A DNA stretch of 64,000 nucleotides from an uncultured Clostridia bacterium (GTDB lineage: Bacteria; Bacillota; Clostridia; Lachnospirales; CAG-274), in the NCBI GenBank assembly GCA_947630725.1, contig CANRIS010000009.1, positions 23,519 to 87,518 of the forward strand, written 5' to 3'. Positions within the stretch are counted from its first letter, which is position 1. Each line of letters starts with the position of its first letter. The notes below the pieces were generated by a model. That model saw only the letters and a program-made list of their open reading frames with translations, searched no databases and was not told the DNA's origin. This document shows positions 1-64,000 of the stretch, piece after piece. Made by a program: the position numbers and the translations under genes.

Positions 1-945
1 AAAATAGACATAGAGCCAAGCCTTGACGCATGGCTCGACTATGCCTATAAAGCCGAGGTTCACGGCTGCATAATATCATATCTCAAGCTTAAAAAGGATA
101 ATTTTTATAAGATAGAAACAACTGTTGACGGTCTGGAGATAGTCACCGCCAGAGGCTGGGAGGATCTTTCCCACATAATAAAAGCCTATGAGTCGGAGGA
201 TATTCCCATTGAATACAGCGAAATAAGGTCATATATACAAAATACCGAAACGGCAAAGGATTTTGCCATATACTATGAGCTTTATAAAAAATACGAAAGG
301 GACTACAGAATAAACGATGTCCTTAAGGGCAATGTGGATATAGGCGCCGCAAGACGTCTTGGCTATGGCAGCTTTGACGAGAGGATCAGCATAGTGGGTC
401 TTTTAAGCTCGGGGCTTTCGTCCTATTTCAGAGACTATTGTATGAACAGGGACTATACCGAAGAGCTTTATGACGCTCTTAAAAGGCTCAGAGCCCTTTC
501 TGCCGAAAATCCCTTTAAAGAGGCTCTTTCGGAGGTCGAAAAAAGCAGACGTGACGCCCTCGAAAAAAGAAGAACCGCGGGGCTTGTCTCTCCCTCTGAG
601 GAGGCTGTCTCGCTGAAGGTGCTTGACAAGCTTTTCGATCTCACAAAGTGCCAAAGCTTTGACGCCGTCAGGGAGGATTTTCAGAACGAGGTCAAGGCGG
701 GAGAGGAGATCGCTTCAGCAGCGGCAAAGGCTCTCGACAGCGCCTTTCTGTTTATAGAGACCGCTTTCGGAAAAGGTCAGGAGACAGTGCTTTTCATTAC
801 CTCTCTGAATATGGACGGCTTTGCCTGCGCCTTTCTTGAAGAAAATCCCAACGAAAAATATATAAAATACAATAAAGAACTGCTTTTTGAAGAAAGAGAC
901 AAGATCATACAGAACCATATAAAGGATCTCGATCTGCTTAACTGA
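1..945 (+). CDS. C-terminal part of a MoxR-like AAA+ ATPase (5'-truncated by window edge)
   Basis: The frame is open from base 1 to the stop at 943-945, so the ORF-track start at 334 is only an internal methionine. About 314 C-terminal residues are visible and the ATPase core (Walker A/B) lies outside the window. The segment YKIETTVDGLEIVTARGWED, followed by a helical region with YIQNTETAKDFA, resembles the lid and C-terminal part of MoxR/RavA-type AAA+ ATPases that partner with VWA proteins in Clostridia. This family call is from memory of the pattern, not from a search. MoxR ATPases act as chaperone-like remodelers of protein complexes. The next gene starts 5 nt downstream, so the two are probably co-transcribed. 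Confidence 0.5.
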   Translation, partial: KIDIEPSLDAWLDYAYKAEVHGCIISYLKLKKDNFYKIETTVDGLEIVTARGWEDLSHIIKAYESEDIPIEYSEIRSYIQNTETAKDFAIYYELYKKYERDYRINDVLKGNVDIGAARRLGYGSFDERISIVGLLSSGLSSYFRDYCMNRDYTEELYDALKRLRALSAENPFKEALSEVEKSRRDALEKRRTAGLVSPSEEAVSLKVLDKLFDLTKCQSFDAVREDFQNEVKAGEEIASAAAKALDSAFLFIETAFGKGQETVLFITSLNMDGFACAFLEENPNEKYIKYNKELLFEERDKIIQNHIKDLDLLN

Positions 946-950
946 AAATT

Positions 951-1835
951 ATGTCTGAAATAATTTATTCCGGCTGCAAAATTGAATACAGTATAAAAAA
1001 CGATCTGGCTGTCATAGAAAAATGTGGAGTATGCGGCGAAAGACTGATTCTGCCCGAAAAAATAGAGGACAAAAGAGTAGCGGCTCTTTCACGATATGCC
1101 CTCAGCGGCCACAGAAATCTCAGAGAGGTTCTGCTCCCATCGGGGCTTGAAAAAATAGACAATCTCTGCTTTTATAACGACAGGGGGCTCAAAAGGCTTG
1201 AACTGCCGAAGGGACTTTTTCGCATAGGAGGAGACGCCTTCAAAAACTGTGACGGCATAACCGATGTTGTCATAGGCAGCGAAAGAATACTCAAATATGT
1301 TCTGAACGAGCTGGGGCAGGAGCTGTGCATTACTCTCAGAGACGGAGAAACAATACTGTGGAGGCTCATCTTTCCCATAGAGGCCGAAAGCTTTTCGGAG
1401 GACGTCCCCGGCAGAGCCTTTCACAGGACATTTACGGGGCCGGGCTATACCTACCGCAGAGAGGCCGTAGGCAGGCGTGTTGACTTTGGCCGCTATGACG
1501 GGCTTTTCAGACGTTCCACAGAAGAAGAAACGGAGGAGACCCTCTGTTTTCTGGCGGTATGCAGACTTCTCTACCCCACGGGGCTTTCTTCCGAAAACAG
1601 AGAGATGTACAGAGCCTACCTTTCCGAAAACGCCGTAAAGGGCGGAAAAAGCTTTTTCGACAGAGGTTTTTTTGATGAACTTGGCTATATGATAAGCGAG
1701 GAGCTGCTTTCAAGGGACGCCGCCGAAGCTCTGCTGGAATACGTCCGCAGCAAGGGCAGCGCCGAGCTTTCCGCAAGGCTTATGGACTATCGCATAAAAA
1801 AATTCGGACATAAGAAAAAAATTTTTGAACTGTAA
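951..1835 (+). CDS. Leucine-rich-repeat (BspA/LRR_5-type) protein
   Basis: A 294-residue protein without a signal peptide. Residues about 35-105 carry BspA-like leucine-rich repeats (SGLEKIDNLCFYNDRGLKRL, then a repeat around FRIGGDAFKNCDGITDVVI). The C-terminal third is helical and basic and ends in KKKIFEL. Such LRR proteins with helical tails are often found beside MoxR/VWA operons in Clostridia, and the 5-nt spacing to the preceding ATPase gene supports one transcript. It probably acts in the cytoplasm as a protein-interaction partner of the ATPase, but that role is inferred from context. The domain call is solid and the function is unknown. Confidence 0.65.
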   Translation: MSEIIYSGCKIEYSIKNDLAVIEKCGVCGERLILPEKIEDKRVAALSRYALSGHRNLREVLLPSGLEKIDNLCFYNDRGLKRLELPKGLFRIGGDAFKNCDGITDVVIGSERILKYVLNELGQELCITLRDGETILWRLIFPIEAESFSEDVPGRAFHRTFTGPGYTYRREAVGRRVDFGRYDGLFRRSTEEETEETLCFLAVCRLLYPTGLSSENREMYRAYLSENAVKGGKSFFDRGFFDELGYMISEELLSRDAAEALLEYVRSKGSAELSARLMDYRIKKFGHKKKIFEL

Positions 1836-1871
1836 AATACTAGAATACGATATTATACGGAGGAAACTGAA

Positions 1872-2339
1872 ATGAAAAAATTTGCGGCTTTGCTTTTGAC
1901 AGGTATGATTGCGGCAGGGTGTTCGGCAGAGCAGACGGCTGACGCTCCAAAGGAGGAGCCTTCCTGCGCCGATATATATGCAGCCTGCATCGAGGGAACG
2001 GACTTTGCCGATATGACGGAGCTTGACAGCGACTATATGTACAACTATTATGGCATAGACACACAAAACACAGAGGACTATGCCGCAGGAGAATCAACCG
2101 ATGTTATGAAAACGGATGTCCTCATTATACTCAAAGAGGAGGACGACGATGAAAGAGCGCAGCTCAAAGAGCTTTTGGAGACCTTCAAGGAGAGAAAGTG
2201 CGAAGAGCTGATAACATACAATCCGGGAGAATATGACAAGGCTCAGAACGGAGCAATCGGCGAAACAGGCAGCTATGTTTATGCCGTTATGTGCGAAAAC
2301 TCGGACGATGCCGTAAACATAATAGAGGGACTTTTCTGA
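1872..2339 (+). CDS. DUF4358-type lipoprotein of an acylation cluster
   Basis: A 155-residue precursor. The start has a good RBS (GGAGG, 8 nt upstream) and is followed by a lipoprotein signal peptide with lipobox LIAAG-C-like (MIAAGCSAEQ), so the mature protein should be lipid-anchored outside the membrane at Cys17-18. The rest (MTELDSDYMYNYYGID, then a segment around VMKTDVLIILK and an acidic ERAQLKELLETF helix) fits the DUF4358 family. The stop is one base from the start of the MBOAT gene, so it is translationally linked to the acyltransferase module. DUF4358 lipoproteins often accompany MBOAT/DHHW genes in Clostridia; no biochemical role is known to me. Confidence 0.65.
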   Translation: MKKFAALLLTGMIAAGCSAEQTADAPKEEPSCADIYAACIEGTDFADMTELDSDYMYNYYGIDTQNTEDYAAGESTDVMKTDVLIILKEEDDDERAQLKELLETFKERKCEELITYNPGEYDKAQNGAIGETGSYVYAVMCENSDDAVNIIEGLF

Positions 2340-2340
2340 T

Positions 2341-3750
2341 ATGGTTTTCTCTTGTCCCGAATTTTTGTTTTTCTTTCTGCCAATATTTCTGATAATATAT
2401 TTTATTGCTCCATACAGGCTTAAAAATCTCACGCTGCTTATCGCAAGCCTTATTTTTTATGCCTGGGGCGAGCCTGTGTATGTGGTTCTGCTTATATTCT
2501 CGTCCGTTGTGGATTATACAAACGGAAGACTTATAGAAAAATTCGGCAAAAACAAAAGACTTCGCAAGCTCTTTTTGATATTGTCAATCGTCATAAACTT
2601 AAGTCTTTTGGGGGTTTTCAAATACGCAGGCTTTATAGGAGAAAACCTCAGAATTTTTATGCCTGACATAAAGGTGACGGCGCTGCCGCTGCCCATAGGC
2701 ATAAGCTTTTTTACATTTCAGACCATGAGCTACAGCATAGACGTATACAGAGGGAAAATAAAGGCCGAAAAAAGCTTTCTCTGCTTTATGACGTATGTAT
2801 GTATGTTCCCTCAGCTTATTGCAGGGCCTATCGTCAGATTTTCAGACATAAGCTCCGAGCTGCACAAAAGAGCCCCAAGCTTCGAGGACTTTTATTGCGG
2901 TATAACGAGATTTATGAACGGACTTTTCAAAAAGGTACTTATAGCGGACGAGCTGGGTCTTTTGTGGAGCGTTATAAAAGGGAGCGAATATTCCTCTCTG
3001 CCTGCTCTTACGGCGTGGCTCGGGGCGGTTTCGTTCACACTTCAGCTATACTTTGATTTTTCGGGATATGCCGATATGGCGGTGGGACTTGGCAGAATAA
3101 TGGGCTTTCACTACTGCGAAAACTTCAATCACCCTCTTGCGGCAGTCTCCGTCACCGACTTCTGGCGAAGATGGCATATGTCTCTGTCCGAATGGTTCAG
3201 AGACTATGTATATATACCCCTCGGGGGAAACAGATGCAGCGTGCAAAGGCACATATTCAATATTCTCGCCGTATGGTGCCTTACGGGCATATGGCACGGC
3301 GCAAGCTGGAATTTCGCCCTCTGGGGGCTGTATTATGGCGTTCTTCTCGTATGTGAAAAATACATTTGGGGCAAATCCTTAAAAAAGCTGCCCTCCCCTT
3401 TCGCTCATCTGTACGCCCTTTTTATAATCGTTGTGGGCTTTGCCATATTCGATATAGAGGGTCTTGAAAATATCCTCGGCTATTTCGGGGCAATGTTTTC
3501 TGGCTCATCTCTTTTTGACAAAAGCACACTGTATTATATAGTGAATTACGGCAGAGTGCTGACGGCGGCGGTCATATTCTCGGCGCCACTTTACGGCGCA
3601 TACGAAAAAATGAAAAACGGTCTTTCTTCCCCGGGAAAAAAGGCTCTTGCGCTGCTTGTTGAATGGGGTCTGAGGTGTTTTCTCTTTGCTGCGGTCATAG
3701 CCTCTTTAATAAGCAGATCCTACAGCCCCTTTCTGTATTTCAGATTCTGA
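2341..3750 (+). CDS. MBOAT-family membrane-bound O-acyltransferase (AlgI/DltB-like)
   Basis: A 469-residue polytopic membrane protein. It carries the MBOAT signature RRWHMSLSEWFRDYVYIPLGG at about residue 275 and the catalytic-histidine motif LTGIWHGASWNF at about residue 315. MBOAT proteins of this type take an acyl (usually acetyl) group from the cytoplasmic side and pass it to extracellular acceptors on cell-surface polymers. The length matches AlgI/DltB/PatA relatives (about 450-500). It is sandwiched between a DUF4358 lipoprotein gene and DHHW and SGNH genes, which are the expected extracytoplasmic acyl-transfer partners. The polymer modified cannot be told from sequence. Confidence 0.88.
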   Translation: MVFSCPEFLFFFLPIFLIIYFIAPYRLKNLTLLIASLIFYAWGEPVYVVLLIFSSVVDYTNGRLIEKFGKNKRLRKLFLILSIVINLSLLGVFKYAGFIGENLRIFMPDIKVTALPLPIGISFFTFQTMSYSIDVYRGKIKAEKSFLCFMTYVCMFPQLIAGPIVRFSDISSELHKRAPSFEDFYCGITRFMNGLFKKVLIADELGLLWSVIKGSEYSSLPALTAWLGAVSFTLQLYFDFSGYADMAVGLGRIMGFHYCENFNHPLAAVSVTDFWRRWHMSLSEWFRDYVYIPLGGNRCSVQRHIFNILAVWCLTGIWHGASWNFALWGLYYGVLLVCEKYIWGKSLKKLPSPFAHLYALFIIVVGFAIFDIEGLENILGYFGAMFSGSSLFDKSTLYYIVNYGRVLTAAVIFSAPLYGAYEKMKNGLSSPGKKALALLVEWGLRCFLFAAVIASLISRSYSPFLYFRF

Positions 3751-3793
3751 TACCTACCAAATATAAACAAAATCAATATGAGGTGGATCTCAT

Positions 3794-4900
3794 ATGTCAC
3801 ATATGAACAGACTTTGTATTATACCCTGCTGCATAGTGCTTATGCTTACTGCGGCATTTGTGGCAGCGCCGAAAAAGGATTTTTCCGAAAACGAAAACAG
3901 ATACCTTTCTTCCTTTCCCGAAATAAGTCCCGAAACAATAGCGGACGGAGAATTTTCAGACGGCATAAGCTCCTACATAAGGGATCACTTTCCTTTCAGA
4001 GATGCTTTCGTGGGACTTAATACCTGCTTTGAAAGATATATCCTCGGAAAAAAAGAGTCGGGAGGAGTATATTTTGCAAAGGACGGATATTATATAGAAA
4101 AATATGATAAGCCCCAAAACACAGACGCAATAGTTGACGGCTTTAACAGGCTTAAAAGCTCTCTGCCCGATTCGCAGGTATATATGTGCCTTGTTCCCAC
4201 AGCAATAGAGGCATACCGAGACAAGCTGCCAAAGGTCATACCCGACCCCAGTCAGCTTGACGTTATAGAGGAATATCAAAACAAATTTTCAGGGAAAAGC
4301 ATTGACTTAAGAGAAACCCTGCTTGACGACTCCGAAGAAAATTATTATCGTCTCGACCACCACTGGAAAACCTCGGGGGCTTTCAAGGCATATGGAGTTA
4401 TCGCTCCCGCCCTTGGCTTTGAGCCTCTGCCGAAGGAATATTTCGATGTTGAAACGGTCACGGAGGACTTCAGAGGCACGATTTTTTCAAAGATAGATAT
4501 ACCCTTTCTGTCGGGCGAAAGCATAGAGGCTTATATCTCAAAAAAGTCAGTCAATGTATATTATGACGAAAGCACCAAGCCCGAACACAGTCTCTACAAC
4601 CCCGAATACCTCAAAAAAAAGGATAAATATTCTTATTTTCTGGACAACATACATTCGGTTATAAAAATAGACTCTCCCGAGGCCGAAAGCGAAAGGTCTC
4701 TTGCGATAATAAAGGACAGCTATGCCAACTGCCTTGTGCCGTTTCTTACCGAACATTACAGAAGAATATATGTTTTTGACACAAGATATTATAAGGACAG
4801 CGTGAGCAGCTTTATAAGAGAAAACGGCATAGACGATGTTCTTCTTCTCTATAATATGAATACCATAGATACGGATCTGGGTGTCAGAGCCGTATATTGA
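3794..4900 (+). CDS. DHHW-family extracytoplasmic protein (AlgJ/AlgX/DltD-like)
   Basis: A 368-residue protein with an N-terminal membrane anchor or uncleaved signal (ICIIPCCIVLMLTAAFVAA-like stretch). The diagnostic DHHW motif occurs in YYRLDHHWKTSGAF at about residue 190. The start at 3794 has AGGTGG 7 nt upstream. DHHW proteins have an SGNH-like fold related to AlgJ/AlgX and are thought to transfer acetyl groups delivered by the MBOAT partner to a surface polymer. The preceding MBOAT gene and the following SGNH hydrolase gene make this a compact O-acylation cassette. The acceptor polymer is unknown. Confidence 0.8.
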   Translation: MSHMNRLCIIPCCIVLMLTAAFVAAPKKDFSENENRYLSSFPEISPETIADGEFSDGISSYIRDHFPFRDAFVGLNTCFERYILGKKESGGVYFAKDGYYIEKYDKPQNTDAIVDGFNRLKSSLPDSQVYMCLVPTAIEAYRDKLPKVIPDPSQLDVIEEYQNKFSGKSIDLRETLLDDSEENYYRLDHHWKTSGAFKAYGVIAPALGFEPLPKEYFDVETVTEDFRGTIFSKIDIPFLSGESIEAYISKKSVNVYYDESTKPEHSLYNPEYLKKKDKYSYFLDNIHSVIKIDSPEAESERSLAIIKDSYANCLVPFLTEHYRRIYVFDTRYYKDSVSSFIRENGIDDVLLLYNMNTIDTDLGVRAVY

Positions 4901-4911
4901 GGACAACATAT

Positions 4912-5805
4912 ATGAAAAGATATATTATGTTTTTTATATTGGCTTTAGCTATGGCGGGTTTTTTATTTGAAACAGCCTCGGCTATGACTATGGCTCGTAT
5001 GGGACCGCTCAAAGAGGTACTTCTTACGGCTATGCGTACAGAGCATTCGGAGCGGGAGCCCGAACAGAACAACAACTATGTGCCGGGCAGCAGCTATGCA
5101 AAGCCTGTACCCGACATAGACATATACGACAGCACCACAGACGGATTTTTTAAAAACTCCATCTTTGTGGGAGATTCTCTTATGGAGGGCTTTCGCACCT
5201 ACTGTATGTCCAAGGGAGACGGTTTTCTCTCGGAACCTTTGTTTCTGGCGTCAAAAAGCTTTTCTCTCAAGCAGGCTCTGCGCCCCATATCGGAGTCAAG
5301 CCGCCACCCTTATTTCAGAGGACAAAAAATGCTTGTTGAGGATGCTGTGGCGGAAAGCAAGGCGGAAAAGGCATTTCTGTTTTTCGGAATAAACGATATG
5401 GTGGGGCTTACCGCAGAGGAAACCGAAAAGGAATATAACGACCTCATATTCAGAATCCACAACAAGGCTCCCGACACAAAAATATATATAATAGGAGCAA
5501 CCTATATATATGATTCGGGACAAAAAAACGGCTTTACCAACACAAGAATAAGAGAATTTAACGACAATATGTACAAATACTGCCAAAAGCTCGACTATGC
5601 GGAATTTATAAACATAGGCGACAGGCTTATAGACTCCTCAGACGGTGTCAGTCCCCAATATTCCTCTGACAAATATGTACATATAAAGCCCTCGGCATAT
5701 GACATATGGGTAAAGGTTCTGAGAGCCTACGCAAGGGATTTTATGGCAGAGGATGCCGCCAAAAAGGACACGGCAGAAGGCCGCCTTGACAGCATTGTTT
5801 TCTGA
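4912..5805 (+). CDS. SGNH/GDSL-family hydrolase or acyltransferase, exported
   Basis: I chose ATG 4912 over the in-frame TTG 4897 because GAGG at 4899-4902 fits it. The 297-residue product begins with a signal anchor (YIMFFILALAMAGFLFETA). Catalytic blocks are visible: block I FVGDSLMEGF (Ser about residue 87), the GIND motif in LFFGINDMVG, and the C-terminal Asp-His pair in SSDKYVHIKPSAYDIW. These are hallmarks of SGNH esterases/acyltransferases. The upstream stop is 11 nt away, so it belongs to the MBOAT-DHHW operon. It could either transfer or remove acyl groups on the same surface polymer. Confidence 0.75.
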   Translation: MKRYIMFFILALAMAGFLFETASAMTMARMGPLKEVLLTAMRTEHSEREPEQNNNYVPGSSYAKPVPDIDIYDSTTDGFFKNSIFVGDSLMEGFRTYCMSKGDGFLSEPLFLASKSFSLKQALRPISESSRHPYFRGQKMLVEDAVAESKAEKAFLFFGINDMVGLTAEETEKEYNDLIFRIHNKAPDTKIYIIGATYIYDSGQKNGFTNTRIREFNDNMYKYCQKLDYAEFINIGDRLIDSSDGVSPQYSSDKYVHIKPSAYDIWVKVLRAYARDFMAEDAAKKDTAEGRLDSIVF

Positions 5806-5919
5806 TGACATAATCAGCGAAAAACAGCGTCTCTGTCGGTAAAGCTTCAAATTTTGTATATCTGTAACAAATCAACATATATAATTATAATTATTATAAT
5901 TCAAAGGAGGACGACTTGT

Positions 5920-6855
5920 ATGACAAACTATGTATTTGGCGTGGATATAGGCGGTACGACCATAAAAACAGGGCTTTTTGACGCAGGTGGAGAGCTTGTT
6001 GAAAAGTGGGAGATACCTACCGATACATCTGACAGCGGAAGCAACATAATCGGAGATATTGCCGCATCAATAAAAAGAAAAATGACCGAAAAGGGAATTA
6101 GCAAAGACAGCGTAGGCGGCATAGGTATGGGCGTGCCGGGGCCTGTTCTCGAAAGCGGAAAAGTTCTCGGCTGTGTAAACTTAGGCTGGGGAGAAATAAA
6201 TGCGGCTGCCCTTCTCTCGGAGGCTACGGGTCTTAAGGTAAAATCGGGAAACGATGCAAACGTGGCTGCTCTCGGCGAAATGTGGAGAGGCGGCGGCATG
6301 GGATACAGCAATATGGTAATGGTTACTCTCGGCACAGGCGTAGGCGGCGGTATAGTTCTGGGCAGAAAGATACTTTATGGCTCTCACGGAGCAGGCGGCG
6401 AAATAGGCCACGCTGTCATAAACCCCAACGAGACCGAACAGTGTACCTGCAAAAACAGAGGCTGTCTCGAACAATACTGCGCAGCGGCAGGCATAGTCAG
6501 AACAGCTGAAAATATTCTTTCGGAAAGCGACGCTCCTTCTGTCCTCCGAGGTATAAAGCTCGACCCAAAGGTAATTTTTGATGCAGCCAAGGCAGGTGAT
6601 GCGGCAGGTCTTGAAACAGTTGAAATTTTTGCCGACAGACTGGGACGCTTTCTGGCAAACATCTCCGCCGTCATTGACCCTCAGATTTTTGTAATAGGCG
6701 GAGGAATAAGCAAGGCAGGCGGCATATTGACGGATTCGCTCCAAAAATACTATAAAAAATATGCCTTTCACGCCTCAAAAAACACAAAATTCAGCCTTGC
6801 GGTATTAGGCAACGATGCAGGCATATACGGCGGAGCAATGCTCATACTCAATTAA
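5920..6855 (+). CDS. glcK: ROK-family glucokinase
   Basis: The track start at 5854 is too early; ATG 5920 has a strong RBS (AAAGGAGG) and begins MTNYVFGVDIGGTTIKTGLF, the ROK ATP-binding phosphate-1 motif. The ROK zinc motif CTCKNRGCLEQYC is at about residue 174, and the GHAVI histidine and the family repeat around GTGVGGGIVLG are present. At 311 residues it matches Gram-positive GlcK. The enzyme phosphorylates glucose to glucose 6-phosphate with ATP in the cytoplasm, which suits the glycolytic genes later in the window. It is followed by tandem 9-bp repeats and a bidirectional terminator. An N-acetylmannosamine kinase is the main alternative. Confidence 0.85.
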   Translation: MTNYVFGVDIGGTTIKTGLFDAGGELVEKWEIPTDTSDSGSNIIGDIAASIKRKMTEKGISKDSVGGIGMGVPGPVLESGKVLGCVNLGWGEINAAALLSEATGLKVKSGNDANVAALGEMWRGGGMGYSNMVMVTLGTGVGGGIVLGRKILYGSHGAGGEIGHAVINPNETEQCTCKNRGCLEQYCAAAGIVRTAENILSESDAPSVLRGIKLDPKVIFDAAKAGDAAGLETVEIFADRLGRFLANISAVIDPQIFVIGGGISKAGGILTDSLQKYYKKYAFHASKNTKFSLAVLGNDAGIYGGAMLILN

Positions 6856-6882
6856 TGCAGATGTTATAAGCTGACAATATTT

Positions 6883-6918
6883 CCATACAATCCATGCAAT
6901 CTATACAATCCATACAAT
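6883..6918. repeat. Four tandem 9-bp units (CCATACAAT)
   Basis: Four contiguous 9-bp units read CCATACAAT, CCATGCAAT, CTATACAAT and CCATACAAT, with one substitution each in units 2 and 3. They lie between the glcK stop and the bidirectional terminator, so they are in the 3' untranslated part of glcK. No coding potential is seen. It is a small VNTR-like tract that could vary between strains. Confidence 0.8.
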
Positions 6919-6968
6919 AAAAAAAGACCTGTTTGCAGACACAAAAGCCTGCGGGCAGGTCATTTTTG
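6919..6968. terminator. Bidirectional rho-independent terminator between glcK and sigH
   Basis: The stem GACCTGTTTGCAG (6926-6938) pairs with CTGCGGGCAGGTC (6949-6961), a 13-bp helix with three G-U pairs in the middle. It is flanked by an A-run on the left and a T-run on the right. It therefore can stop glcK transcription (+) and the convergent ispF-to-sigH operon (-). Confidence 0.8.
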
Positions 6969-7014
6969 ATATTCATAATCAATAAATATGCCGCAATACG
7001 TCAAGTCGGCTGTA

Positions 7015-7641
7015 TCAGCTGTTTTGCCTCTCCTTCAGAACATTGGATACCTTCTTTTTTATTCTCTGAAGGGCGTTGTCTATGGATTTGTCGTCCTTGT
7101 TCATAACCTTTGCTATTTCTGTATATCTGAAACCCCTCAGATGATATATAAGAACCTGTTTTTCCATTTTGGAGAGCGCTTTGAGTATCTTCGCCTCTAT
7201 ATTGTCCCTCTCCTCGTTGCCTATATAAAGAGTTTCGGGGTTTGTGAGGTTTCCGTCACTGAGCAGCTCCATATATGTGCTGCTTTCTTCCTCGTCAAGT
7301 ATGCTGCGGTTTAACGATACAGAATAGTTCAGAGGGATGTGTTTCTGTCTGTTGGCTGTTTTTATTGCGGTCATTATCTGTCTTGTGACGCACAGATCCG
7401 CAAAAGAAAAAAATGTGGAGTCGTTGTCCTCCTTATAGTCTCTTATGGCCTTAAAAAGTCCAATTGTACCCTCCTGAAGCAGGTCGTCCTTGTCTGCGCC
7501 GATTATAAAATAGGCTCTTGCCTTGACCTTTACAAGGTTTTTATATCTTTCCAGAAGTGCCTCCTCGGCAAACCTGTCCTTTTCTCTCGAAAGCCTTAAA
7601 AGCTCCGTGTCCGTCATTTCTTCATATTTCAGCCGCATCAT
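7015..7641 (-). CDS. sigH: RNA polymerase sporulation sigma factor SigH
   Basis: A 208-residue sigma-70 family protein. Region 2 shows ARAYFIIGADKDDLLQEG (about residues 42-59) followed by TIGLFKAIRDY, nearly identical to Spo0H/SigH. The region 4 helix-turn-helix (RYTEIAKVMNKDDKSIDNAL) is at about residues 172-191. SigH drives transition-state and early sporulation genes, so this is evidence for a spore former. Two adjacent ATG codons (7641 and 7638) are possible starts; a GAGG lies 5 nt before the first. It overlaps the stop of rae1/yacP, as is common in Firmicutes. The usual downstream rpmG-secE-nusG genes are absent. Confidence 0.92.
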   Translation of the reverse strand: MMRLKYEEMTDTELLRLSREKDRFAEEALLERYKNLVKVKARAYFIIGADKDDLLQEGTIGLFKAIRDYKEDNDSTFFSFADLCVTRQIMTAIKTANRQKHIPLNYSVSLNRSILDEEESSTYMELLSDGNLTNPETLYIGNEERDNIEAKILKALSKMEKQVLIYHLRGFRYTEIAKVMNKDDKSIDNALQRIKKKVSNVLKERQNS

Positions 7642-8150
7642 TCACGCCTCATTTTTTCAAAAATTATTCTTGTTTTTTCATCAAGGTTATCCATAAGCAG
7701 ATTGTCCTTAACGGGTCTTATTTTGTTTATTCTGCTTTCGATCTCCTTATTGACTATTCCCACATCCACAAGCAGCTCAGACGCAGGCAGTCTGACGGCT
7801 CCCTTGCTCATAATTATGACCTGTTCAAGGCTGTCGGAGGTCGCCACAAGGACATTATAATCCTTTTTAAGGGCGCCTGTGGTTTTTTCTATGTAGTTGT
7901 CGGCAGTCTCGCTTTCCTTTGTAAATACAACGGTTATGTTGCCCTTTTTTTCAACGGAGCCTTGTCCTCCCGCCACCTTATAGGCGTCAAAAACAACTAT
8001 TATTTCATATTTTTTGACTCCCTGATAGTTGCTGAGAATATGTATAAGCCTATCCCGCGCCTCGTCAAGAGACTCCTCCGAGATTTTTCGGAGCTTGTCC
8101 CATGCAAATATTATATTGTATCCGTCTACAAGAAGATAGGTCTTTTTCAT
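7638..8150 (-). CDS. rae1: NYN/PIN-domain ribosome-associated endonuclease Rae1 (YacP)
   Basis: I chose ATG 8150 (RBS GGAGG, 8 nt) over the track start 8156. The 170-residue protein starts MKKTYLLVDGYNIIFAW, with the conserved Asp-Gly-Tyr-Asn of NYN nucleases. Further acidic residues in EIIVVFDAYKV and KESETADNYIE complete the metal-binding site. B. subtilis Rae1 cleaves mRNA inside the ribosomal A site. Its place between rlmB and sigH matches the conserved Firmicutes order cysS-mrnC-rlmB-yacP-sigH. Confidence 0.88.
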   Translation of the reverse strand: MKKTYLLVDGYNIIFAWDKLRKISEESLDEARDRLIHILSNYQGVKKYEIIVVFDAYKVAGGQGSVEKKGNITVVFTKESETADNYIEKTTGALKKDYNVLVATSDSLEQVIIMSKGAVRLPASELLVDVGIVNKEIESRINKIRPVKDNLLMDNLDEKTRIIFEKMRRE

Positions 8151-8191
8151 ATACATAGCCTCCGATCAGAGAGTCTCAGCCGTTTAGCCGA

Positions 8192-9043
8192 TTAGATGTA
8201 GCGTCTCTGTCTGACGATCTCATACATAACAAGTCCTGCGGCGACAGAAGCGTTAAGACTGTCAATTTTGCCGAACATAGGTATTTTTACGGAAAAGTCA
8301 CAATGCTCCTTTACAAGCCTTGAAACGCCCTTGCCCTCTGCTCCTATAACAAGCCCTATGGGACCTTTAAGGTCGGCGTTATAATATACAGTGCCTTTCA
8401 TATCGGCACATACTATCCACAGACCCGCTCTTTTAAGCTCCTCTATGGCTCTTGAAATATTTGTGACCCTGCATACGGGCATATATTCCAGAGCGCCTGC
8501 CGCCGACTTCGATACCACCGCAGTAAGCCCCACACTTCTGTTTTTTGGTATAATTATGCCGTGGGCTCCCGCTGTCTCGGCACTTCTTATTATTGCTCCG
8601 AGGTTGTGAGGATCCTCGATCTCGTCTGCTATTATCACAAAGGGAGCCTCTCCCCTCTCGCTTGCGGCGGCAAGTATGTCTGAAACCGAACAGTATTCCT
8701 TTGCGGGTATCATAGCTATGACGCCCTGACAGTTGTTTGTGATCTGCATATTCAGAAGCTTTATTTTATCTACCTCCTGAACGGGTATGCCTGCCTCTCT
8801 CGCTTTTGCGCAGATGACCTTAAGGGTGCCTTCGACTTCGCCTTTTTTGACAAATATCTTGTCAATGTGTCTGCCTCGGTTCAGCGCCTCCATAACAGGG
8901 TTTCTGCCTTCGAGCTGAGAGCTTTCTCTTATTTCGTCAAAACGATTGTATCTTTGATTATATCTTTCTCCGGGTACCTCCCGACCTTTTGTCCTGCTGC
9001 CATTTGTTCTCTTGTTCTGTTTTGTTCTTATGTTGTCAGCCAT
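8192..9043 (-). CDS. rlmB: 23S rRNA (guanosine-2251-2'-O)-methyltransferase RlmB
   Basis: A 283-residue SPOUT (TrmH-type) methyltransferase. The N-terminal about 40 residues are basic and low-complexity. Then come the substrate-binding domain (LEGRNPVMEALNRGRHIDKI) and the three SPOUT motifs: NLGAIIRSAETAGAHGIIIP, GLVIGAEGKGVSRLV and IPMFGKIDSLNASVAAGLV. The knot residues for S-adenosylmethionine are intact. It should 2'-O-methylate G2251 in the 23S rRNA P-loop. Its start overlaps the 3' end of mrnC by 8 nt, so the two are translationally coupled in the cysS operon. Confidence 0.92.
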   Translation of the reverse strand: MADNIRTKQNKRTNGSRTKGREVPGERYNQRYNRFDEIRESSQLEGRNPVMEALNRGRHIDKIFVKKGEVEGTLKVICAKAREAGIPVQEVDKIKLLNMQITNNCQGVIAMIPAKEYCSVSDILAAASERGEAPFVIIADEIEDPHNLGAIIRSAETAGAHGIIIPKNRSVGLTAVVSKSAAGALEYMPVCRVTNISRAIEELKRAGLWIVCADMKGTVYYNADLKGPIGLVIGAEGKGVSRLVKEHCDFSVKIPMFGKIDSLNASVAAGLVMYEIVRQRRYI

Positions 9044-9455
9044 TGTTATTCTCCGAATCCTCCAAGCATATCAAAAAAAGCTCGTTAAGCCTTTTTGTTT
9101 CTCCCTTCAGGTACAAATATCCAAAAAGTGCCTCCAGTCCCGTGGCGTGGCGATAGTCGGCCACAGTCTGATTTTTTGCCATAGTGTGGGAGTTTGCGTT
9201 TCGGCCTCTTTTAAGCACTCCCAGCTCCTCCTCGTCAAGAAGCTCCTCTATGCGGTGATACATACGGGACTGAGCTTTTGCGTTCACTATACGTCTCGCC
9301 TTGGCATTCATTTTGTCTACGGAAATATTTCCCTGTGAAAGTACATATGTCCTCGCAAACAAGTCGAACACGCTGTCTCCTATAAAAGCCAGAGCAAGAG
9401 ATGAAAACTCTCTCTCGTTGTTTTTAAGTTCAAAGCAGTTTATGAAATCTCTCAT
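9036..9455 (-). CDS. mrnC: Mini-ribonuclease III
   Basis: A 139-residue RNase III-like catalytic domain without a double-stranded-RNA-binding domain, the defining layout of Mini-III. The motif LALAFIGDSVFDLFART corresponds to the RNase III signature, and KNQTVADYRHATGLEALFGYLYL gives the second acidic patch. Mini-III matures the ends of 23S rRNA precursors. It overlaps cysS by 4 nt (ATGA) and rlmB by 8 nt, the standard Firmicutes arrangement. Confidence 0.93.
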   Translation of the reverse strand: MRDFINCFELKNNEREFSSLALAFIGDSVFDLFARTYVLSQGNISVDKMNAKARRIVNAKAQSRMYHRIEELLDEEELGVLKRGRNANSHTMAKNQTVADYRHATGLEALFGYLYLKGETKRLNELFLICLEDSENNNG

Positions 9456-10864
9456 TTTTTATAGCTCCAACGTGTGCCCTGTCTTGTGTCCTCTATAACA
9501 ACTCCCATTTCAAGCAGCTTTGCCCTTATTTCATCGGCCTTTCCAAAATCACGCATCTTTTTTGCGGCGGTTCTTTCGGCAATCATAGATTCGATCTTGT
9601 CTTTGTCTGCATCCTCGCCGCTCTCGTTATCGGTTTTTATGCCCAGAATATCGCAAAGCTCCTCTATGCCCGAAAGAAGCGCCTCTCCGAATGCCTTTGT
9701 GCTGTCGGGCTTGAGATTTGAATTTGCAAATCTTACAAAATCAAATATAGCGGCTATTGCATCGGCAGTATTGAAATCATCGTCCATAGCAGCCTCAAAA
9801 GCCGTCTTGAACCTTGCCGAATCCTTTATAAGCGCTGTTTCATTTTCAGTCATATTGTCTCCCGAAGAGTTTTCAATATGAAATTTTATATCCCTTATAG
9901 AATTTTTTATTCTCTGTAGGCCGTTTCCCGCAGCCTCCATAAGCTCTCTTGAAAAATTGATGGGACTTCTGTAATGGCCTCCCAGAATAAAGAATCTCAC
10001 AACGTCATAGGGTACTTCAGCCACTATGTCTCTCAGCGTGAAGAAGTTGCCCTTTGATTTTGACATTTTTTCGTTATCCACATTTATAAAGCCGTTGTGC
10101 AGCCAATACCTTGCAAAGGGCTTGTCGTTTGCGGCTTCGGACTGGGCTATCTCGTTTTCATGGTGAGGAAATATAAGATCCTCTCCGCCTGCGTGTATGT
10201 CTATAGTATCTCCAAGATATTGCTTCGCCATAACGGAGCATTCAATGTGCCAGCCGGGTCTGCCCTGGCTCCACGGACTGTCCCAATAGGGTTCTCCCTC
10301 TTTTTTGGGTTTCCACAGCACAAAGTCGGCAGGAGACTTTTTATCCTCGTCAAAATCAACCCTGTTGCTTGCGCCTGCGATCAGGTCGTCAAGCTTTTTG
10401 CCCGACAGCTTTCCGTATTCAGGGAAGGATCTTGTGTCATAGTATACGCTGCCGTTTTTCTCGTATGCATGACCCTTTTCTATAAGCGTCTTTATCATTT
10501 CGATTATATGATCCATCTCGCAGGTGGCTCTGGGGTGAAATGTGGCAGGCTTAACATTAAGACCCTCGGCATCCGCCAAAGCCTCTTTTATATATCTTTC
10601 GGTAATAACGTCTGTGGTTACTCCCTCATCGTTTGCTCTTTTTATTATTTTATCGTCAACATCGGTAAAGTTCTGCACATATGTGACTTCATAGCCCTTA
10701 TACTCCATATATCTTCTTATTGTGTCGAATATAACATAAGGCCTTGCGTTGCCAATATGGATAAGTCCGTATACCGTAGGCCCGCAGACGTACATTTTGA
10801 CCTTGTTTTCTTCTATCGGTATAAACTCTTCTTTTTTTCTTGTCAGAGTATTATAAATTTTCAC
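9452..10864 (-). CDS. cysS: Cysteinyl-tRNA synthetase
   Basis: A 470-residue class I aminoacyl-tRNA synthetase starting at GTG with RBS AAGGAGGAG. The HIGH motif appears in [14 protein letters not shown] at about residue 34 and the KMSKS motif in [12 protein letters not shown] at about residue 266. The zinc ligands (C in CGPTVYG and ECSV, H in HHENEIAQ) are present. It charges tRNA-Cys. Its start lies inside the end of ispF (14-nt overlap). No T-box was seen in the short leader; the operon promoter upstream of ispF probably drives it. Confidence 0.96.
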
Positions 10865-11351
10865 AATGCAGCTCCTCCTTTTTTACCATAACAACAGCCT
10901 GCGCAGCAATTCCCTCTCCCGAACCTGTAAAACCAAGCCCCTCTTCGGTAGTGGCTTTTATATTTATTCTTTCAACATCGGTATTTACATCGCCAGCAAT
11001 ATTCTTTTCCATTTCAGGGATATAATCTTTCATCTTAGGTCTTTGCGCCACAATACAACCATCGATATTAACTATAACAAAGCCTTTTTTATGCATAAGA
11101 TCAACGACCCTCCTCAGAAGAATCCTGCTGTCGGCTCCCTCGTATTCGGGATCATCATCGGGAAAAAGTCTGCCTATATCGCCCAGCTTGCACGCTCCCG
11201 TAATTGCATCCATAATGGCATGAATAAGCACATCGGCATCGGAATGTCCCAGAAGTCCTTTTTCAAAGGGAATTTCCACTCCGCCCATAATCAGCTTTCT
11301 TCCTTCACAGAGTCTGTGAACATCATATCCAAGTCCTACGCGAAAATCCAT
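10851..11351 (-). CDS. ispF: 2-C-methyl-D-erythritol 2,4-cyclodiphosphate synthase
   Basis: A 166-residue protein of typical IspF length. The metal-binding segment [11 protein letters not shown] and the signature [19 protein letters not shown] are intact, as is [18 protein letters not shown]. It catalyses the fifth step of the non-mevalonate isoprenoid (MEP) pathway. It is the first gene of the ispF-cysS-mrnC-rlmB-rae1-sigH operon; the promoter lies about 55 nt upstream. RBS AAAGGAC is close to ATG 11351. Confidence 0.96.
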
Positions 11352-11403
11352 AATTGTCCTTTCTTTTGTCTAAAGCATTCAACAATAAATAATATCTAAG
11401 TAT

Positions 11404-11432
11404 ATTATATATCAAATTTATCTCTATTGCAA
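11404..11432 (-). promoter_or_regulatory. Sigma-A promoter of the ispF-cysS-mrnC-rlmB-rae1-sigH operon
   Basis: On the minus strand, TTGCAA (-35) and TATAAT (-10) are separated by exactly 17 bp. The predicted start of transcription is about 45 nt before the ispF ATG. The match is good and the position is right for a whole-operon promoter. Confidence 0.7.
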
Positions 11433-11520
11433 CCGAAAAATAAAGCTTAGGGGACTACCGGTGCTGCTCCTACCCTCGATCATCCGCCTGCGGCGAACCT
11501 CTCTCGGGACGGAGCCGTAG

Positions 11521-11628
11521 GGGACGGGGCGGCGGATTTTGCCGAAGGCAAAATCCTGCCCCTGCCGCCGAAGGCGGCAGGGGCGCTCTGAAAATGCCGA
11601 AGGCATTTTCAGAGCGCCGCCCCGTCCC
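11521..11628. repeat. Perfect nested palindrome: four-way-junction (cloverleaf) element
   Basis: A 13-bp outer stem, GGGACGGGGCGGC with its exact complement, encloses three consecutive perfect hairpins of 10, 11 and 14 bp (11534-11556, 11559-11583, 11585-11615). All three are capped by the same GCC-GAA-GGC triloop, and only three bases are unpaired at the junction (TG and C). The element is far more GC-rich than its surroundings. It lies between the tuf terminator and the ispF promoter, so it is probably not part of either mRNA. The predicted small ORFs here are by-products of the palindromes. It may be a REP/MITE-like element or a cruciform-forming protein-binding site; the function is unknown. 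Confidence 0.85.
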
Positions 11629-11755
11629 TTTTCGGCCACCCGGCAGCGTTTCGGTATACCTACAAACGGCAGGGAAAGTTCTTCGGCTGGAGGGAAAGTA
11701 CCCTGCAATTTTAAAATCCTCAGCAAAACAGTGTGTCGGCAGGATATTTTGTATA

Positions 11756-11796
11756 CAAAAAACGGAGTACAGGGAAACTGTAACCCTATACTCCGT
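11756..11796 (-). terminator. Rho-independent terminator of tuf
   Basis: On the minus strand the stem ACGGAGTATAGGG pairs with CCCTGTACTCCGT (13 positions with one G-U pair), followed directly by TTTTTT. It is about 100 nt downstream of the tuf stop and closes the rpsL-rpsG-fusA-tuf cluster. Confidence 0.85.
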
Positions 11797-11897
11797 ACTT
11801 ATTGACATTTTAATTTGTCAGACATTTGTCAGACGTATGCCGTTCAGAATGTATCTTCGCAACATATAGTCAAAGCGGAAAATATATTTCCGTCAAA

Positions 11898-13091
11898 TTA
11901 CTCATAGATGTTAACAACAGCGCCTGAACCAACTGTTCTGCCGCCCTCACGGATAGCGAAACGAAGACCCTTTTCCATAGCGATGGGCTGAATAAGCTCA
12001 ACTTCCATTTCTACGTTGTCGCCGGGCATACACATTTCTACACCCTCGGGAAGAGTGATAACGCCTGTAACGTCAGTTGTTCTGAAATAGAACTGAGGAC
12101 GATAGTTTGAGAAGAAGGGCTTATGACGTCCGCCTTCATCAGCAGTCAGAACGTAAACCTGTCCTACAAAATGTGTATGAGGTGTGATTGTACCGGGCTT
12201 AGCAAGAACCTGACCTCTCTCGATCTCTGTTCTCTGAACACCACGAAGAAGTGCGCCGATGTTGTCGCCTGCCTGAGCATAGTCAAGCATCTTACGGAAC
12301 ATCTCGATACCTGTTACAACAACCTTACGAGCTTCTTCCTTGATACCAACGATTTCAACTTCCTCAGAAACCTTAAGCTGACCTCTCTCAACTCTACCTG
12401 TAGCAACCGTACCACGGCCTGTGATTGAGAATACGTCCTCAACAGGCATAAGGAAAGGCTTGTCGGCGTCTCTCTCGGGAGTAGGTATCTCATTGTCAAC
12501 AACTTCCATAAGCTCAAGGATGCCGTCTGCCCACTTGCTTGTAGAATCGGGATCTTCAAGAGCCTGGAAAGCGGAACCTCTTACGATAGGTGAATCCTCG
12601 AAGCCGTATTCTTCAAGGAGTTCTGTGATCTCCATCTCAACAAGGTCAAGGAGTTCCTCATCGTCAACCATATCGCACTTGTTCATAAATACGATGATTT
12701 TGGGAACGCCAACCTGACGAGCAAGAAGGATATGCTCTCTTGTCTGAGCCATGGGGCCGTCTGTTGCAGCAACAACAAGGATAGCGCCGTCCATCTGAGC
12801 TGCACCTGTGATCATGTTCTTTACATAGTCGGCATGGCCGGGGCAGTCAACGTGTGCATAGTGTCTGTTGGGAGTTTCATACTCAACGTGTGTTGTGTTG
12901 ATAGTGATTCCTCTTGCCTTTTCTTCAGGAGCCTTATCGATCTTGTCGAATGCAACAGCCTCACCAAGATGATATCTGTTCTGAAGAGTCTTTGTGATAG
13001 CAGCTGTAAGGGTTGTCTTGCCGTGGTCAACGTGACCGATTGTACCGATATTTACATGCGGTTTTGTTCTTTCAAATTTAGCTTTTCCCAT
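11898..13091 (-). CDS. tuf: Elongation factor Tu
   Basis: A 397-residue translational GTPase. G1 ([10 protein letters not shown]), G2 ([14 protein letters not shown]), G3 (DCPGHADY) and G4 (NKCD) motifs are all present, followed by the two beta-barrel domains. It delivers aminoacyl-tRNA to the ribosome. It has a strong RBS (AAGGAGG) and its own promoter in the gap after fusA. Only one tuf gene is in the window. Last gene of the str-type cluster. Confidence 0.98.
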
Positions 13092-13171
13092 TTTAAGCTT
13101 CCTCCTTAAAATAATGTGTTTTGGAACATCTGAAATTTGGTTATAAAACTATAATACATACACTTTTTTCT

Positions 13172-13200
13172 ATTATATAGAATTTAGAAATAAAATGCAA
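13172..13200 (-). promoter_or_regulatory. Promoter of tuf
   Basis: On the minus strand, TTGCAT and TATAAT are separated by 17 bp, about 80 nt upstream of the tuf start in the fusA-tuf gap. This allows tuf to be expressed independently of the upstream str genes. Confidence 0.7.
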
Positions 13201-13233
13201 GTCTTTTATTTGATTTTCTTTAAAAATATATAC

Positions 13234-15336
13234 TTAGCGTCCGCCCGAAGCGACCTTTTCCTGTATATTCTTAGGTACTGCCTCATAATGGTGTACTTCC
13301 ATTACATAGGTTCCTCGTCCCTGTGTTTTGGAACGAAGATCGGTAGAATATCCGAACATTTCGGCAAGGGGTACATAGCCATGCACTATCTGCAGACCGT
13401 TTTCCATTTCCATGCCCTCTATCTTGCCTCTTCTCGAATTCATATCTCCGATGACATCGCCCATATATTCTTCGGGAACGGTAACATCGACCTTCATTAT
13501 AGGTTCAAGAAGAACAGGATTGGATTTTTTCATAGCGTCCTTGAAAGCCATACTTCCTGCGATATGGAAAGCCAGCTCGGAGGAGTCAACCTCGTGGAAG
13601 GATCCGTCATAAAGCCTTGCTCTTACGCCTACAACGGGATAGCCGCCTATAACGCCCGACTGCATAGCCTCCTTAATACCGTTTTCAACAGCAGGAATAT
13701 ATTCCTTGGGGATAACGCCGCCAACGATCTCATTTGAAAATTCAAACGTCTGCTCGGCATTTGCCTCCATGATCTCAAATTTGACTTTGACATGACCATA
13801 CTGGCCTCGTCCGCCGCTCTGTCTTGCATACTTGCACTCTGCCTCGACATTTTTGCCGAAGGCCTCTCTGTAAGCCACCTGTGGCGCGCCTACGTTTGCC
13901 TCCACCTTAAATTCCCGAAGCAGTCTGTCAACTATTATTTCCAGATGGAGTTCACCCATACCGGCTATGATAGTATCCCCTGTTTCCTGATTTGTATAAG
14001 TCTTGAAGGTGGGATCCTCCTCAGCCAGTTTTGCAAGGGCAATGCCCATTTTGTCACGTCCTGCCTTTGTCTTTGGCTCGATGGCTACCGATATAACGGG
14101 ATCGGGGAAATTCATTGATTCAAGTATAACCTCGTCCTCTTCCGTACAGAGAGTATCGCCTGTTGTGGTATTTTTAAGTCCTACCGCTGCGGCAATATCG
14201 CCTGCATATACCTTATTGATCTCCTGTCTGGTATTTGCGTGCATCTGGAGTATACGGCCGACTCTTTCCTTTTTGCCCTTTACCGAATTGTACACATACG
14301 AGCCTGATTCAAGCACACCCGAATATACTCTGAAGAAAGCGAGTTTTCCCACATAGGGGTCATTCATTATCTTGAAAGCAAGAGCCGCAAAGGGTTCTTC
14401 ATCTGATGCGTGCTTTTCAACCTCGGTGTTCTCGTCTCCCGGAAGATGTCCCTTTATTGCGGGAATATCCGTAGGAGCAGGCATATATTCAAGAATACCG
14501 TCCAAAAGCTTCTGTACGCCCTTGTTCTTATAGGCTGAGCCGCAGAACACGGGGACAGCCTCGCAGTTTATACAGGCCTTTCTCAGAGCCTTTTTCATCT
14601 CTTCGATCGAAAGACTGCCTTCGTCCAGATATTTTTCCATAAGCTCCTCGTCTGTTTCGGCGATGGCTTCGATCATCTGCACTCTGTAGTCCTCGGCCTT
14701 CTCCTTCATATCATCGGGTATGTCTCTGATCTCAACGTCCGTACCGAGCTTATCCTCATAGTAGTATGCCTTCATCTCCATAAGGTCGATAACGCCTGCA
14801 AAGGTGTCCTCAGCGCCTATGGGAAGCTGCACCGGTATGGGATTTGCGTTCAGACGGTTTTTTATCATATCCACAACGTGATAGAAGTCTGCGCCCATTA
14901 TATCCATTTTGTTTATAAACGCCATTCTCGGAACGCTGTATCTTTCAGCCTGTCTCCACACGGTTTCGCTCTGGGGCTCTACTCCACCCTTTGCGCAGAA
15001 TACCGCTACGGAGCCGTCAAGCACACGCAGAGATCTTTCGACCTCTACCGTAAAGTCAACGTGTCCGGGGGTGTCTATTATATTTATACGATGCTTTGGA
15101 CCATCGGCTATATGCCACATTGTGGTCGTGGCGGCCGATGTAATCGTAATACCTCTTTCCTGTTCCTGGTCCATCCAGTCCATAACGGCAGTACCCTCGT
15201 GAGTATCGCCGATTTTGTAGGTACGGCCGGTATAGTACAGGATTCTTTCTGTCAGAGTTGTTTTTCCGGCATCAATATGGGCCATAATACCAATGTTTCT
15301 CGTAAGCTCCAATGGTACTTGTCTCTCTTCTGCCAA
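13234..15336 (-). CDS. fusA: Elongation factor G
   Basis: A 700-residue translocase GTPase with all G motifs ([39 protein letters not shown]) and the domain III-V segments ([18 protein letters not shown]-like RRGKIEGM). It starts at TTG, fixed by AAGGAGG 8 nt upstream. It promotes ribosomal translocation and, with RRF, recycling. The length is normal and all motifs are intact. Between rpsG and tuf, as in the conserved str operon. Confidence 0.98.
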
Positions 15337-15455
15337 AACTTATTCCTCCTTAAAACAATCAGAACAAATAATTAATCTATTTGTATTCGTTTTATGCCTT
15401 TATTGTTATCCGCTGCGTCACAAAGCCAAAAGCCATGACGCAGGCTCTGTTTTTT

Positions 15456-15926
15456 TTACCACTTGAAATGACTGAAAGCCTTGTTTGCCTCGGCCATTCT
15501 GTGCATTTCGTCCTTTCTCTTGCAAGCGCCGCCTTCGTTCTTCATAGCGTCCATAATTTCTCCTGCAAGACGAAGATCCATAGTTTTTTCGTTTCTCTTT
15601 CTTGCAAAGAAAGTAAGCCAGCGAAGTCCCAGTGTAAGACGTCTTTCGGCTCTTATTTCCATAGGCACCTGATAGGTAGCGCCGCCCACACGGCGAGCCT
15701 TGACTTCAAGCACGGGCATTATGTTGTTGAGCGCTGTTTCAAAGGCTTCAAGTCCGGGTGTGCCGGTCTTTTCCTCCACAATTCTGAACGCACCATAAAC
15801 TATCTTCTGAGCTGTGCCCTTCTTGCCGTCAAGCATAACCGAATTTATAAGCTTTGTAACAGTTATATTGTTATACATAGGATCGGGCAGCACTTCTCTT
15901 TTAGCAACATGTCCTTTTCTTGGCAC
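15456..15926 (-). CDS. rpsG: 30S ribosomal protein S7
   Basis: The track start at 15947 is an upstream TTG that runs through the RBS. The real start is GTG 15926, preceded by AAGGAGGG at 6 nt, giving 156 residues (the normal bacterial length) beginning [16 protein letters not shown]. The signature segment [20 protein letters not shown] binds 16S rRNA. S7 nucleates assembly of the 30S head and in many bacteria represses its own operon. The 177-nt rpsL-rpsG gap contains a CAGGAT-ATCCTG hairpin just before the RBS that could serve such regulation (inference). Confidence 0.96.
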
Positions 15927-16103
15927 GGTTCTTCCCTCCTTAATCAAATATTATTAATTCATCGGTACTCACAGGATCTTTGCATCCTGCGTACATGCCC
16001 TGTACTGCGGCCGATCTGTACTTTTTTCATTATATATATACACGACAAAAGTATAGTCAGTTTAATACATGGCAATAAATTCTGCATCCCGTTCTTTCAA
16101 GGA

Positions 16104-16526
16104 TTATTTCTTTTTCTTCTTGCCGCGCTTAGCGCCGTACTTTGAACGAGCCTGCTTTCTGTCAGCTACGCCTGCGGTATCAAGCGTACCTCTTATGATG
16201 TGATAACGTACACCGGGGATATCCTTTACTCTTCCGCCCCTTATAAGAACAACGCTGTGCTCCTGAAGGTTGTGACCCTCGCCGGGGATATAAGAAGTAA
16301 CCTCTATGCCGTTTGAAAGACGTACTCTGGCGATCTTTCTCATAGCTGAGTTAGGCTTTTTGGGTGTAGCCGTCTTAACCGAAGTACAAACGCCCCTCTT
16401 CTGAGGAGAAGTAGCGTCCGTCTGCTTTTTCTTAAGTGTGTTGAGACCCTTAAGAAGTGCGGGAGCGGTAGACTTTGTTACCTTTGTGCTTCTTCCCTTT
16501 CTTACTAACTGGTTGAATGTTGGCAT
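16104..16526 (-). CDS. rpsL: 30S ribosomal protein S12
   Basis: The true start is ATG 16526 ([12 protein letters not shown]), 8 nt after AAGGAGG; the track start 16535 lies too close to the RBS. The 140-residue protein has the decoding-centre loops [19 protein letters not shown] and [20 protein letters not shown]. The streptomycin-determining lysines (KKPNS and GRVKDIPGV) are wild-type-like. First gene of the str cluster; rpoBC are not upstream, where glmU-prs lie instead. Confidence 0.97.
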
Positions 16527-16607
16527 TCCATGCACCTCCTTATAAAATTATACTTTTGTCATGTCTGAATCCTGCATTGTCAGGCCAAAACAATCAAACA
16601 CCAAATT

Positions 16608-16636
16608 ATTATATAACCCAAATCACCAAAAGTCAA
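16608..16636 (-). promoter_or_regulatory. Promoter of the rpsL-rpsG-fusA(-tuf) cluster
   Basis: On the minus strand, TTGACT and TATAAT are separated by 17 bp, giving a transcription start near 16600 and a leader of about 75 nt before rpsL. This is a strong sigma-A consensus. It lies just downstream of the prs terminator, so the str cluster is transcribed separately from glmU-prs. Confidence 0.8.
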
Positions 16637-16690
16637 TATTTTTTTGAAATTTTATGCTTTATTTTCATAAAATTCCGTTTTGGGACTGTC

Positions 16691-16760
16691 AAAAAAAACG
16701 CCGACCCGTATTTTTGACATATCGTCATATAACAGACAGCCGTCTGCCGAAGGGTCGGCG
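16691..16760 (-). terminator. Rho-independent terminator of glmU-prs
   Basis: On the minus strand CGCCGACCC (16760-16752) pairs with GGGTCGGCG (16707-16699), a perfect 9-bp stem with a 44-nt loop that itself contains AGACGGCTGTCT. It is followed by eight T residues. It lies about 110 nt past the prs stop. Confidence 0.8.
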
Positions 16761-16867
16761 TCCCGCTTGGGGAAATTATCTTACGCCGTTTGAGCTTATT
16801 TTTTATTTTTTATTTTTTTGATTTTATATCCTATATTTTATACGGCTTTTATACTATGTACGCTTCT

Positions 16868-17824
16868 TCAGTCATAAAGTCTTGAAATGGGAAGTCCCTC
16901 GTGTATTCTGTATATAGCGTCCGCAAATATCTTTGCTGTGGAAAGCACCTTCATCTTGGGGAGTATATCCTTTTCGTCAAGGTGAATGGTGTCAAGCATA
17001 ACAAGCTGGTGTATTGCGCTTTTGTCTATTTTTTCGAGAGCCTGACCCGAAAAAACTCCGTGGGTACAGCAGGCATATACCTCCTTGGCTCCCCTCTCCT
17101 TTATTGCGTTGGCTGCGTTGCAGATGGTACCCGCTGTGTCGATCATATCGTCCACAAGAATAGCGGTCTTGCCCTTTATATCGCCGATTATATTCATTAT
17201 TTCGGACACATTGGGTCTGGGACGTCTTTTGTCGATTATGGCTATAGGCACATTGAGCTTTTCGGCAAAATCCCTTGTTCTCGCAACGGAGCCCAGATCG
17301 GGAGAAACAGCTACTATATTTTCCATCTCTTCTTCAAATTTAGTTTCAAAATATTCGGTAAGAAGGGAATTTCCCTTAAGGTGATCTACGGGGATATTGA
17401 AAAATCCCTGTATCTGAGCGCAGTGAAGATCCATAGTGAGTATCCTGTCGGCTCCTGCCGTGGTGAGCATATCCGCTACAAGCTTTGCCGAAATGGGATC
17501 TCTGGGGCGGGCTTTTCTGTCCTGTCTCGCATATCCATAGTAGGGTATAACGGCATTTATTCTGTTTGCCGAAGCCCTCTTGCAGGCGTCTATCATAATA
17601 AGCAGCTCCATAAGGCTGTCGTTTACGGGCTTTGAGGTGGAGTTTACTATATACACATCTGCGCCTCTCACCGTTTCGAGAATATTTATGCTTATTTCGC
17701 CGTCGGCGAACTGACCTACATTTGATTTGCTGACATTCAGCCCAATCTCCTTAGCTATGTTTTCCGCCAGACTTACGTTTGAGGTTCCGCTTAAAATCTT
17801 AATGTTTCCTCCGGTAGTATTCAT
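16868..17824 (-). CDS. prs: Ribose-phosphate pyrophosphokinase (PRPP synthetase)
   Basis: Start ATG 17824 is preferred over 17854 because AGGAGG lies 10 nt upstream and the product (318 residues) then has family length. Motifs: [19 protein letters not shown], the ATP-binding [16 protein letters not shown], the catalytic loop HCAQIQGFF and the PRPP-binding [10 protein letters not shown]. It makes PRPP from ribose 5-phosphate and ATP and feeds the purine genes at 23-29 kb. The glmU-prs pair is conserved in Firmicutes; spacing from glmU is 107 nt. Confidence 0.96.
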
Positions 17825-17931
17825 GAATATTTTTCCTCCTGTTTTCGGATACACACCTTTGTTTTTGTCGCCATATACTCATATACTCAGGCTTTACTTA
17901 TAGCCTATAGCTTTTGCTTTGTTTTATTTTT

Positions 17932-19290
17932 TTATTTTTTGCTCCAGCCGTCTATATTGACCTGTCTCTTTCTGGCTATCGAAAGAGCGTGCGCGGGAAC
18001 ATCGTTGTTGATCGTGGAGCCTGCCGCCGTAACCGCATTTTCGCCTATAGTCACGGGAGCTACAAGATTCGTGTTGCAGCCTATGAATGCATTGTCCTTT
18101 ATTGTAGTTCTGTATTTGTGTACTCCGTCATAGTTTGCCGTAACGGTGCCACAGCCGAAGTTTACATTTTTGCCCACATCGGAATCACCCACATATGTAA
18201 GATGCGATACCTTTGTGCCGTCGTCTATGTTTGAGTTCTTTATTTCGACAAAGTCGCCGATCCTGACGTGTTCGCCTATGCTTGCGCCGGGGCGCAGATA
18301 AGCAAAGGGGCCTATGGTAGTATAGTTGTCAACAGCCGCATTTATAAGCACCGACATCTTTATGCTTACTCCGTCCTTTATGTCGGAGCTTATTATCTGG
18401 GTATTGGGGCCGATAACACAGTCCGTGCCTATTTTTGTCCTTCCCTCTATGGAGGTACCGGGAAGAATTATCGTGTCGGCCTCTATTTCAACGTCCTGTC
18501 CTATATATGTGTTGTTGGGATCCGTTATCGTGACGCCGTTTTCCATATGCTTTTCGTTTATTCTTTTCATAAGCGCCTTTGTAACGACTGCCAGATCCTT
18601 CTTTGAGTTGACTCCCAAAAATTCTGCTTCGTCCTCTGCCTCAAACACCTCTGCCCTGCCTCCTGCGGCTTTTATAAGCTCAAGAGTGTCCGTAAGATAA
18701 TATTCTCCCTGCGCATTATCGTTTTTAAGCGCCGAAAGAGCCTTTTTAAGTGCCTCAGCCCTGAATACATAAACTCCCGAATTAACCTCTCTGACCGCAA
18801 GCTGCGATGGGTCTGCGTCCTTTTGTTCGACAATGGCGCAAAACTCTCCCGATCCGTTTCTTATGATCCTTCCGTAGCCTGTCGGGTCGTCCTTCAGAAA
18901 GCTGACTCCGGTGACATCGTTTTTCTTTTCGGTATGAAAATCAAGTACTTCCGTTATTGTTTCGGGTCTGATAAGCGGCGCGTCTCCGCACAGCACAAGC
19001 ACGTTTCCCTCTTCTCCGATAAAGCTCTCGGCCTGCATAACTGCGTGACCCGTCCCGAGCTGTTCCTTCTGAAGGGCATAGCTGACCCTGTCGCCTATCA
19101 TTTTTTTCACAAGCATACTCTTGTGACCTACAACACAACATACATCTTCGGCGCCGGCTTTGAGCGAAGCGTCTATAACATAGTCCAGCATAGTCTTGTC
19201 AAGAACCTTGTGCAGAACCTTCGGCACCTTTGACTTCATTCTCTTGCCTTGTCCGGCGGCCAGTATGATAACCTTTAAATTTATACTCAT
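17932..19290 (-). CDS. glmU: Bifunctional GlcNAc-1-P uridyltransferase / glucosamine-1-P acetyltransferase
   Basis: A 452-residue protein. The N-terminal nucleotidyltransferase domain opens with IILAAGQGKRMKSKVPKVLH, followed by LCGDAPLIRPET. The C-terminal half is a left-handed beta-helix acetyltransferase with hexapeptide repeats and the acetyl-CoA site around LRPGASIGEHVRIGDFVEIK. It makes UDP-GlcNAc for peptidoglycan. The RBS is GAGGTG. The leader upstream is about 180 nt long and can fold (see separate entry). Confidence 0.97.
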   Translation of the reverse strand: MSINLKVIILAAGQGKRMKSKVPKVLHKVLDKTMLDYVIDASLKAGAEDVCCVVGHKSMLVKKMIGDRVSYALQKEQLGTGHAVMQAESFIGEEGNVLVLCGDAPLIRPETITEVLDFHTEKKNDVTGVSFLKDDPTGYGRIIRNGSGEFCAIVEQKDADPSQLAVREVNSGVYVFRAEALKKALSALKNDNAQGEYYLTDTLELIKAAGGRAEVFEAEDEAEFLGVNSKKDLAVVTKALMKRINEKHMENGVTITDPNNTYIGQDVEIEADTIILPGTSIEGRTKIGTDCVIGPNTQIISSDIKDGVSIKMSVLINAAVDNYTTIGPFAYLRPGASIGEHVRIGDFVEIKNSNIDDGTKVSHLTYVGDSDVGKNVNFGCGTVTANYDGVHKYRTTIKDNAFIGCNTNLVAPVTIGENAVTAAGSTINNDVPAHALSIARKRQVNIDGWSKK

Positions 19291-19675
19291 AATTCACCTC
19301 AAAAAAAGATATACTTTATCCGTTTATGCTGCGCACTCTCAGCCGACTGTCCCTTGTGGGCTTACTGCTTCGTCGGGTCGTATGCACGGTGCGCCAATGG
19401 CTTCATATATACTTATTGTCTCACTTTTCCCCGAAATTTTCAACACTTATTTTGCTTTTTGAAAATTTTGTCAATATTATATTATATTTCGCTAAAAAAG
19501 CAAAAATAATTGTTCATACTGTCAAAAAGTTCAAAATCGAATATGCGCTCTTTATACTTAATGCCCTTTGTATGACGGCTTACGGACGCCATTCGGCTCT
19601 ATGGCAACATTTTTTTGGGCAACCCCGCACCGCCTGCGGGATTGCCCCGGATATTCAAAAGACTTTTTTATTCGG
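19291..19675 (-). other. 385-nt gap: glmU leader with a foldable element, plus an isolated palindrome
   Basis: No ORF of interest. In the glmU leader, GCGCAC (19331-19336) pairs with GTGCGC (19389-19394) and encloses CCGAC/GTCGG (19343-19347 with 19372-19376) and a CCC-TTGT-GGG hairpin, a nested structured element. Nearer the upstream gene is a hairpin at 19619-19647 (GGCAACCCCGCA against TGCGGGATTGCC, one mismatch). It lacks a T-run on either side, so it is not a standard terminator. Confidence 0.55.
19476..19503 (-). promoter_or_regulatory. Probable promoter of glmU-prs
   Basis: On the minus strand TTGCTT and TATAAT are 16 bp apart in a very AT-rich stretch. Other overlapping TATAAT-like hexamers exist, so the exact -10 is uncertain. 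Confidence 0.45.
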
Positions 19676-20599
19676 TTATTCAAACGTATCAAAATCGAGA
19701 ACTGCGTTCACATGAGGAACGAGAGACGATGTGTCAAGCTCCGCGGCATTCTCCTTATAGAGGACTCCCTCAGAGCCTTTTCTCGATATATAGAGCTTTT
19801 CATCGTCATCACCCATATAATATACGCACTCGGAATAATCCTTATTCAGATACATACGGTTTTTGGCTGCCTCGTCAAGTATAACCTCTCCCTTGTCCTT
19901 TGTATATACAGCAAAAACACTTGTATATGCTTCGGGATCCTCTATGGCATAGTATATATACTCTGCATTGTCCGAAATAGCCAGTATATCCCTGTTTTGT
20001 CCTATGACGGTTTCCTTCTTGCCGTTATAATAGCAGCAGTCATATGTATAGTCGTTCTCGTTGTAGTCCTTGACATATGCCACCGTATCGCCGGACGGGG
20101 ATATTTGTATTCTGCCCGTCATGCTTACAAAGCAGGTATCGCATATCTGCTCCTTTTCGTCCGTTATGGTATTGTAGGTATAGAGTGTGCCTACATACGG
20201 CTTTTCGGAAGAATTGGGCTCGATATATCCCACAAGGGAGCCATCGTTTGATATTGTGCAGGAAATGCAGTTTTTCGACAGCGGAAGCATTTCCTCATTC
20301 TGAAAATACACAAGCTCAAGATTTTTTACGATAATAAACCTGTCCTGAGCAAGATTTGCCATATAGTCCTCTCCGTCAACCGACAAGCTCTTTCCGTTTT
20401 CATCGGTAAAAACAAGCACCTTGCTTTCTTCGCCGTCCGAATCATTCGTTTTTTCGCTCACTGTATATTTGATAAGAGGCTCTACAACAGGCTTTGCCCC
20501 GTTTCTCACGATCAAAAAAGCTATCAGCGCCGCTACTGCGACAACGCCCACTATGATACATATAACCGCCGTTTTCTTAAATGAATTTTCCTGTTTCAT
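19676..20599 (-). CDS. Membrane-anchored protein of unknown function, beta-propeller-like ectodomain
   Basis: The start is ATG 20599 (RBS GGAGG, 8 nt), not 20674. The 307-residue protein has a short basic N-terminus and one transmembrane helix (AVICIIVGVVAVAALIAFLIV). A large extracytoplasmic domain follows, rich in Tyr/Asp strands such as ISPSGDTVAYVKDYNENDYT, ISDNAEYIYYAIEDPEAY and LNKDYSECVYYMGDDDEKLY. The recurring S-x-D/N-G/A-x-x-V/I-Y-Y pattern resembles TolB/DUF5050-type propeller blades. I cannot name a function. It follows ndoA on the same strand with an 80-nt gap. Confidence 0.6.
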   Translation of the reverse strand: MKQENSFKKTAVICIIVGVVAVAALIAFLIVRNGAKPVVEPLIKYTVSEKTNDSDGEESKVLVFTDENGKSLSVDGEDYMANLAQDRFIIVKNLELVYFQNEEMLPLSKNCISCTISNDGSLVGYIEPNSSEKPYVGTLYTYNTITDEKEQICDTCFVSMTGRIQISPSGDTVAYVKDYNENDYTYDCCYYNGKKETVIGQNRDILAISDNAEYIYYAIEDPEAYTSVFAVYTKDKGEVILDEAAKNRMYLNKDYSECVYYMGDDDEKLYISRKGSEGVLYKENAAELDTSSLVPHVNAVLDFDTFE

Positions 20600-20679
20600 A
20601 CTGTATATCCTCCAAAGTCTTATGTATATTATATCCGATGTATTTAATGTAACAAAAAAATACCGTAATGTCAATATTT

Positions 20680-21021
20680 TTAAAGTCCGAGGCTTATAAG
20701 CAGAGCCTTATCGACCTTCACCATAAGCTCTTTGTCAAGATGGCCTATCTTTTCTCTGAGTCTTTTTTTGTCTATTGTCCTTATCTGTTCCAGCAGCACC
20801 ACAGAGTCCTTTATAAGTGCATATTTTTTAGAGTCCGCCTCGATATGGGTGGGGAGCTTCGCCTTATTTATCTGGGATGTTATTGCTGCGATTATAACGG
20901 TGGGAGAATAGCGGTTTCCTATATCGTTCTGAATTATAAGCACAGGCCGTATGCCCCCCTGTTCGGAGCCTATGACGGGACTTAGATCGGCATAAAATAT
21001 ATCTCCTCTTTTTACTATCAA
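20680..21021 (-). CDS. ndoA: EndoA/MazF-type endoribonuclease toxin without adjacent antitoxin
   Basis: I chose TTG 21021 ([19 protein letters not shown]), 7 nt after GGGGTG, which matches the B. subtilis EndoA N-terminus; the track start 21030 is a GTG. The 113 residues include [15 protein letters not shown] and [13 protein letters not shown], the conserved MazF/PemK core. EndoA cuts RNA at UACAU-like sites and is normally held by the EndoAI antitoxin encoded just upstream. Here the alr-ndoA gap (241 nt) holds no antitoxin ORF. The antitoxin may be elsewhere or the ancestral gene may have been lost. Confidence 0.9.
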
Positions 21022-21262
21022 AAATATCACCCCAGTGAGCCTTTGTCGTCAAGGATATTTATGCTCCGATGTTCTGCCTTGCGCCGATATTCTGCCGAAG
21101 GACGTATGATTTTGTCTGTCGGTCAAAAAATCGACATTGATACAAAAGCAGCGGCAGACCGCCCAAAGCTTTAGTTGAGGGAGCCTGTCGGTCAGATTTA
21201 AAGATAGTATTGACTGCGGATGTATTTTTTATACTTTAAGGATCGGTATTTTATGTCCCGTA

Positions 21263-22390
21263 TCAGTTATTTTTTATGTACACTCTCGGCACTCTTTTGC
21301 TTACGTCGCAAAGGATCTCATAGCTTATGGTACCTGCGAGAGAGGCTATCTCGTCTGCGTCCACCGAAAGAGCGCCCTGCTTGCCCATCAGCACGGCCTC
21401 GTCCCCCACCTTCGCATCGGGTATATGGCTTAAGTCCGCCATAAACTGATCCATACAGATCCTTCCGACTATGGGAGCGTAGGAGCCGTTCACAATTATC
21501 CTGCCCTTGTTGGAGAGACTTCTCATATATCCGTCAGCATAGCCTACGGGTATGGTGGCTATAGTCATAGGGCTTTTCGCCACAAACGTCCTGCCATAGC
21601 TTATGCTGTCGCCGGGGAGGACAGTCTTTATGTGGCTTATGTAGGATCTAACGCTCATAACGGGTCTTATGTCAATGCTGCGGCTCACCTCGTCCGAGGG
21701 ATAACAGCCATAAAGTATTATGCCTGCCCTCACCATATCAAAACCCAGTCTCGGCAGCATATCCAGTATGGCTGCCGAATTTGAACAGTGTCTCATAAGC
21801 TTAAGTCCCCTCTTTTCAAGAGCGCCGCACATATATTCAAACCTTTCGGCCTGAAGGAGGGTATAGTTTTTGTCGGCTGCGTCCGCTGTGGCAAAATGAG
21901 TAAATATGCCCTCCAAGCTTATTCCCTTAAGACGGCTTATTTCTGTTATTTCGTCCACGGATGCCTCATCTGCGAAAAAGCCTATCCGCCCCATACCCGT
22001 GTCGGTTTTTATATGCACTCTGCTTATCCTGCCCAGACGAAGGCTCTCCTCCGAAAGCGCCTCGGCTCTTTCTCTGCTGTATATAGTCTGTGTTATGTCG
22101 TTTTCGGCCACGTCACGAAACCTTTCGGGCAGAGTATCCCCCAGAATAAGTATGGGAACCCTTATGCCCTTATGTCTCAGACTGAGAGCCTCGTCAATGT
22201 TTGCTACAGCCAGACAGTCGGCTCCGTTTTCAAGGCAGCAGACAGCCGTCTCAAAGGCTCCGTGACCGTATGCGTCAGCCTTGACAACTGCCATAAGTCG
22301 GCTTTCTCCCGCTTTTTTCTTTATGCTTCTTACGTTGTGCGCCAAATTGTCCAAGTTTATTTCGGCGACAACTCTTTGGCAGATATTCAA
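21263..22390 (-). CDS. alr: Alanine racemase (PLP-dependent)
   Basis: A 375-residue fold type III PLP enzyme starting at TTG with AAGGTGA upstream. The PLP-lysine motif is AVVKADAYGHGA (about residue 35). The second catalytic base tyrosine lies in DSISYGRTFVAKSP, and GRICMDQFMADLS and PVGYADGY are also conserved. It converts L-alanine to D-alanine for peptidoglycan. Only 2 nt separate it from the GerS-like gene, a pairing also known from C. difficile (gerS with alr2), so it might also have a spore-related role such as removing an alanine germinant. Confidence 0.95.
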   Translation of the reverse strand: MNICQRVVAEINLDNLAHNVRSIKKKAGESRLMAVVKADAYGHGAFETAVCCLENGADCLAVANIDEALSLRHKGIRVPILILGDTLPERFRDVAENDITQTIYSRERAEALSEESLRLGRISRVHIKTDTGMGRIGFFADEASVDEITEISRLKGISLEGIFTHFATADAADKNYTLLQAERFEYMCGALEKRGLKLMRHCSNSAAILDMLPRLGFDMVRAGIILYGCYPSDEVSRSIDIRPVMSVRSYISHIKTVLPGDSISYGRTFVAKSPMTIATIPVGYADGYMRSLSNKGRIIVNGSYAPIVGRICMDQFMADLSHIPDAKVGDEAVLMGKQGALSVDADEIASLAGTISYEILCDVSKRVPRVYIKNN

Positions 22391-22392
22391 TT

Positions 22393-23037
22393 TCAGTTCA
22401 CCTTATCTTTCAGTTCTCCCGCTATTTTAAATTCATCGGCGTCAAATTCGGGGTTGTATACAAAGTCCGAAAACTCCTCGCTTATATACTCCTCGCCCTT
22501 GCTGTCATATATGACAAGCCTTATGGGATTTCCCTCCTCCGAATCCACAAACAGCTTTTCACTCGCATAGCTTTCATCTCCCCCGGGGATTTCGGCCTCA
22601 AACACAATACAGTCTGCGCCGTCTCCCGAGGCTGCGTCCGTCACAGGCTCTTCGCCTGCCCTTGTTTCGTTTTTCATAAAAGTAAACAGTATAAGCTCCC
22701 GTCTTTTGTCCTTTTCGGCAGCCGACACCTTTATGCGGCTCTTTACGTTGGGGTTATACAGCCACAGCATATTTCCGTCATACAGTATGGTGCTGCCCGA
22801 TGTTTCCTCGGGCTTTTCTCCCTCAAGCCTGTACCTCCCCGATGCGTCCGCAGACTGCCTTATAACAAGTTTGTCCTCTCCGCCCGGAGAATGATATGTG
22901 ACCTCGCACACAGCCTCATATCCCGTCATCTCAACAAGCCTTTTATGTATTCTGTCATAGTCAGAGACATTTTTTTCTCCCGTACATCCCGACAGGACAA
23001 TCAAGCCCGTCAAAAAAATCGGCATAAGCTTTTTCAT
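22393..23037 (-). CDS. GerS-like germination lipoprotein (LolA-like fold)
   Basis: The start is ATG 23037 (MKKLMPIFLTGLIVLSGC); the track start 23067 adds a polar extension. The lipobox is LSGC, so the mature protein is a lipoprotein. The rest (VCEVTYHSPGGEDKLVIRQ, GNMLWLYNPNVKSRI) fits the LolA/LppX-like lipoprotein fold shared by clostridial GerS. In C. difficile GerS works with the amidase CwlD in cortex modification needed for germination. The near-contact with alr (2 nt) strengthens the call. Without a search, a generic lipoprotein-sorting-like protein remains possible. Confidence 0.6.
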   Translation of the reverse strand: MKKLMPIFLTGLIVLSGCTGEKNVSDYDRIHKRLVEMTGYEAVCEVTYHSPGGEDKLVIRQSADASGRYRLEGEKPEETSGSTILYDGNMLWLYNPNVKSRIKVSAAEKDKRRELILFTFMKNETRAGEEPVTDAASGDGADCIVFEAEIPGGDESYASEKLFVDSEEGNPIRLVIYDSKGEEYISEEFSDFVYNPEFDADEFKIAGELKDKVN

Positions 23038-23209
23038 ACTTCTACGCCCCCGATCAGACACCGACATACAAAATCAAAAGCCGATTTTTCATATATACCG
23101 ATGTTTGATTTATACTTTTTACAGTATTATATTTAAGTCAGGCAAAAAGTATGTCACTTAAGGGAGCCGAATCGTGTTTTTCGCCTCGCTTCTGCAAGGC
23201 TCTATATTT

Positions 23210-23243
23210 AAAGCCGCCCGTACAGCCTTGTATCGGACGGCTC
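23210..23243 (-). terminator. Probable terminator after the purine/HD operon
   Basis: On the minus strand AGCCGTCCG pairs with CGGGCGGCT, and the stem continues as TACA/TGTA. The tail TTTAAATAT is only moderately U-rich. It sits 13 nt past the HD-domain gene stop. Confidence 0.5.
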
Positions 23244-23255
23244 TGTTCTCTTTAT

Positions 23256-23843
23256 TTAAGGGAGCAGATAGCCCCTTCTGACGGATTCCTCAATAAGTCT
23301 CAGATATATGTCTCTGATAGGCTCGCTCGCTTTGAGAACCTTGTCCTTTCCCGCTTCGAGAACCATATCCCTATGCACTCCGTGTTCCTTCCAGGTTTTT
23401 CCTCCCGAAAGAAAGTTGAGTATAACAGGCTGAAAGCGATCCATAGTGTTTATAAAACGAGCCTCCTTCGACTTGTTTTCTTCAAATTCCTCCCATATTG
23501 CCTTAAGAGCAAGCCCCTGTCTGCCGAGAATACCGAATATCCTGTCGGCAGCGTCCTTTTCTCTTTCGGCCTTGCTTTCGTTCCCCTCTTTGTCATAGAG
23601 AAACGTATCGCCTGCATAGATCTCCACCATATCGTGGATCAGAGCCATTTTCAGCGCCTTAAGAAGATCCGTCCCCTCCTCGGCATACTCCGAAAGCACG
23701 AGAGCATACAGGCAAAGCGACCACGAATGCTCCGCATCGTTTTCTTTTCTGCCTGCGGGTATATATGTCCTGCGGAAAACGTCCTTAAGTTCCTCCGTCC
23801 GAACCAGAAATTCAAGCTGTTTTTCTATATCGTTCAAAATCAA
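23256..23843 (-). CDS. HD-domain phosphohydrolase (YfbR-like)
   Basis: A 195-residue HD-superfamily protein. The metal ligands are visible as H in NDAEHSWSLCLYALVLSE (about residue 38), the HD pair in MALIHDMVEIYAGD (about 69) and a late Asp in FINTMDRFQPV. This matches HD_3/YfbR-type 5'-deoxynucleotidases, which dephosphorylate deoxynucleoside monophosphates. A nucleotide role fits its place at the end of a purine biosynthesis operon (4-nt overlap with the thioesterase gene). The exact substrate cannot be assigned from sequence. Confidence 0.75.
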   Translation of the reverse strand: MILNDIEKQLEFLVRTEELKDVFRRTYIPAGRKENDAEHSWSLCLYALVLSEYAEEGTDLLKALKMALIHDMVEIYAGDTFLYDKEGNESKAEREKDAADRIFGILGRQGLALKAIWEEFEENKSKEARFINTMDRFQPVILNFLSGGKTWKEHGVHRDMVLEAGKDKVLKASEPIRDIYLRLIEESVRRGYLLP

Positions 23844-24235
23844 AGTCCTCCGTCAAGTCTTGCGTTCGCTCCGTCCATAAATCTTTTGCGGTCAATTATG
23901 ACTCTGTGATGCTCTCCCTCGCCCACAAGACCCTTTGCGTCATAGACCTTTACGGAGAAAACAAGCTTTTTGCCCTCGATCTTTTCGAGCAGGCTTTCGC
24001 AGCTTATTTTCATACCCACGGGGCTTGGCGCAATGTGCTTTATGTCAAGATATACTCCCACGCTGCTAAGCTCCTCCGAAAGCTCCTTATCTATGCTTTT
24101 GCAGGCCGTCTCCTCCATAAGCGCAATCATTGCGGGAGTGGCGAACACATCGAGAGAGCCGCTTTTCATGGCTTTAGCTGTCATATCGCTTTTCACAACA
24201 GTCTCGCACAAGCCTTTTATTCCCGTTTCAAGCAT
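23840..24235 (-). CDS. FlK-like hotdog-fold thioesterase
   Basis: A 131-residue single hotdog domain. The segment VFATPAMIALMEETACKSID and later HIAPSPVGMKISCESLLEKI match fluoroacetyl-CoA thioesterase FlK relatives, with the catalytic Thr/Glu/His-like residues in ATPAMIALMEE and the GEGEHHR tail. Most clostridial members probably hydrolyse other short acyl-CoAs as housekeeping; fluoroacetate resistance should not be assumed. It sits 15 nt after purA and overlaps the HD gene by 4 nt. Confidence 0.75.
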   Translation of the reverse strand: MLETGIKGLCETVVKSDMTAKAMKSGSLDVFATPAMIALMEETACKSIDKELSEELSSVGVYLDIKHIAPSPVGMKISCESLLEKIEGKKLVFSVKVYDAKGLVGEGEHHRVIIDRKRFMDGANARLDGGL

Positions 24236-24250
24236 AGCCGCTCCTCCTCT

Positions 24251-25525
24251 TTATCTGTATATTATGTCCTCTCTCGAGGGGCCGTTTGATACCATAGAGA
24301 TCTTTACGCCTATTTCGTTTTCGATAAACTCCACATAGGCTCTTGCCTCTTTCGGCAGACTGTCATAATCTCTTATGCCCTTTATGGAGCAGCTCCATCC
24401 GGGCAGCCTTTTGAGTATAGGTGTTGACTTGTAGAGCTTGTCGGTCGTGAGAAAATCACCGTATGTCTCTCCGTCATATTCATATCCCACGCATACGGGT
24501 ATTTCGTCAAGATACGAAAGAACGTCCAGACAGGTGAGACAAACCTCTGTAGCTCCCTGCGCCTGCACTCCGTAGCGTGTAGCCACCGTGTCAAACCAGC
24601 CCACTCTTCTGGGTCTGCCTGTGGTGGCTCCGTATTCGCCCTTGTCTCCGCCTCTTTTGCGAAGCTCCTCGGCCTCATCGGGGTCAGGTATCTCCGACAC
24701 AAAGGGGCCTTCGCCAACAGCCGAAGAATAAGCCTTTGTTATGCAAAGCACGTCCTTTATGGCATAGGGAGGTATCCCCGCTCCGACAGCCGCATAGCCT
24801 GCAAGCGTTGAAGAGCTTGTAACATAAGGATATATGCCGTGATCCGTATCCTTAAGAGTGCCGAGCTGACCTTCAAGGAGTATGTTTTTGCCCTCCTTTA
24901 CGGCTTTTCTCAGAAACGAGCCGGTATCGGCCTTATAGGGGCGTATAGCCTCGGCATAGCCCTTAAGCGTTTTAAATACCTCGGTATGGTCTATGGGAGG
25001 TTTTTTGTAGAGATGTTCGAGGGTCACATTGACCTTTTCATACATCATTTCAAGCTTTTCCATAAGAAGCTCATCGTTATAAAGCTCCCATACCTGAAGT
25101 CCCATTTTTGAATATTTGTCCGAAAAGAAAGGCGCTATGCCCGATTTTGTGGAGCCGAAGGCTCTTTTTCCCAATCTCTCCTCCTCATATTCGTCAAGTC
25201 TGACGTGATGAGGAAGCACTATCTGAGCCCTGTCCGAAATAAGCAGCTTAAACCTTACGCCGGCTTTTTTTACCGATGCGATCTCGTCCATAAGAGATGC
25301 CACATTGAGAGCGCAGCCGTTGCCTATTATGTTTGTTATATTTTCGTGAAAAATACCTGACGGAAGCTGATGAAGGGCAAAGCGTCCGTATTCGTTTATT
25401 ATGGTGTGACCTGCATTTGCTCCGCCCTGAAACCTTACCGTTATGTCGGAGGTCTCGGCGCAGAGATCCGTGATCTTTCCCTTTCCCTCATCGCCCCAGT
25501 TTGCGCCCACTATTGCTTTAACCAC
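24251..25525 (-). CDS. purA: Adenylosuccinate synthetase
   Basis: A 424-residue enzyme starting at GTG. The GTP loop is GANWGDEGKGKITDL and the IMP/Asp-binding GGANAGHTI follows, with KSGIAPFFSDK and the C-terminal TTGRPRRVGWFD loop intact. It joins IMP and aspartate using GTP, the first committed step to AMP. Together with purB downstream-to-upstream in the same run it completes the AMP branch. Gap to purB is 18 nt. Confidence 0.97.
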   Translation of the reverse strand: MVKAIVGANWGDEGKGKITDLCAETSDITVRFQGGANAGHTIINEYGRFALHQLPSGIFHENITNIIGNGCALNVASLMDEIASVKKAGVRFKLLISDRAQIVLPHHVRLDEYEEERLGKRAFGSTKSGIAPFFSDKYSKMGLQVWELYNDELLMEKLEMMYEKVNVTLEHLYKKPPIDHTEVFKTLKGYAEAIRPYKADTGSFLRKAVKEGKNILLEGQLGTLKDTDHGIYPYVTSSSTLAGYAAVGAGIPPYAIKDVLCITKAYSSAVGEGPFVSEIPDPDEAEELRKRGGDKGEYGATTGRPRRVGWFDTVATRYGVQAQGATEVCLTCLDVLSYLDEIPVCVGYEYDGETYGDFLTTDKLYKSTPILKRLPGWSCSIKGIRDYDSLPKEARAYVEFIENEIGVKISMVSNGPSREDIIYR

Positions 25526-25543
25526 TGCTTAACACCTGCTTTC

Positions 25544-26986
25544 TTATACGCTTAAAGTTACGTTGTCAATTATCATATCCCCATACTTTTCGAGAACGGG
25601 TCTGACGTTGTTTTCAATAAACTCCGTCACCTGACCCGGCGCTCTTCCCACATAGTTTTTCGGGTCGAGGGTCTTTTTAATATCCTCCTCCGAGCATTTG
25701 AACATGGGGTCTTTCGCTATTCTTTCAATGAGGTCGTTTTCTTTGCCCTCCTGCTTGACAACGGCTGCTGCCTCCATCGAAAGCTCTCTTATTCTTTCGT
25801 GAAGCTCCTGCCTGTTGCCGCCTCTGAGCTTTACCTCGTCCATCATTATGTTTTCGGTAGCCATAAAGGGCAGCTCGCTCATTATCCTCTTTTCTATAAC
25901 CTTGGGATATACCACAAGTCCTCCCGCCACATTAAGATATATACCCAACACAGCGTCCGCAGCCAAAAACATTTCGGGTATGGCGATCCTCTTGTTTGAA
26001 GAGTCGTCAAGGGTTCTTTCAAACCACTGAGCCGAAGCCGTGAGAGCAGGATTCAGAGCGGCGGTCATTATATATCTCGAAAGACCCGCTATTCTTTCGC
26101 TCCTCATGGGGTTTCTCTTATACGCCATAGCCGATGAGCCTATCTGACCCTTTTCAAAGGGCTCCTCCACCTCCTTGAGGTGAGCCAGAAGTCTTATGTC
26201 GTTTGAAAACTTTGACGCAGACTGAGCAATACCCGAAAGCACGTTTGCGCAGTATGAATCCAGCTTTCTCGAATAGGTCTGTCCCGAAACGGGAAAAACA
26301 GCCTCAAATCCAAGCTTTTCGGCGACCCTTCTGTCCAGAGCCTTAACCTTTTCTTCATCGTTGTCAAAAAGCTCCATAAAGCTGGCCTGTGTGCCGGTGG
26401 TACCCTTGCAGCCTCTGAGCCTCAGCTTTTCGAGAAAGAACTCTGTCTGTTCAAGATCCATAAGAAGATCCTGTATCCACAGGCAGGCTCTCTTGCCAAC
26501 GGTGGTGAGCTGCGCAGGCTGAAAGTGAGTAAAGCCCAGCGTAGGCAGCTCTCTGTATTTTTCGGCAAACTCCGAAAGCTTCGATATGACCGAAACCAAA
26601 GACCGCCTTATAAGCTCCATACCCTTTTTCATAAGTATAATATCGGTATTGTCGCCAACATAACAGCTTGTTGCGCCCAGATGGATTATGGCCTCGGCAT
26701 TGGGACACTGTTTTCCGTAGGCATATACATGGCTCATAACATCATGGCGGCAGATCTTCTCTCTCTCCCGGGCGACATCATAGTTTATGTCCTCGGCGTG
26801 AGCCTTAAGCTCCTCTATCTGCCCGTCCGTTATGTTAAGCCCAAGCTCCTTTTCGGTCTCGGCAAGTATTATCCACAGCCTTCTCCACGTTCTGAACTTC
26901 ATATCGGGAGAAAAGACAGCCTTCATTTCATCGCTTGCATATCTTGAATTAAGGGGACTTTCATATACGTCTTTATTGCTGTTCAT
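25544..26986 (-). CDS. purB: Adenylosuccinate lyase
   Basis: A 480-residue fumarase/aspartase-superfamily lyase. The signature loop GSSAMAYKRNPMRSERI (about residue 285) contains the catalytic serine, and the TSCYVGDNTD and HFQPAQLTTVGKR regions form the other active-site parts. It cleaves SAICAR in IMP synthesis and adenylosuccinate in AMP synthesis, which suits its place between purF and purA. Only one base separates it from purF. Confidence 0.97.
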   Translation of the reverse strand: MNSNKDVYESPLNSRYASDEMKAVFSPDMKFRTWRRLWIILAETEKELGLNITDGQIEELKAHAEDINYDVAREREKICRHDVMSHVYAYGKQCPNAEAIIHLGATSCYVGDNTDIILMKKGMELIRRSLVSVISKLSEFAEKYRELPTLGFTHFQPAQLTTVGKRACLWIQDLLMDLEQTEFFLEKLRLRGCKGTTGTQASFMELFDNDEEKVKALDRRVAEKLGFEAVFPVSGQTYSRKLDSYCANVLSGIAQSASKFSNDIRLLAHLKEVEEPFEKGQIGSSAMAYKRNPMRSERIAGLSRYIMTAALNPALTASAQWFERTLDDSSNKRIAIPEMFLAADAVLGIYLNVAGGLVVYPKVIEKRIMSELPFMATENIMMDEVKLRGGNRQELHERIRELSMEAAAVVKQEGKENDLIERIAKDPMFKCSEEDIKKTLDPKNYVGRAPGQVTEFIENNVRPVLEKYGDMIIDNVTLSV

Positions 26987-26987
26987 A

Positions 26988-28385
26988 TTATTTTTTACCC
27001 TCCAGCCTTTCCAAAAGCTCCGATACGTCTATGGGGTAGTTTCCCGTAAAGCAGGCGCAGCAGAAATCTCTGTTTGAATCGGGAGCTATCTTAAGAAGAT
27101 TTTCTATGCTCAGATAGTCGAGGCTGTCCGCTCCTATATATCTTGCGGTATCCTCCACGTCATAGTGATTGGCTATAAGCTCCTTTCTTGTAGGCACATC
27201 CGTGCCGAAAAAGCAGGGCCACTTGAACGGCGGAGAGGATATTCTCACATGAACCTCTGTTGCCCCCGCCTCTCTCAGAAGATTTACTATCCTTGCGGAG
27301 GTGGTGCCCCTCACTATCGAATCGTCTATCATAATGACCCTTTTGCCGCATACTTCGCTTTTCAGAGCGTTGAGCTTCATTTTTACGGCGTTTTGTCTCA
27401 TTTTCTGTCCCGGCGATATAAATGTTCTGGCGATATATTTGTTTTTTATAAATCCCATTTTAATGGGTATGCCCGATTCATCGGCATAGCCCTGAGCCGC
27501 CGAAAGTCCCGAGTCGGGTACTCCCACCACTATGTCGGCTTCTACGGGACTTTGTCTCGCTAAAAATCTCCCCGCATTTTTTCTTGCCTCGTGGACGGGC
27601 TGTCCCTCCAATATAGAGTCGGGTCTTGCAAAATATATATGCTCGAATATACAGAGACTTGTTTTTTGGGGCTTTATGATCTGTTCGCTTTCTATGTTTC
27701 CTCTGAAAACGGTTATGACCTCTCCCGGCTCAACGTCTCTTATAAATTTTGCGCCTATGGCGTCAAAGGCAGCCGTTTCGGACGCAAAAACTATGGCGTG
27801 ATCCATCTTTCCCATACAGAGAGGTCTGAAACCCCACGGGTCTCTGGCGGCAATAAGCTTCTGTGGGCTCATAACGAGTATCGAAAAAGCCCCCTTAAGC
27901 TTGTGCATAGCCTTTTTTACGGCCTCCTCGATAGAGCCGCTCTTTATTCTTTCCTTAGCTATGGTATAAGCTATGATCTCCGAATCCGCCGTTGTCTGAA
28001 ATATAGCGCCGTTATATTCAAGCTCCGATCTCAGTTCTTTTGTATTTGTGATGTTTCCGTTATGAACAATCGCAAGTGTACCCTTTATATATCTCAGTAC
28101 GAGAGGCTGCACGTTTTCACGAAGTGAGCCTCCTGCCGTTGAATATCTCACATGACCCACTGCCATATGACCGGGATATTTTTCAAGCGTTTCGTTGTCA
28201 AAGACCTCGTTCACAAGCCCGATGTCCTTATAATAGCTGATCTCTCTGTCCAGATTTACGGCGATGCCGCAGCCCTCCTGCCCCCTGTGCTGAAGAGCCA
28301 CAAGGGCGTTACAGGTCGTATTTGCGCAGCAGCCCTTGGGATCCCATATCCCAAAAACTCCGCATTCTTCTTTTAATATACTCAT
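26988..28385 (-). CDS. purF: Amidophosphoribosyltransferase
   Basis: A 465-residue class II glutamine amidotransferase fused to a PRTase domain. A short propeptide MSILKEE precedes Cys8 (ECGVFGIW), the N-terminal nucleophile after processing. The PRPP-binding motif is VIMIDDSIVRGTTS, and cysteines near the C-terminus (DFCCACFTGNYP and CIFEHIYF) fit the Bacillus-type Fe-S-containing form. It makes phosphoribosylamine from PRPP and glutamine, the first step of purine synthesis. RBS GGAGG. Confidence 0.97.
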   Translation of the reverse strand: MSILKEECGVFGIWDPKGCCANTTCNALVALQHRGQEGCGIAVNLDREISYYKDIGLVNEVFDNETLEKYPGHMAVGHVRYSTAGGSLRENVQPLVLRYIKGTLAIVHNGNITNTKELRSELEYNGAIFQTTADSEIIAYTIAKERIKSGSIEEAVKKAMHKLKGAFSILVMSPQKLIAARDPWGFRPLCMGKMDHAIVFASETAAFDAIGAKFIRDVEPGEVITVFRGNIESEQIIKPQKTSLCIFEHIYFARPDSILEGQPVHEARKNAGRFLARQSPVEADIVVGVPDSGLSAAQGYADESGIPIKMGFIKNKYIARTFISPGQKMRQNAVKMKLNALKSEVCGKRVIMIDDSIVRGTTSARIVNLLREAGATEVHVRISSPPFKWPCFFGTDVPTRKELIANHYDVEDTARYIGADSLDYLSIENLLKIAPDSNRDFCCACFTGNYPIDVSELLERLEGKK

Positions 28386-28468
28386 TCAGGATTATCCTCC
28401 ATAATCAATTATACAAGAGCCGTCTTTTATTTTTGTTTCGGGATCAAATGACAGCGAATAAAAGGGGA

Positions 28469-29191
28469 TCAGTTATTTCCATAATATTCCTTAAGTCTTC
28501 CCCAGACCTCAAAATAAACGTCCGAAAATTCTCCCAAATCAAAGCGGAAACGATCCTTGTCAAGCTTTTTGTTTGTTTCTGCGTCCCAAAGTCTGCATGT
28601 GTCGGGGGATATTTCGTCCGCAAGCACAATCCTTCCGTCAGATGTTCTGCCTGCCTCGATCTTGAAGTCAATAAGCTTTATGCCTATTTGCAAAAATATC
28701 TTTTTGAGGCTTTCGTTTACTTTAAATGCCATTTCGGAAAGCTCTTTTATTTCATTCTCCGTGGCAAGTCCGATAGCCAAAGCCTGAGAGGTGTTTATCA
28801 TAGGGTCTCCCAGATCGTCATTTTTATAGCTGAATTCAAGGGTGGGGTTTTTAAGCGGGGTTCCCTCCTCTACTCCGAATCTTTTTGAAAAGGAGCCTGC
28901 CGCCACATTTCTTACAATAATTTCCAGCGGAACGATCTCGCATTTTTCAACAAGAGTTTCTCTGTCGGACAGCTCTTCTTTCAGATGAGTCTTTATTCCG
29001 TCAGCCTCAAGAAGTCTGAATATGAAATTTGCCATTTTGTTGTTGATGACTCCCTTGCCCTCAAAGGAGCCCTTTTTAAGGCCGTTGAAAGCCGTTGCGT
29101 CGTCCTTGTATTCAAAAATACAGAGATTCGGATCGTCCGTTGCGTATACTTTTTTTGCTTTTCCCGTATAAAGCAGTTCTTTTTTAACCAT
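28469..29191 (-). CDS. purC: SAICAR synthase
   Basis: The start is ATG 29191 (MVKKELLYTGKAKKVYAT), preceded by AAAGGTGAT; the track start at 29203 overlaps the RBS. The 240-residue protein has the PurC signatures LYTGKAKKVYATDDP, EGKGVINNKMANFIF and VLADEISPDTCRLWD. It condenses CAIR with aspartate. It is the first gene of the purC-purF-purB-purA run with a clear promoter. The window lacks purE, L, M, N, H and D, which must be elsewhere. Confidence 0.96.
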   Translation of the reverse strand: MVKKELLYTGKAKKVYATDDPNLCIFEYKDDATAFNGLKKGSFEGKGVINNKMANFIFRLLEADGIKTHLKEELSDRETLVEKCEIVPLEIIVRNVAAGSFSKRFGVEEGTPLKNPTLEFSYKNDDLGDPMINTSQALAIGLATENEIKELSEMAFKVNESLKKIFLQIGIKLIDFKIEAGRTSDGRIVLADEISPDTCRLWDAETNKKLDKDRFRFDLGEFSDVYFEVWGRLKEYYGNN

Positions 29192-29259
29192 TTTAAATAT
29201 CACCTTTCATAAAATTATGCTTTTGGCAAACATACTTTTCCTTATAACAATACACTACG

Positions 29260-29288
29260 ATTATATATGCAACAGCCGAAAAAAGCAA
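29260..29288 (-). promoter_or_regulatory. Promoter of the purCFBA operon
   Basis: On the minus strand TTGCTT and TATAAT are separated by 17 bp, about 65 nt before the purC start. No guanine-riboswitch aptamer or clear PurR box was recognised in the short leader. Confidence 0.65.
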
Positions 29289-29415
29289 TGCTTTTTTATA
29301 AAATAATCGCCGAATTTTTCGGAATAATTTAAGTCTATGTGTACAGAATAAACTAAGAAAACGCCTAATGATATGTAATAATAAGCCATTTAAAAACTTA
29401 GGGAGGGAAAAAAAT

Positions 29416-30363
29416 TTGATAAAAGGAAAAATCGCAATAATCGGAACAGGCTTTGTGGGCTCGACAATTGCCTATACTATGTTTTTAAGCGGACTTGTGT
29501 CTGAAATAGTCCTTGTGGATATAAATAAAAACAAGGCCGAGGGAGACGCAATGGATCTGAACCACGGTATGCCCTTCGTAAGCCCCGTAAAGGTCACCGC
29601 AGGGGACTACAGCCTTATAAAGGACGCCGATATGGTGATAATCACGGCAGGAGCAAACCAGAAGGAGGGAGAAACACGAATAGACCTTCTGAAAAGAAAT
29701 TTTGTAATATTCAAAAACATAGTCGGCGAAATAAACAAATTCTGTACGGACGACACCATTCTTATGGTCGTGACAAACCCCGTAGATATACTCACTTATG
29801 TCACGTTCAAGCTTTCGGGGTTTTCAAGACGAAAGGTGTTCGGCTCAGGCACCGTTCTTGACACCGCAAGACTCAAATATATAATAGGCGAGCATACAAA
29901 CATTGACGCAAGAAACGTGCATACCTATATAATCGGTGAACACGGTGACTCAGAGGTGCCTACATGGAGCCTCACAAGACTTGCGGGGCTGCCTGTGGAG
30001 GACTATTGCAAAAGCTGCGGAAGCTGCGACAGCATATGTTTCAACAGGGACGACTTCTATCACGAGACAAAAAATGCAGCCTATGAAATAATAAGCAAAA
30101 AGGGAGCCACCTACTATGCCATCGCCCTTGCCGTAAGGCGTATATGCGAAGCCATAATAGGCAACGAAAACACCATACTGCCCCTTTCCACCGTCTGCGA
30201 AGGAGAATACGGCATAAAGGACATATGCTTAAGCCTGCCCACAATAGTCAACGCCCACGGCGCAAGCCGCATACTGGAGCTGCCATTTTCAGACACGGAG
30301 GTTGCGGCTCTCAGAAACAGCGCCGATATGCTGAAGGGCTATTGCTCCGAGCTTGGAATATAA
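29416..30363 (+). CDS. ldh: L-lactate dehydrogenase
   Basis: The start is TTG 29416, 9 nt after GGGAGG; the track start at 29368 has no RBS. The 315-residue protein has the NAD motif IAIIGTGFVGSTIAYT, the substrate-discriminating Gln in GANQKEGETRIDLL (lactate rather than malate) and the catalytic His in YIIGEHGDSEVPTWS. It reduces pyruvate to lactate and recycles NADH. A cysteine cluster CKSCGSCDSIC lies in the loop at about residues 198-208, an unusual density for an LDH. Confidence 0.93.
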   Translation: MIKGKIAIIGTGFVGSTIAYTMFLSGLVSEIVLVDINKNKAEGDAMDLNHGMPFVSPVKVTAGDYSLIKDADMVIITAGANQKEGETRIDLLKRNFVIFKNIVGEINKFCTDDTILMVVTNPVDILTYVTFKLSGFSRRKVFGSGTVLDTARLKYIIGEHTNIDARNVHTYIIGEHGDSEVPTWSLTRLAGLPVEDYCKSCGSCDSICFNRDDFYHETKNAAYEIISKKGATYYAIALAVRRICEAIIGNENTILPLSTVCEGEYGIKDICLSLPTIVNAHGASRILELPFSDTEVAALRNSADMLKGYCSELGI

Positions 30364-30378
30364 ACACTTCATCAAAAT

Positions 30379-30411
30379 GCTGTCGCAATATCCGCAGGCA
30401 GCTTTATTCCG
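30379..30411 (+). terminator. Possible terminator of ldh
   Basis: GCTGTC and GGCAGC can pair around a 12-nt loop, followed by TTTATT. It overlaps the 3' end of the convergent reductase gene. Weak U-tract, so low confidence. Confidence 0.35.
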
Positions 30412-30973
30412 TTATTTTACAGAGGGAATTTATAGCATCGTTAAGTATGCCCTCCGCATCAGCTCCCACTATGTCAAGTCCCTCGGCTGAAATAAAATGG
30501 GTTTCCTCTATGCCATAAAATACCTTTGACAGAGTATCCGCATATTCAAAGCCCATATTGTGTATAATGGGACCGCCCGAGGTCGTCACATAATAGAGCT
30601 TTTCGGCTCTGCACAGGCCTTCGGGTATGCCCCTGTCGTTATAGCGGAACGTCACGCCGCACACGGTGACATTTTCAAAATAAATTTTTAGCAGAGACGG
30701 AAACGACAGATCCCAATACGGAGCGGCAATAACGATAATGTCGGCCTCGGCAAAGCTCCTTGCCGCCGAAAGCTCCCCTGCCGAAAGCTCTCCTGCGGCT
30801 AAAAGCTCGTCACGCCGTCTGAGCCCCTCCTCCGACAGGGGCTTAAGCATATCCTCCCTGTCGGGACGAACCTCTGTGACCTGACCGTCAAGTCTTTCAA
30901 GGAGACTGTGAGCAAGCCTGTTTGTCCGTGAATCCTTTCGCACGCATACGTTAATAAAAAGAATTTTTTTCAT
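30404..30973 (-). CDS. Flavodoxin-fold NAD(P)H-dependent oxidoreductase
   Basis: A 189-residue flavodoxin_2-type protein. The FMN phosphate loop is INVCVRKDSRTNRLA, and AAPYWDLSFPSLLKIYFENV and YYVTTSGGPI form the flavin pocket seen in AzoR/MdaB-type reductases. Such enzymes reduce quinones, azo compounds or other acceptors with NAD(P)H. The physiological acceptor is not deducible. Single gene, convergent with ldh. Confidence 0.75.
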   Translation of the reverse strand: MKKILFINVCVRKDSRTNRLAHSLLERLDGQVTEVRPDREDMLKPLSEEGLRRRDELLAAGELSAGELSAARSFAEADIIVIAAPYWDLSFPSLLKIYFENVTVCGVTFRYNDRGIPEGLCRAEKLYYVTTSGGPIIHNMGFEYADTLSKVFYGIEETHFISAEGLDIVGADAEGILNDAINSLCKITE

Positions 30974-31022
30974 ATATCAAAAACCTCATATAACCATTAT
31001 TTTTTAGGAACACATACCGAAA

Positions 31023-31049
31023 GGGGTCGGAGAACAAAACTCCGACCCC
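31023..31049 (-). terminator. Hairpin terminator after the pectate lyase gene
   Basis: A perfect 10-bp stem GGGGTCGGAG/CTCCGACCCC with a 7-nt loop lies about 20 nt past the stop of the pectate lyase gene. The U-tract after it on the minus strand is only TTT. Confidence 0.6.
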
Positions 31050-31067
31050 GATGTATTTTGTTGTGTA

Positions 31068-34000
31068 TTATTGAGCCGTATATTTATAGGCGCTGTTAAG
31101 TACCATATTGAGGATTATTTTTGCGTCCTCAAGGTCTATGGTCTTTGAGCCGTTCATATCGGCATTTTCAAGGCTTAAGTTCCAATCAGGCTGAACCTTT
31201 TGGCCGCCTGTCGATACGTAATACTGCACAACGGCAGCATCGTTCGCCGTAAGTCCCTCAATGCCGTCAACATCTCCCGTAGGATCCTCTGTGGGCTCTA
31301 CCGCCTTTGTGCCTGCAAAAGATATATTGTCAAAATAGAGACTTCCCTTTGCAGTCCTCATAAATTTAAGCTGCTTTAACGTACTGTTTCTTCCCTCTGT
31401 CGTGGGTACGCTCTGCGAAATAACGGGCTCGGCCGAAATATTTTCGGGATCATATTGTCCGTCCGTTCCGTGGAGGGCTGCGCTGAAGTTTACTGTACTT
31501 CCGCCGTTTGTGCCCTCTATTGTTATATGGTACCACTTGTTGGGTTCAAGAGAGCCAAGCTCTGTTCCCACGGCTTCCTTTGCGCCAAGATCTGCAGGAG
31601 AAGAGGTCGCGTATAGCTTTCCTTCCACGTCCATAATATGCATAAACGCATTGTCGTTACCCATTGCCAAGGCTTTACCTGTGGCTGTATCATAGTCGTG
31701 AACATCGTTGTCAAGATAGAATCTGAAGGAACGTCCTTCTTTGTCGGTATTTGTGGTAAGAAAATCGTATTCTATCTTATAGTCGCCCTCTGCGTACTCC
31801 TCGGGTATGGGTATCTGAACAGCCTTGTCGCCAAGCTTGAGCATATTTGTGCTGTTGCCTTCCGTCTTTTCGTTTGTTTCATAGCAGGTCGAAATATCGC
31901 CGTCCGAAGAAATTATAAAGCTGCCTCCCACATTGTCCTTCATAAGGAACGAGCGGTCATAGAAAAATCCGTTTTCGGTATCGTGATCGACATATTCCAG
32001 CTTGGGGCCACTGCTCTCCTCTGCGGGGTCTACTACGGCGTCTCCCGTTATTATGCTGAGTCCGCTTATAGAGGTTTCTGAGAAATAGGGCTTAACCGAT
32101 ATGGCGTCTGCCGAATCCACAGCATAGCCTACATATACCGTTTCGGGAAGGTTTTCAAATGTCATATGCCACGGCTGACGTACGCCATTTGTCCAGCTTT
32201 CGCCGTCTGTCGAAACAAAGAGCCAAATCTCGTCTCCGTATCTGACTATCCTCATATAAGGAGCGTCCTCAACATTTTCGCCGCTTGACTTATTCTGAGC
32301 ATAACCTCCCGAAATGGTCTCGAAATATGTATACATAGACTCTTTGCCCTTTGTATCTCTGTAAAGTATACGGTCGTTTATACCATACTTCAACATACTG
32401 TAGGTTATCATAGCCATTCTCGAATCGGCGTCAAGAGTCTGTCTGAACATAAGACCGTTGTTCTGCTGATTTTCAAATCTGGGTATGCTGTCGGTTTTTA
32501 CCCTGATGTCAAAGTTTCCGCTTACTTCTTTATAGAGATATGCGTTGTCGTCATTCTTTATCTTGTTGGTAGACGGGAAGGTACTTGTGGATGTGGAACC
32601 GTTTGTAAGGGTACCCGATCCGTATATCTTATAGGTGCCCGCAGCGCTGTCATAGCTTGCTCCGCCTAAATTCTTGAACTTTCCGCCGCCGTTGTTAAGC
32701 TCTGTAAAGGACATATCCCCAAGGTCTTCGCTTGTGTCCTTTACATATACTATGGACATTGTGCTCTGGGTCTTTTCGCCCTTGTTATTGTATGCTCTGC
32801 ATGACAGATAGTGAGTGCCTGCCGGGAGGGATATGCTGTCGTCTATGCTGCTTTGGCCTTCATATTTCTGTATAAGCTCGTTTGCATCATAAAGCTCCAT
32901 ACCCGTTATCTCGGTACCCTCCGATGCCGTTGCCTCTGCGCGGTATGAAATCTTGTCATTTTCGGTTACAACTGTCCAGTTTCCGTTGTTTACGGCTTTT
33001 CCGTCAACAGTGCTGTTAACCGATGCTATAGCGGGCGACATAACCGTTATCGAGGGATTCGTGGGAGCCTGCTGCTCTTCTGTCCACTCGTTTACATAAG
33101 CCTCCATAAGAGTATATCCCTTGTAGGGGCCTTCCTTTGTTATTATATCGGCCTCGCCGAATTCCGAAAGTCCCTTTTCGTCTATCCATTCCTGAGGAAC
33201 GGCAAAGACTCTTGTGGTCGTAGGCTCATACTTGAAGTCGATTTTTCCGCCTGCCTCGTTTGCGTTGTTTATTACACGTCCCGTATGATGCTTTACATCG
33301 TCTATTATACGCGCGTCAACAGCGTCTCTCTTGGGGATCGTTGCGCCTACGTTGGCAAGTATGCTGTCATAGGCCTCCTCAGCCGTATCGTACTTGCTAA
33401 GCTTATACTCGCCCATATCATAGGCCTCGGGAAGCGCCGTATATTTATCCGATCCGTCTACGCCCTTTGAGTTGTCTGCGGTAACGCCCGTAGATCCGTA
33501 TACAAAGTTTCCGTTGAAGAAGAAGCTTCCCTTAACTTTATCGGGAAAATCGTTTGTTATCTGGAATATACGGCTTCTAAGGCTGTCTTTGGTGGATGGG
33601 CCGTATGAATAATAGTTGTTTGTATAATTTACGATATTGGGCTTTGTCCTTGAAGGATCGCCTGTTTTATTGCCATTTGAATAAGGTTCTCCGCCGTATG
33701 CCGAGTTTGTCTGACCCCAGTTGTATATAAGGTTCGCGGTGACCTCGGTACCGTTCATCTCTCTGTCAAGTCTGGGGCTTCTGCTGTCGTGATGAGCCAG
33801 AAGATTGTGGTGGTATGTTGCGTTGTCGCCGCCCATTATTCCGCCGTAGCCGTGAGCGCCCTTAAAGTGAGAGCTCATCCTGAGACTTTCGGCTGCCAGA
33901 GTATTCTGAACAGTGAGATTTGAGCCGTGGGGCTTGCCCTCTCCTTCTTTAACACTATCCCACGAGCCTGCGTAGAGAGTCAGAAGCTCGTCCACCGACC

Positions 34001-34502
34001 ACGAAACGCTGCAGTGATCGAAAATTACATTTGTGCTGTATCTTCCTCCCAGACCGTCAAGCTCTACGTTCTGGTCGTCCGTAGGTCTTACTCTCATATA
34101 TCTGAAAATAATGTTGTCTGCGCCGTCTGTGGTCTGAACCTGACGTCCCGTGACGGTTATGCCCTCTCCGGGTGCAGTCTGTCCCAAAACGGTTATATTG
34201 CTGCCCAGATTGAGGTCGCTTTCAAGATTTATCGTGCCGTCTACGTCAAAAACAACGATGTTTCCGCTTGCGCTGTTGTCTACGCCGTCTCTGAGGGAGC
34301 CGGGGCCGCTGTCATTCAGATTTGTAACGTGATAGATCTGAATTTTGTCATTGGCTCTTGCGCCCTGAGTGTACTTTCCGCCGCCCTCTGCGCCGGGAAA
34401 AGCCAAAAGCTTGTTTTCTTCGGCAAATGCTATGCCGGGGGCAAGCGTTGCCGTCATAACGGCAGCCGTCAGAATGGCAGCCGCTCTTTTAAGCATTTTC
34501 AT
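31068..34502 (-). CDS. Secreted multidomain pectate lyase (PL1-like) with C-terminal dockerin
   Basis: A 1144-residue secreted protein. ATG 34502 is the RBS-supported start (AAGGAGG); a signal peptide follows (AAAILTAAVMTATLAPGIAFA). Domains: a PL1-type pectate (trisaccharide) lyase beta-helix at about 30-440 (FPGAEGGGKYTQGARANDKI, VFDHCSVSWSVDELLTLYAG-like, DSRSPRLDREMNGTEV); a bacterial Ig-like segment at about 475-590; a DUF1349-like concanavalin-fold module at about 600-800; another carbohydrate-binding-like module at about 840-1065; and a two-repeat dockerin at the C-terminus (GDVDGIEGLTANDAAVVQYY and ADMNGSKTIDLEDAKIILNM). It should cleave homogalacturonan outside the cell and dock onto a cohesin scaffold. 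The first calcium loop is degenerate. Confidence 0.85.
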   Translation of the reverse strand: MKMLKRAAAILTAAVMTATLAPGIAFAEENKLLAFPGAEGGGKYTQGARANDKIQIYHVTNLNDSGPGSLRDGVDNSASGNIVVFDVDGTINLESDLNLGSNITVLGQTAPGEGITVTGRQVQTTDGADNIIFRYMRVRPTDDQNVELDGLGGRYSTNVIFDHCSVSWSVDELLTLYAGSWDSVKEGEGKPHGSNLTVQNTLAAESLRMSSHFKGAHGYGGIMGGDNATYHHNLLAHHDSRSPRLDREMNGTEVTANLIYNWGQTNSAYGGEPYSNGNKTGDPSRTKPNIVNYTNNYYSYGPSTKDSLRSRIFQITNDFPDKVKGSFFFNGNFVYGSTGVTADNSKGVDGSDKYTALPEAYDMGEYKLSKYDTAEEAYDSILANVGATIPKRDAVDARIIDDVKHHTGRVINNANEAGGKIDFKYEPTTTRVFAVPQEWIDEKGLSEFGEADIITKEGPYKGYTLMEAYVNEWTEEQQAPTNPSITVMSPAIASVNSTVDGKAVNNGNWTVVTENDKISYRAEATASEGTEITGMELYDANELIQKYEGQSSIDDSISLPAGTHYLSCRAYNNKGEKTQSTMSIVYVKDTSEDLGDMSFTELNNGGGKFKNLGGASYDSAAGTYKIYGSGTLTNGSTSTSTFPSTNKIKNDDNAYLYKEVSGNFDIRVKTDSIPRFENQQNNGLMFRQTLDADSRMAMITYSMLKYGINDRILYRDTKGKESMYTYFETISGGYAQNKSSGENVEDAPYMRIVRYGDEIWLFVSTDGESWTNGVRQPWHMTFENLPETVYVGYAVDSADAISVKPYFSETSISGLSIITGDAVVDPAEESSGPKLEYVDHDTENGFFYDRSFLMKDNVGGSFIISSDGDISTCYETNEKTEGNSTNMLKLGDKAVQIPIPEEYAEGDYKIEYDFLTTNTDKEGRSFRFYLDNDVHDYDTATGKALAMGNDNAFMHIMDVEGKLYATSSPADLGAKEAVGTELGSLEPNKWYHITIEGTNGGSTVNFSAALHGTDGQYDPENISAEPVISQSVPTTEGRNSTLKQLKFMRTAKGSLYFDNISFAGTKAVEPTEDPTGDVDGIEGLTANDAAVVQYYVSTGGQKVQPDWNLSLENADMNGSKTIDLEDAKIILNMVLNSAYKYTAQ

Positions 34503-34522
34503 AAATACCATCCTCCTTATGG

Positions 34523-34540
34523 TTAAAATAGAGTCCGCAT
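34523..34540 (-). CDS. Possible 5-residue leader ORF (MRTLF) before the pectate lyase gene
   Basis: On the minus strand an RBS-like AAAGGAGACGG is followed by ATGCGGACTCTATTTTAA, a five-codon ORF. It ends 20 nt before the start of the pectate lyase gene, whose own AAGGAGG follows. Whether it is translated, and whether it controls the lyase, cannot be told from sequence. Confidence 0.3.
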   Translation of the reverse strand: MRTLF

Positions 34541-34614
34541 ATCCGTCTCCTTTAATTTTCGTACCTTTCCCCGATGGGAGGCGTATAAACTATGGGACTG
34601 TTTTCTTAAAAAAT

Positions 34615-34643
34615 ATTATAGCATAATTATACAGACTTTTCAA
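34615..34643 (-). promoter_or_regulatory. Promoter of the pectate lyase gene
   Basis: On the minus strand TTGAAA and TATAAT are separated by 17 bp, leaving a leader of about 105 nt. The leader contains a second RBS-like site with a tiny ORF. No clear CRE or operator palindrome was recognised. Confidence 0.65.
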
Positions 34644-34691
34644 TAGCCGTCAGTTTCTTTTATATTTTTTGTTTGTTATGTGTCTGAATTT

Positions 34692-36035
34692 TTATCTGTT
34701 TTCTATGCTGATATATTCTTTTTTGGTGACAAGGCTTTCATACGCAGGTCTGATTATTTTGTCCATGGTAATAAGCTCCTCTATTCTGTGGGCGCTCCAG
34801 CCGACTATCCTCGCCACGGCGAAAAGCGGTGTAAAAAGCTCTCTCGGGATACCCAGCATATCATATACAAAGCCGCTGTAAAAGTCCACATTGGGGCTTA
34901 CTCCCTTATATATCTTTCTTTTTTCGGCAATGATCTTGGGAGCGATTTTTTCGATGTTGTTATAGAGCGTCATATCCTCGTCACGTCCCTTTGCCTTTGC
35001 AAGCTGCTCCACAAAGCTCTTGAATACCCTTTCTCTGGGATCCGAGAGAGAATATATTGCGTGACCCATACCGTATATAAGACCCTTTCTGTCAAAGGCC
35101 TCCTTATCCAATATTCTGACAAGATAGCTTTCTATTTCGTCTTCGTCCTTATAGTCCGAAATATGCTCCTTTATGTCGTCTATCATATTTACCACCATAA
35201 GGTTTGCTCCGCCGTGGCGCTTTCCCTTAAGGGAGGACATAGCAGCGGCAATCACCGAATAGGTGTCGGAGCCCGAAGAAGTGACTACTCTCGTTGTGAA
35301 GGTAGAATTGTTTCCGCCGCCGTGTTCCATATGAAGCATAAGAGCTATATCCAGAACCTTCGCTTCAAGCTCGGTATATTTCATATCGGGTCTTAACATT
35401 CTCAGAAAGTTTTCCGAGATAGAAAGCTCCCTGTCGGGCTTGTGTATATACATACTTTCATCATTTTCATAGTGGTTGTAGGCGTGATAGCCGTAGACAG
35501 CCATCATAGGGAAGGTGCTTATAAGCTCTATGCACTGGCGCAGTACGTTCCCGGGGTCGAGATTGTTTTTTTCTTCGTCATATGAAGCGAGGGTAAGCAT
35601 ACTTTTCGTCATAGACGTCATTATGTCCTCGGTGGTGGCTTTCATAATAACGTCCCTCGTAAACGTAATGGGAAAGACCATACTTTCTGCCAGAGCCTCC
35701 TTAAAATCCTCAAGCTCCTGCCTTGTGGGGAGGACGCCGAAAAGCAGAAGATAGGCAGTCTCCTCATAGAGAAACCTCTTACCCTTGTTTCCCTGTATAA
35801 TATCCTTTATATCTATGCCTCTGTAGAGCAGTCTGCCGTCTCTGGCAACTCTTTTTCCGTCAATATAGTCAAATGAGCTTACGTCGGAAATAGTTGACAG
35901 CCCCGTAACGACCCCCTGCCCGTTTTCGTCTCTGAGTCCCTCTTTTACTCCGTATTTCTTGAACAGCTCTTTGTCTATCCTGTCGTTTATCATACAGGTT
36001 TTTACCTGTTTGTTTGCATAATCCGTAATATTCAA
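34692..36035 (-). CDS. gltA: Citrate synthase
   Basis: A 447-residue citrate synthase starting at TTG with AAGGAGG upstream. The active-site histidines are in LHMEHGGGNNSTF and KGKRHGGANLMV-type loop, followed by YGMGHAIYSLSDPRERVF containing the catalytic region and Asp. It condenses oxaloacetate and acetyl-CoA. Its N-terminal part is longer than in the Bacillus enzyme and resembles the forms common in anaerobic Clostridia, where it serves glutamate synthesis through a partial TCA path. 2-Methylcitrate synthase is less likely. No other TCA genes are adjacent. Confidence 0.92.
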   Translation of the reverse strand: MNITDYANKQVKTCMINDRIDKELFKKYGVKEGLRDENGQGVVTGLSTISDVSSFDYIDGKRVARDGRLLYRGIDIKDIIQGNKGKRFLYEETAYLLLFGVLPTRQELEDFKEALAESMVFPITFTRDVIMKATTEDIMTSMTKSMLTLASYDEEKNNLDPGNVLRQCIELISTFPMMAVYGYHAYNHYENDESMYIHKPDRELSISENFLRMLRPDMKYTELEAKVLDIALMLHMEHGGGNNSTFTTRVVTSSGSDTYSVIAAAMSSLKGKRHGGANLMVVNMIDDIKEHISDYKDEDEIESYLVRILDKEAFDRKGLIYGMGHAIYSLSDPRERVFKSFVEQLAKAKGRDEDMTLYNNIEKIAPKIIAEKRKIYKGVSPNVDFYSGFVYDMLGIPRELFTPLFAVARIVGWSAHRIEELITMDKIIRPAYESLVTKKEYISIENR

Positions 36036-36094
36036 TATTTTTTCCTCCTTAGCATTCTTTGTTTCTCTTTGTTTTCTGTCTCAAGCTTTTATTT

Positions 36095-37354
36095 TTAAAG
36101 ATCCCTTATAATTTTTCTCAAAAAATCCAGTGCATATGTTACGCTGAGCCCTCTTATTTTTTGTCTGTTTCCTCTGAGGTTAAGCTCCTTTGTGTATATA
36201 TTGTTTTTATAGTATACTCCTATATAAACCCTTCCCACAGGTTTGTCATAGGATATATCGCTTTCGTTGGGAGTGGGGTTCTTTATGACTCCGCCGCCCG
36301 CTATGCCCGTTGTCGAAACGCCTATGTCGGCTCCTGCGGCAATAGCGGCTCCCTTAGCCATCAGTCCCGCCGTTTCCTCAGATATGGCTCCGAAGCTTTC
36401 TATTGTGGCCTTGTCCACTCCGAGGGTTTTTATTTTGCTTTCGTTTGTATAGACCACAAAACCCTCCCTGAACACCTGCGACACTCCTGCCACGTCCACA
36501 AGCTTTGATGCCAGCATTCCTCCCGTGAGGCTTTCGGCTGTGGCAATCGTTATTTTTCTTCCGACAAGCTCCCTCACAACGGCCTCGGCAAGGGTCGTTT
36601 CGTTTTCGCCGTATATATATTCGCCCAGTCTTGAATATATCTCCCTTGCGGCAGGCTCTATGAGTCTCTGACATTCGTCCCTGTCGGCTCCCTTTGCGGT
36701 GATCCTGAAAAACACTCCGTCCTCCTTGGCATAGGGCGCTATGGTGGGATTTATACCCTCCGCCATAAGCTCCTCTACCTTTTCGGCTGCGGCGGACTCC
36801 CCTATCCCCGTAAGTCTTAGTGTGCGGGAGACTATGGCGCCGCTGTTTTTTGTCCTCAGATAAGGAGCGGCAGCTTTTTCAAACATAGGTCTCATTTCAT
36901 TGGGAGGGCCGGGGAGCATTATAAGTATTTTGTTGTTTTCTTCTATGATAATGCCGGGAGCAGTGCCGTTATTGTTTTCAAGAACGATGCCTCCCGATGG
37001 GACATATGCCTGCTTTATGTTTGTGTCGGCCATTTTTCTGCCTTTGAAATAAGCTCTTATGCCCTCCATAATATTTTCGTCAAGATACATTTCTCTGCCG
37101 AAAAATTCTGCTCCCGTTTCTTTTGTTATGTCATCGTCCGTAGGGCCGAGTCCCCCCGTTGTAACAATTATGTCGGCTCTGTCAAAGCCGTCCTTAAGCG
37201 CCTTAAGGAGCCTTTCTCTGTTGTCTCCCACAACAGTCTGATAATATACGCCTATGCCCAGTCCTGCCAGCTCCTCCGAAAGATATTTTGCGTTTGTGTT
37301 TATTATATCTCCCAGAAGAAGCTCCGTACCGACAGCAATTATTTCAGCCTTCAT
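36095..37354 (-). CDS. cinA: CinA: competence/damage-inducible protein, NMN deamidase-type
   Basis: The start is ATG 37354 (MKAEIIAVGTELLLGDIINT), 9 nt after GGGGGAT; track start 37390 is too early. The 419 residues comprise a MoeA-like N-terminal domain (VTTGGLGPTDDDITKE, MLPGPPNEMRPMF) and the C-terminal CinA/PncC domain (IATAESLTGGMLASKLVDVA, TTGIAG). The C-terminal domain recycles nicotinamide mononucleotide, while the N-terminal domain is an ADP-ribose pyrophosphatase in characterised homologues. It follows eno but is separated from it by a terminator. Confidence 0.93.
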   Translation of the reverse strand: MKAEIIAVGTELLLGDIINTNAKYLSEELAGLGIGVYYQTVVGDNRERLLKALKDGFDRADIIVTTGGLGPTDDDITKETGAEFFGREMYLDENIMEGIRAYFKGRKMADTNIKQAYVPSGGIVLENNNGTAPGIIIEENNKILIMLPGPPNEMRPMFEKAAAPYLRTKNSGAIVSRTLRLTGIGESAAAEKVEELMAEGINPTIAPYAKEDGVFFRITAKGADRDECQRLIEPAAREIYSRLGEYIYGENETTLAEAVVRELVGRKITIATAESLTGGMLASKLVDVAGVSQVFREGFVVYTNESKIKTLGVDKATIESFGAISEETAGLMAKGAAIAAGADIGVSTTGIAGGGVIKNPTPNESDISYDKPVGRVYIGVYYKNNIYTKELNLRGNRQKIRGLSVTYALDFLRKIIRDL

Positions 37355-37374
37355 AAAAACCGATCCCCCTGTTA

Positions 37375-37405
37375 AAAACAAGGCAGACAAATTATACTGC
37401 CTGCC
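37375..37405 (-). terminator. Probable terminator of eno, just before cinA
   Basis: On the minus strand AGGCAG pairs with CTGCCT around a 10-nt loop, followed by TGTTTTT. It ends right before the cinA RBS, so cinA would need read-through or its own start inside this gap. Confidence 0.5.
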
Positions 37406-37473
37406 CTGTCATTTTTTTCTTATAATGCGACCCTGTGCCGCCTCACATCTGTGTCGGCGGACAAAAAGTCTTT

Positions 37474-37491
37474 ATTTTTCCGTAGGAAAAG
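37474..37491. repeat. Single triloop palindrome related to the hairpin arrays
   Basis: TTTTCC-GTA-GGAAAA sits 15 nt after the eno stop. The same palindrome type, with nearly the same sequence, occurs in both dispersed hairpin arrays (CTTTTCCGTAAGGAAAAG). It may be a solo unit of that repeat family or part of the eno 3' end. Confidence 0.45.
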
Positions 37492-37505
37492 CTTTTAAAG
37501 CAATA

Positions 37506-38858
<1,353 letters not shown>

Positions 38859-38878
38859 TCATTCATTATAAGTAAATA

Positions 38879-38895
38879 ACAATGCTTACCATTGT
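38879..38895. promoter_or_regulatory. Operator-like palindrome at the eno transcription start
   Basis: ACAATG-CTTAC-CATTGT is a perfect 6+6 inverted repeat with a 5-nt spacer, placed at about -2 to +15 of the predicted eno transcript. The position is that expected for a repressor operator; no regulator can be named. Confidence 0.45.
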
Positions 38896-38899
38896 ATTT

Positions 38900-38928
38900 A
38901 TTTTAAAATAATATTACCTCTGTGTCAA
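38900..38928 (-). promoter_or_regulatory. Promoter of eno
   Basis: On the minus strand TTGACA and TAAAAT are separated by 17 bp, a near-consensus sigma-A promoter about 55 nt before the eno start. Confidence 0.8.
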
Positions 38929-39013
38929 ACACTTTTAACAAATTTGCCGTCATTTTTTTAAATATATCACAATCACCCTGCCAAACTGCCAAAAGTCCTT
39001 CGTCCTATAAAGG

Positions 39014-40558
39014 TTATTCCCTTATTATAAGAGATTTTCCCGTCATTTCTTCGGGCTGTTCAAGCCCCATCATATCGAGGAGCGTGGGAGCTATGTCAGC
39101 CAGTCTGCCGCCCTCTCTGAGTCCCTTTGCCTCGGGATAATTCACAAGTATAAATGGAACGGGGTTTGTGGTATGCGCCGTAAAGGGATCGCCTGTCTCA
39201 TAGTTTATAAGCTGTTCGATATTGCCGTGGTCTGCGCATATAAACATCCGGGCGCCCTCCTCCACGACAGTCTGAACGACCCTGCCTACGCACTCGTCTA
39301 TATATGCCACCGCTTTGCACGCAGCCTCTATAACTCCCGTATGTCCTACCATATCGGGGTTGGCGTAGTTGATTATTATAAGATCGTTTTCGCCCGATTT
39401 TATGTTTTCTATGAGCTTTTCGGTGACCTCGGGAGCGCTCATTTCGGGCTGAAGGTCATAGGTAGCCACCTTCGGTGACGGCACAAGAAATCTGCGCTCG
39501 TTGGGGTTGGGTGCCTCCACTCCTCCGTTGAAAAAGAATGTAACGTGAGCATATTTTTCGGTTTCGGCTATTCTCGCCTGCGTAAGTCCCAGTGACGAAA
39601 TATACTCTCCCATAGTCTTTTGGAGTGTCTGGGGCTTGAATGCCACGTTTTTGTTTTCTATAGTCACGTCATATTCGGTAAAGCATACATATGTGACGTT
39701 CATATGGCCTTTTCTTCTTTCAAAAAACGGAAAATCGCTGTCGCAGAAGGAGCGTGTTATTTCTCTTGCTCTGTCGGGGCGGAAGTTTGCGAAAATTATG
39801 GAGTCGTTTTCTTCTACCGTTGCCGTAGGCTTTCCGTTTTCGAGTATAACTGTGGGTATAACAAACTCGTCATTTATGCCCTCGGCATATGTGGCGTCCA
39901 TACACTGTGCCATAGAAGGAGCGGTCTTTCCCTCTCCATAGACTATGGCTGCATAGGCTTTTTCTACTCTGTCATAGTTTTTGTCTCTGTCCATAGCATA
40001 ATATCGGCCGCTTATGGTGGCGATTTTGCCTACGCCGATCCTTGCCATTTCGTTTTCAAGCTCCGTGAGATAGCCCTTTGCCGATGTGGGAGGCGTGTCT
40101 CTGCCGTCAAGAAAAGCGTGCATATACACCTTTTCAAGTCCGTTTCTCTTTGCAAGCTCAAATACGGCGAAGATATGCTCCAGAGCGCTGTGAACGCCGC
40201 CCCTCGAAACAAGTCCGAAAACGTGGAGGGCGCTGTTATGCTCCTTGCAGTTATTCACAGCCTTAAGCAGCTCTTCATTTGTGAAAAAGTCGCCGTCCTG
40301 AATGGATTTTGTTATTCTCGTAAGCTCCTGATACACAATGCGGCCTGCGCCCATATTGAGATGACCGACCTCAGAGTTTCCCATCTGTCCATCGGGAAGT
40401 CCCACGTCAAGACCCGATGCATATCCCTTTACAAAAGGATATTCCTTCATAAGTCTGTCGATGTTGGGAGTGGGGGTCATAGCGATTGCGTTTCCCTCGG
40501 ATCTTTCATTTATTCCGAATCCGTCAAGTATCATTAAAATAGTGGTTTTTTTCTTCAT
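39014..40558 (-). CDS. gpmI: 2,3-bisphosphoglycerate-independent phosphoglycerate mutase
   Basis: The start is ATG 40558 after CGGAGG. The 514-residue protein shows the alkaline-phosphatase-fold signatures MILDGFGIN, the phosphoserine loop GNSEVGHLNMGAGR and the metal ligands in FICADHGNIEQ and HTTNPVPFILV. It converts 3- to 2-phosphoglycerate without a bisphosphoglycerate cofactor and needs Mn, which makes it pH-sensitive in sporulating Bacilli. Third gene of pgk-tpiA-gpmI. Confidence 0.97.
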   Translation of the reverse strand: MKKKTTILMILDGFGINERSEGNAIAMTPTPNIDRLMKEYPFVKGYASGLDVGLPDGQMGNSEVGHLNMGAGRIVYQELTRITKSIQDGDFFTNEELLKAVNNCKEHNSALHVFGLVSRGGVHSALEHIFAVFELAKRNGLEKVYMHAFLDGRDTPPTSAKGYLTELENEMARIGVGKIATISGRYYAMDRDKNYDRVEKAYAAIVYGEGKTAPSMAQCMDATYAEGINDEFVIPTVILENGKPTATVEENDSIIFANFRPDRAREITRSFCDSDFPFFERRKGHMNVTYVCFTEYDVTIENKNVAFKPQTLQKTMGEYISSLGLTQARIAETEKYAHVTFFFNGGVEAPNPNERRFLVPSPKVATYDLQPEMSAPEVTEKLIENIKSGENDLIIINYANPDMVGHTGVIEAACKAVAYIDECVGRVVQTVVEEGARMFICADHGNIEQLINYETGDPFTAHTTNPVPFILVNYPEAKGLREGGRLADIAPTLLDMMGLEQPEEMTGKSLIIRE

Positions 40559-40587
40559 AAATCCTCCGAACACCTTAAATCTTTCTG

Positions 40588-41343
40588 TTATTCCCTGACG
40601 CTGTTTACGATAAGGTTAAAATCGTTCTTAAGGCTTGCGCCGCCTATAAGACCGCCGTCAATATCGGGCATTGCCATAAGCTCCTCACAGTTTTCGGAGT
40701 TCATGCTTCCGCCATAAAGTATTCTTATGTTTTCGGCGATCTCGTCTCCGTAGATGTCTCCTATAATGGCTCTTATGCCTGCGCAGACCTCCTCAGCCTG
40801 ATATGCCGAGGCCGTTCTGCCCGTACCGATAGCCCATATAGGCTCATAGGCGATTATTACTCTGTCAACGTCCTCCGAGTCAACCCCTCTGAAGGCTCTC
40901 TTTATCTGAATAGAGATGTGGTCGATGGTGATGCCGTCATCCTTCATCTGAAGAGTTTCTCCTACGCAAAGTATAGGTATAAGACCCTTTCTGAGAGCCA
41001 TTTTTATCTTCTTGTTTACCGTTTCATCGGTCTCGCCGAAATACTGTCTCCTTTCGGAATGTCCTATGATAACGTACTTTACGCCCATTTCCTTAAGCAT
41101 ATCCGCAGAAACCTCGCCCGTATAGGCTCCGTGATCCTCAAAGTGAAGGTTCTGAGCGCCTACGGCTATGTTTTTGCAGCCCTCAAGCTCCTTTGTTACG
41201 GTGTCGATGTCCACATAAGGTACGCAGAAAACAACATCGCACTTCGCCGCCTCGCAGGCGTCCTTAAGCATATTTACAAGACCTTTTGACTCGCTGGGAG
41301 TAAGGTTCATCTTCCAGTTTCCCGCAATAATATTTTTACGCAT
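40588..41343 (-). CDS. tpiA: Triosephosphate isomerase
   Basis: A 251-residue TIM barrel. The catalytic Lys is in IIAGNWKMNLT, His in VIIGHSERRQYFG and Glu in IAYEPIWAIGTGRTA. It interconverts dihydroxyacetone phosphate and glyceraldehyde 3-phosphate. Gaps of 65 nt to pgk and 29 nt to gpmI place it in the glycolytic operon. Confidence 0.98.
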   Translation of the reverse strand: MRKNIIAGNWKMNLTPSESKGLVNMLKDACEAAKCDVVFCVPYVDIDTVTKELEGCKNIAVGAQNLHFEDHGAYTGEVSADMLKEMGVKYVIIGHSERRQYFGETDETVNKKIKMALRKGLIPILCVGETLQMKDDGITIDHISIQIKRAFRGVDSEDVDRVIIAYEPIWAIGTGRTASAYQAEEVCAGIRAIIGDIYGDEIAENIRILYGGSMNSENCEELMAMPDIDGGLIGGASLKNDFNLIVNSVRE

Positions 41344-41408
41344 TTACTTTCACCCTTTTATTATATATATAGATTTGTACAGATGCGGATCTGTTTTCAG
41401 CGTTTTTA

Positions 41409-42611
41409 TTATTTGTCATCGGCAGCGGCAACACCCGGCAGCTCCTTGCCTTCAAGAAATTCAAGTGAAGCTCCGCCGCCCGTTGATATATGAGTCATTT
41501 TGTCGCCAAAGCCGAGAGTGTTTACCGCAGCGGCCGAATCGCCTCCGCCTATGATGGTGATGGCCTCGGTCTCTGCCAGAGCCTCTGCAACTGCGATCGT
41601 ACCCTGAGCAAAAACAGGATTTTCAAATACGCCCATAGGACCATTCCAGACAACAGTCTTGCTTTCCTTTGCGGCCTTTGCAAAAAGCTCTCTTGTCTTG
41701 GGACCTATGTCAAGACCCTGCTTGTCCGCCGGAATAGCCGTGGAGGGGACTACCTCATAGGGTATTTCCGCATCTATGGGATCGGGGAACTCCGATGCAA
41801 CCACAGTGTCTATGGGGAGAAGAAGCTCTACGCCTTTTTCCTCTGCCTTTTTAAGCATATCCTTGCAATAGTCCAGCTTGTCTGAGTCCAGAAGTGACTG
41901 TCCTACCTCATAGCCCTGAGCCTTAAGGAAGGTATAAGCCATACCGCCGCCTATAATGAGCTTATCGACTTTTTCGAGAAGATTGTCTATAACGGCGATC
42001 TTGTCGGTAACCTTTGCGCCGCCGAGAATAGCCAGAAACGGACGCTTGGGCGAGTTTACTGCGTTGCCGAGATAGTTGATCTCCTTTTCCATAAGATAGC
42101 CTACGCCGCAGTCGTCAACATACTTTGTTACGCCGACAGTTGAGCAGTGAGCCCTGTGAGATGAGCCGAAAGCGTCGCAGATATATATATCCGCAAGAGA
42201 CGCAAGCTCCTTTGAAAAGTCGTCTATGTTCTTTGTTTCTTCCTTGCGGAAACGTGTGTTTTCGAGAAGTACCACATCGCCGTCCTTCATAGCCTCAACT
42301 GCCTTTTTTGCGTTTTCGCCCACAACGGTTTCGTCAGCGGCAAAAACAACGTCCTTGCCCAGCTTTTCCGAAAGTCTCTTTGCCACGGGAGCAAGCGAAA
42401 ACTTTGCTTCGGGAGCCTTGGGCTTGCCGAGATGAGAGCAGAGTATGACCTTTGCGCCCCTGTTTACCAGAGCGGTTATGGTGGGCATAGCGGCAGTTAT
42501 TCTGTTTTCATCGGTGATAACTCCGTCCTTGAGAGGCACGTTGAAGTCGCACCTTACAAGCACTCTTTTGCCTTGTACGTTAAAATCATCCACATTTTTC
42601 TTATTAAGCAT
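41409..42611 (-). CDS. pgk: Phosphoglycerate kinase
   Basis: A 400-residue kinase. N-domain substrate site: [14 protein letters not shown] and [11 protein letters not shown]; hinge and nucleotide site: [12 protein letters not shown] and the C-terminal [14 protein letters not shown]. It makes ATP and 3-phosphoglycerate from 1,3-bisphosphoglycerate. First gene of the pgk-tpiA-gpmI operon; gapA, its usual neighbour, is not in the window. RBS AAAGGAG. Confidence 0.98.
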
Positions 42612-42655
42612 TTGTATGTTTCTCCTTTCGATAAATTGACATAAACATTTTAGTT

Positions 42656-42684
42656 ATTATAACACAGGTCTGCTGATATTTCAA
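42656..42684 (-). promoter_or_regulatory. Promoter of pgk-tpiA-gpmI
   Basis: On the minus strand TTGAAA and TATAAT are separated by 17 bp, about 40 nt before the pgk start. Confidence 0.75.
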
Positions 42685-42764
42685 TGTATTTTCAATTATA
42701 ATTCCAAAAAAAGTAAATTTTATTCAAGGTGTCTCTTAAGCCGCCGTCTGTGAAAAAATTTTCG

Positions 42765-42804
42765 TCAAAAAAGGCGGAAGAAAAATTTTTTGTTTATCTC
42801 CGCC
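42765..42804 (-). terminator. Rho-independent terminator of the Na/Pi cotransporter gene
   Basis: On the minus strand GGCGGA pairs with TCCGCC, with an internal AAAAAATTTTT stretch that can extend the fold, followed by TTTTTT. It starts 12 nt after the stop codon. Confidence 0.7.
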
Positions 42805-42815
42805 CCTAAAAATTT

Positions 42816-44465
42816 TTATAAAAATCTTTTCATAACTACCTGAGCCACGTTAAGCGCATGGTCGCCGACTCTTTCAAGATTTGTGAGGGTATCCAGATAG
42901 GAGATTCCCGTTGTTGCGTCTACGCTGTTTGAAGAAAGCCTTTCTATATGCAGCTTTCTGTACGCAGCCTCCATATCGTCAATAGCCTGCTCCGAGCGTA
43001 TCGTCCTTTCGGCGCTGCGATAGCTGTTGTTTTCGAGGGCGTCAAGCGCCGATGTAACGCACTTTATGGCCTCGTCACACATCTTTCTCAGCTCGGTTTT
43101 CTGAATATCCGAAAATTCAAGCTCCTCTCCTGCCATAAACTGCGCCGACTCTATGAGGTTTTCGCTGTAGTCGCCTATCCTCTCCATATCGTTAACCGTA
43201 TGGAAAAGCGATGTCAGGACTTTGTTTTCGCCTGAGCTTAAGCCGGGGGTATTGCAGAGCCTTACCATAAACTTTGTTATGGTACCCTGAAGCTGATCGA
43301 TGCTCGCCTCTCTCGAATCCACCTTTTCGATCTTCTCCTTGTCGTGGTCGAAAAGGGCATCCGATGCCATAATAAGGTTTTCGAGGGACAGTCTGCCCAT
43401 TCTTACGATCTCCTTTACGCAGTTTTCAATGGCAAGGGGCGGCGAGCTGAGAACTCTGAGGTCAAGATGTACAAGCAGAGCCTCGTCTCCCTCGCTCGAC
43501 TTGGCAAAGGATGTGAGCTTTTCGGCAGCCTTTACAAGAAGATCCGCAAAGGGATACATAATGATGGTGTTTGCAAGGTTAAAGCCCGTGTGAACAAGAG
43601 ATATTTCGGTAAGGTTTATTACGCTGTTGCCAAGATCGGGTACAACAAACCTGAACAGAAGGAAGGCTATAACGCTGAACAGAACAGAGCCTATTACATT
43701 GAACAAAAGGTGTATACAGGCTGCCGCCTTTGAGTTTCTCGATGAGCCCACCGCCGAAAACAGAGCTGTTATACAGGTACCTATATTCTGACCCATTATT
43801 ATGTATACGGCGCTGTTCCATGTGACTATGCCGGATATTGCGAGGGACTGAAGTATACCTATGGATGCCGTGGAGGACTGTATTATGGCAGTAACGACTG
43901 CGCCTGCCACAACGCCCAGCAGAGGGTTGGAGCCGAGCTTTGCAAAAACCTGCGAAAAAACAGGCAGCTCGCTCAGGGGCGAGGCTCCCTCGGTCATAAG
44001 GCCTATGCCCATAAAGAGCATACCGAAGCCGACTATTATTTCTGTAAGGCTCTTGACGAATCCCTTTTTAACAAATATACCGCTTATGGAGCCTAACGCT
44101 ATGGCGATGGGTCCCATTGTAAGGGGCGCCATAAAAGCAGCCCATTCGGACGAGGATACGATCCAGCTTGTGATGGTCGTACCTATGTTTGCGCCCATTA
44201 TTATGCCTACGGACTGACTGAGATTGAGAAGTCCCGCATTTATAAAGCCTATTACCATAACGGTGGTGGCGGCTGAAGAATGTATTATGGCTGTGACAAG
44301 AGCGCCCAGCCCTACGCCCACAAGCCTGTTTTTCGTAAGAACCGCCAGTATTTTTCTCATTTTGTTTCCTGCGACCTTCTGAAGTCCCGAGGACATAAGG
44401 CTCACGCCATACAAAAACAGTCCCAGACCGCCCAGAAAGGTCACAAGCATAGCTCCATAATTCAT
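42816..44465 (-). CDS. Na/phosphate cotransporter-family protein with PhoU-like tail
   Basis: The start is ATG 44465 (MNYGAMLVTFLGGLGLFLYG) after GGGAGG; the 37 upstream track residues are non-coding. The 549-residue protein has two inverted Na/Pi-cotransporter repeats, each with the QSS-type motif (ALVTAIIHSSAATTVMVIGF and AVVTAIIQSSTASIGILQSL), then a C-terminal PhoU-like helical domain with NDMERIGDYSENL and TNLERVGDHALNV. It probably imports phosphate with sodium, or in some family members senses nucleotides. It has its own promoter and terminator. Confidence 0.88.
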   Translation of the reverse strand: MNYGAMLVTFLGGLGLFLYGVSLMSSGLQKVAGNKMRKILAVLTKNRLVGVGLGALVTAIIHSSAATTVMVIGFINAGLLNLSQSVGIIMGANIGTTITSWIVSSSEWAAFMAPLTMGPIAIALGSISGIFVKKGFVKSLTEIIVGFGMLFMGIGLMTEGASPLSELPVFSQVFAKLGSNPLLGVVAGAVVTAIIQSSTASIGILQSLAISGIVTWNSAVYIIMGQNIGTCITALFSAVGSSRNSKAAACIHLLFNVIGSVLFSVIAFLLFRFVVPDLGNSVINLTEISLVHTGFNLANTIIMYPFADLLVKAAEKLTSFAKSSEGDEALLVHLDLRVLSSPPLAIENCVKEIVRMGRLSLENLIMASDALFDHDKEKIEKVDSREASIDQLQGTITKFMVRLCNTPGLSSGENKVLTSLFHTVNDMERIGDYSENLIESAQFMAGEELEFSDIQKTELRKMCDEAIKCVTSALDALENNSYRSAERTIRSEQAIDDMEAAYRKLHIERLSSNSVDATTGISYLDTLTNLERVGDHALNVAQVVMKRFL

Positions 44466-44563
44466 AATATTCCTCCCAAAAGCTTTGTTTTCGGCAAGCC
44501 TTTGCGCAAAAGGCCCCATCCTTACAGCCGCATATCCGCATATCTTCATATACCTTTTATCAT

Positions 44564-44592
44564 ATTTTAACACCAACTTAACAATAAAACAA
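44564..44592 (-). promoter_or_regulatory. Promoter of the Na/Pi cotransporter gene
   Basis: On the minus strand TTGTTT and TAAAAT are separated by 17 bp, about 90 nt before the gene start. No recognisable PhoP box. Confidence 0.55.
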
Positions 44593-44676
44593 GCTAAAAA
44601 TAAAATTTTGCTCTAAACTGTCAAAAAAGTATATTTACTTATAATAAGAAAAATATTCGACAAATATATTATATAT

Positions 44677-45014
44677 AGCGTCGCAGACTTTAATCCGCAG
44701 GTAGTGTCCGAAAGATGTCGGATTGCCCGAAGGGCAACTTTTCCGTAAGGAAAAGCACTGAGCAATGAGCTTTGCCCGTCCTCAGCACGTTTGCCTACGG
44801 CAAACGCCGCCTTTCGCTCACGCTCAGGCGTTCGGATTTTCTTCCGATGCCAGAGGAATAAATTTCAATTTGCGAAAAAACGCAGTTTTTGGAATAAATT
44901 GAAATTTATATTCCTTTATCCAAATGAAGTCGCTTACCTTGCCCGGCACGCACATTTGGCCTCATCAAAATGCGGCTGCATTTTGATGACAGCGTGTCGA
45001 TTTTTCGACACGCT
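44677..45014. repeat. Mosaic hairpin-array repeat, copy A
   Basis: A non-coding array of palindromes: TTGCCC-GAA-GGGCAA, CTTTTCC-GTAA-GGAAAAG, GTTTGCC-TAC-GGCAAAC, a long AT-rich hairpin starting AGGAATAAATTTCAATT, CCAAATG/CATTTGG, CATCAAAATGC/GCATTTTGATG and AGCGTGTCGA/TCGACACGCT. Three blocks are shared with copy B at 53930-54220: module 1 (44677-44702), module 2 (44702-44780) and module 3 (44853-45014, about 97% identical). Modules 1 and 2 are in the opposite order in copy B. The part 44781-44852 is unique to this copy. This array fills most of the 1079-nt gap between the Na/Pi gene and the thrS leader. Confidence 0.85.
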
Positions 45015-45119
45015 GAAGCCAAAAATAAAATTTTGCTCCTATTTTGGCGTATAAAGGAGCCGCCTGCACGCTTTTGCGCCCGAAAAGGCATATTTGTCGA
45101 AGGTATTGAAAATTCAACC

Positions 45120-45147
45120 TTGACAAACGTCCCTTTAATGTTATAAT
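45120..45147 (+). promoter_or_regulatory. Promoter of thrS
   Basis: TTGACA (45120-45125) and TATAAT (45142-45147) are 16 bp apart. A palindrome AAGGTATTGAAAATTCAACCTT (45100-45121) directly abuts and overlaps the -35, so a regulator could bind there. Transcription should begin near 45154. Confidence 0.75.
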
Positions 45148-45332
45148 AAAGAAAGTAAATCTGAGATAAGGACACGTCCGATCTTTTACGGAATAACAGA
45201 GAGAGCCTGCGGGTGAAACGGCTCATTCACGATTTTTTCGGATACCGCCTTTGAGAGGCGCCAATAACGCCCGTAGGGTTCTGCGTTAAAGAACACCGCC
45301 TTTAAAAAGGGTGGAAACGAGCAGTATTTAAC

Positions 45333-45479
45333 AGACAAGTAAGTCCCCCGCCTCTTTAGGCGGTGGGTACTTACTGTTGTATTCGGTGGGAGATGCAAGC
45401 TCCCATCCGAATACAAAGGCTTCATCAGAAGCCGTCGGTTATGAGCGCGAAGCGTAAGCGGAGTGCGAATATCATTGAC
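45333..45479 (+). mobile_element. 147-nt IS200/IS605-like non-autonomous element, copy A (in thrS T-box)
   Basis: The element starts just 3' of TTTAAC (45327-45332) and ends in TTGAC. It folds into strong hairpins: AGTAAGT...ACTTACT with an inner CCCCCGCC/GGCGGTGGG (45338-45375), TGTATTCGG/CCGAATACA with TGGGAG/CTCCCA (45379-45415) and GGCTTC-ATCA-GAAGCC. It is identical in length and sequence to copy B (52604-52750) apart from base 1 and a 13-nt block (45439-45451). The junction rules and palindromes resemble IS200/IS605-family ends (TTTAA(C) targets, TTGAC right ends). No transposase is inside. The ORF 45186-45497 on the other strand is a by-product. An omega-RNA/TnpB-derived remnant is possible. 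Confidence 0.6.
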
Positions 45480-45492
45480 AACAAACTCTCGT

Positions 45493-45522
45493 CCCATAGG
45501 CTATGGCTTGTGGGCATTTTTT
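45493..45522 (+). terminator. T-box terminator hairpin of thrS
   Basis: CCCATAGGC (45493-45501) pairs with GCTTGTGGG (45506-45514), nine pairs including G-U, with loop TATG, followed by a six-T run. Its 5' CCC is also the 3' strand of the antiterminator, the classical mutually exclusive arrangement. Confidence 0.8.
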
Positions 45523-45544
45523 ATTATTAACAAGGAGGATATTT

Positions 45545-47482
45545 ATGATCAATATTACACTTAAGGACGGCTCGGTGAGACAGTATGAGTCGGGAGTCAC
45601 TGTTCTTGACGTATGCAGATCCATCTCCGAGGGACTTGCCCGAAACCTCTGCTGCGCAAAATTCAACGGCAGGGTCGAGGACATACGCACGGAGCTTAAA
45701 GAGGACGGCCATATAGAATTCTGCACCTTTGACACAGACGAGGGCAAAAGAGCCTTTCGCCACACTGCCTCTCACGTTATGGCGCAGGCCATAAAGAGAC
45801 TTTTCCCCGAGACAAAGCTTGCCATAGGCCCCTCTATTGCCGATGGATTCTATTATGACTTTGACAGAGAGACCCCCTTTACCGAGGAGGATCTTGAAAA
45901 AATAGAGGCCGAAATGAAAAAAATCGCCAAAGAAAACCTTAAGCTTGAAAGGTTTGAGCTGCCCAGAGAAGAGGCCATAAGGTTTATGGAGGAGAAGAAT
46001 GAGCCTTATAAGGTAGAGCTTATAAAAGACCTCCCCGAAGACGCCATAATATCGTTTTATAAGCAGGGAGAATTCACCGACCTCTGCGCAGGCCCCCACC
46101 TTGCCTCCACAAAGGCTATAAAGGCCATAAAGCTCACCTCCGTTGCGGGAGCATACTGGAGAGGCAGCGAAAAGAACAAAATGCTTTCGAGAATATACGG
46201 CACAGCCTTCACAAAGGCGTCCGATCTGGAGGAGCATCTCCGCCTTATAGAGGAGGCCAAAAAGCGTGACCACCGAAAGCTCGGCAAGGAGCTCGGCCTT
46301 TTCGTTCTTCTTGAAGAAGGCCCCGGTTTTCCGTTCTTTCTCCCCAAGGGAATGGTTATAAAAAACACTCTCATTGACTATTGGAGAGAAATACACAAAA
46401 GAGCAGGCTATGTGGAAATACAGACTCCCATGATGCTCAACCGCAGCCTTTGGGAGAGAAGCGGCCATTGGGATCACTATAAGGACAATATGTATACCAC
46501 CACGATAGACGATACCGACTTTGCCATAAAGCCCATGAACTGCCCCGGCGGTATGCTCGTATATATGCAGGAGCCTCACTCATACAGAGACCTGCCCTTA
46601 AGAGCAGGCGAGCTGGGACTTGTTCACCGCCACGAAAAGAGCGGACAGCTTCACGGACTTATGCGTGTGCGCTGCTTTACTCAGGACGATGCGCATATTT
46701 TTATGACAAAGGAGCAAATTAAAGACGAGATAAAGGGTGTTGTGAGCCTTATCGATGAGGTATATACTCTCTTTGGCTTTGACTATCACATAGAGCTTTC
46801 TACCCGTCCCGAAAACTCTATGGGTTCCGATGAGGATTGGGAGATCGCCACGGCAGGACTTAAGGGCGCTCTTGACGAGCTTGGAAGAGAATATGAAATA
46901 AACGAGGGCGATGGAGCATTCTACGGCCCGAAGATCGACTTTCACCTTACAGACTGTCTCGGCAGAACATGGCAGTGCGGAACGATACAGCTTGATATGC
47001 AGCTGCCCGAGCGTTTTGAGCTTGAATATACCGACAAGGACGGAAAGAAAAAACGTCCCGTTATGATCCACAGAGTTGTTTTCGGCTCGATCGAACGTTT
47101 CATAGGCATACTGACAGAGCATTTTGCAGGCAGCTTCCCAACGTGGCTCGCTCCCGTACAGGCCAAAGTCCTCCCCATATCGGAAAAGCACGAGGACTAT
47201 ACCGAAACAGTACGCAAGGCTCTTGAGGATGCAGGTCTGCGTGTAGAAACAGACTATCGCTCCGAAAAGATAGGCTATAAGATCAGAGAGGCCAGAAACC
47301 AAAGAATACCCTATATTCTCGTATGCGGAGAAAAGGAAAAAGAAAACGGCACCGTGACTGTACGCTGCGGCGAAAATGTTCTGGGGGCGTTTTCCGTTGA
47401 AGAATTTATTTCCGCAATAAAGAAGGAAATTGCCGAAAGAGGCAACAGAAACACATCTGTAACAGCAAAAAATCAAAACTGA
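45545..47482 (+). CDS. thrS: Threonyl-tRNA synthetase
   Basis: The start is ATG 45545 (MINITLKDGSVRQYESGVTV) after AAGGAGG; the track start 45503 lies in the terminator. The 645 residues comprise TGS (1-62), the editing SAD domain (HTASHVMAQAIKRLFP), the class II core (zinc ligands in MNCPGGM, motif 2 LRAGELGLVHRHEKSGQLHG, motif 3 GSIERFIGILTEHFAG) and the anticodon-binding domain. It charges tRNA-Thr and edits mischarged Ser. Controlled by the T-box upstream. Confidence 0.97.
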   Translation: MINITLKDGSVRQYESGVTVLDVCRSISEGLARNLCCAKFNGRVEDIRTELKEDGHIEFCTFDTDEGKRAFRHTASHVMAQAIKRLFPETKLAIGPSIADGFYYDFDRETPFTEEDLEKIEAEMKKIAKENLKLERFELPREEAIRFMEEKNEPYKVELIKDLPEDAIISFYKQGEFTDLCAGPHLASTKAIKAIKLTSVAGAYWRGSEKNKMLSRIYGTAFTKASDLEEHLRLIEEAKKRDHRKLGKELGLFVLLEEGPGFPFFLPKGMVIKNTLIDYWREIHKRAGYVEIQTPMMLNRSLWERSGHWDHYKDNMYTTTIDDTDFAIKPMNCPGGMLVYMQEPHSYRDLPLRAGELGLVHRHEKSGQLHGLMRVRCFTQDDAHIFMTKEQIKDEIKGVVSLIDEVYTLFGFDYHIELSTRPENSMGSDEDWEIATAGLKGALDELGREYEINEGDGAFYGPKIDFHLTDCLGRTWQCGTIQLDMQLPERFELEYTDKDGKKKRPVMIHRVVFGSIERFIGILTEHFAGSFPTWLAPVQAKVLPISEKHEDYTETVRKALEDAGLRVETDYRSEKIGYKIREARNQRIPYILVCGEKEKENGTVTVRCGENVLGAFSVEEFISAIKKEIAERGNRNTSVTAKNQN

Positions 47483-47507
47483 AAACACGGTAGACAGGAG
47501 GATAAAA

Positions 47508-47843
47508 ATGTCCCATACACATGAGCATGAACATCACGACCACGACTGCTGCGATGAATGCTGCGAAAAAATGCACCTTGTACTTGACGATGACACGGAG
47601 CTTAGCTGTGATGTCGTAGGAATATTCTCGGTATCGGAGGATTCCGATAAGGAATATATCGCCCTTATCCCCGATGACAGCGATGATCTTCTTTTCTATC
47701 GCTATGCCGAAACCGATGACGGCGAGGTATCCCTCGACAACATCGACAGCGAAGAAGAATTTGACTTGGTAAGTCAGACCTTTGACGAGCTTTTCCTCGA
47801 TGATGAGGACAGCGAGGACGGCGAGGAGCTTTCCGAGATCTGA
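47508..47843 (+). CDS. DUF1292-family protein with His/Cys-rich N-terminus
   Basis: A 111-residue very acidic protein. The core (LDDDTELSCDVVGIFSVSED, EYIALIPDDSDDLLFYRYAE) matches DUF1292, a small Firmicutes family of unknown function. The N-terminus is a His/Cys run, MSHTHEHEHHDHDCCDECC, that could bind zinc or another metal; DUF1292 proteins often have only a modest form of it. It is 25 nt after thrS with its own AGGAGG and is followed by a strong terminator, so it likely shares the thrS transcript. Confidence 0.8.
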   Translation: MSHTHEHEHHDHDCCDECCEKMHLVLDDDTELSCDVVGIFSVSEDSDKEYIALIPDDSDDLLFYRYAETDDGEVSLDNIDSEEEFDLVSQTFDELFLDDEDSEDGEELSEI

Positions 47844-47890
47844 TACCGCTCTGCAAAAACTGTTTAAAAACTGTTTAAGAAATAAAATTT

Positions 47891-47954
47891 ACTCCGCCCT
47901 GTGCCGATTCTTGACAAAAAAATGATTCGGCATTATACGGCGGAGTAGTTTTTT
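47891..47954 (+). terminator. Rho-independent terminator of thrS-DUF1292
   Basis: ACTCCGCC (47891-47898) pairs with GGCGGAGT (47939-47946), with TGCCGA/TCGGCA pairing inside the loop, then a T-run (47949-47954). Confidence 0.85.
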
Positions 47955-48015
47955 GCTTTGATTTGTATATAAATATATTGCCGTCAGTTCTGTATGCTCT
48001 GTATATTTTATAATT

Positions 48016-48408
48016 TTATATATTTATGCCGACTATGCCGCCAAGTCCTCCGCCGCACACCGAAACAAGGACAATTAGGACGGTTTTTGTACCGAAAGCA
48101 AAGTCGGGGACGGCGCAGCAGCCGAAAATTATCATTACCGCCGCATATACGGCTCCCGAAAGCATTCCCCATACTATGCCCCTCTTTTTAACGGCTCTGC
48201 CCGACAAAAAGCCCCCTGTCACAACGGAGGCTGCCACCGTCAGCGTTATGACAGTCTGCATATATTTTTCGGTCATATCCGTATATGTGAGCAGACACGC
48301 ATATATAACAAAAACCACCGCCGTAACCACATACGCCGCCAGAACAGACACAGCGACAGCGGCGGCAGGATTTTTCCCCTTCGGGTTTTCAGGATCCTTT
48401 CTTTTCAT
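48016..48408 (-). CDS. TIGR04086-family (YrzE-like) membrane protein
   Basis: A 130-residue protein with a basic N-terminus (MKRKDPENPKGKNP) and four predicted transmembrane helices, the last ending in SVCGGGLGGIVGINI, which is the family hallmark. TIGR04086 members are common in spore-forming Firmicutes and have no assigned function. Single gene between converging and diverging neighbours. Confidence 0.7.
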   Translation of the reverse strand: MKRKDPENPKGKNPAAAVAVSVLAAYVVTAVVFVIYACLLTYTDMTEKYMQTVITLTVAASVVTGGFLSGRAVKKRGIVWGMLSGAVYAAVMIIFGCCAVPDFAFGTKTVLIVLVSVCGGGLGGIVGINI

Positions 48409-48440
48409 TTTCCGTCCCCTCCCTAAAAATCAAAAATAAC

Positions 48441-48468
48441 TTGTATTTTTATTTATTTATGTTATTAT
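48441..48468 (+). promoter_or_regulatory. Probable promoter of the PHP-smpB gene group
   Basis: TTGTAT and TATTAT are 16 bp apart, about 20 nt before the PHP gene start; the -10 region has overlapping alternatives (TATATT). Confidence 0.4.
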
Positions 48469-48488
48469 ATTATTTAAGGTGAGATTTT

Positions 48489-49337
48489 ATGATAACTATT
48501 GATCTGCATACGCATACAAACCGCTCGGACGGTACTCTCAGTCCCGGGGAGCTTGTCAGAAAGGCCTGTGACATAGGTCTCAAGGCAATAGCGATCACCG
48601 ACCACGACACCACCGATGGCATCGGAGAGGCTCTTGACTGTTCGGGAGAGCTTTCGGGTCTTGAAGTCATACCGGGTACGGAGCTTTCTTCATCATACAG
48701 AAACAAAGAAATCCACATAGTCGGGCTTTTTATCGAAAAGGACAGCCCGAAGCTTTTGTATGCCCTTGACGACCTGAGAAAAAAAAGAGAAAAAAGAAAT
48801 ACGGCTATGCTAAAAAAGCTCAGGGACTGCGGACTTTCGCTAAGCTATGACGACCTGCTTGAAACAAGCGGCAAGAACGTCATAACGAGGGCGCATTTTG
48901 CCGTACTTCTCCAAAACGCAGGCTATGTGTCCTCAAAGGAGGAGGCATTTGAAAAATATATCGGCTTCGGCAAGCCGGGATATGTAAAAAGAGATATTTT
49001 GTCGGCTCCCGATGCCGTATCTCTCATAAAGTCGGCAGGCGGCATTCCCATAATAGCTCACCCCTTTTCCTACGGATTCGGTATGAGGGATATTGAAAAA
49101 ATGGTGTCCGATTTCGCGGCGTTTGGCGCAGAGGGTATGGAGTGCTATTACCCCACCCATTCATACGAGGATACGGTATACGCCCTGTCGCTTTGCAGAA
49201 GCTTAGGACTTCTTCCCTCGGGCGGCAGCGACTTCCACGGAGAAAACAAGCCGGGTCTCGAGCTTGGCACGGGATACGGCGATCTTGAAATTCCCTATAA
49301 TATTTTAGAGGATATGAAGGTGAAAAAATATGGCTAA
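48489..49337 (+). CDS. PHP-domain phosphoesterase (RNase AM/TrpH-like)
   Basis: A 282-residue PHP protein. Metal motifs: TIDLHTHTNRSDG (residues 3-15), AIAITDHDTTDG, IPGTELSS, a helical insertion, IIAHPFSYG and SGGSDFHGENKPG near the end. This layout fits the YciV/TrpH (RNase AM, 3',5'-nucleoside bisphosphate phosphatase) branch, which degrades short RNA and pAp. Its 3' end overlaps smpB by 8 nt, so the two are translationally coupled, suggesting an RNA-quality-control link. Confidence 0.8.
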   Translation: MITIDLHTHTNRSDGTLSPGELVRKACDIGLKAIAITDHDTTDGIGEALDCSGELSGLEVIPGTELSSSYRNKEIHIVGLFIEKDSPKLLYALDDLRKKREKRNTAMLKKLRDCGLSLSYDDLLETSGKNVITRAHFAVLLQNAGYVSSKEEAFEKYIGFGKPGYVKRDILSAPDAVSLIKSAGGIPIIAHPFSYGFGMRDIEKMVSDFAAFGAEGMECYYPTHSYEDTVYALSLCRSLGLLPSGGSDFHGENKPGLELGTGYGDLEIPYNILEDMKVKKYG

Positions 49338-49797
49338 TAAATCCATAAGAACAATAACACGGAATAAAAAGGCTTTTCACGATTATTTTATACTCGAAAC
49401 CATAAAGGCAGGCATAGAGCTTAAGGGCACGGAAGTAAAGTCAATGAGACAGTCCCGCTGCAATCTGAAGGACAGCTATATAATAATCTCCAACAAAGAG
49501 GCCTTCATAAAGGGTATGCACATAAGCCCCTTTGAACAGGGCAACCGTTTCAACCACGACCCTCTGCGTGACAGAAGGCTGCTGCTCCACAAGTATGAGA
49601 TCAACAAGCTCGAAGGCAGCATAATGCAGCAGGGTCTTACGATAGTACCCCTTCAGGCGTATTTTGAGGGCAGCCTTGTCAAGCTTGACATAGGAGTCGC
49701 AAGGGGCAAAAAGCTGTTTGACAAGCGCCGAAGCATCGCCGAAAAGGATCGCAGGAGAGAAGCCGAAAAGGACTTCAAGCTGAAGCTTATGTCATGA
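49330..49797 (+). CDS. smpB: SsrA-binding protein SmpB
   Basis: A 155-residue protein of family length. The beta-barrel signature AFHDYFILETIKAGIELKGT and the C-terminal basic tail (KGKKLFDKRRSIAEKDRRRE) that mimics the codon-anticodon helix are intact. It binds tmRNA for trans-translation rescue of stalled ribosomes. The tmRNA gene ssrA, which often follows smpB, was not found in the window. Confidence 0.97.
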   Translation: MANKSIRTITRNKKAFHDYFILETIKAGIELKGTEVKSMRQSRCNLKDSYIIISNKEAFIKGMHISPFEQGNRFNHDPLRDRRLLLHKYEINKLEGSIMQQGLTIVPLQAYFEGSLVKLDIGVARGKKLFDKRRSIAEKDRRREAEKDFKLKLMS

Positions 49798-50261
49798 TAA
49801 CAGATTATTCAAACGTATACAAAAATGCGGTACAAAAGCTCATTGAAGGTCAGGGCAAATGTATTTCATCATATCAGAAATATATTTTTGAAAATTATGG
49901 AGATATGTTTTCCGAATGCTCATTCGTCTATATAAACGACAACAGGGTTCTGGGATATATAGGTGGCATTGCACCCATCTGCAAAAACAAGCTTCACGTT
50001 TTTATGCTGCTGTCGGACGATGTCTGCGGAAACAGGATAAAAAAATATCTCCTCGAACGCATTGTACTGTATTCTAACAAAAACAAAATAACGCATATCA
50101 CCTTTTCGATTACGCCCCAAAATCACTTTCTTTTCAGAATATTCCGTGATCTCGCCGACAGACTGAACATCGAAGTCAAAAAACTCAAAATCTATTCCGA
50201 TGATGTTCATTATGAAATTACCTACGAACTTTGTCTCGACAGACTGCACCAATACAAGTGA
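49794..50261 (+). CDS. Putative GNAT-type acetyltransferase (EctA-like pattern)
   Basis: A 155-residue protein that overlaps smpB by 4 nt. The central strands SFVYINDNRVLGYIGGIAPI and the segment DDVCGNRIKKYLLERIVLYS, followed by THITFSITPQNHFLFRIFRD, follow the order of GNAT acetyltransferases (acetyl-CoA loop, then the N-x-x-x-x-x-F motif), most like L-2,4-diaminobutyrate acetyltransferase. The acetyl-CoA loop lacks the usual RGxG glycine pair, so activity is doubtful. Substrate unknown. Confidence 0.4.
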   Translation: MITDYSNVYKNAVQKLIEGQGKCISSYQKYIFENYGDMFSECSFVYINDNRVLGYIGGIAPICKNKLHVFMLLSDDVCGNRIKKYLLERIVLYSNKNKITHITFSITPQNHFLFRIFRDLADRLNIEVKKLKIYSDDVHYEITYELCLDRLHQYK

Positions 50262-50292
50262 CAAGGCTCTGTCTACGATAGGATAAACAGCT

Positions 50293-51576
50293 ATGAAATT
50301 CAGAAAACAATTATTATTTTTTATGCTTTCGGCATATTTTGCCATGTGCCTTAAGCCCGTTCTTTTTCCCTCGGATAACTGCAAAAGCCTTCTGCTGTGG
50401 GGCTCCGTCATATTTGTCGTTATAAATGCCCTTTGGTATATGAGTACGGCGGCGGCAAAAGCCTTCGGCACAAGGCCGCTCATATATGCCGAAAAAAGAA
50501 AGGCCGAAAAGACAGGCAGAGAATTCGGTATGGATGCGGTAAGGATAATAGCCATACTCTTTGTGCCTCTTATTCACTTTTTCGGAAACACAAACTTCTA
50601 CAATGCCCCCATAGCGGGCAGAGAAATGTTCTTTATGACGGCGCTGCGTTGGCTCGTTCTCAATGCGGTACCTCTTTTTATGATAATAACGGGATATTTC
50701 AAATCCCACAAGGATATAGAGCCAAGCCACTACAAGGCCATAATCCCCGTGCTTATGACTCATATCGTCTGCTCCTCTGTAAGACTTCTTACGGATCATT
50801 ATATACACGAAATACCAATGACAAAGGAATATCTGCTTGACAAGCTTGTTTATTTCAACTACGGCTGGTACGTCAAGCTATACATAGGTCTGCTTCTTCT
50901 CATACCTTTTCTGAATAAGGCCTATCACGGTCTGGAAACACGGGCAAAGAAGGAATGTCTCATTCTCACGATAATTCTTCTCACCGCCATGGGCCCCATT
51001 CTGTATGACGTCATACCTGCCACATGGCTTATAATATATGTTCTCGGCTATTATTTCATAGGGGCATATATAAGGGAGTATAAAATAAGGATAAATCCGG
51101 TTCTTAACATACTGCTCATAGGACTTATCATATTTTCGGCATCCTTCGGCAGCTATTTCAGAGCCAACGGAGGCAGCTTTGACTGGAATTATCTCGGATA
51201 TGCCCAGAACTCGGCATATTCCTCCCTGCCTGCTTTTATGGCATCGACTCTTATAGTCGTTCTTGTGTCGGATATGGAATGCAGCTCACGCCTTATAGCA
51301 TCGGCGGCAAAGCTTTTTTCTATAATGTCACTCGAAATGTACCTTTTCAGCCAAATGTTCGATATGATAATATATAAGCCCTATCAGACGGCAGGCTATA
51401 CGTTTACTCAATACCTCCCCTTTGCGGCTCATCTGCTTTTCGGCATAATATTTTTCTCGTTCTTAGCCTCATCGGTCAAAAAGCTCATTTTCCTTATGAT
51501 AGGCAAAACGCTGAACAAAACACTTAAAACAGCCCTCAAAAAGCCCCTGTCCTCCCGCCCCTCAATAAAAGCATGA
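50293..51576 (+). CDS. Acyltransferase-3-family integral membrane protein
   Basis: A 427-residue polytopic protein. After two N-terminal helices comes the typical start of the Acyl_transf_3 domain, MDAVRIIAILFVPLIHFFGN, with the conserved His, then FFMTALRWLVLNAVPLFMII and about eight further helices. Family members O-acylate surface polysaccharides or lipids using cytoplasmic acyl-CoA. It follows the GNAT-like gene by 31 nt. The acceptor is unknown; together with the MBOAT cluster at 2-6 kb it is a second surface acylation gene. Confidence 0.75.
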   Translation: MKFRKQLLFFMLSAYFAMCLKPVLFPSDNCKSLLLWGSVIFVVINALWYMSTAAAKAFGTRPLIYAEKRKAEKTGREFGMDAVRIIAILFVPLIHFFGNTNFYNAPIAGREMFFMTALRWLVLNAVPLFMIITGYFKSHKDIEPSHYKAIIPVLMTHIVCSSVRLLTDHYIHEIPMTKEYLLDKLVYFNYGWYVKLYIGLLLLIPFLNKAYHGLETRAKKECLILTIILLTAMGPILYDVIPATWLIIYVLGYYFIGAYIREYKIRINPVLNILLIGLIIFSASFGSYFRANGGSFDWNYLGYAQNSAYSSLPAFMASTLIVVLVSDMECSSRLIASAAKLFSIMSLEMYLFSQMFDMIIYKPYQTAGYTFTQYLPFAAHLLFGIIFFSFLASSVKKLIFLMIGKTLNKTLKTALKKPLSSRPSIKA

Positions 51577-51970
51577 ATACATATAGGTAATAAAAAAAGG
51601 CAGTCCCGAGACTGCCCTTTTTTAATAAAGAGAAGGTATTTTTATGGGGTTTTTACAGCCAAAACATATTGGGGGATGATTTAGCTGTGTGTGAAAATGT
51701 TGAAGGGTTTTCACAGTTTTAATTATAACAGCTTTGCGAAATACGTGTGACCTAAGATTAACAAATTTTTAAAAAAATTTTGTCTATCTTGCACAACCGA
51801 ATTTTTTTTATTGTGATTTTGAACAAAAATTTCAGTTGAAATTCCCTTGTTTTTTACTCCTTATAAGTCCATTATTCCACATATCATAAAAATTCGGTCG
51901 AGCTGTAAAAGGTCTGAATTTGCGTATGAAAATTTTGGGCTTATGAGATCGGTATTGCGGATTTCATATC
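51577..51970. other. 394-nt AT-rich intergenic region
   Basis: Apart from the terminator at 51592-51625 it holds a hairpin TGTGAAAA/TTTTCACA (about 51690-51717) followed by TTTTAATT, which could end a short + strand transcript, and an AT-rich tract with AAATTTTTAAAAAAATTTTG. No ORF, tRNA or known riboswitch was recognised. Confidence 0.5.
51592..51625 (+). terminator. Rho-independent terminator after the membrane acyltransferase (bidirectional shape)
   Basis: GGCAGTC (51599-51605) pairs with GACTGCC (51610-51616), with AAAAAAA before and TTTTTT after. The A/T symmetry would also allow function on the minus strand. Confidence 0.85.
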
Positions 51971-52543
51971 TCATGTCTCATAGTCCTCCAATATCCTTAT
52001 AAGCTCCGCATCGCCATAAAAATCTATTCCGTTAAGAAGTCTTTTCTGTTCGGTTTCGGGCAGCGATGAAACGGGGGTTTCGGTTATCTGCCGCACGGTT
52101 TTCGCATCTGTGGGGTCGTATTCGTTTTTCTTGAAAACTGCCACATAGCCGTCATGAACGCCGAGTACATAGTGATTCGGCGAATAAGCCTTGAGATTTT
52201 TTGACAGTATAACTTCATTTGAGCTGAATTCCTTTATCTGCCAGCTATCGAAAATATCCTTAAATTCCGTAAGGGTCAGACCGTACCAGTTTTTTGGGGC
52301 AAAGGTCGTATTTTTTTCCTTGTGGCCTCCCAGATAAACATATTCGTATGTTATTTTTGTACCCTCTCCTATTGTTTCGGGCGCTGATGACGCAGCCTCC
52401 TTAAGCGCAGCAGGTTCGGGTCCTGCAATATCCGCCGTTTCGCCTGTGGGATCGGGAGCAAAAATAAAATATCCCGAAAGCATTCCCAAAAGCATAAGCG
52501 ATGCCATAAGAACCGCTATAAGACAAATCCTGTATTTTGTCAA
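51971..52543 (-). CDS. BofC C-terminal-domain-like membrane-anchored protein
   Basis: The track ORF (to 52795) runs through a mobile element; the real start is TTG 52543, 5 nt after AGAGGTGG. The 190-residue product has one N-terminal transmembrane helix (ICLIAVLMASLMLLGMLSGYF) and an extracytoplasmic domain with YEYVYLGGHKEKN, LTLTEFKDIFDSWQIKEFSS and HYVLGVHDGYVAVFKKN. This pattern matches the BofC C-terminal domain; BofC tunes the SpoIVB signalling step of sigma-K activation in Bacillus. The family match is from memory. Start codon and RBS lie in an inverted repeat (separate entry). Confidence 0.6.
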   Translation of the reverse strand: MTKYRICLIAVLMASLMLLGMLSGYFIFAPDPTGETADIAGPEPAALKEAASSAPETIGEGTKITYEYVYLGGHKEKNTTFAPKNWYGLTLTEFKDIFDSWQIKEFSSNEVILSKNLKAYSPNHYVLGVHDGYVAVFKKNEYDPTDAKTVRQITETPVSSLPETEQKRLLNGIDFYGDAELIRILEDYET

Positions 52544-52585
52544 TTCAACCACCTCTTTACAGATATTGTTGACAAAATACAGGAT
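52527..52585 (-). promoter_or_regulatory. 17-bp inverted repeat holding the start codon and RBS of the BofC-like gene
   Basis: ATCCTGTATTTTGTCAA (52527-52543) is perfectly complementary to TTGACAAAATACAGGAT (52569-52585) with a 25-nt loop. In the minus-strand mRNA the UUG start codon opens the 3' stem arm and AGAGGUGG is in the loop. Folding would partly mask initiation. The copy-B insertion site TTTAAC (52598) is 12 bp away, so the repeat might also have arisen during that event. Confidence 0.7.
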
Positions 52586-52603
52586 CTTATACCGATATTT
52601 AAC

Positions 52604-52750
52604 CGACAAGTAAGTCCCCCGCCTCTTTAGGCGGTGGGTACTTACTGTTGTATTCGGTGGGAGATGCAAGCTCCCATCCGAATACAAAGGCTTCATCAGA
52701 AGCCGTCGGGTAGAGATACATAGCGTAAGCGGAGTGCGAATATCATTGAC
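52604..52750 (+). mobile_element. 147-nt IS200/IS605-like non-autonomous element, copy B
   Basis: Begins 3' of TTTAAC (52598-52603) and ends in TTGAC, as in copy A. All hairpins and 133 of 147 positions outside base 1 and the 52710-52722 block are identical to copy A, so the transposition or copying was recent. It separates the sugar-binding lipoprotein gene from the BofC-like gene. On the minus strand it is open in one frame, which explains the false N-terminal extension of the 51971-52795 ORF. Confidence 0.6.
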
Positions 52751-52791
52751 TTGAAATGAATAAAAACGCCGTTTTAAGGGAGTAAGATAAG

Positions 52792-53871
52792 TCAATTTTC
52801 CCCATCGTTTTTATAGTATCCGCTGTCCACGAGCCTTTCCTTATAATTTTTGCTTGTAAGCAGCTCCGTTTCAAGCCTTGCAGACGGCACTCCTTCCATA
52901 TTCCTGCCCGGTTCTATATAAGGCAGATCCGAAAGACTGCCGTCCTCAACAAGTGTCCGCACAATATCGGCGCAGACATCTGCCTCCTTTGAGCTGTCCT
53001 TAAATACGGTAAGCGACAGACTGCCCCTCTCAAAATTTTTCGGAGCCGTCTCATCTCCGTCCAGACCCGTTATAAACGGCATTTTTTCTTTTTTGCAGCC
53101 CTGAGAGATAAAATAATCGCCCAGTCTGTCGGCAATATCATCCGATGCCGTAATACATATGTCGGGTGCTTCGTTTATATAATACCCCGAAAGAAGCCTT
53201 TTTGCATCGTTGAACACGACCTCCTCGGTCTTTGCCTCGGTAGAAACGCTTTCGTATGTGGTTCTGCCTGTTACGGAGCAAAGCCTGCCGTCCTCAATAT
53301 ACGGATCGGCAGCACTCATAAAGCCCTCAAAAAAATCTCTGCCCTCTCCGTCTCTGCTGCCCATAAAAAATTCTACGGTGGCTCCCTTTTTAAGCCCCGG
53401 CAGCTTTTCTTTCACAACATAATCCCCAACTGCTTTTCCTATGGCTCTGCCGTCATAATATAAAAAACAGTCAACGTCCTTTCCTATAAGGTTGTCAAGA
53501 TTTATTACGGATATATCCTTGTCCTTTATGCTGCTTATATCCGTTTTTTCGGGGTCGGTCGGAGATACTATTAAGCATTCTATACCTCTTTTGCCGAGAG
53601 CCTCTATCTGGTCGTTCTGTGTCTCGGGGCTGCCGTCGGCATATTCGAGGATTATGTCAAAGCCCTTCTGCCATAGCCTGTTTGTAAGCTCCTGCGCCCT
53701 TTTTCTGTTATATGCGTTCTCATTGGGGAGACTGATCGCCACGGGTATTTTTTCGCCGCTGTCGGCTGCCATACCTTCGGACGTATTATCAGGCTGTGTT
53801 TTTTCGGCAGAGCCGCAGCCCGAAAGAGCCGCCGCAGCAATAAAAGCCGCAAAAACAAATCTTATATTCAT
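52792..53871 (-). CDS. Periplasmic-binding-protein-type sugar-binding lipoprotein, orphan
   Basis: The start is ATG 53871 after AAAGGAG; the track start 53976 runs into the repeat array. The 359-residue precursor has a lipobox (AALSGCGSAE). The mature part is a type I periplasmic-binding fold: IPVAISLPNENAYNRKRAQE, RGIECLIVSPTDPEKT, EFFMGSRDGEGRDFFEGFM, as in RbsB/XylF-type proteins. No permease or ATPase gene is adjacent, so it may serve a distant ABC importer or act as a sensor (as with chemoreceptors or histidine kinases). Ligand unknown. Confidence 0.75.
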   Translation of the reverse strand: MNIRFVFAAFIAAAALSGCGSAEKTQPDNTSEGMAADSGEKIPVAISLPNENAYNRKRAQELTNRLWQKGFDIILEYADGSPETQNDQIEALGKRGIECLIVSPTDPEKTDISSIKDKDISVINLDNLIGKDVDCFLYYDGRAIGKAVGDYVVKEKLPGLKKGATVEFFMGSRDGEGRDFFEGFMSAADPYIEDGRLCSVTGRTTYESVSTEAKTEEVVFNDAKRLLSGYYINEAPDICITASDDIADRLGDYFISQGCKKEKMPFITGLDGDETAPKNFERGSLSLTVFKDSSKEADVCADIVRTLVEDGSLSDLPYIEPGRNMEGVPSARLETELLTSKNYKERLVDSGYYKNDGEN

Positions 53872-53929
53872 AAAATTCTCCTTTCCCCGAAAAAAGTTTT
53901 TTGCATTGAAAAACACTGATAGTGTCCGA

Positions 53930-54220
53930 AAGATGTCGGATTGCCCGAAGTCCAACTTTTCCGCAAGGAAAAGCACCGAGCATGAGCCTTGCCTGTCCGA
54001 AGAATAAATACCTGAGAAGCGTCGCAGACTTTAATCCGCAGGGTGAGCTTTGCCCACCCGAGGAATAAATTTCAATTTGCGAAAAAACGCAGTTTTTGGA
54101 ACAAATTGAAATTTATATTCCTTTATCCAAATGAAGTCGCCGGCTTGCCCGGCACGCACATTTGGCCTCATCAAAATGCGGCTGCATTTTGATGAAAGCG
54201 TGTCGATTTTTCGACACGCT
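53930..54220. repeat. Mosaic hairpin-array repeat, copy B
   Basis: Shares three modules with copy A but in the order 2-1-3: module 2 (53930-53999), module 1 (54018-54043), module 3 (54060-54220). In module 2 the first hairpin is broken (TTGCCCGAAGTCCAA) while the next keeps its stem with a changed loop (CCGCAAGG). Module 3 ends exactly at the stop codon of the PBP gene (54220-54222), so its final hairpin AGCGTGTCGA/TCGACACGCT is the first structure in the PBP 3' end and may act as its terminator. Confidence 0.85.
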
Positions 54221-55989
54221 CATTCGAGCTCGCAGGCATATTCCAGAAGATCCTTTGCCATAGATATGGCAGGGCCGCCCCTTCCTGCGTTTTCGAGCAT
54301 AACCGTAACAGCGTAGCGGGGCGCATCCGAGGGCGCAAAGGCGGTAAACCATATATGGTCGCTGTCGGTGCCGTTTTCTGCCGTTCCCGTTTTTCCCGCA
54401 ATAGGCACCGATGCATCGGCGGCAGCGGCTGCGGTACCTTCAAGAACAACCGCCCTCATAAGATTCTTTATTTTCTGAGCCGTTTCGGGCGACATAACGG
54501 TTCCGTCCTCCTTGGGAGAATATTCCTTTATAAGCCGTCCTGCGGGGCTTTTAAGACCCTTTACGATCTGGGGAGTATACATTGTGCCGCCGTTTGCCAC
54601 AGCCGCAGTTATCATATTTATATGCAGGGGTGAAACCATCGTCCTGCCCTGTCCTATGCCCGTATCTGTAAGTTCCGCCGTATCCGCATCCTCCGTAAGG
54701 CTGAATATGCTGTCCGAATGCTCCGCCGCAAACCCCAGATCTCTGTTATATCCCAGACTGCGCGCCTGTGTTATAAGTCTTTCGGGGCCAAGCTCTATGG
54801 CAGCCTGCGCAAAAAATCCGTTGCATGAATTTTTGAATGCGTCTTTCAGACCCACTGTGCCGTGTACGTTTTCGTTATAGCAGCGCAGGGTCTTGTTTCC
54901 GAAATGGTTTATGCCCTCGCAGACAAACGTCATATCCTCTCTGCCCGTATCAATGATAAGCTGAGCCATACCTATCTTGAATACCGAACCCGGTGTATAC
55001 AGACCCTGAGATGCCCTGTTGAGCAGCGGCGAATTTTCCTCGTCCGTGGTGAGATAAGACCAGTTCTGCGCAGCCGTTTCGGGATTGTAGTTGGGGTAGG
55101 ACACCATGGCCTTTATCATACCCGTATTTACGTCCGAGATAACGACCGAACCCTTTCTTTCGCCCAAAAGCTCAAACGCCCTCTCCTGAAGTCTGTGATC
55201 CACAGACAGCACGACCGAATTTCCCTCAAGGGAATATCCGTCAAGGAGCGGCGCAAAAAAGCTGTTTTCCGACCGGTATCCGTCCGAAACAATGTCCTCA
55301 AGGCCAAGACCCGTTCCCTCTCCCATATCATCATATATATTTTTAATCTCCGAATCTATGTCGGAATCCTCATAAAGCTCGTCAGCCGATGTCTCTTCGG
55401 TGGTCTCCTCAGAAACAGACTCGCTCTCACCCACATTTTCGTCATAATCCTCGTCATAATTTTCGGTATATTCGTTATCATCCCCGGAGATACCGTCATC
55501 CTCATCTATGCCGCCAAAAATAAAGGCTCCGTCCGAGGGCACGCTGTCGGCAGCCCGCACAGTTTCCGAAAAAGGCGCCGAGCCCGTCAGTGAAAAGCGG
55601 CCGTTTTTAAAGACCCTGTTTGTAAGAATATACAAAAGCCGCTGGAGCGTTTCGTTGTGAAGCGTAAGAAGGTTTGCATTATAGGCTCCCTCTACCCCCG
55701 TTTTTCCCGGAGAGGAATATCCTGCTATGTGGCAGTACATATATGGGTAGTTGTATTGTCTTTTATAGCCTGTTTCCTCGCTTTCCAAAACGCTCTCGGC
55801 AATAACGACACCGTTTTCGTCCTCTATGTTTCCTCTTTTTATGGAAGCCTCTTTTGCGTCCATTCTCAGATTATAGGGATTGTTTATTACAACGGGAGCC
55901 TGTACGAGAGTAAAATACACAATATATATTATAAGGGCGGTAAACATAGCGAACAAAACAAAAAATACGTTCCTTATTTTTTTATTCAT
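54220..55989 (-). CDS. Class B penicillin-binding protein (PbpA/FtsI-type transpeptidase) with acidic insert
   Basis: A 589-residue transpeptidase with one N-terminal transmembrane helix. Active site: SxxK in YTPGSVFKIG (Ser about 335), SxN in FKNSCNGFF and KTG in IAGKTGTAEN. Between the N-terminal PBP-dimer region and the catalytic domain, residues about 150-240 form an extremely Asp/Glu/Ser-rich insert (e.g. DDNEYTENYDEDYDENVG), which is unusual. It cross-links peptidoglycan outside the membrane. It overlaps the FtsW/RodA-type gene by 8 nt, so the pair likely forms a polymerase-transpeptidase complex. Whether it serves elongation, division or the spore is not clear. Confidence 0.9.
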   Translation of the reverse strand: MNKKIRNVFFVLFAMFTALIIYIVYFTLVQAPVVINNPYNLRMDAKEASIKRGNIEDENGVVIAESVLESEETGYKRQYNYPYMYCHIAGYSSPGKTGVEGAYNANLLTLHNETLQRLLYILTNRVFKNGRFSLTGSAPFSETVRAADSVPSDGAFIFGGIDEDDGISGDDNEYTENYDEDYDENVGESESVSEETTEETSADELYEDSDIDSEIKNIYDDMGEGTGLGLEDIVSDGYRSENSFFAPLLDGYSLEGNSVVLSVDHRLQERAFELLGERKGSVVISDVNTGMIKAMVSYPNYNPETAAQNWSYLTTDEENSPLLNRASQGLYTPGSVFKIGMAQLIIDTGREDMTFVCEGINHFGNKTLRCYNENVHGTVGLKDAFKNSCNGFFAQAAIELGPERLITQARSLGYNRDLGFAAEHSDSIFSLTEDADTAELTDTGIGQGRTMVSPLHINMITAAVANGGTMYTPQIVKGLKSPAGRLIKEYSPKEDGTVMSPETAQKIKNLMRAVVLEGTAAAAADASVPIAGKTGTAENGTDSDHIWFTAFAPSDAPRYAVTVMLENAGRGGPAISMAKDLLEYACELE

Positions 55990-57451
55990 CCGAGCCGTCC
56001 CTCCTTTTTCCCGTTCTGTTTCTTAAGGGTCTGTCGGTAGCCGCGGCAACTCTGCCTGTTTTTGTACCCACGGCTGATCCCGAGGTCCTTCGCGGCGGGG
56101 CTTTTCTGCGGCGAGGCACTATGTCGTCAGGGCCGTATTTTTCATCTCTGTCCTCTCCCGATACTGCAAGATAGAACATAAGAAGTCCCACTATGACCGT
56201 GCTTATTACGGCACTTGTTCCTCCGTAGCTTATAAAGGGCAGCGTCACGCCTGTCATAGGTATGAATTTTGTCACTCCGCCTATTATAAGAAACGTCTGA
56301 AAACAAAGCAGCCCCGTAAGCCCCGATGTGAGAACGGCCTCAAACTTCGACTCCGTGCCGAGGGCGGCCTTTATGCCGCAGCAGAACATAAGCATATATA
56401 CAAATATGAGAAGAACGGCAAAAATTATGCCAAATTCCTCGCAAATTGCCGAAAATACAAAATCAGTCTCAACAATGGGTATCGCCGAGGCATAGCCTTT
56501 GCCTAAGCCGCTGCCCCAGAGACTTCCGCTGCCTATGGCAAAAAGGGACTGGGCTATCTGATAGGTCGTGTCTCCTATGTCGCTCCACGGGTCAAGCCAT
56601 GCGCTCACCCTGACCCTTATGTGGCCGAAAAGATAATATGCAATGACAGAGCCGAGAGCCGCCGCCATAAGACTGCCTCCCACGCAGACAATGTTGCCCG
56701 TGGATATATATACCATTATAAGAAGCGTCATAAAGAATATAAGTGCCGAGCCGAGATCCCTCTGAAATACCAGAAGCACCACAAAACAGGCTCCCACAAG
56801 CATATGGAGCACAGTTTCGCCAAAGCTTGTTTTGCGGCAGAAAACAGAGGCAAAATAAAATACATAAAGCACCTTGACTATCTCAGAGGGCTGAAAAGAA
56901 AACTCCCCTATGTGGATCCAGTTTGTGGCTCCCCGGGTAGATGTGCCGAGTATCAGCGTAACAAAAAGCAGCAGAAGGCTCAGTCCGAGATATACATATT
57001 TAAGCCTCCACAGCTTTTTGGCTGTTTTGAGTATGGGGTGTATAAAAAGCACAAGAACCGAACCCATAGCGAAAAAAATGAGCTGTCTCATTGCAAAGGT
57101 CGGATTGAGCCTCTGAAGTATTATAAGTCCCGTATCCATAAGAAGAAAGGCGCAGTTTATAATAAGCCTTGTCTTTTTTCCGTACACAAGCTCAAAAAGC
57201 GGCGGTACAAGGGTTATAAGCGCAAGACCTCCCAAGGCTGCCATAAGAAAATCTTCAAGGGGTATTTCCGAGTTGAAATTCAGGGCGGAAAAGCCCAGAA
57301 TATGAAAAAGCACTATTATAAATCTCTGAAGTCCCGAGGCCGCGGCAGCCTTCGGAGATTCCCCCGAAAGGAGAAATCTGCTTTGCAGACAAAACACAGC
57401 AAAAAGAACTATGAAAATATATTTTGAAAGAAAAATAAGCAGCTCTGTCAC
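55982..57451 (-). CDS. FtsW/RodA/SpoVE-family peptidoglycan glycosyltransferase
   Basis: A 489-residue SEDS protein starting at GTG, with about ten transmembrane helices. Signatures: WIHIGEFSFQPSEIVKVLYV, RDLGSALIFFMTLLIMVYIS, GSGSLWGSGLGKGYASAIPI and GVTLPFISYGGTSAV near the end. The cytoplasmic tail is long and basic (RRRKAPPRRTSGSAV onward). SEDS proteins polymerise lipid II and work with a class B PBP, here encoded next. The N-terminal about 60 residues are longer than in FtsW. Confidence 0.9.
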   Translation of the reverse strand: MTELLIFLSKYIFIVLFAVFCLQSRFLLSGESPKAAAASGLQRFIIVLFHILGFSALNFNSEIPLEDFLMAALGGLALITLVPPLFELVYGKKTRLIINCAFLLMDTGLIILQRLNPTFAMRQLIFFAMGSVLVLFIHPILKTAKKLWRLKYVYLGLSLLLLFVTLILGTSTRGATNWIHIGEFSFQPSEIVKVLYVFYFASVFCRKTSFGETVLHMLVGACFVVLLVFQRDLGSALIFFMTLLIMVYISTGNIVCVGGSLMAAALGSVIAYYLFGHIRVRVSAWLDPWSDIGDTTYQIAQSLFAIGSGSLWGSGLGKGYASAIPIVETDFVFSAICEEFGIIFAVLLIFVYMLMFCCGIKAALGTESKFEAVLTSGLTGLLCFQTFLIIGGVTKFIPMTGVTLPFISYGGTSAVISTVIVGLLMFYLAVSGEDRDEKYGPDDIVPRRRKAPPRRTSGSAVGTKTGRVAAATDRPLRNRTGKRRDGSDE

Positions 57452-57454
57452 AGT

Positions 57455-59779
57455 CTAAAGCACTCCCTTCGGAAAGCTCCCCTCTATGGGCTCGTTTTTG
57501 CCTTCGAGAAGAACTCTGCTGAATTTTTCGGTCAGCTCCCGTACCTCTCCTTCGGTTTCGTCCGTAAAAATAAGACGGAAAGAGGATGGACGCAGTTTTT
57601 TTATTTTTTCGGGGCGAAGGCCGAGACTTAAGGGGCTTGCGCTTTCGATCTCACAAAAGCAGTCCTCACAGTGAGTATTGAGAGGATATTTTTCTCCCAT
57701 TCTGTCAGTCAGATAAAATCTGTCGCGGCCGTTTTTGTATCTGCAATACATTCCGCCTCTGTTGTCTCCCAAAAAATTGCCTGCGGGACACTGCTCCGTA
57801 ACCATAAGGGGCAGTCTGCCCCATGCTATTATCTCTGTGTTTTTTCCGCACAGGGGCAAAAGCTCCTTGGGGCTAAGCTCGGGAGACAGGGTTATTTCGT
57901 CATAGTCCGCAAGCAGTCTCTTTGCCGTATAGGTGTTGAAAACGCCCAGAGTATGGTCGCAGACTATTTTTTTGTCGGTTTCAAATGTCGTAAGGTTTCT
58001 GATTAGAAAGCCCGAAACAGAGGTTGACTCAAACCCTTTTGCCTCTCTGAAAACTCTTTCAAGGCTGTTTTCACGCATTATTTTGGGAAAAGCAAAAAAA
58101 ATCTCCTTTCCGCTGTCAAGAGCCTTCTCCACAAGCTTCGGGTCATTTATATATATTCTCTTTATATTCTCATTCACAACAGCCGCTCTGAGCTGATCCT
58201 CTGTCGTTATCTCTGCGCTTAAAAACGGCGGCGCGGTATTCTCCTCCATAACGGGGGCGCAGGGCAGCATAGGCGGCTTTCTTCTGAAATGCTCCTTTAT
58301 ACATTCTTCAAGTCTGTCGCAGGCTCTTCTTCTCATAGAGTTGATCTCTCCTGCGGCTATAAATATATTATCGGGTATTTCTACCCTTTCTATATCAAGA
58401 GAAAACGGCGTATTTCCCGTTTTTGAGAGCCTTTTTGTTATATCCTCCGCCGAAACTGGGCAGTTTTGGGCTTTTTGCGCCGCAGAACCGATTTCGGTCA
58501 CTTCGGCAAACCCGTTCCAAAGCTTAAGTTCCGAAAAAGCCCCCTCCGCAGCTCTGAACGATGCCTTTATTTTAACCGAGGGAGGCGACATTCTGCCCTC
58601 TGCCGACAGTCTGTCGGTCAGCCTTTTGTCAAGGGAGAGAAAAACTCTGTCTCCCTTTTGTCCCTTAAGGTGAAAATACTCCTCCCCATTCTTTTTTATT
58701 TCTTTTGTGATATATGAGCCTGTGTTTCTTCCGTCTATTTCTATGCCGTCCCCGGGGTGAATATCTTCAAAAAAACGTATCCTTATGCCTTTTTTGTCGG
58801 TATAGGTCACCGTGCCTATCTCTCTGCCCGTATTTTTGACTCTGCTGCTCATCATATGACGACCCTTGCGGTCATAAAGATAGCCCTCTGAGTGACTTCC
58901 TCCACGGCTGAAAACCTGCCTAAGCTCCTTTTCCTCCTCGGCCGGGAGAGAAGCAAGTTCGCCTGCAAGAGCTGCGTCAAGCTGTTTTCTGTAGGTTTTT
59001 ACGGTGCGGACAACATAGGGGACGTCCTTCATTCTGCCCTCTATTTTAAAGGCTCTTACTCCGTTGTCGGCAAGAGCCTTTATGCTGTGGGCGCACATAA
59101 TGTCCTTCGGCGAAAGCAGCGGCCCCGAAACCGTTTTTTTGCCGTTTTTGAAAAGTGAATATTCAAGGCGGCACGGCTGAGCGCAGCGGCCTCGGTTTCC
59201 GCTGCGTCCTCCCAAAAAGGAAGAAAACAGACACCGCCCGGAATAACATACGCATAATGCGCCGTGAACAAAGGCCTCCAGATCGGGATAATCACCCAAC
59301 GCGTCATATATGGCTCTTATGTCCTTCAAAGAAAGCTCCCTCGCAAGTATTATCCTGTCGGCTCCCAGCCTTTTGAGCCAAAGAGCGCTGTCGGAGCTGT
59401 GAACGCCAAGCTGTGTGCTGGCGTTTATGGCGATGTCCTTAAAGTACGTTTTAAAGACGTGAAAAATGCCGATGTCGGCTGTTATAAAAGCGTCCGCTCC
59501 CAGACTGTAAAGCTCCGCCGCAAGCCTTAGCACCTCGTCCGTCTCGCTCTGCTTATACAGTATGTTAAAGGTTATATACACCTTTACTCCTCTTAAATGA
59601 GCATAGTCTATTATCTCCTTAAGAGCCTTAGTATCAAAACTGTCGGCATATGCCCTTGCATTAAAGCTGCCTGCTCCTATATATATGCTGTCGCAGCCCG
59701 AACACACCGCCGCCCTGACAGCTTCGGCGCTGCCGCAGGGAGCCAATATCTCAAATCCCTTGTTTTTTTCGCTGTTCAA
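57455..59779 (-). CDS. Peptidase U32-family protein (RlhA/TrhP-like), with DUF3656 region
   Basis: A 774-residue protein starting at TTG. N-terminal U32 catalytic module: ILAPCGSAEAVRAAVCSGCD, LGVHSSDSALWLKRLGADRI and the signature EAFVHGALCVCYSGRCLFSS with GNRGRCAQPCR, whose cysteines probably bind Fe-S. The middle and C-terminal parts fit DUF3656 plus an additional U32-like module (cysteines in HCEDCFCEIES). Relatives hydroxylate tRNA or 23S rRNA cytidine/uridine using prephenate, and others were called collagenases. It lies between zapA and the SEDS gene with gaps of 6 and 3 nt. Confidence 0.88.
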   Translation of the reverse strand: MNSEKNKGFEILAPCGSAEAVRAAVCSGCDSIYIGAGSFNARAYADSFDTKALKEIIDYAHLRGVKVYITFNILYKQSETDEVLRLAAELYSLGADAFITADIGIFHVFKTYFKDIAINASTQLGVHSSDSALWLKRLGADRIILARELSLKDIRAIYDALGDYPDLEAFVHGALCVCYSGRCLFSSFLGGRSGNRGRCAQPCRLEYSLFKNGKKTVSGPLLSPKDIMCAHSIKALADNGVRAFKIEGRMKDVPYVVRTVKTYRKQLDAALAGELASLPAEEEKELRQVFSRGGSHSEGYLYDRKGRHMMSSRVKNTGREIGTVTYTDKKGIRIRFFEDIHPGDGIEIDGRNTGSYITKEIKKNGEEYFHLKGQKGDRVFLSLDKRLTDRLSAEGRMSPPSVKIKASFRAAEGAFSELKLWNGFAEVTEIGSAAQKAQNCPVSAEDITKRLSKTGNTPFSLDIERVEIPDNIFIAAGEINSMRRRACDRLEECIKEHFRRKPPMLPCAPVMEENTAPPFLSAEITTEDQLRAAVVNENIKRIYINDPKLVEKALDSGKEIFFAFPKIMRENSLERVFREAKGFESTSVSGFLIRNLTTFETDKKIVCDHTLGVFNTYTAKRLLADYDEITLSPELSPKELLPLCGKNTEIIAWGRLPLMVTEQCPAGNFLGDNRGGMYCRYKNGRDRFYLTDRMGEKYPLNTHCEDCFCEIESASPLSLGLRPEKIKKLRPSSFRLIFTDETEGEVRELTEKFSRVLLEGKNEPIEGSFPKGVL

Positions 59780-59785
59780 TGTATA

Positions 59786-60439
59786 TCACTTCTTTTTAAG
59801 GACTTCAAGCTCCTGTTCAAGAACCGCCACCCTTTCAAGGAGCGCCTTGTTTTCTTTCTTTGTTCTTCCGTTTTCGCTCTTTATATCGTTAAGATCCTTA
59901 AGAAGGGTTTTTCTGTCCTTATCCTTGTCCTTTATTCTGCCGTTTTTGTCGGGAGACGGAGGCACAAGCCCTGCGTCCGTTATCATTTCTCTGAGGGCTT
60001 TGTTTTCCTCTCTGAGGGCATTTGCGGCATCAAGCGCCGCCTTCTGTTCTTCCGATATATCGCTTTGCTCCTTGGCTCTTTCTTCAAGCTCGGATATAAG
60101 GCTGTCCTTTTCTTCCAGAAGAGCCGCAGCCCTTTCAAGCCTTTCGGACAGCTCTATTATCTGAGCCTTAAGAGAATAGACCTCCTGTACATTTCCGCCA
60201 TTTTGTGCTGCCTTGAACAGATCGTCTGTTATATTGAGGGCAAGCATAACGGGGAAATACTCCGAAAGCCTTGTGAGCGAATCGGTGCTTTGGGCTATTT
60301 CGGAATATTTTTTGTCAACATATTCCGCAACGGCTTTTATATAGTCCTCGCTGTCATAGGTGGCAAGCTTATACAGCTTTCCCCCTATAAGGACTTCGAT
60401 CTGTTTTTTGTTTGCTGTATCAGAGTTTTTTGTGTCCAC
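59786..60439 (-). CDS. zapA: Cell division protein ZapA with long coiled-coil C-terminus
   Basis: The start is GTG 60439, 8 nt after GGAGG; the track start 60583 adds 48 residues of leader sequence. The 217-residue protein has the ZapA core (KKQIEVLIGGKLYKLATYDS and EYVDKKYSEIAQS, about residues 11-95), then a coiled coil to the C-terminus (ERLERAAALLEEKDSLISEL). ZapA bundles FtsZ filaments. Most ZapA are about 90-110 residues; the long tail is also seen in other Clostridia. First gene of the zapA-U32-SEDS-PBP operon. Confidence 0.85.
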   Translation of the reverse strand: MDTKNSDTANKKQIEVLIGGKLYKLATYDSEDYIKAVAEYVDKKYSEIAQSTDSLTRLSEYFPVMLALNITDDLFKAAQNGGNVQEVYSLKAQIIELSERLERAAALLEEKDSLISELEERAKEQSDISEEQKAALDAANALREENKALREMITDAGLVPPSPDKNGRIKDKDKDRKTLLKDLNDIKSENGRTKKENKALLERVAVLEQELEVLKKK

Positions 60440-60585
60440 TTGTACTACCTCCGAAAAATTTTGTCGATTTTCCGCCTCGGTCAAAGAGCCGCCTTTGACA
60501 AAACAGCCCTGCTGCTCTGCCTGCGGCTCTCCCTGCGGCGCAAGATCCCATAAAAAACATATTTTTTCGGCCCGATGACGCATAA
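60440..60585 (-). promoter_or_regulatory. Structured zapA leader with attenuator-like fold
   Basis: On the minus strand, CCGATGAC/GTCATCGG form a hairpin near the 5' end, and TTTTGTC (60503-60497) pairs with GACAAAA (60465-60459) around an internal TCAAAG/CTTTGA hairpin, directly followed by TTTTT and then the RBS. This last structure looks like an intrinsic terminator just before zapA. A competing antiterminator was not worked out. Confidence 0.4.
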
Positions 60586-60626
60586 AAACATCACTGTGTC
60601 CGCTTAGTCATCGGCTCGGATCCCGT

Positions 60627-60656
60627 ATTATATCAAAATGTAAATTTATTTTTCAA
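60627..60656 (-). promoter_or_regulatory. Promoter of the zapA operon
   Basis: On the minus strand TTGAAA and TATAAT are separated by 18 bp. The -35 overlaps the last codons of the transketolase gene. It gives a leader of about 180 nt. Confidence 0.55.
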
Positions 60657-62637
60657 GAACCTTAATGGCTGTTTCTGCCACGTTTTCGGCTGTAAATCCA
60701 TACTTCTTGAAAAGCTGCGGGAACTGTCCCGAAACGCCGTATTTCTCTATTGAAATGACCTCTCCCTCAAAGCCCGTATATTTGTGCCAGCCAAAGCTTA
60801 CTGCGGCTTCTACTGCGACTCTCTTTTTGCAGTCTGCGGGAAGAACAGCCTCTTTATATTCATCGGTCTGCATTTCAAAAACGTCCATACTCGGCATACT
60901 TACGCAGCGAGCCGAATAGCCATGTTCTTTCAGAATGTCCGCCGCCACGTCTATAAGCGGAACCTCCGAACCGCTGGCAATAAGGATTATATCGGGAACG
61001 TCCTTATATCCCTCTTTTATAACATATCCGCCCTTAAGAGCGCCCTTGCCCGTGCCCTCCACATCGGCGATAGTCTGACGTGAGGTAACAACACAGGTAG
61101 GTCTTGTCTTGGATCTCAGGGCATAGCAGTATGCCGCAGCCGTCTCCTTGAGATCGCAGGGACGATATACAGTATAGTTAGGCAGACTTCTCAGCGAAGC
61201 GAGCTGCTCAACGGGCTGATGTGTGGGGCCGTCCTCTCCTACGCCTATAGAATCGTGGGAGAATATTCCCAAAAGAGGAAGTCCCATTATGCCCTGCATT
61301 CTCAAAGCGGGGCGCAGATAGTCGCAGAATACAAAGAACGTTGCGAAATAGGGCTTAAAACCGCCATGTACATACATACCGTTTGCAATAGCCGCCATAG
61401 CGTGTTCTCTTATGCCGAAATGTATATTTGTGCCCGTCAGACATTCGTTTGAAAGATATTCCCTTTCTTTCATAACCGTAAGATTTGACGGAGAAAGATC
61501 GGCTGAACCGCCTATAAGGTTGGGAACATATTTTGCCGCTCTGTTGAGAATGACCTCCGAACACTGTCTTGTCGATCTTGCAACGCCGTCCACAGCCCAG
61601 AAGTCGTCGCAGTCCTCAAGGTCGCTGCCGTAGCTGCCGTCAAGCCATTTTTCAAGCTCCTCATATTCTTCGGGATATTTTGCCTTGTATGCGCTGCATT
61701 TTTCGTTCCATTCTTCTTCGCCCTTTCCGAGCTTTTTGCACACCTCCGACATATGAGACTTTACATCATCGTCAATGAAAAAGCTCTTGTCGGGGTCAAG
61801 ACCCAGATTTATTTTTGTGAGCCTCATTTCTTCTGCTCCGAGAGGCGCTCCGTGTATAGACGATGTGCCGCTCTTGTTGGGCGAGCCATATCCTATTATG
61901 GTCTTTATTTCAATTATAGTGGGCTTGTCCTTTTCGGCTTTTCCTGCTTCGATGGCTTTTCCCACGGCGTCAAGGTCGTTTCCGTCCTCCACTCTCAGAT
62001 ACTGCCAGTTTACTGCCTCGAAACGCTTCTTTATATCGTCTCTGAAGGTTATGTCGGTGCTTCCCTCAATGGTTATGTTGTTTGAGTCATAGAGAAGTAT
62101 GAGCTTTCCCAGTTTGTTTGCGCCTGCAAAGGACGCAGCCTCGTGGGATATGCCCTCCATAAGACAGCCATCGCCGCAGAGACAGAATGTATAGTGGTCG
62201 ATAAGCTTGTTGTCATCCTTGTTGAATCTTGCCGCAAGGCTTCTTTCAGCCAGAGCCATACCGACTGCATTGGCTACACCCTGACCGAGAGGGCCTGTCG
62301 AGATCTCAACACCCTTTGTGTGTCCGTATTCGGGATGACCCGGAGTAAGGGAGCCAAGCTGTCTGAACTGCTTCATATCCTCAACCGTAAGTCCATAATT
62401 GAACAGACAAAGCATCGAATACAGCAAGGCGGAGCCGTGACCCGATGATATAATGAATCTGTCTCTGTTTATAAAGTCGGGGTCTGAAGGGTTGTGGTTC
62501 ATATGATTCTTCCACAGCTCATAAAGTATGGGAGCCGATCCGAGAATTATGCCCGGATGACCCGACTTTGCCTTTTCCACAGCCTCCGCTCCGAGGATCC
62601 TTATGGTGTTTATCGTTTTGTTATCTATTGAAAGCAT
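60646..62637 (-). CDS. tkt: Transketolase
   Basis: A 663-residue full-length transketolase. Thiamine-diphosphate motif: FCLCGDGCLMEGISHEAASF through LYDSNNITIEG. Substrate His in KSGHPGIILGSAPI, and the TK signature GTNIHFGIREHAMAAIANGM with DSIGVGEDGPTHQPVEQLAS. It moves two-carbon units in the pentose phosphate pathway and supplies ribose 5-phosphate for prs and purine synthesis. It has its own promoter and is transcribed towards zapA. Confidence 0.97.
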   Translation of the reverse strand: MLSIDNKTINTIRILGAEAVEKAKSGHPGIILGSAPILYELWKNHMNHNPSDPDFINRDRFIISSGHGSALLYSMLCLFNYGLTVEDMKQFRQLGSLTPGHPEYGHTKGVEISTGPLGQGVANAVGMALAERSLAARFNKDDNKLIDHYTFCLCGDGCLMEGISHEAASFAGANKLGKLILLYDSNNITIEGSTDITFRDDIKKRFEAVNWQYLRVEDGNDLDAVGKAIEAGKAEKDKPTIIEIKTIIGYGSPNKSGTSSIHGAPLGAEEMRLTKINLGLDPDKSFFIDDDVKSHMSEVCKKLGKGEEEWNEKCSAYKAKYPEEYEELEKWLDGSYGSDLEDCDDFWAVDGVARSTRQCSEVILNRAAKYVPNLIGGSADLSPSNLTVMKEREYLSNECLTGTNIHFGIREHAMAAIANGMYVHGGFKPYFATFFVFCDYLRPALRMQGIMGLPLLGIFSHDSIGVGEDGPTHQPVEQLASLRSLPNYTVYRPCDLKETAAAYCYALRSKTRPTCVVTSRQTIADVEGTGKGALKGGYVIKEGYKDVPDIILIASGSEVPLIDVAADILKEHGYSARCVSMPSMDVFEMQTDEYKEAVLPADCKKRVAVEAAVSFGWHKYTGFEGEVISIEKYGVSGQFPQLFKKYGFTAENVAETAIKVLEK

Positions 62638-62687
62638 ATTATCCCTCCTGCTTTTTTATTTTTGCACCGCAAATTACTCTTAAATCT

Positions 62688-62716
62688 ATATTACAATATT
62701 ATTCCTTTAAAATCAA
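62688..62716 (-). promoter_or_regulatory. Promoter of tkt
   Basis: On the minus strand TTGATT and TAATAT are separated by 17 bp, about 45 nt upstream of the tkt start. Confidence 0.65.
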
Positions 62717-62874
62717 GATATTTGTTTTCTTTTTATTACCTTGATCGGCTTTCCCTATTTTAATACTTTCTCCAATACTTTCTCCGAGGGAATGCCGAAT
62801 ATTTTTTAAGCAGCTTTTCCATACAAGAACACAGACGTGCCGGGCGGCATAATCTGGCTTAAGAGGTGATGAAT

Positions 62875-63744
62875 ATGCAGATATATACCGTAAAAAAAGG
62901 CGATACGCTTACAAGCATCGCCAACAGGACAGGAACGTCCGTCTACAGTCTTGCTCTTTACAACCAAATATCCGATCCCGATGAACTCCCTGTGGGAAGA
63001 AAGCTTCTCATACTCCGTCCCACGGCTTATTATTATGTTATGCCGGGAGATACTCTCGAAAGCATAGCGGAAAAGAACGGCATATCCCTTTGGAAGCTGA
63101 TACAGAACAATCCTCAGATAGAAAATACCGAGCTTATATATCCGGGTCAGAGGCTCGTGCTTTCCTTTGAGGATGTTCCCACTATGCCTATGTCGATAAA
63201 CGGCTATACCTATCCCAACATTGATATGGATCTGCTGAGGGAGGCTCTGCCCTATCTGACATACCTTACGGTTTTTTCCTATGGATTCCGTCCCGATGGA
63301 GAGCTTTTAAGCCCCGATGACGAAAGGCTCATACGGGAGGCAAAGGCTTTCGGCGCAGGGCCTATAATGCTTGTTTCGGCTCTTACCGAAAACGGCTCCT
63401 TCAGCAACGAGCTTGCCTCTCAGCTCATCAACGATCCTGCCCTGCAGGAAACATTCACCGACAACGTGATACGCAATATGAAAAAAAAGGGATATATAGG
63501 TCTTGATATGGATTTTGAATTTATATACCCCGATGATGCCGAAAACTATTCGGCTTTCATATCCTACCTGAAGGATCGTCTCAACGCCGAGGGCTTCTTC
63601 CTCTTTGTCGCCCTCGCTCCCAAAACCTCACGTAATCAACAGGGTCTCCTCTACGAAGGCCACAGCTATCCCGCCCTCGGAGCCTCCTCAAACGTAGAGC
63701 TGATAATGACCTACGAATGGGGATATACATATAACCATATATGA
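62875..63744 (+). pseudogene. 3'-truncated LysM-GH18 spore glycosidase (SleL/YaaH-like)
   Basis: ATG 62875 follows GAGGTG; the GTG and ATG at 62866-62871 are alternatives. The 289-residue product has two LysM modules (IYTVKKGDTLTSIANRTGTS and YYVMPGDTLESIAEKNGISL) and the start of a GH18 barrel with the catalytic motif GLDMDFEF (about residue 213). It stops at YEWGYTYNHI. Intact relatives continue after the W-x-Y motif for about 130 residues, which complete the barrel. The 3' part is therefore missing, so it is probably non-functional, although an intact LysM part could still bind peptidoglycan. Intact enzymes degrade spore cortex fragments. Confidence 0.75.
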
Positions 63745-63805
63745 TATTAGTAATATTTTAACCTCTTTCGGCAAGAAGACCCCTTTTCTAAAGAGAGGAA
63801 GAATG

Positions 63806-64000
63806 TCACTTCAATTTTGTAATAACAGGCTTTTCCTTATAGTCTATTGCAAGGCCGCCGAGCCTGTCTATTATGTCTCTCATCGCCACAAGATTTGTGC
63901 CGTTTACGTTTATTCCCCTTACCGAGGTTTCTTTGCCGTCTATCAGAACGGCTATATCCTTTATGTCAACATCGAGGGAGGGCGTTTTTGTGTTTGCGTC
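63806..64000 (-). CDS. C-terminal end of a stalk-domain (copper-amine-oxidase-N-like) protein
   Basis: The last 64 codons of a minus-strand gene enter from the right edge and end at TGA 63806-63808. The peptide includes DVDIKDIAVLIDGKETSVRG, INVNGTNLVAMRDIIDRLGG and IDYKEKPVITKLK. This G-x-x-x-V-x-x-I-x-x-x-G-x-x-x-V-A-x-R pattern is the Cu_amine_oxidN1/stalk domain found at the ends of secreted amidases and glycosidases of Clostridia. The catalytic domain lies outside the window. It was too short for the ORF track. Confidence 0.55.
   Translation of the reverse strand, partial: DANTKTPSLDVDIKDIAVLIDGKETSVRGINVNGTNLVAMRDIIDRLGGLAIDYKEKPVITKLK

Follow-up and report, generated by a model that had tools for sequence, protein, structure and literature searches.

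The two hairpin arrays in the stretch of DNA analyzed here (64,000 nucleotides, hereafter the window) are copies of a small mobile element (MITE), not members of a shuffled REP family. We consider it probable, at roughly 0.85, that they are non-autonomous IS1182-type MITE copies, mobilized in trans, inserted at transcription terminators with duplication of the whole hairpin, and carrying a structured interior. The original prediction had placed the arrays at 44677-45014 and 53930-54220, and we confirmed both at these positions. The third module that it described as common to the two is 98-99% identical (84 + 77 nt) and contains hairpins in series; a 25-mer and a 60-nt three-hairpin unit are also shared, far above chance. 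The arrays are thus real, but their extent was underestimated. Side-by-side comparison of the copies showed that each reaches about 60 nt further left than the predicted start, to CAGACTGTCAAAAAA, and copy 1 occupies 44614-45015, flanked at either end by a 23-bp duplication.

The arrays represent a MITE of roughly 265-400 bp, within an overall length range of 200-400 bp for the element, with ends CAGACTGTC(A/G)AAAAA and TTTTTCGACACGCTG; its right boundary is the hairpin ending in TTTTTCGACACGCTG. The terminal inverted repeats are imperfect (CAGACTGTCAAAAAA versus CAGCGTGTCGAAAAA, about 12 of 15 positions). The copies contain no spanning or internal transposase open reading frame, and visual inspection of the left end revealed no obvious conserved internal promoter. 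Copy 1 (402 bp, plus strand) has ends matching the family consensus. It starts with the left end TAAACTGTCAAAAAA (44614-44628, consensus CAGACTGTCAAAAAA), followed on the same strand by the conserved 25-nt core AGCGTCGCAGACTTTAATCCGCAGG (44677-44701) and an accessory three-hairpin unit (44702-44761; TCCGA..TCGGA, TTGCCC..GGGCAA, and CTTTTCC..GGAAAAG) that is present or absent among copies and occurs in tandem in loci L047-L049. A second three-hairpin unit (44781-44853), found in some copies only, is inverted, with the unit architecture on the minus strand. The plus-strand segment at 44853-44989 comprises GAGGA and hairpins A (44853-44914), F (44920-44959), and H3 (44962-44989), and the terminal hairpin CAGCGTGTCGATTTTTCGACACGCTG (44990-45015, plus strand) forms the right end.

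The element inserts at the stop signals of genes, copying the whole terminator hairpin. MITE insertions are flanked by duplicated, locus-specific, complete terminator-like hairpins of 16-44 bp. A flanking duplication scoring at least 15 was found for 79 of 177 cores, drawn from the genome that contains the window and from related genomes, versus 0.6% of mismatched left/right pairs. Counted a second way, whole palindromes are repeated at the flanks of 79 of the 116 insertions with recognizable ends, and the other 37 showed no duplication. For copy 1, the flanks read AAGC(T/C)AAAAATAAAATTTTGCTC, 23 bp per side: the imperfect terminator-like palindrome AAGCTAAAAATAAAATTTTGCTC at 44591-44613 pairs with AAGCCAAAAATAAAATTTTGCTC at 45016-45038, and the two are identical at 22 of 23 positions. 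At locus L241, AATTAAGATTTGCGTAAGGAATATACGCAAATCTTAATT occurs twice, around a 242-bp element. One insertion has a natural empty counterpart: the terminator AATAAAAGGGTATTTATACCCTTTTA stands alone at the uninterrupted locus in genome G208, and the related genome G020 has two copies of it around a 240-bp element (L281). For the window copy, the search for an empty site found the neighboring gene conserved in the genus, but the neighborhood was not syntenic. Gene context agrees with this target choice. Of the insertions, 41 have genes called to the left and right; these genes are convergent in 16 cases, tandem in 24, and divergent in 1, as expected if the element inserts at terminators. Orientation relative to host genes was set aside as a feature, as the bias is weak (17 opposite versus 7 same).

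For 13 of the 79 pairs of flanking duplications, the right copy is closer to the reverse complement of the left copy than to the left copy itself, and in L058, L213, L219, and L325 the terminator loop is clearly inverted between the two while the stems are conserved. These inverted loops may reflect handling of the hairpin at insertion or later template switching.

IS1182-family copies with the left end of the MITE are present alongside it in three genomes: that of the window (G000), G011, and G012. In G012, an intact 475-residue transposase aligns with NF033551 along its length (E=1e-124; score 417 bits, cut-off 270). The ends of this IS are CAGTCTGTCAAAAAA and TTATTGACAGACTG, an identical 25-bp hairpin, ACCGCCGCATTTATAATGCGGCGGT, stands on both sides of it, and a MITE adjoins it with the same 25-bp hairpin in between. 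The IS in G011 starts with the same left end, and its first 124 residues match an IS1182-family transposase; G000 has several decayed, seemingly broken IS copies with the exact CAGACTGTCAAAAAA end. The right ends are less alike, as CAGCGTGTCG of the MITE and CAGTCTGTCA of the IS differ at several positions. The IS is likely the mobilizer, as it occurs in the same genomes as the MITE, shares its ends, and duplicates hairpins in the same way; this assignment is read from shared ends and shared target handling.

A different transposase could instead move a BOX-like element, with the IS sharing its ends and target choice by chance. No IS1182 transposase was detected, with an N-terminal query against draft genomes, in the element-bearing G001, G002, G010, and G015, and pneumococcal BOX elements are likewise modular and nested (PMC10969869). 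Against this, the 15-nt end CAGACTGTCAAAAAA is exactly the same in MITE and IS, and the IS in G012 makes an identical whole-hairpin duplication, so we regard a non-IS1182 mobilizer as unlikely.

The original prediction had instead proposed palindromes of the REP/BIME type, spread by a RAYT (TnpA-REP) and building arrays in which modules 1 and 2 were swapped. REP/BIME sequences are indeed intergenic palindromes in many copies, as is this hairpin-rich element, and the genome encodes three Y1_Tnp proteins. However, these three are its only Y1 transposases, and by inspection they read as IS200-type TnpA, with no unit-like hairpins seen beside them; no RAYT was identified. The copies also have defined ends with imperfect inverted repeats, which an IS1182-family element in the same genomes shares. 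Their targets are duplicated as whole hairpins, a feature not expected of REP elements. Module order is likewise not reshuffled. A token map of the G000 copies gave a colinear order of left end, core, (unit), P1, (inverted unit), A, F, H3, and right end, which rules out module shuffling; a single copy, L007, has a different arrangement. The REP/RAYT reading is therefore largely refuted, and we give it very little weight.

The G000 copies vary in the presence or absence of the units, some are truncated, and some have two cores and a left block that is repeated. The two-core form is common and is intact in L008, L011, L017, and L018. Window copy 2 (53920-54220, plus strand, L015) is such a variant from which the left end and the first core have been lost, with the module string U-u2-P1-C-P1-A-F-f-H3-E3, so the apparent swap is the product of duplication and loss. 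Its remaining core lies at 54018-54042 and its P1 hairpin, GGGTGAGCTTTGCCCACCC, at 54041-54059 (both plus strand), the latter a covarying variant of GGACGAGCTTTGCCCGTCC; we found no flanking duplication for this copy. By reading, the ~60-nt three-hairpin units lie between the core and P1, within P2 or beyond it, and within the loop of a later hairpin, also inverted and in tandem. In L026 and L034, the core alone forms tandem 31-nt repeats, about four in L026.

The family is dispersed through its genome (2.9 Mb, 83 contigs). A search with the first array returned ~45 separate related places, of which ~20 are nearly full-length and 80-97% identical, and the 25-mer AGCGTCGCAGACTTTAATCCGCAGG gave 62 matches with at most three mismatches versus 0 for the reversed control. 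A simple history of duplication plus deletion, which the original prediction had named as part of what would refute it, accounts for the order through partial tandem duplication and truncation but not for ~45 copies rather than two. Derivation of both window copies from a single local duplication followed by deletion, to which their >95% identical third module might have pointed, is refuted by the locus-specific flanking duplications at these ~45 places and by relatives in other genera and families. The original prediction was right that the family is dispersed genome-wide. The cloverleaf at 11521-11628, which had been included, belongs to another family: it is a different, GC-rich palindrome with a 14-bp outer stem enclosing three perfect hairpins, has no sequence match to the MITE, and is related to ~6 loci in the genome, two of which adjoin MITE copies (L016, L029).

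The 25-nt core is found at 100% identity in other genera too. A covariance model of the core and P1, used to scan 295 genomes drawn from the order, found the pair in 65 of them, representing at least four of its families and with up to ~65 matches in a single genome. In the second large bacterial family (f17), the copies share these ends and duplicate whole hairpins likewise, but their 5' hairpin is longer. We did not detect the element in the sampled genomes of genus g6 or in five of nine genomes of its own genus g1 (G003-G006 and G008), a patchiness expected of a mobile element. Carriage by phage was considered and dropped, as the element is on just one contig of the viral collection.

We propose that an IS1182-family transposase works in trans on the ends CAGACTGTC(A/G)AAAAA and TTTTTCGACACGCTG and targets an intrinsic transcription terminator, probably recognized as an extruded hairpin or cruciform. 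Joining would take place at the two bases of the hairpin, in which case gap repair would duplicate the whole terminator (16-44 bp). With a terminator copy left on each side, insertion at the 3' ends of genes would do little damage, which would explain the high copy numbers. Several positions would have gained ~60-nt three-hairpin units, and the variants in the window would stem from partial tandem duplication and loss of ends.

In ISfinder, the direct repeats given for IS1182 reach ~60 bp. The closest mechanistic comparison is with IS1272/TnSha1 of the IS1182 family, which targets terminator hairpins without a primary sequence consensus and is reported to make a blunt cut within the stem and to delete part of the hairpin, duplicating nothing (PMC4923244). 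Other IS1182 members target palindromes, according to Siguier et al. 2015 as cited in PMC4923244. IS1272/TnSha1 and the IS partner described here have the same transposase family (NF033551) and the same terminator-hairpin targets, but the hairpin is reportedly deleted in part there, whereas here it is duplicated completely, as an empty site proves for one insertion. In Methanosarcina acetivorans, IS1182-derived MITEs (partners of ISMac2) are 160-169 bp long, with inverted repeats of 25-26, direct repeats of 4 or 0, and 7-14 copies (PMC3852290). These are also short, non-autonomous IS1182-type elements; in contrast, ours has palindromic direct repeats of 16-44 bp, a length of 200-400 bp, a structured, covarying interior, and an order-wide family. 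BOX modules vary in repeat number. BOX, RUP, and SPRITE of Streptococcus pneumoniae are intergenic and MITE-like; these modular repeats form stable secondary structures and are found inserted in each other (PMC10969869). Their modular, nested style is similar, but their sequences, ends, and host are different, and in the limited literature consulted we did not find IS1182-type ends with whole-terminator duplication described for BOX. We class the element as an IS1182-type MITE whose new features are whole-terminator duplication, a structured covarying interior, and order-wide spread, although published precedent for whole-hairpin duplication may exist. Together with the empty site, it offers a clear sequence record of a transposase duplicating a complete transcription terminator on insertion, which bears on the use of hairpin targets by DDE transposases and on the low-harm spread of mobile DNA.

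The interior consists of the core, P1, GAGGA, P2, and terminal hairpins, and its folded core is preserved by selection. The segment AGCGTCGCAGACTTTAATCCGCA-[P1]-GAGGA is retained from genus to genus, but P1 itself varies in sequence. All 8 of the 8 P1 pairs show changes on both sides, and 92.7% of cells are paired versus 70.2 +/- 1.9 in shuffles; the covariation score of 0.763 compares with 0.328 when shuffled and at most 0.234 in slid versions. For P2, the stem was assessed in one sub-type, where 99.7% of it is paired and the number of double-changed cells is 95, versus 24.4 +/- 3.5 in shuffles. This covariation in P1 and P2, spread across genomes, indicates that the fold is real. The fold has no credible match to a known RNA family: with cmscan, the window gave no match at the Rfam gathering score, and 15 element loci gave sub-threshold matches only, the best being SSRC8_2 at 25.9 bits versus a gathering score of 72. 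A conserved structure without a credible Rfam match is thus being spread by MITEs as their cargo, and a genome may contain dozens of copies of it.

Wobble pairs did not yield a case for an RNA read from one strand. P2 has 122 G.U versus 1 A.C on the plus strand, 44 of these G.U at one fixed pair, and favors the plus strand; P1 has 18 A.C versus 0 G.U, pointing to the minus strand, and the core hairpin GCAGA..TCCGC has one A.C as well. Tentatively, and with more doubt than confidence, we suggest that the interior could be a functional structured RNA outside Rfam, carried by IS1182-type MITEs across the order (Clostridia-like bacteria), read, through insertion at terminators, within the 3' ends of many transcripts, and perhaps acting on mRNA ends or termination.

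Two features lie just downstream of copy 1. A T-box-like leader at 45154-45358 (RF00230, E=4e-5, below the gathering score) is located upstream of a thrS-like gene at 45503. Between the T-box motif and this gene is a 117-nt repeat (45325-45441) that is 98% identical to 52596-52712. Elsewhere in the genome, an IS1182-family IS abuts the CCCGCC..GGCGGG hairpin of another repeat, at ~803 in L134 and ~1585 in L133 (G000 contigs C11 and C53), and the repeat beside the IS at these loci resembles the one at 45325-45441.
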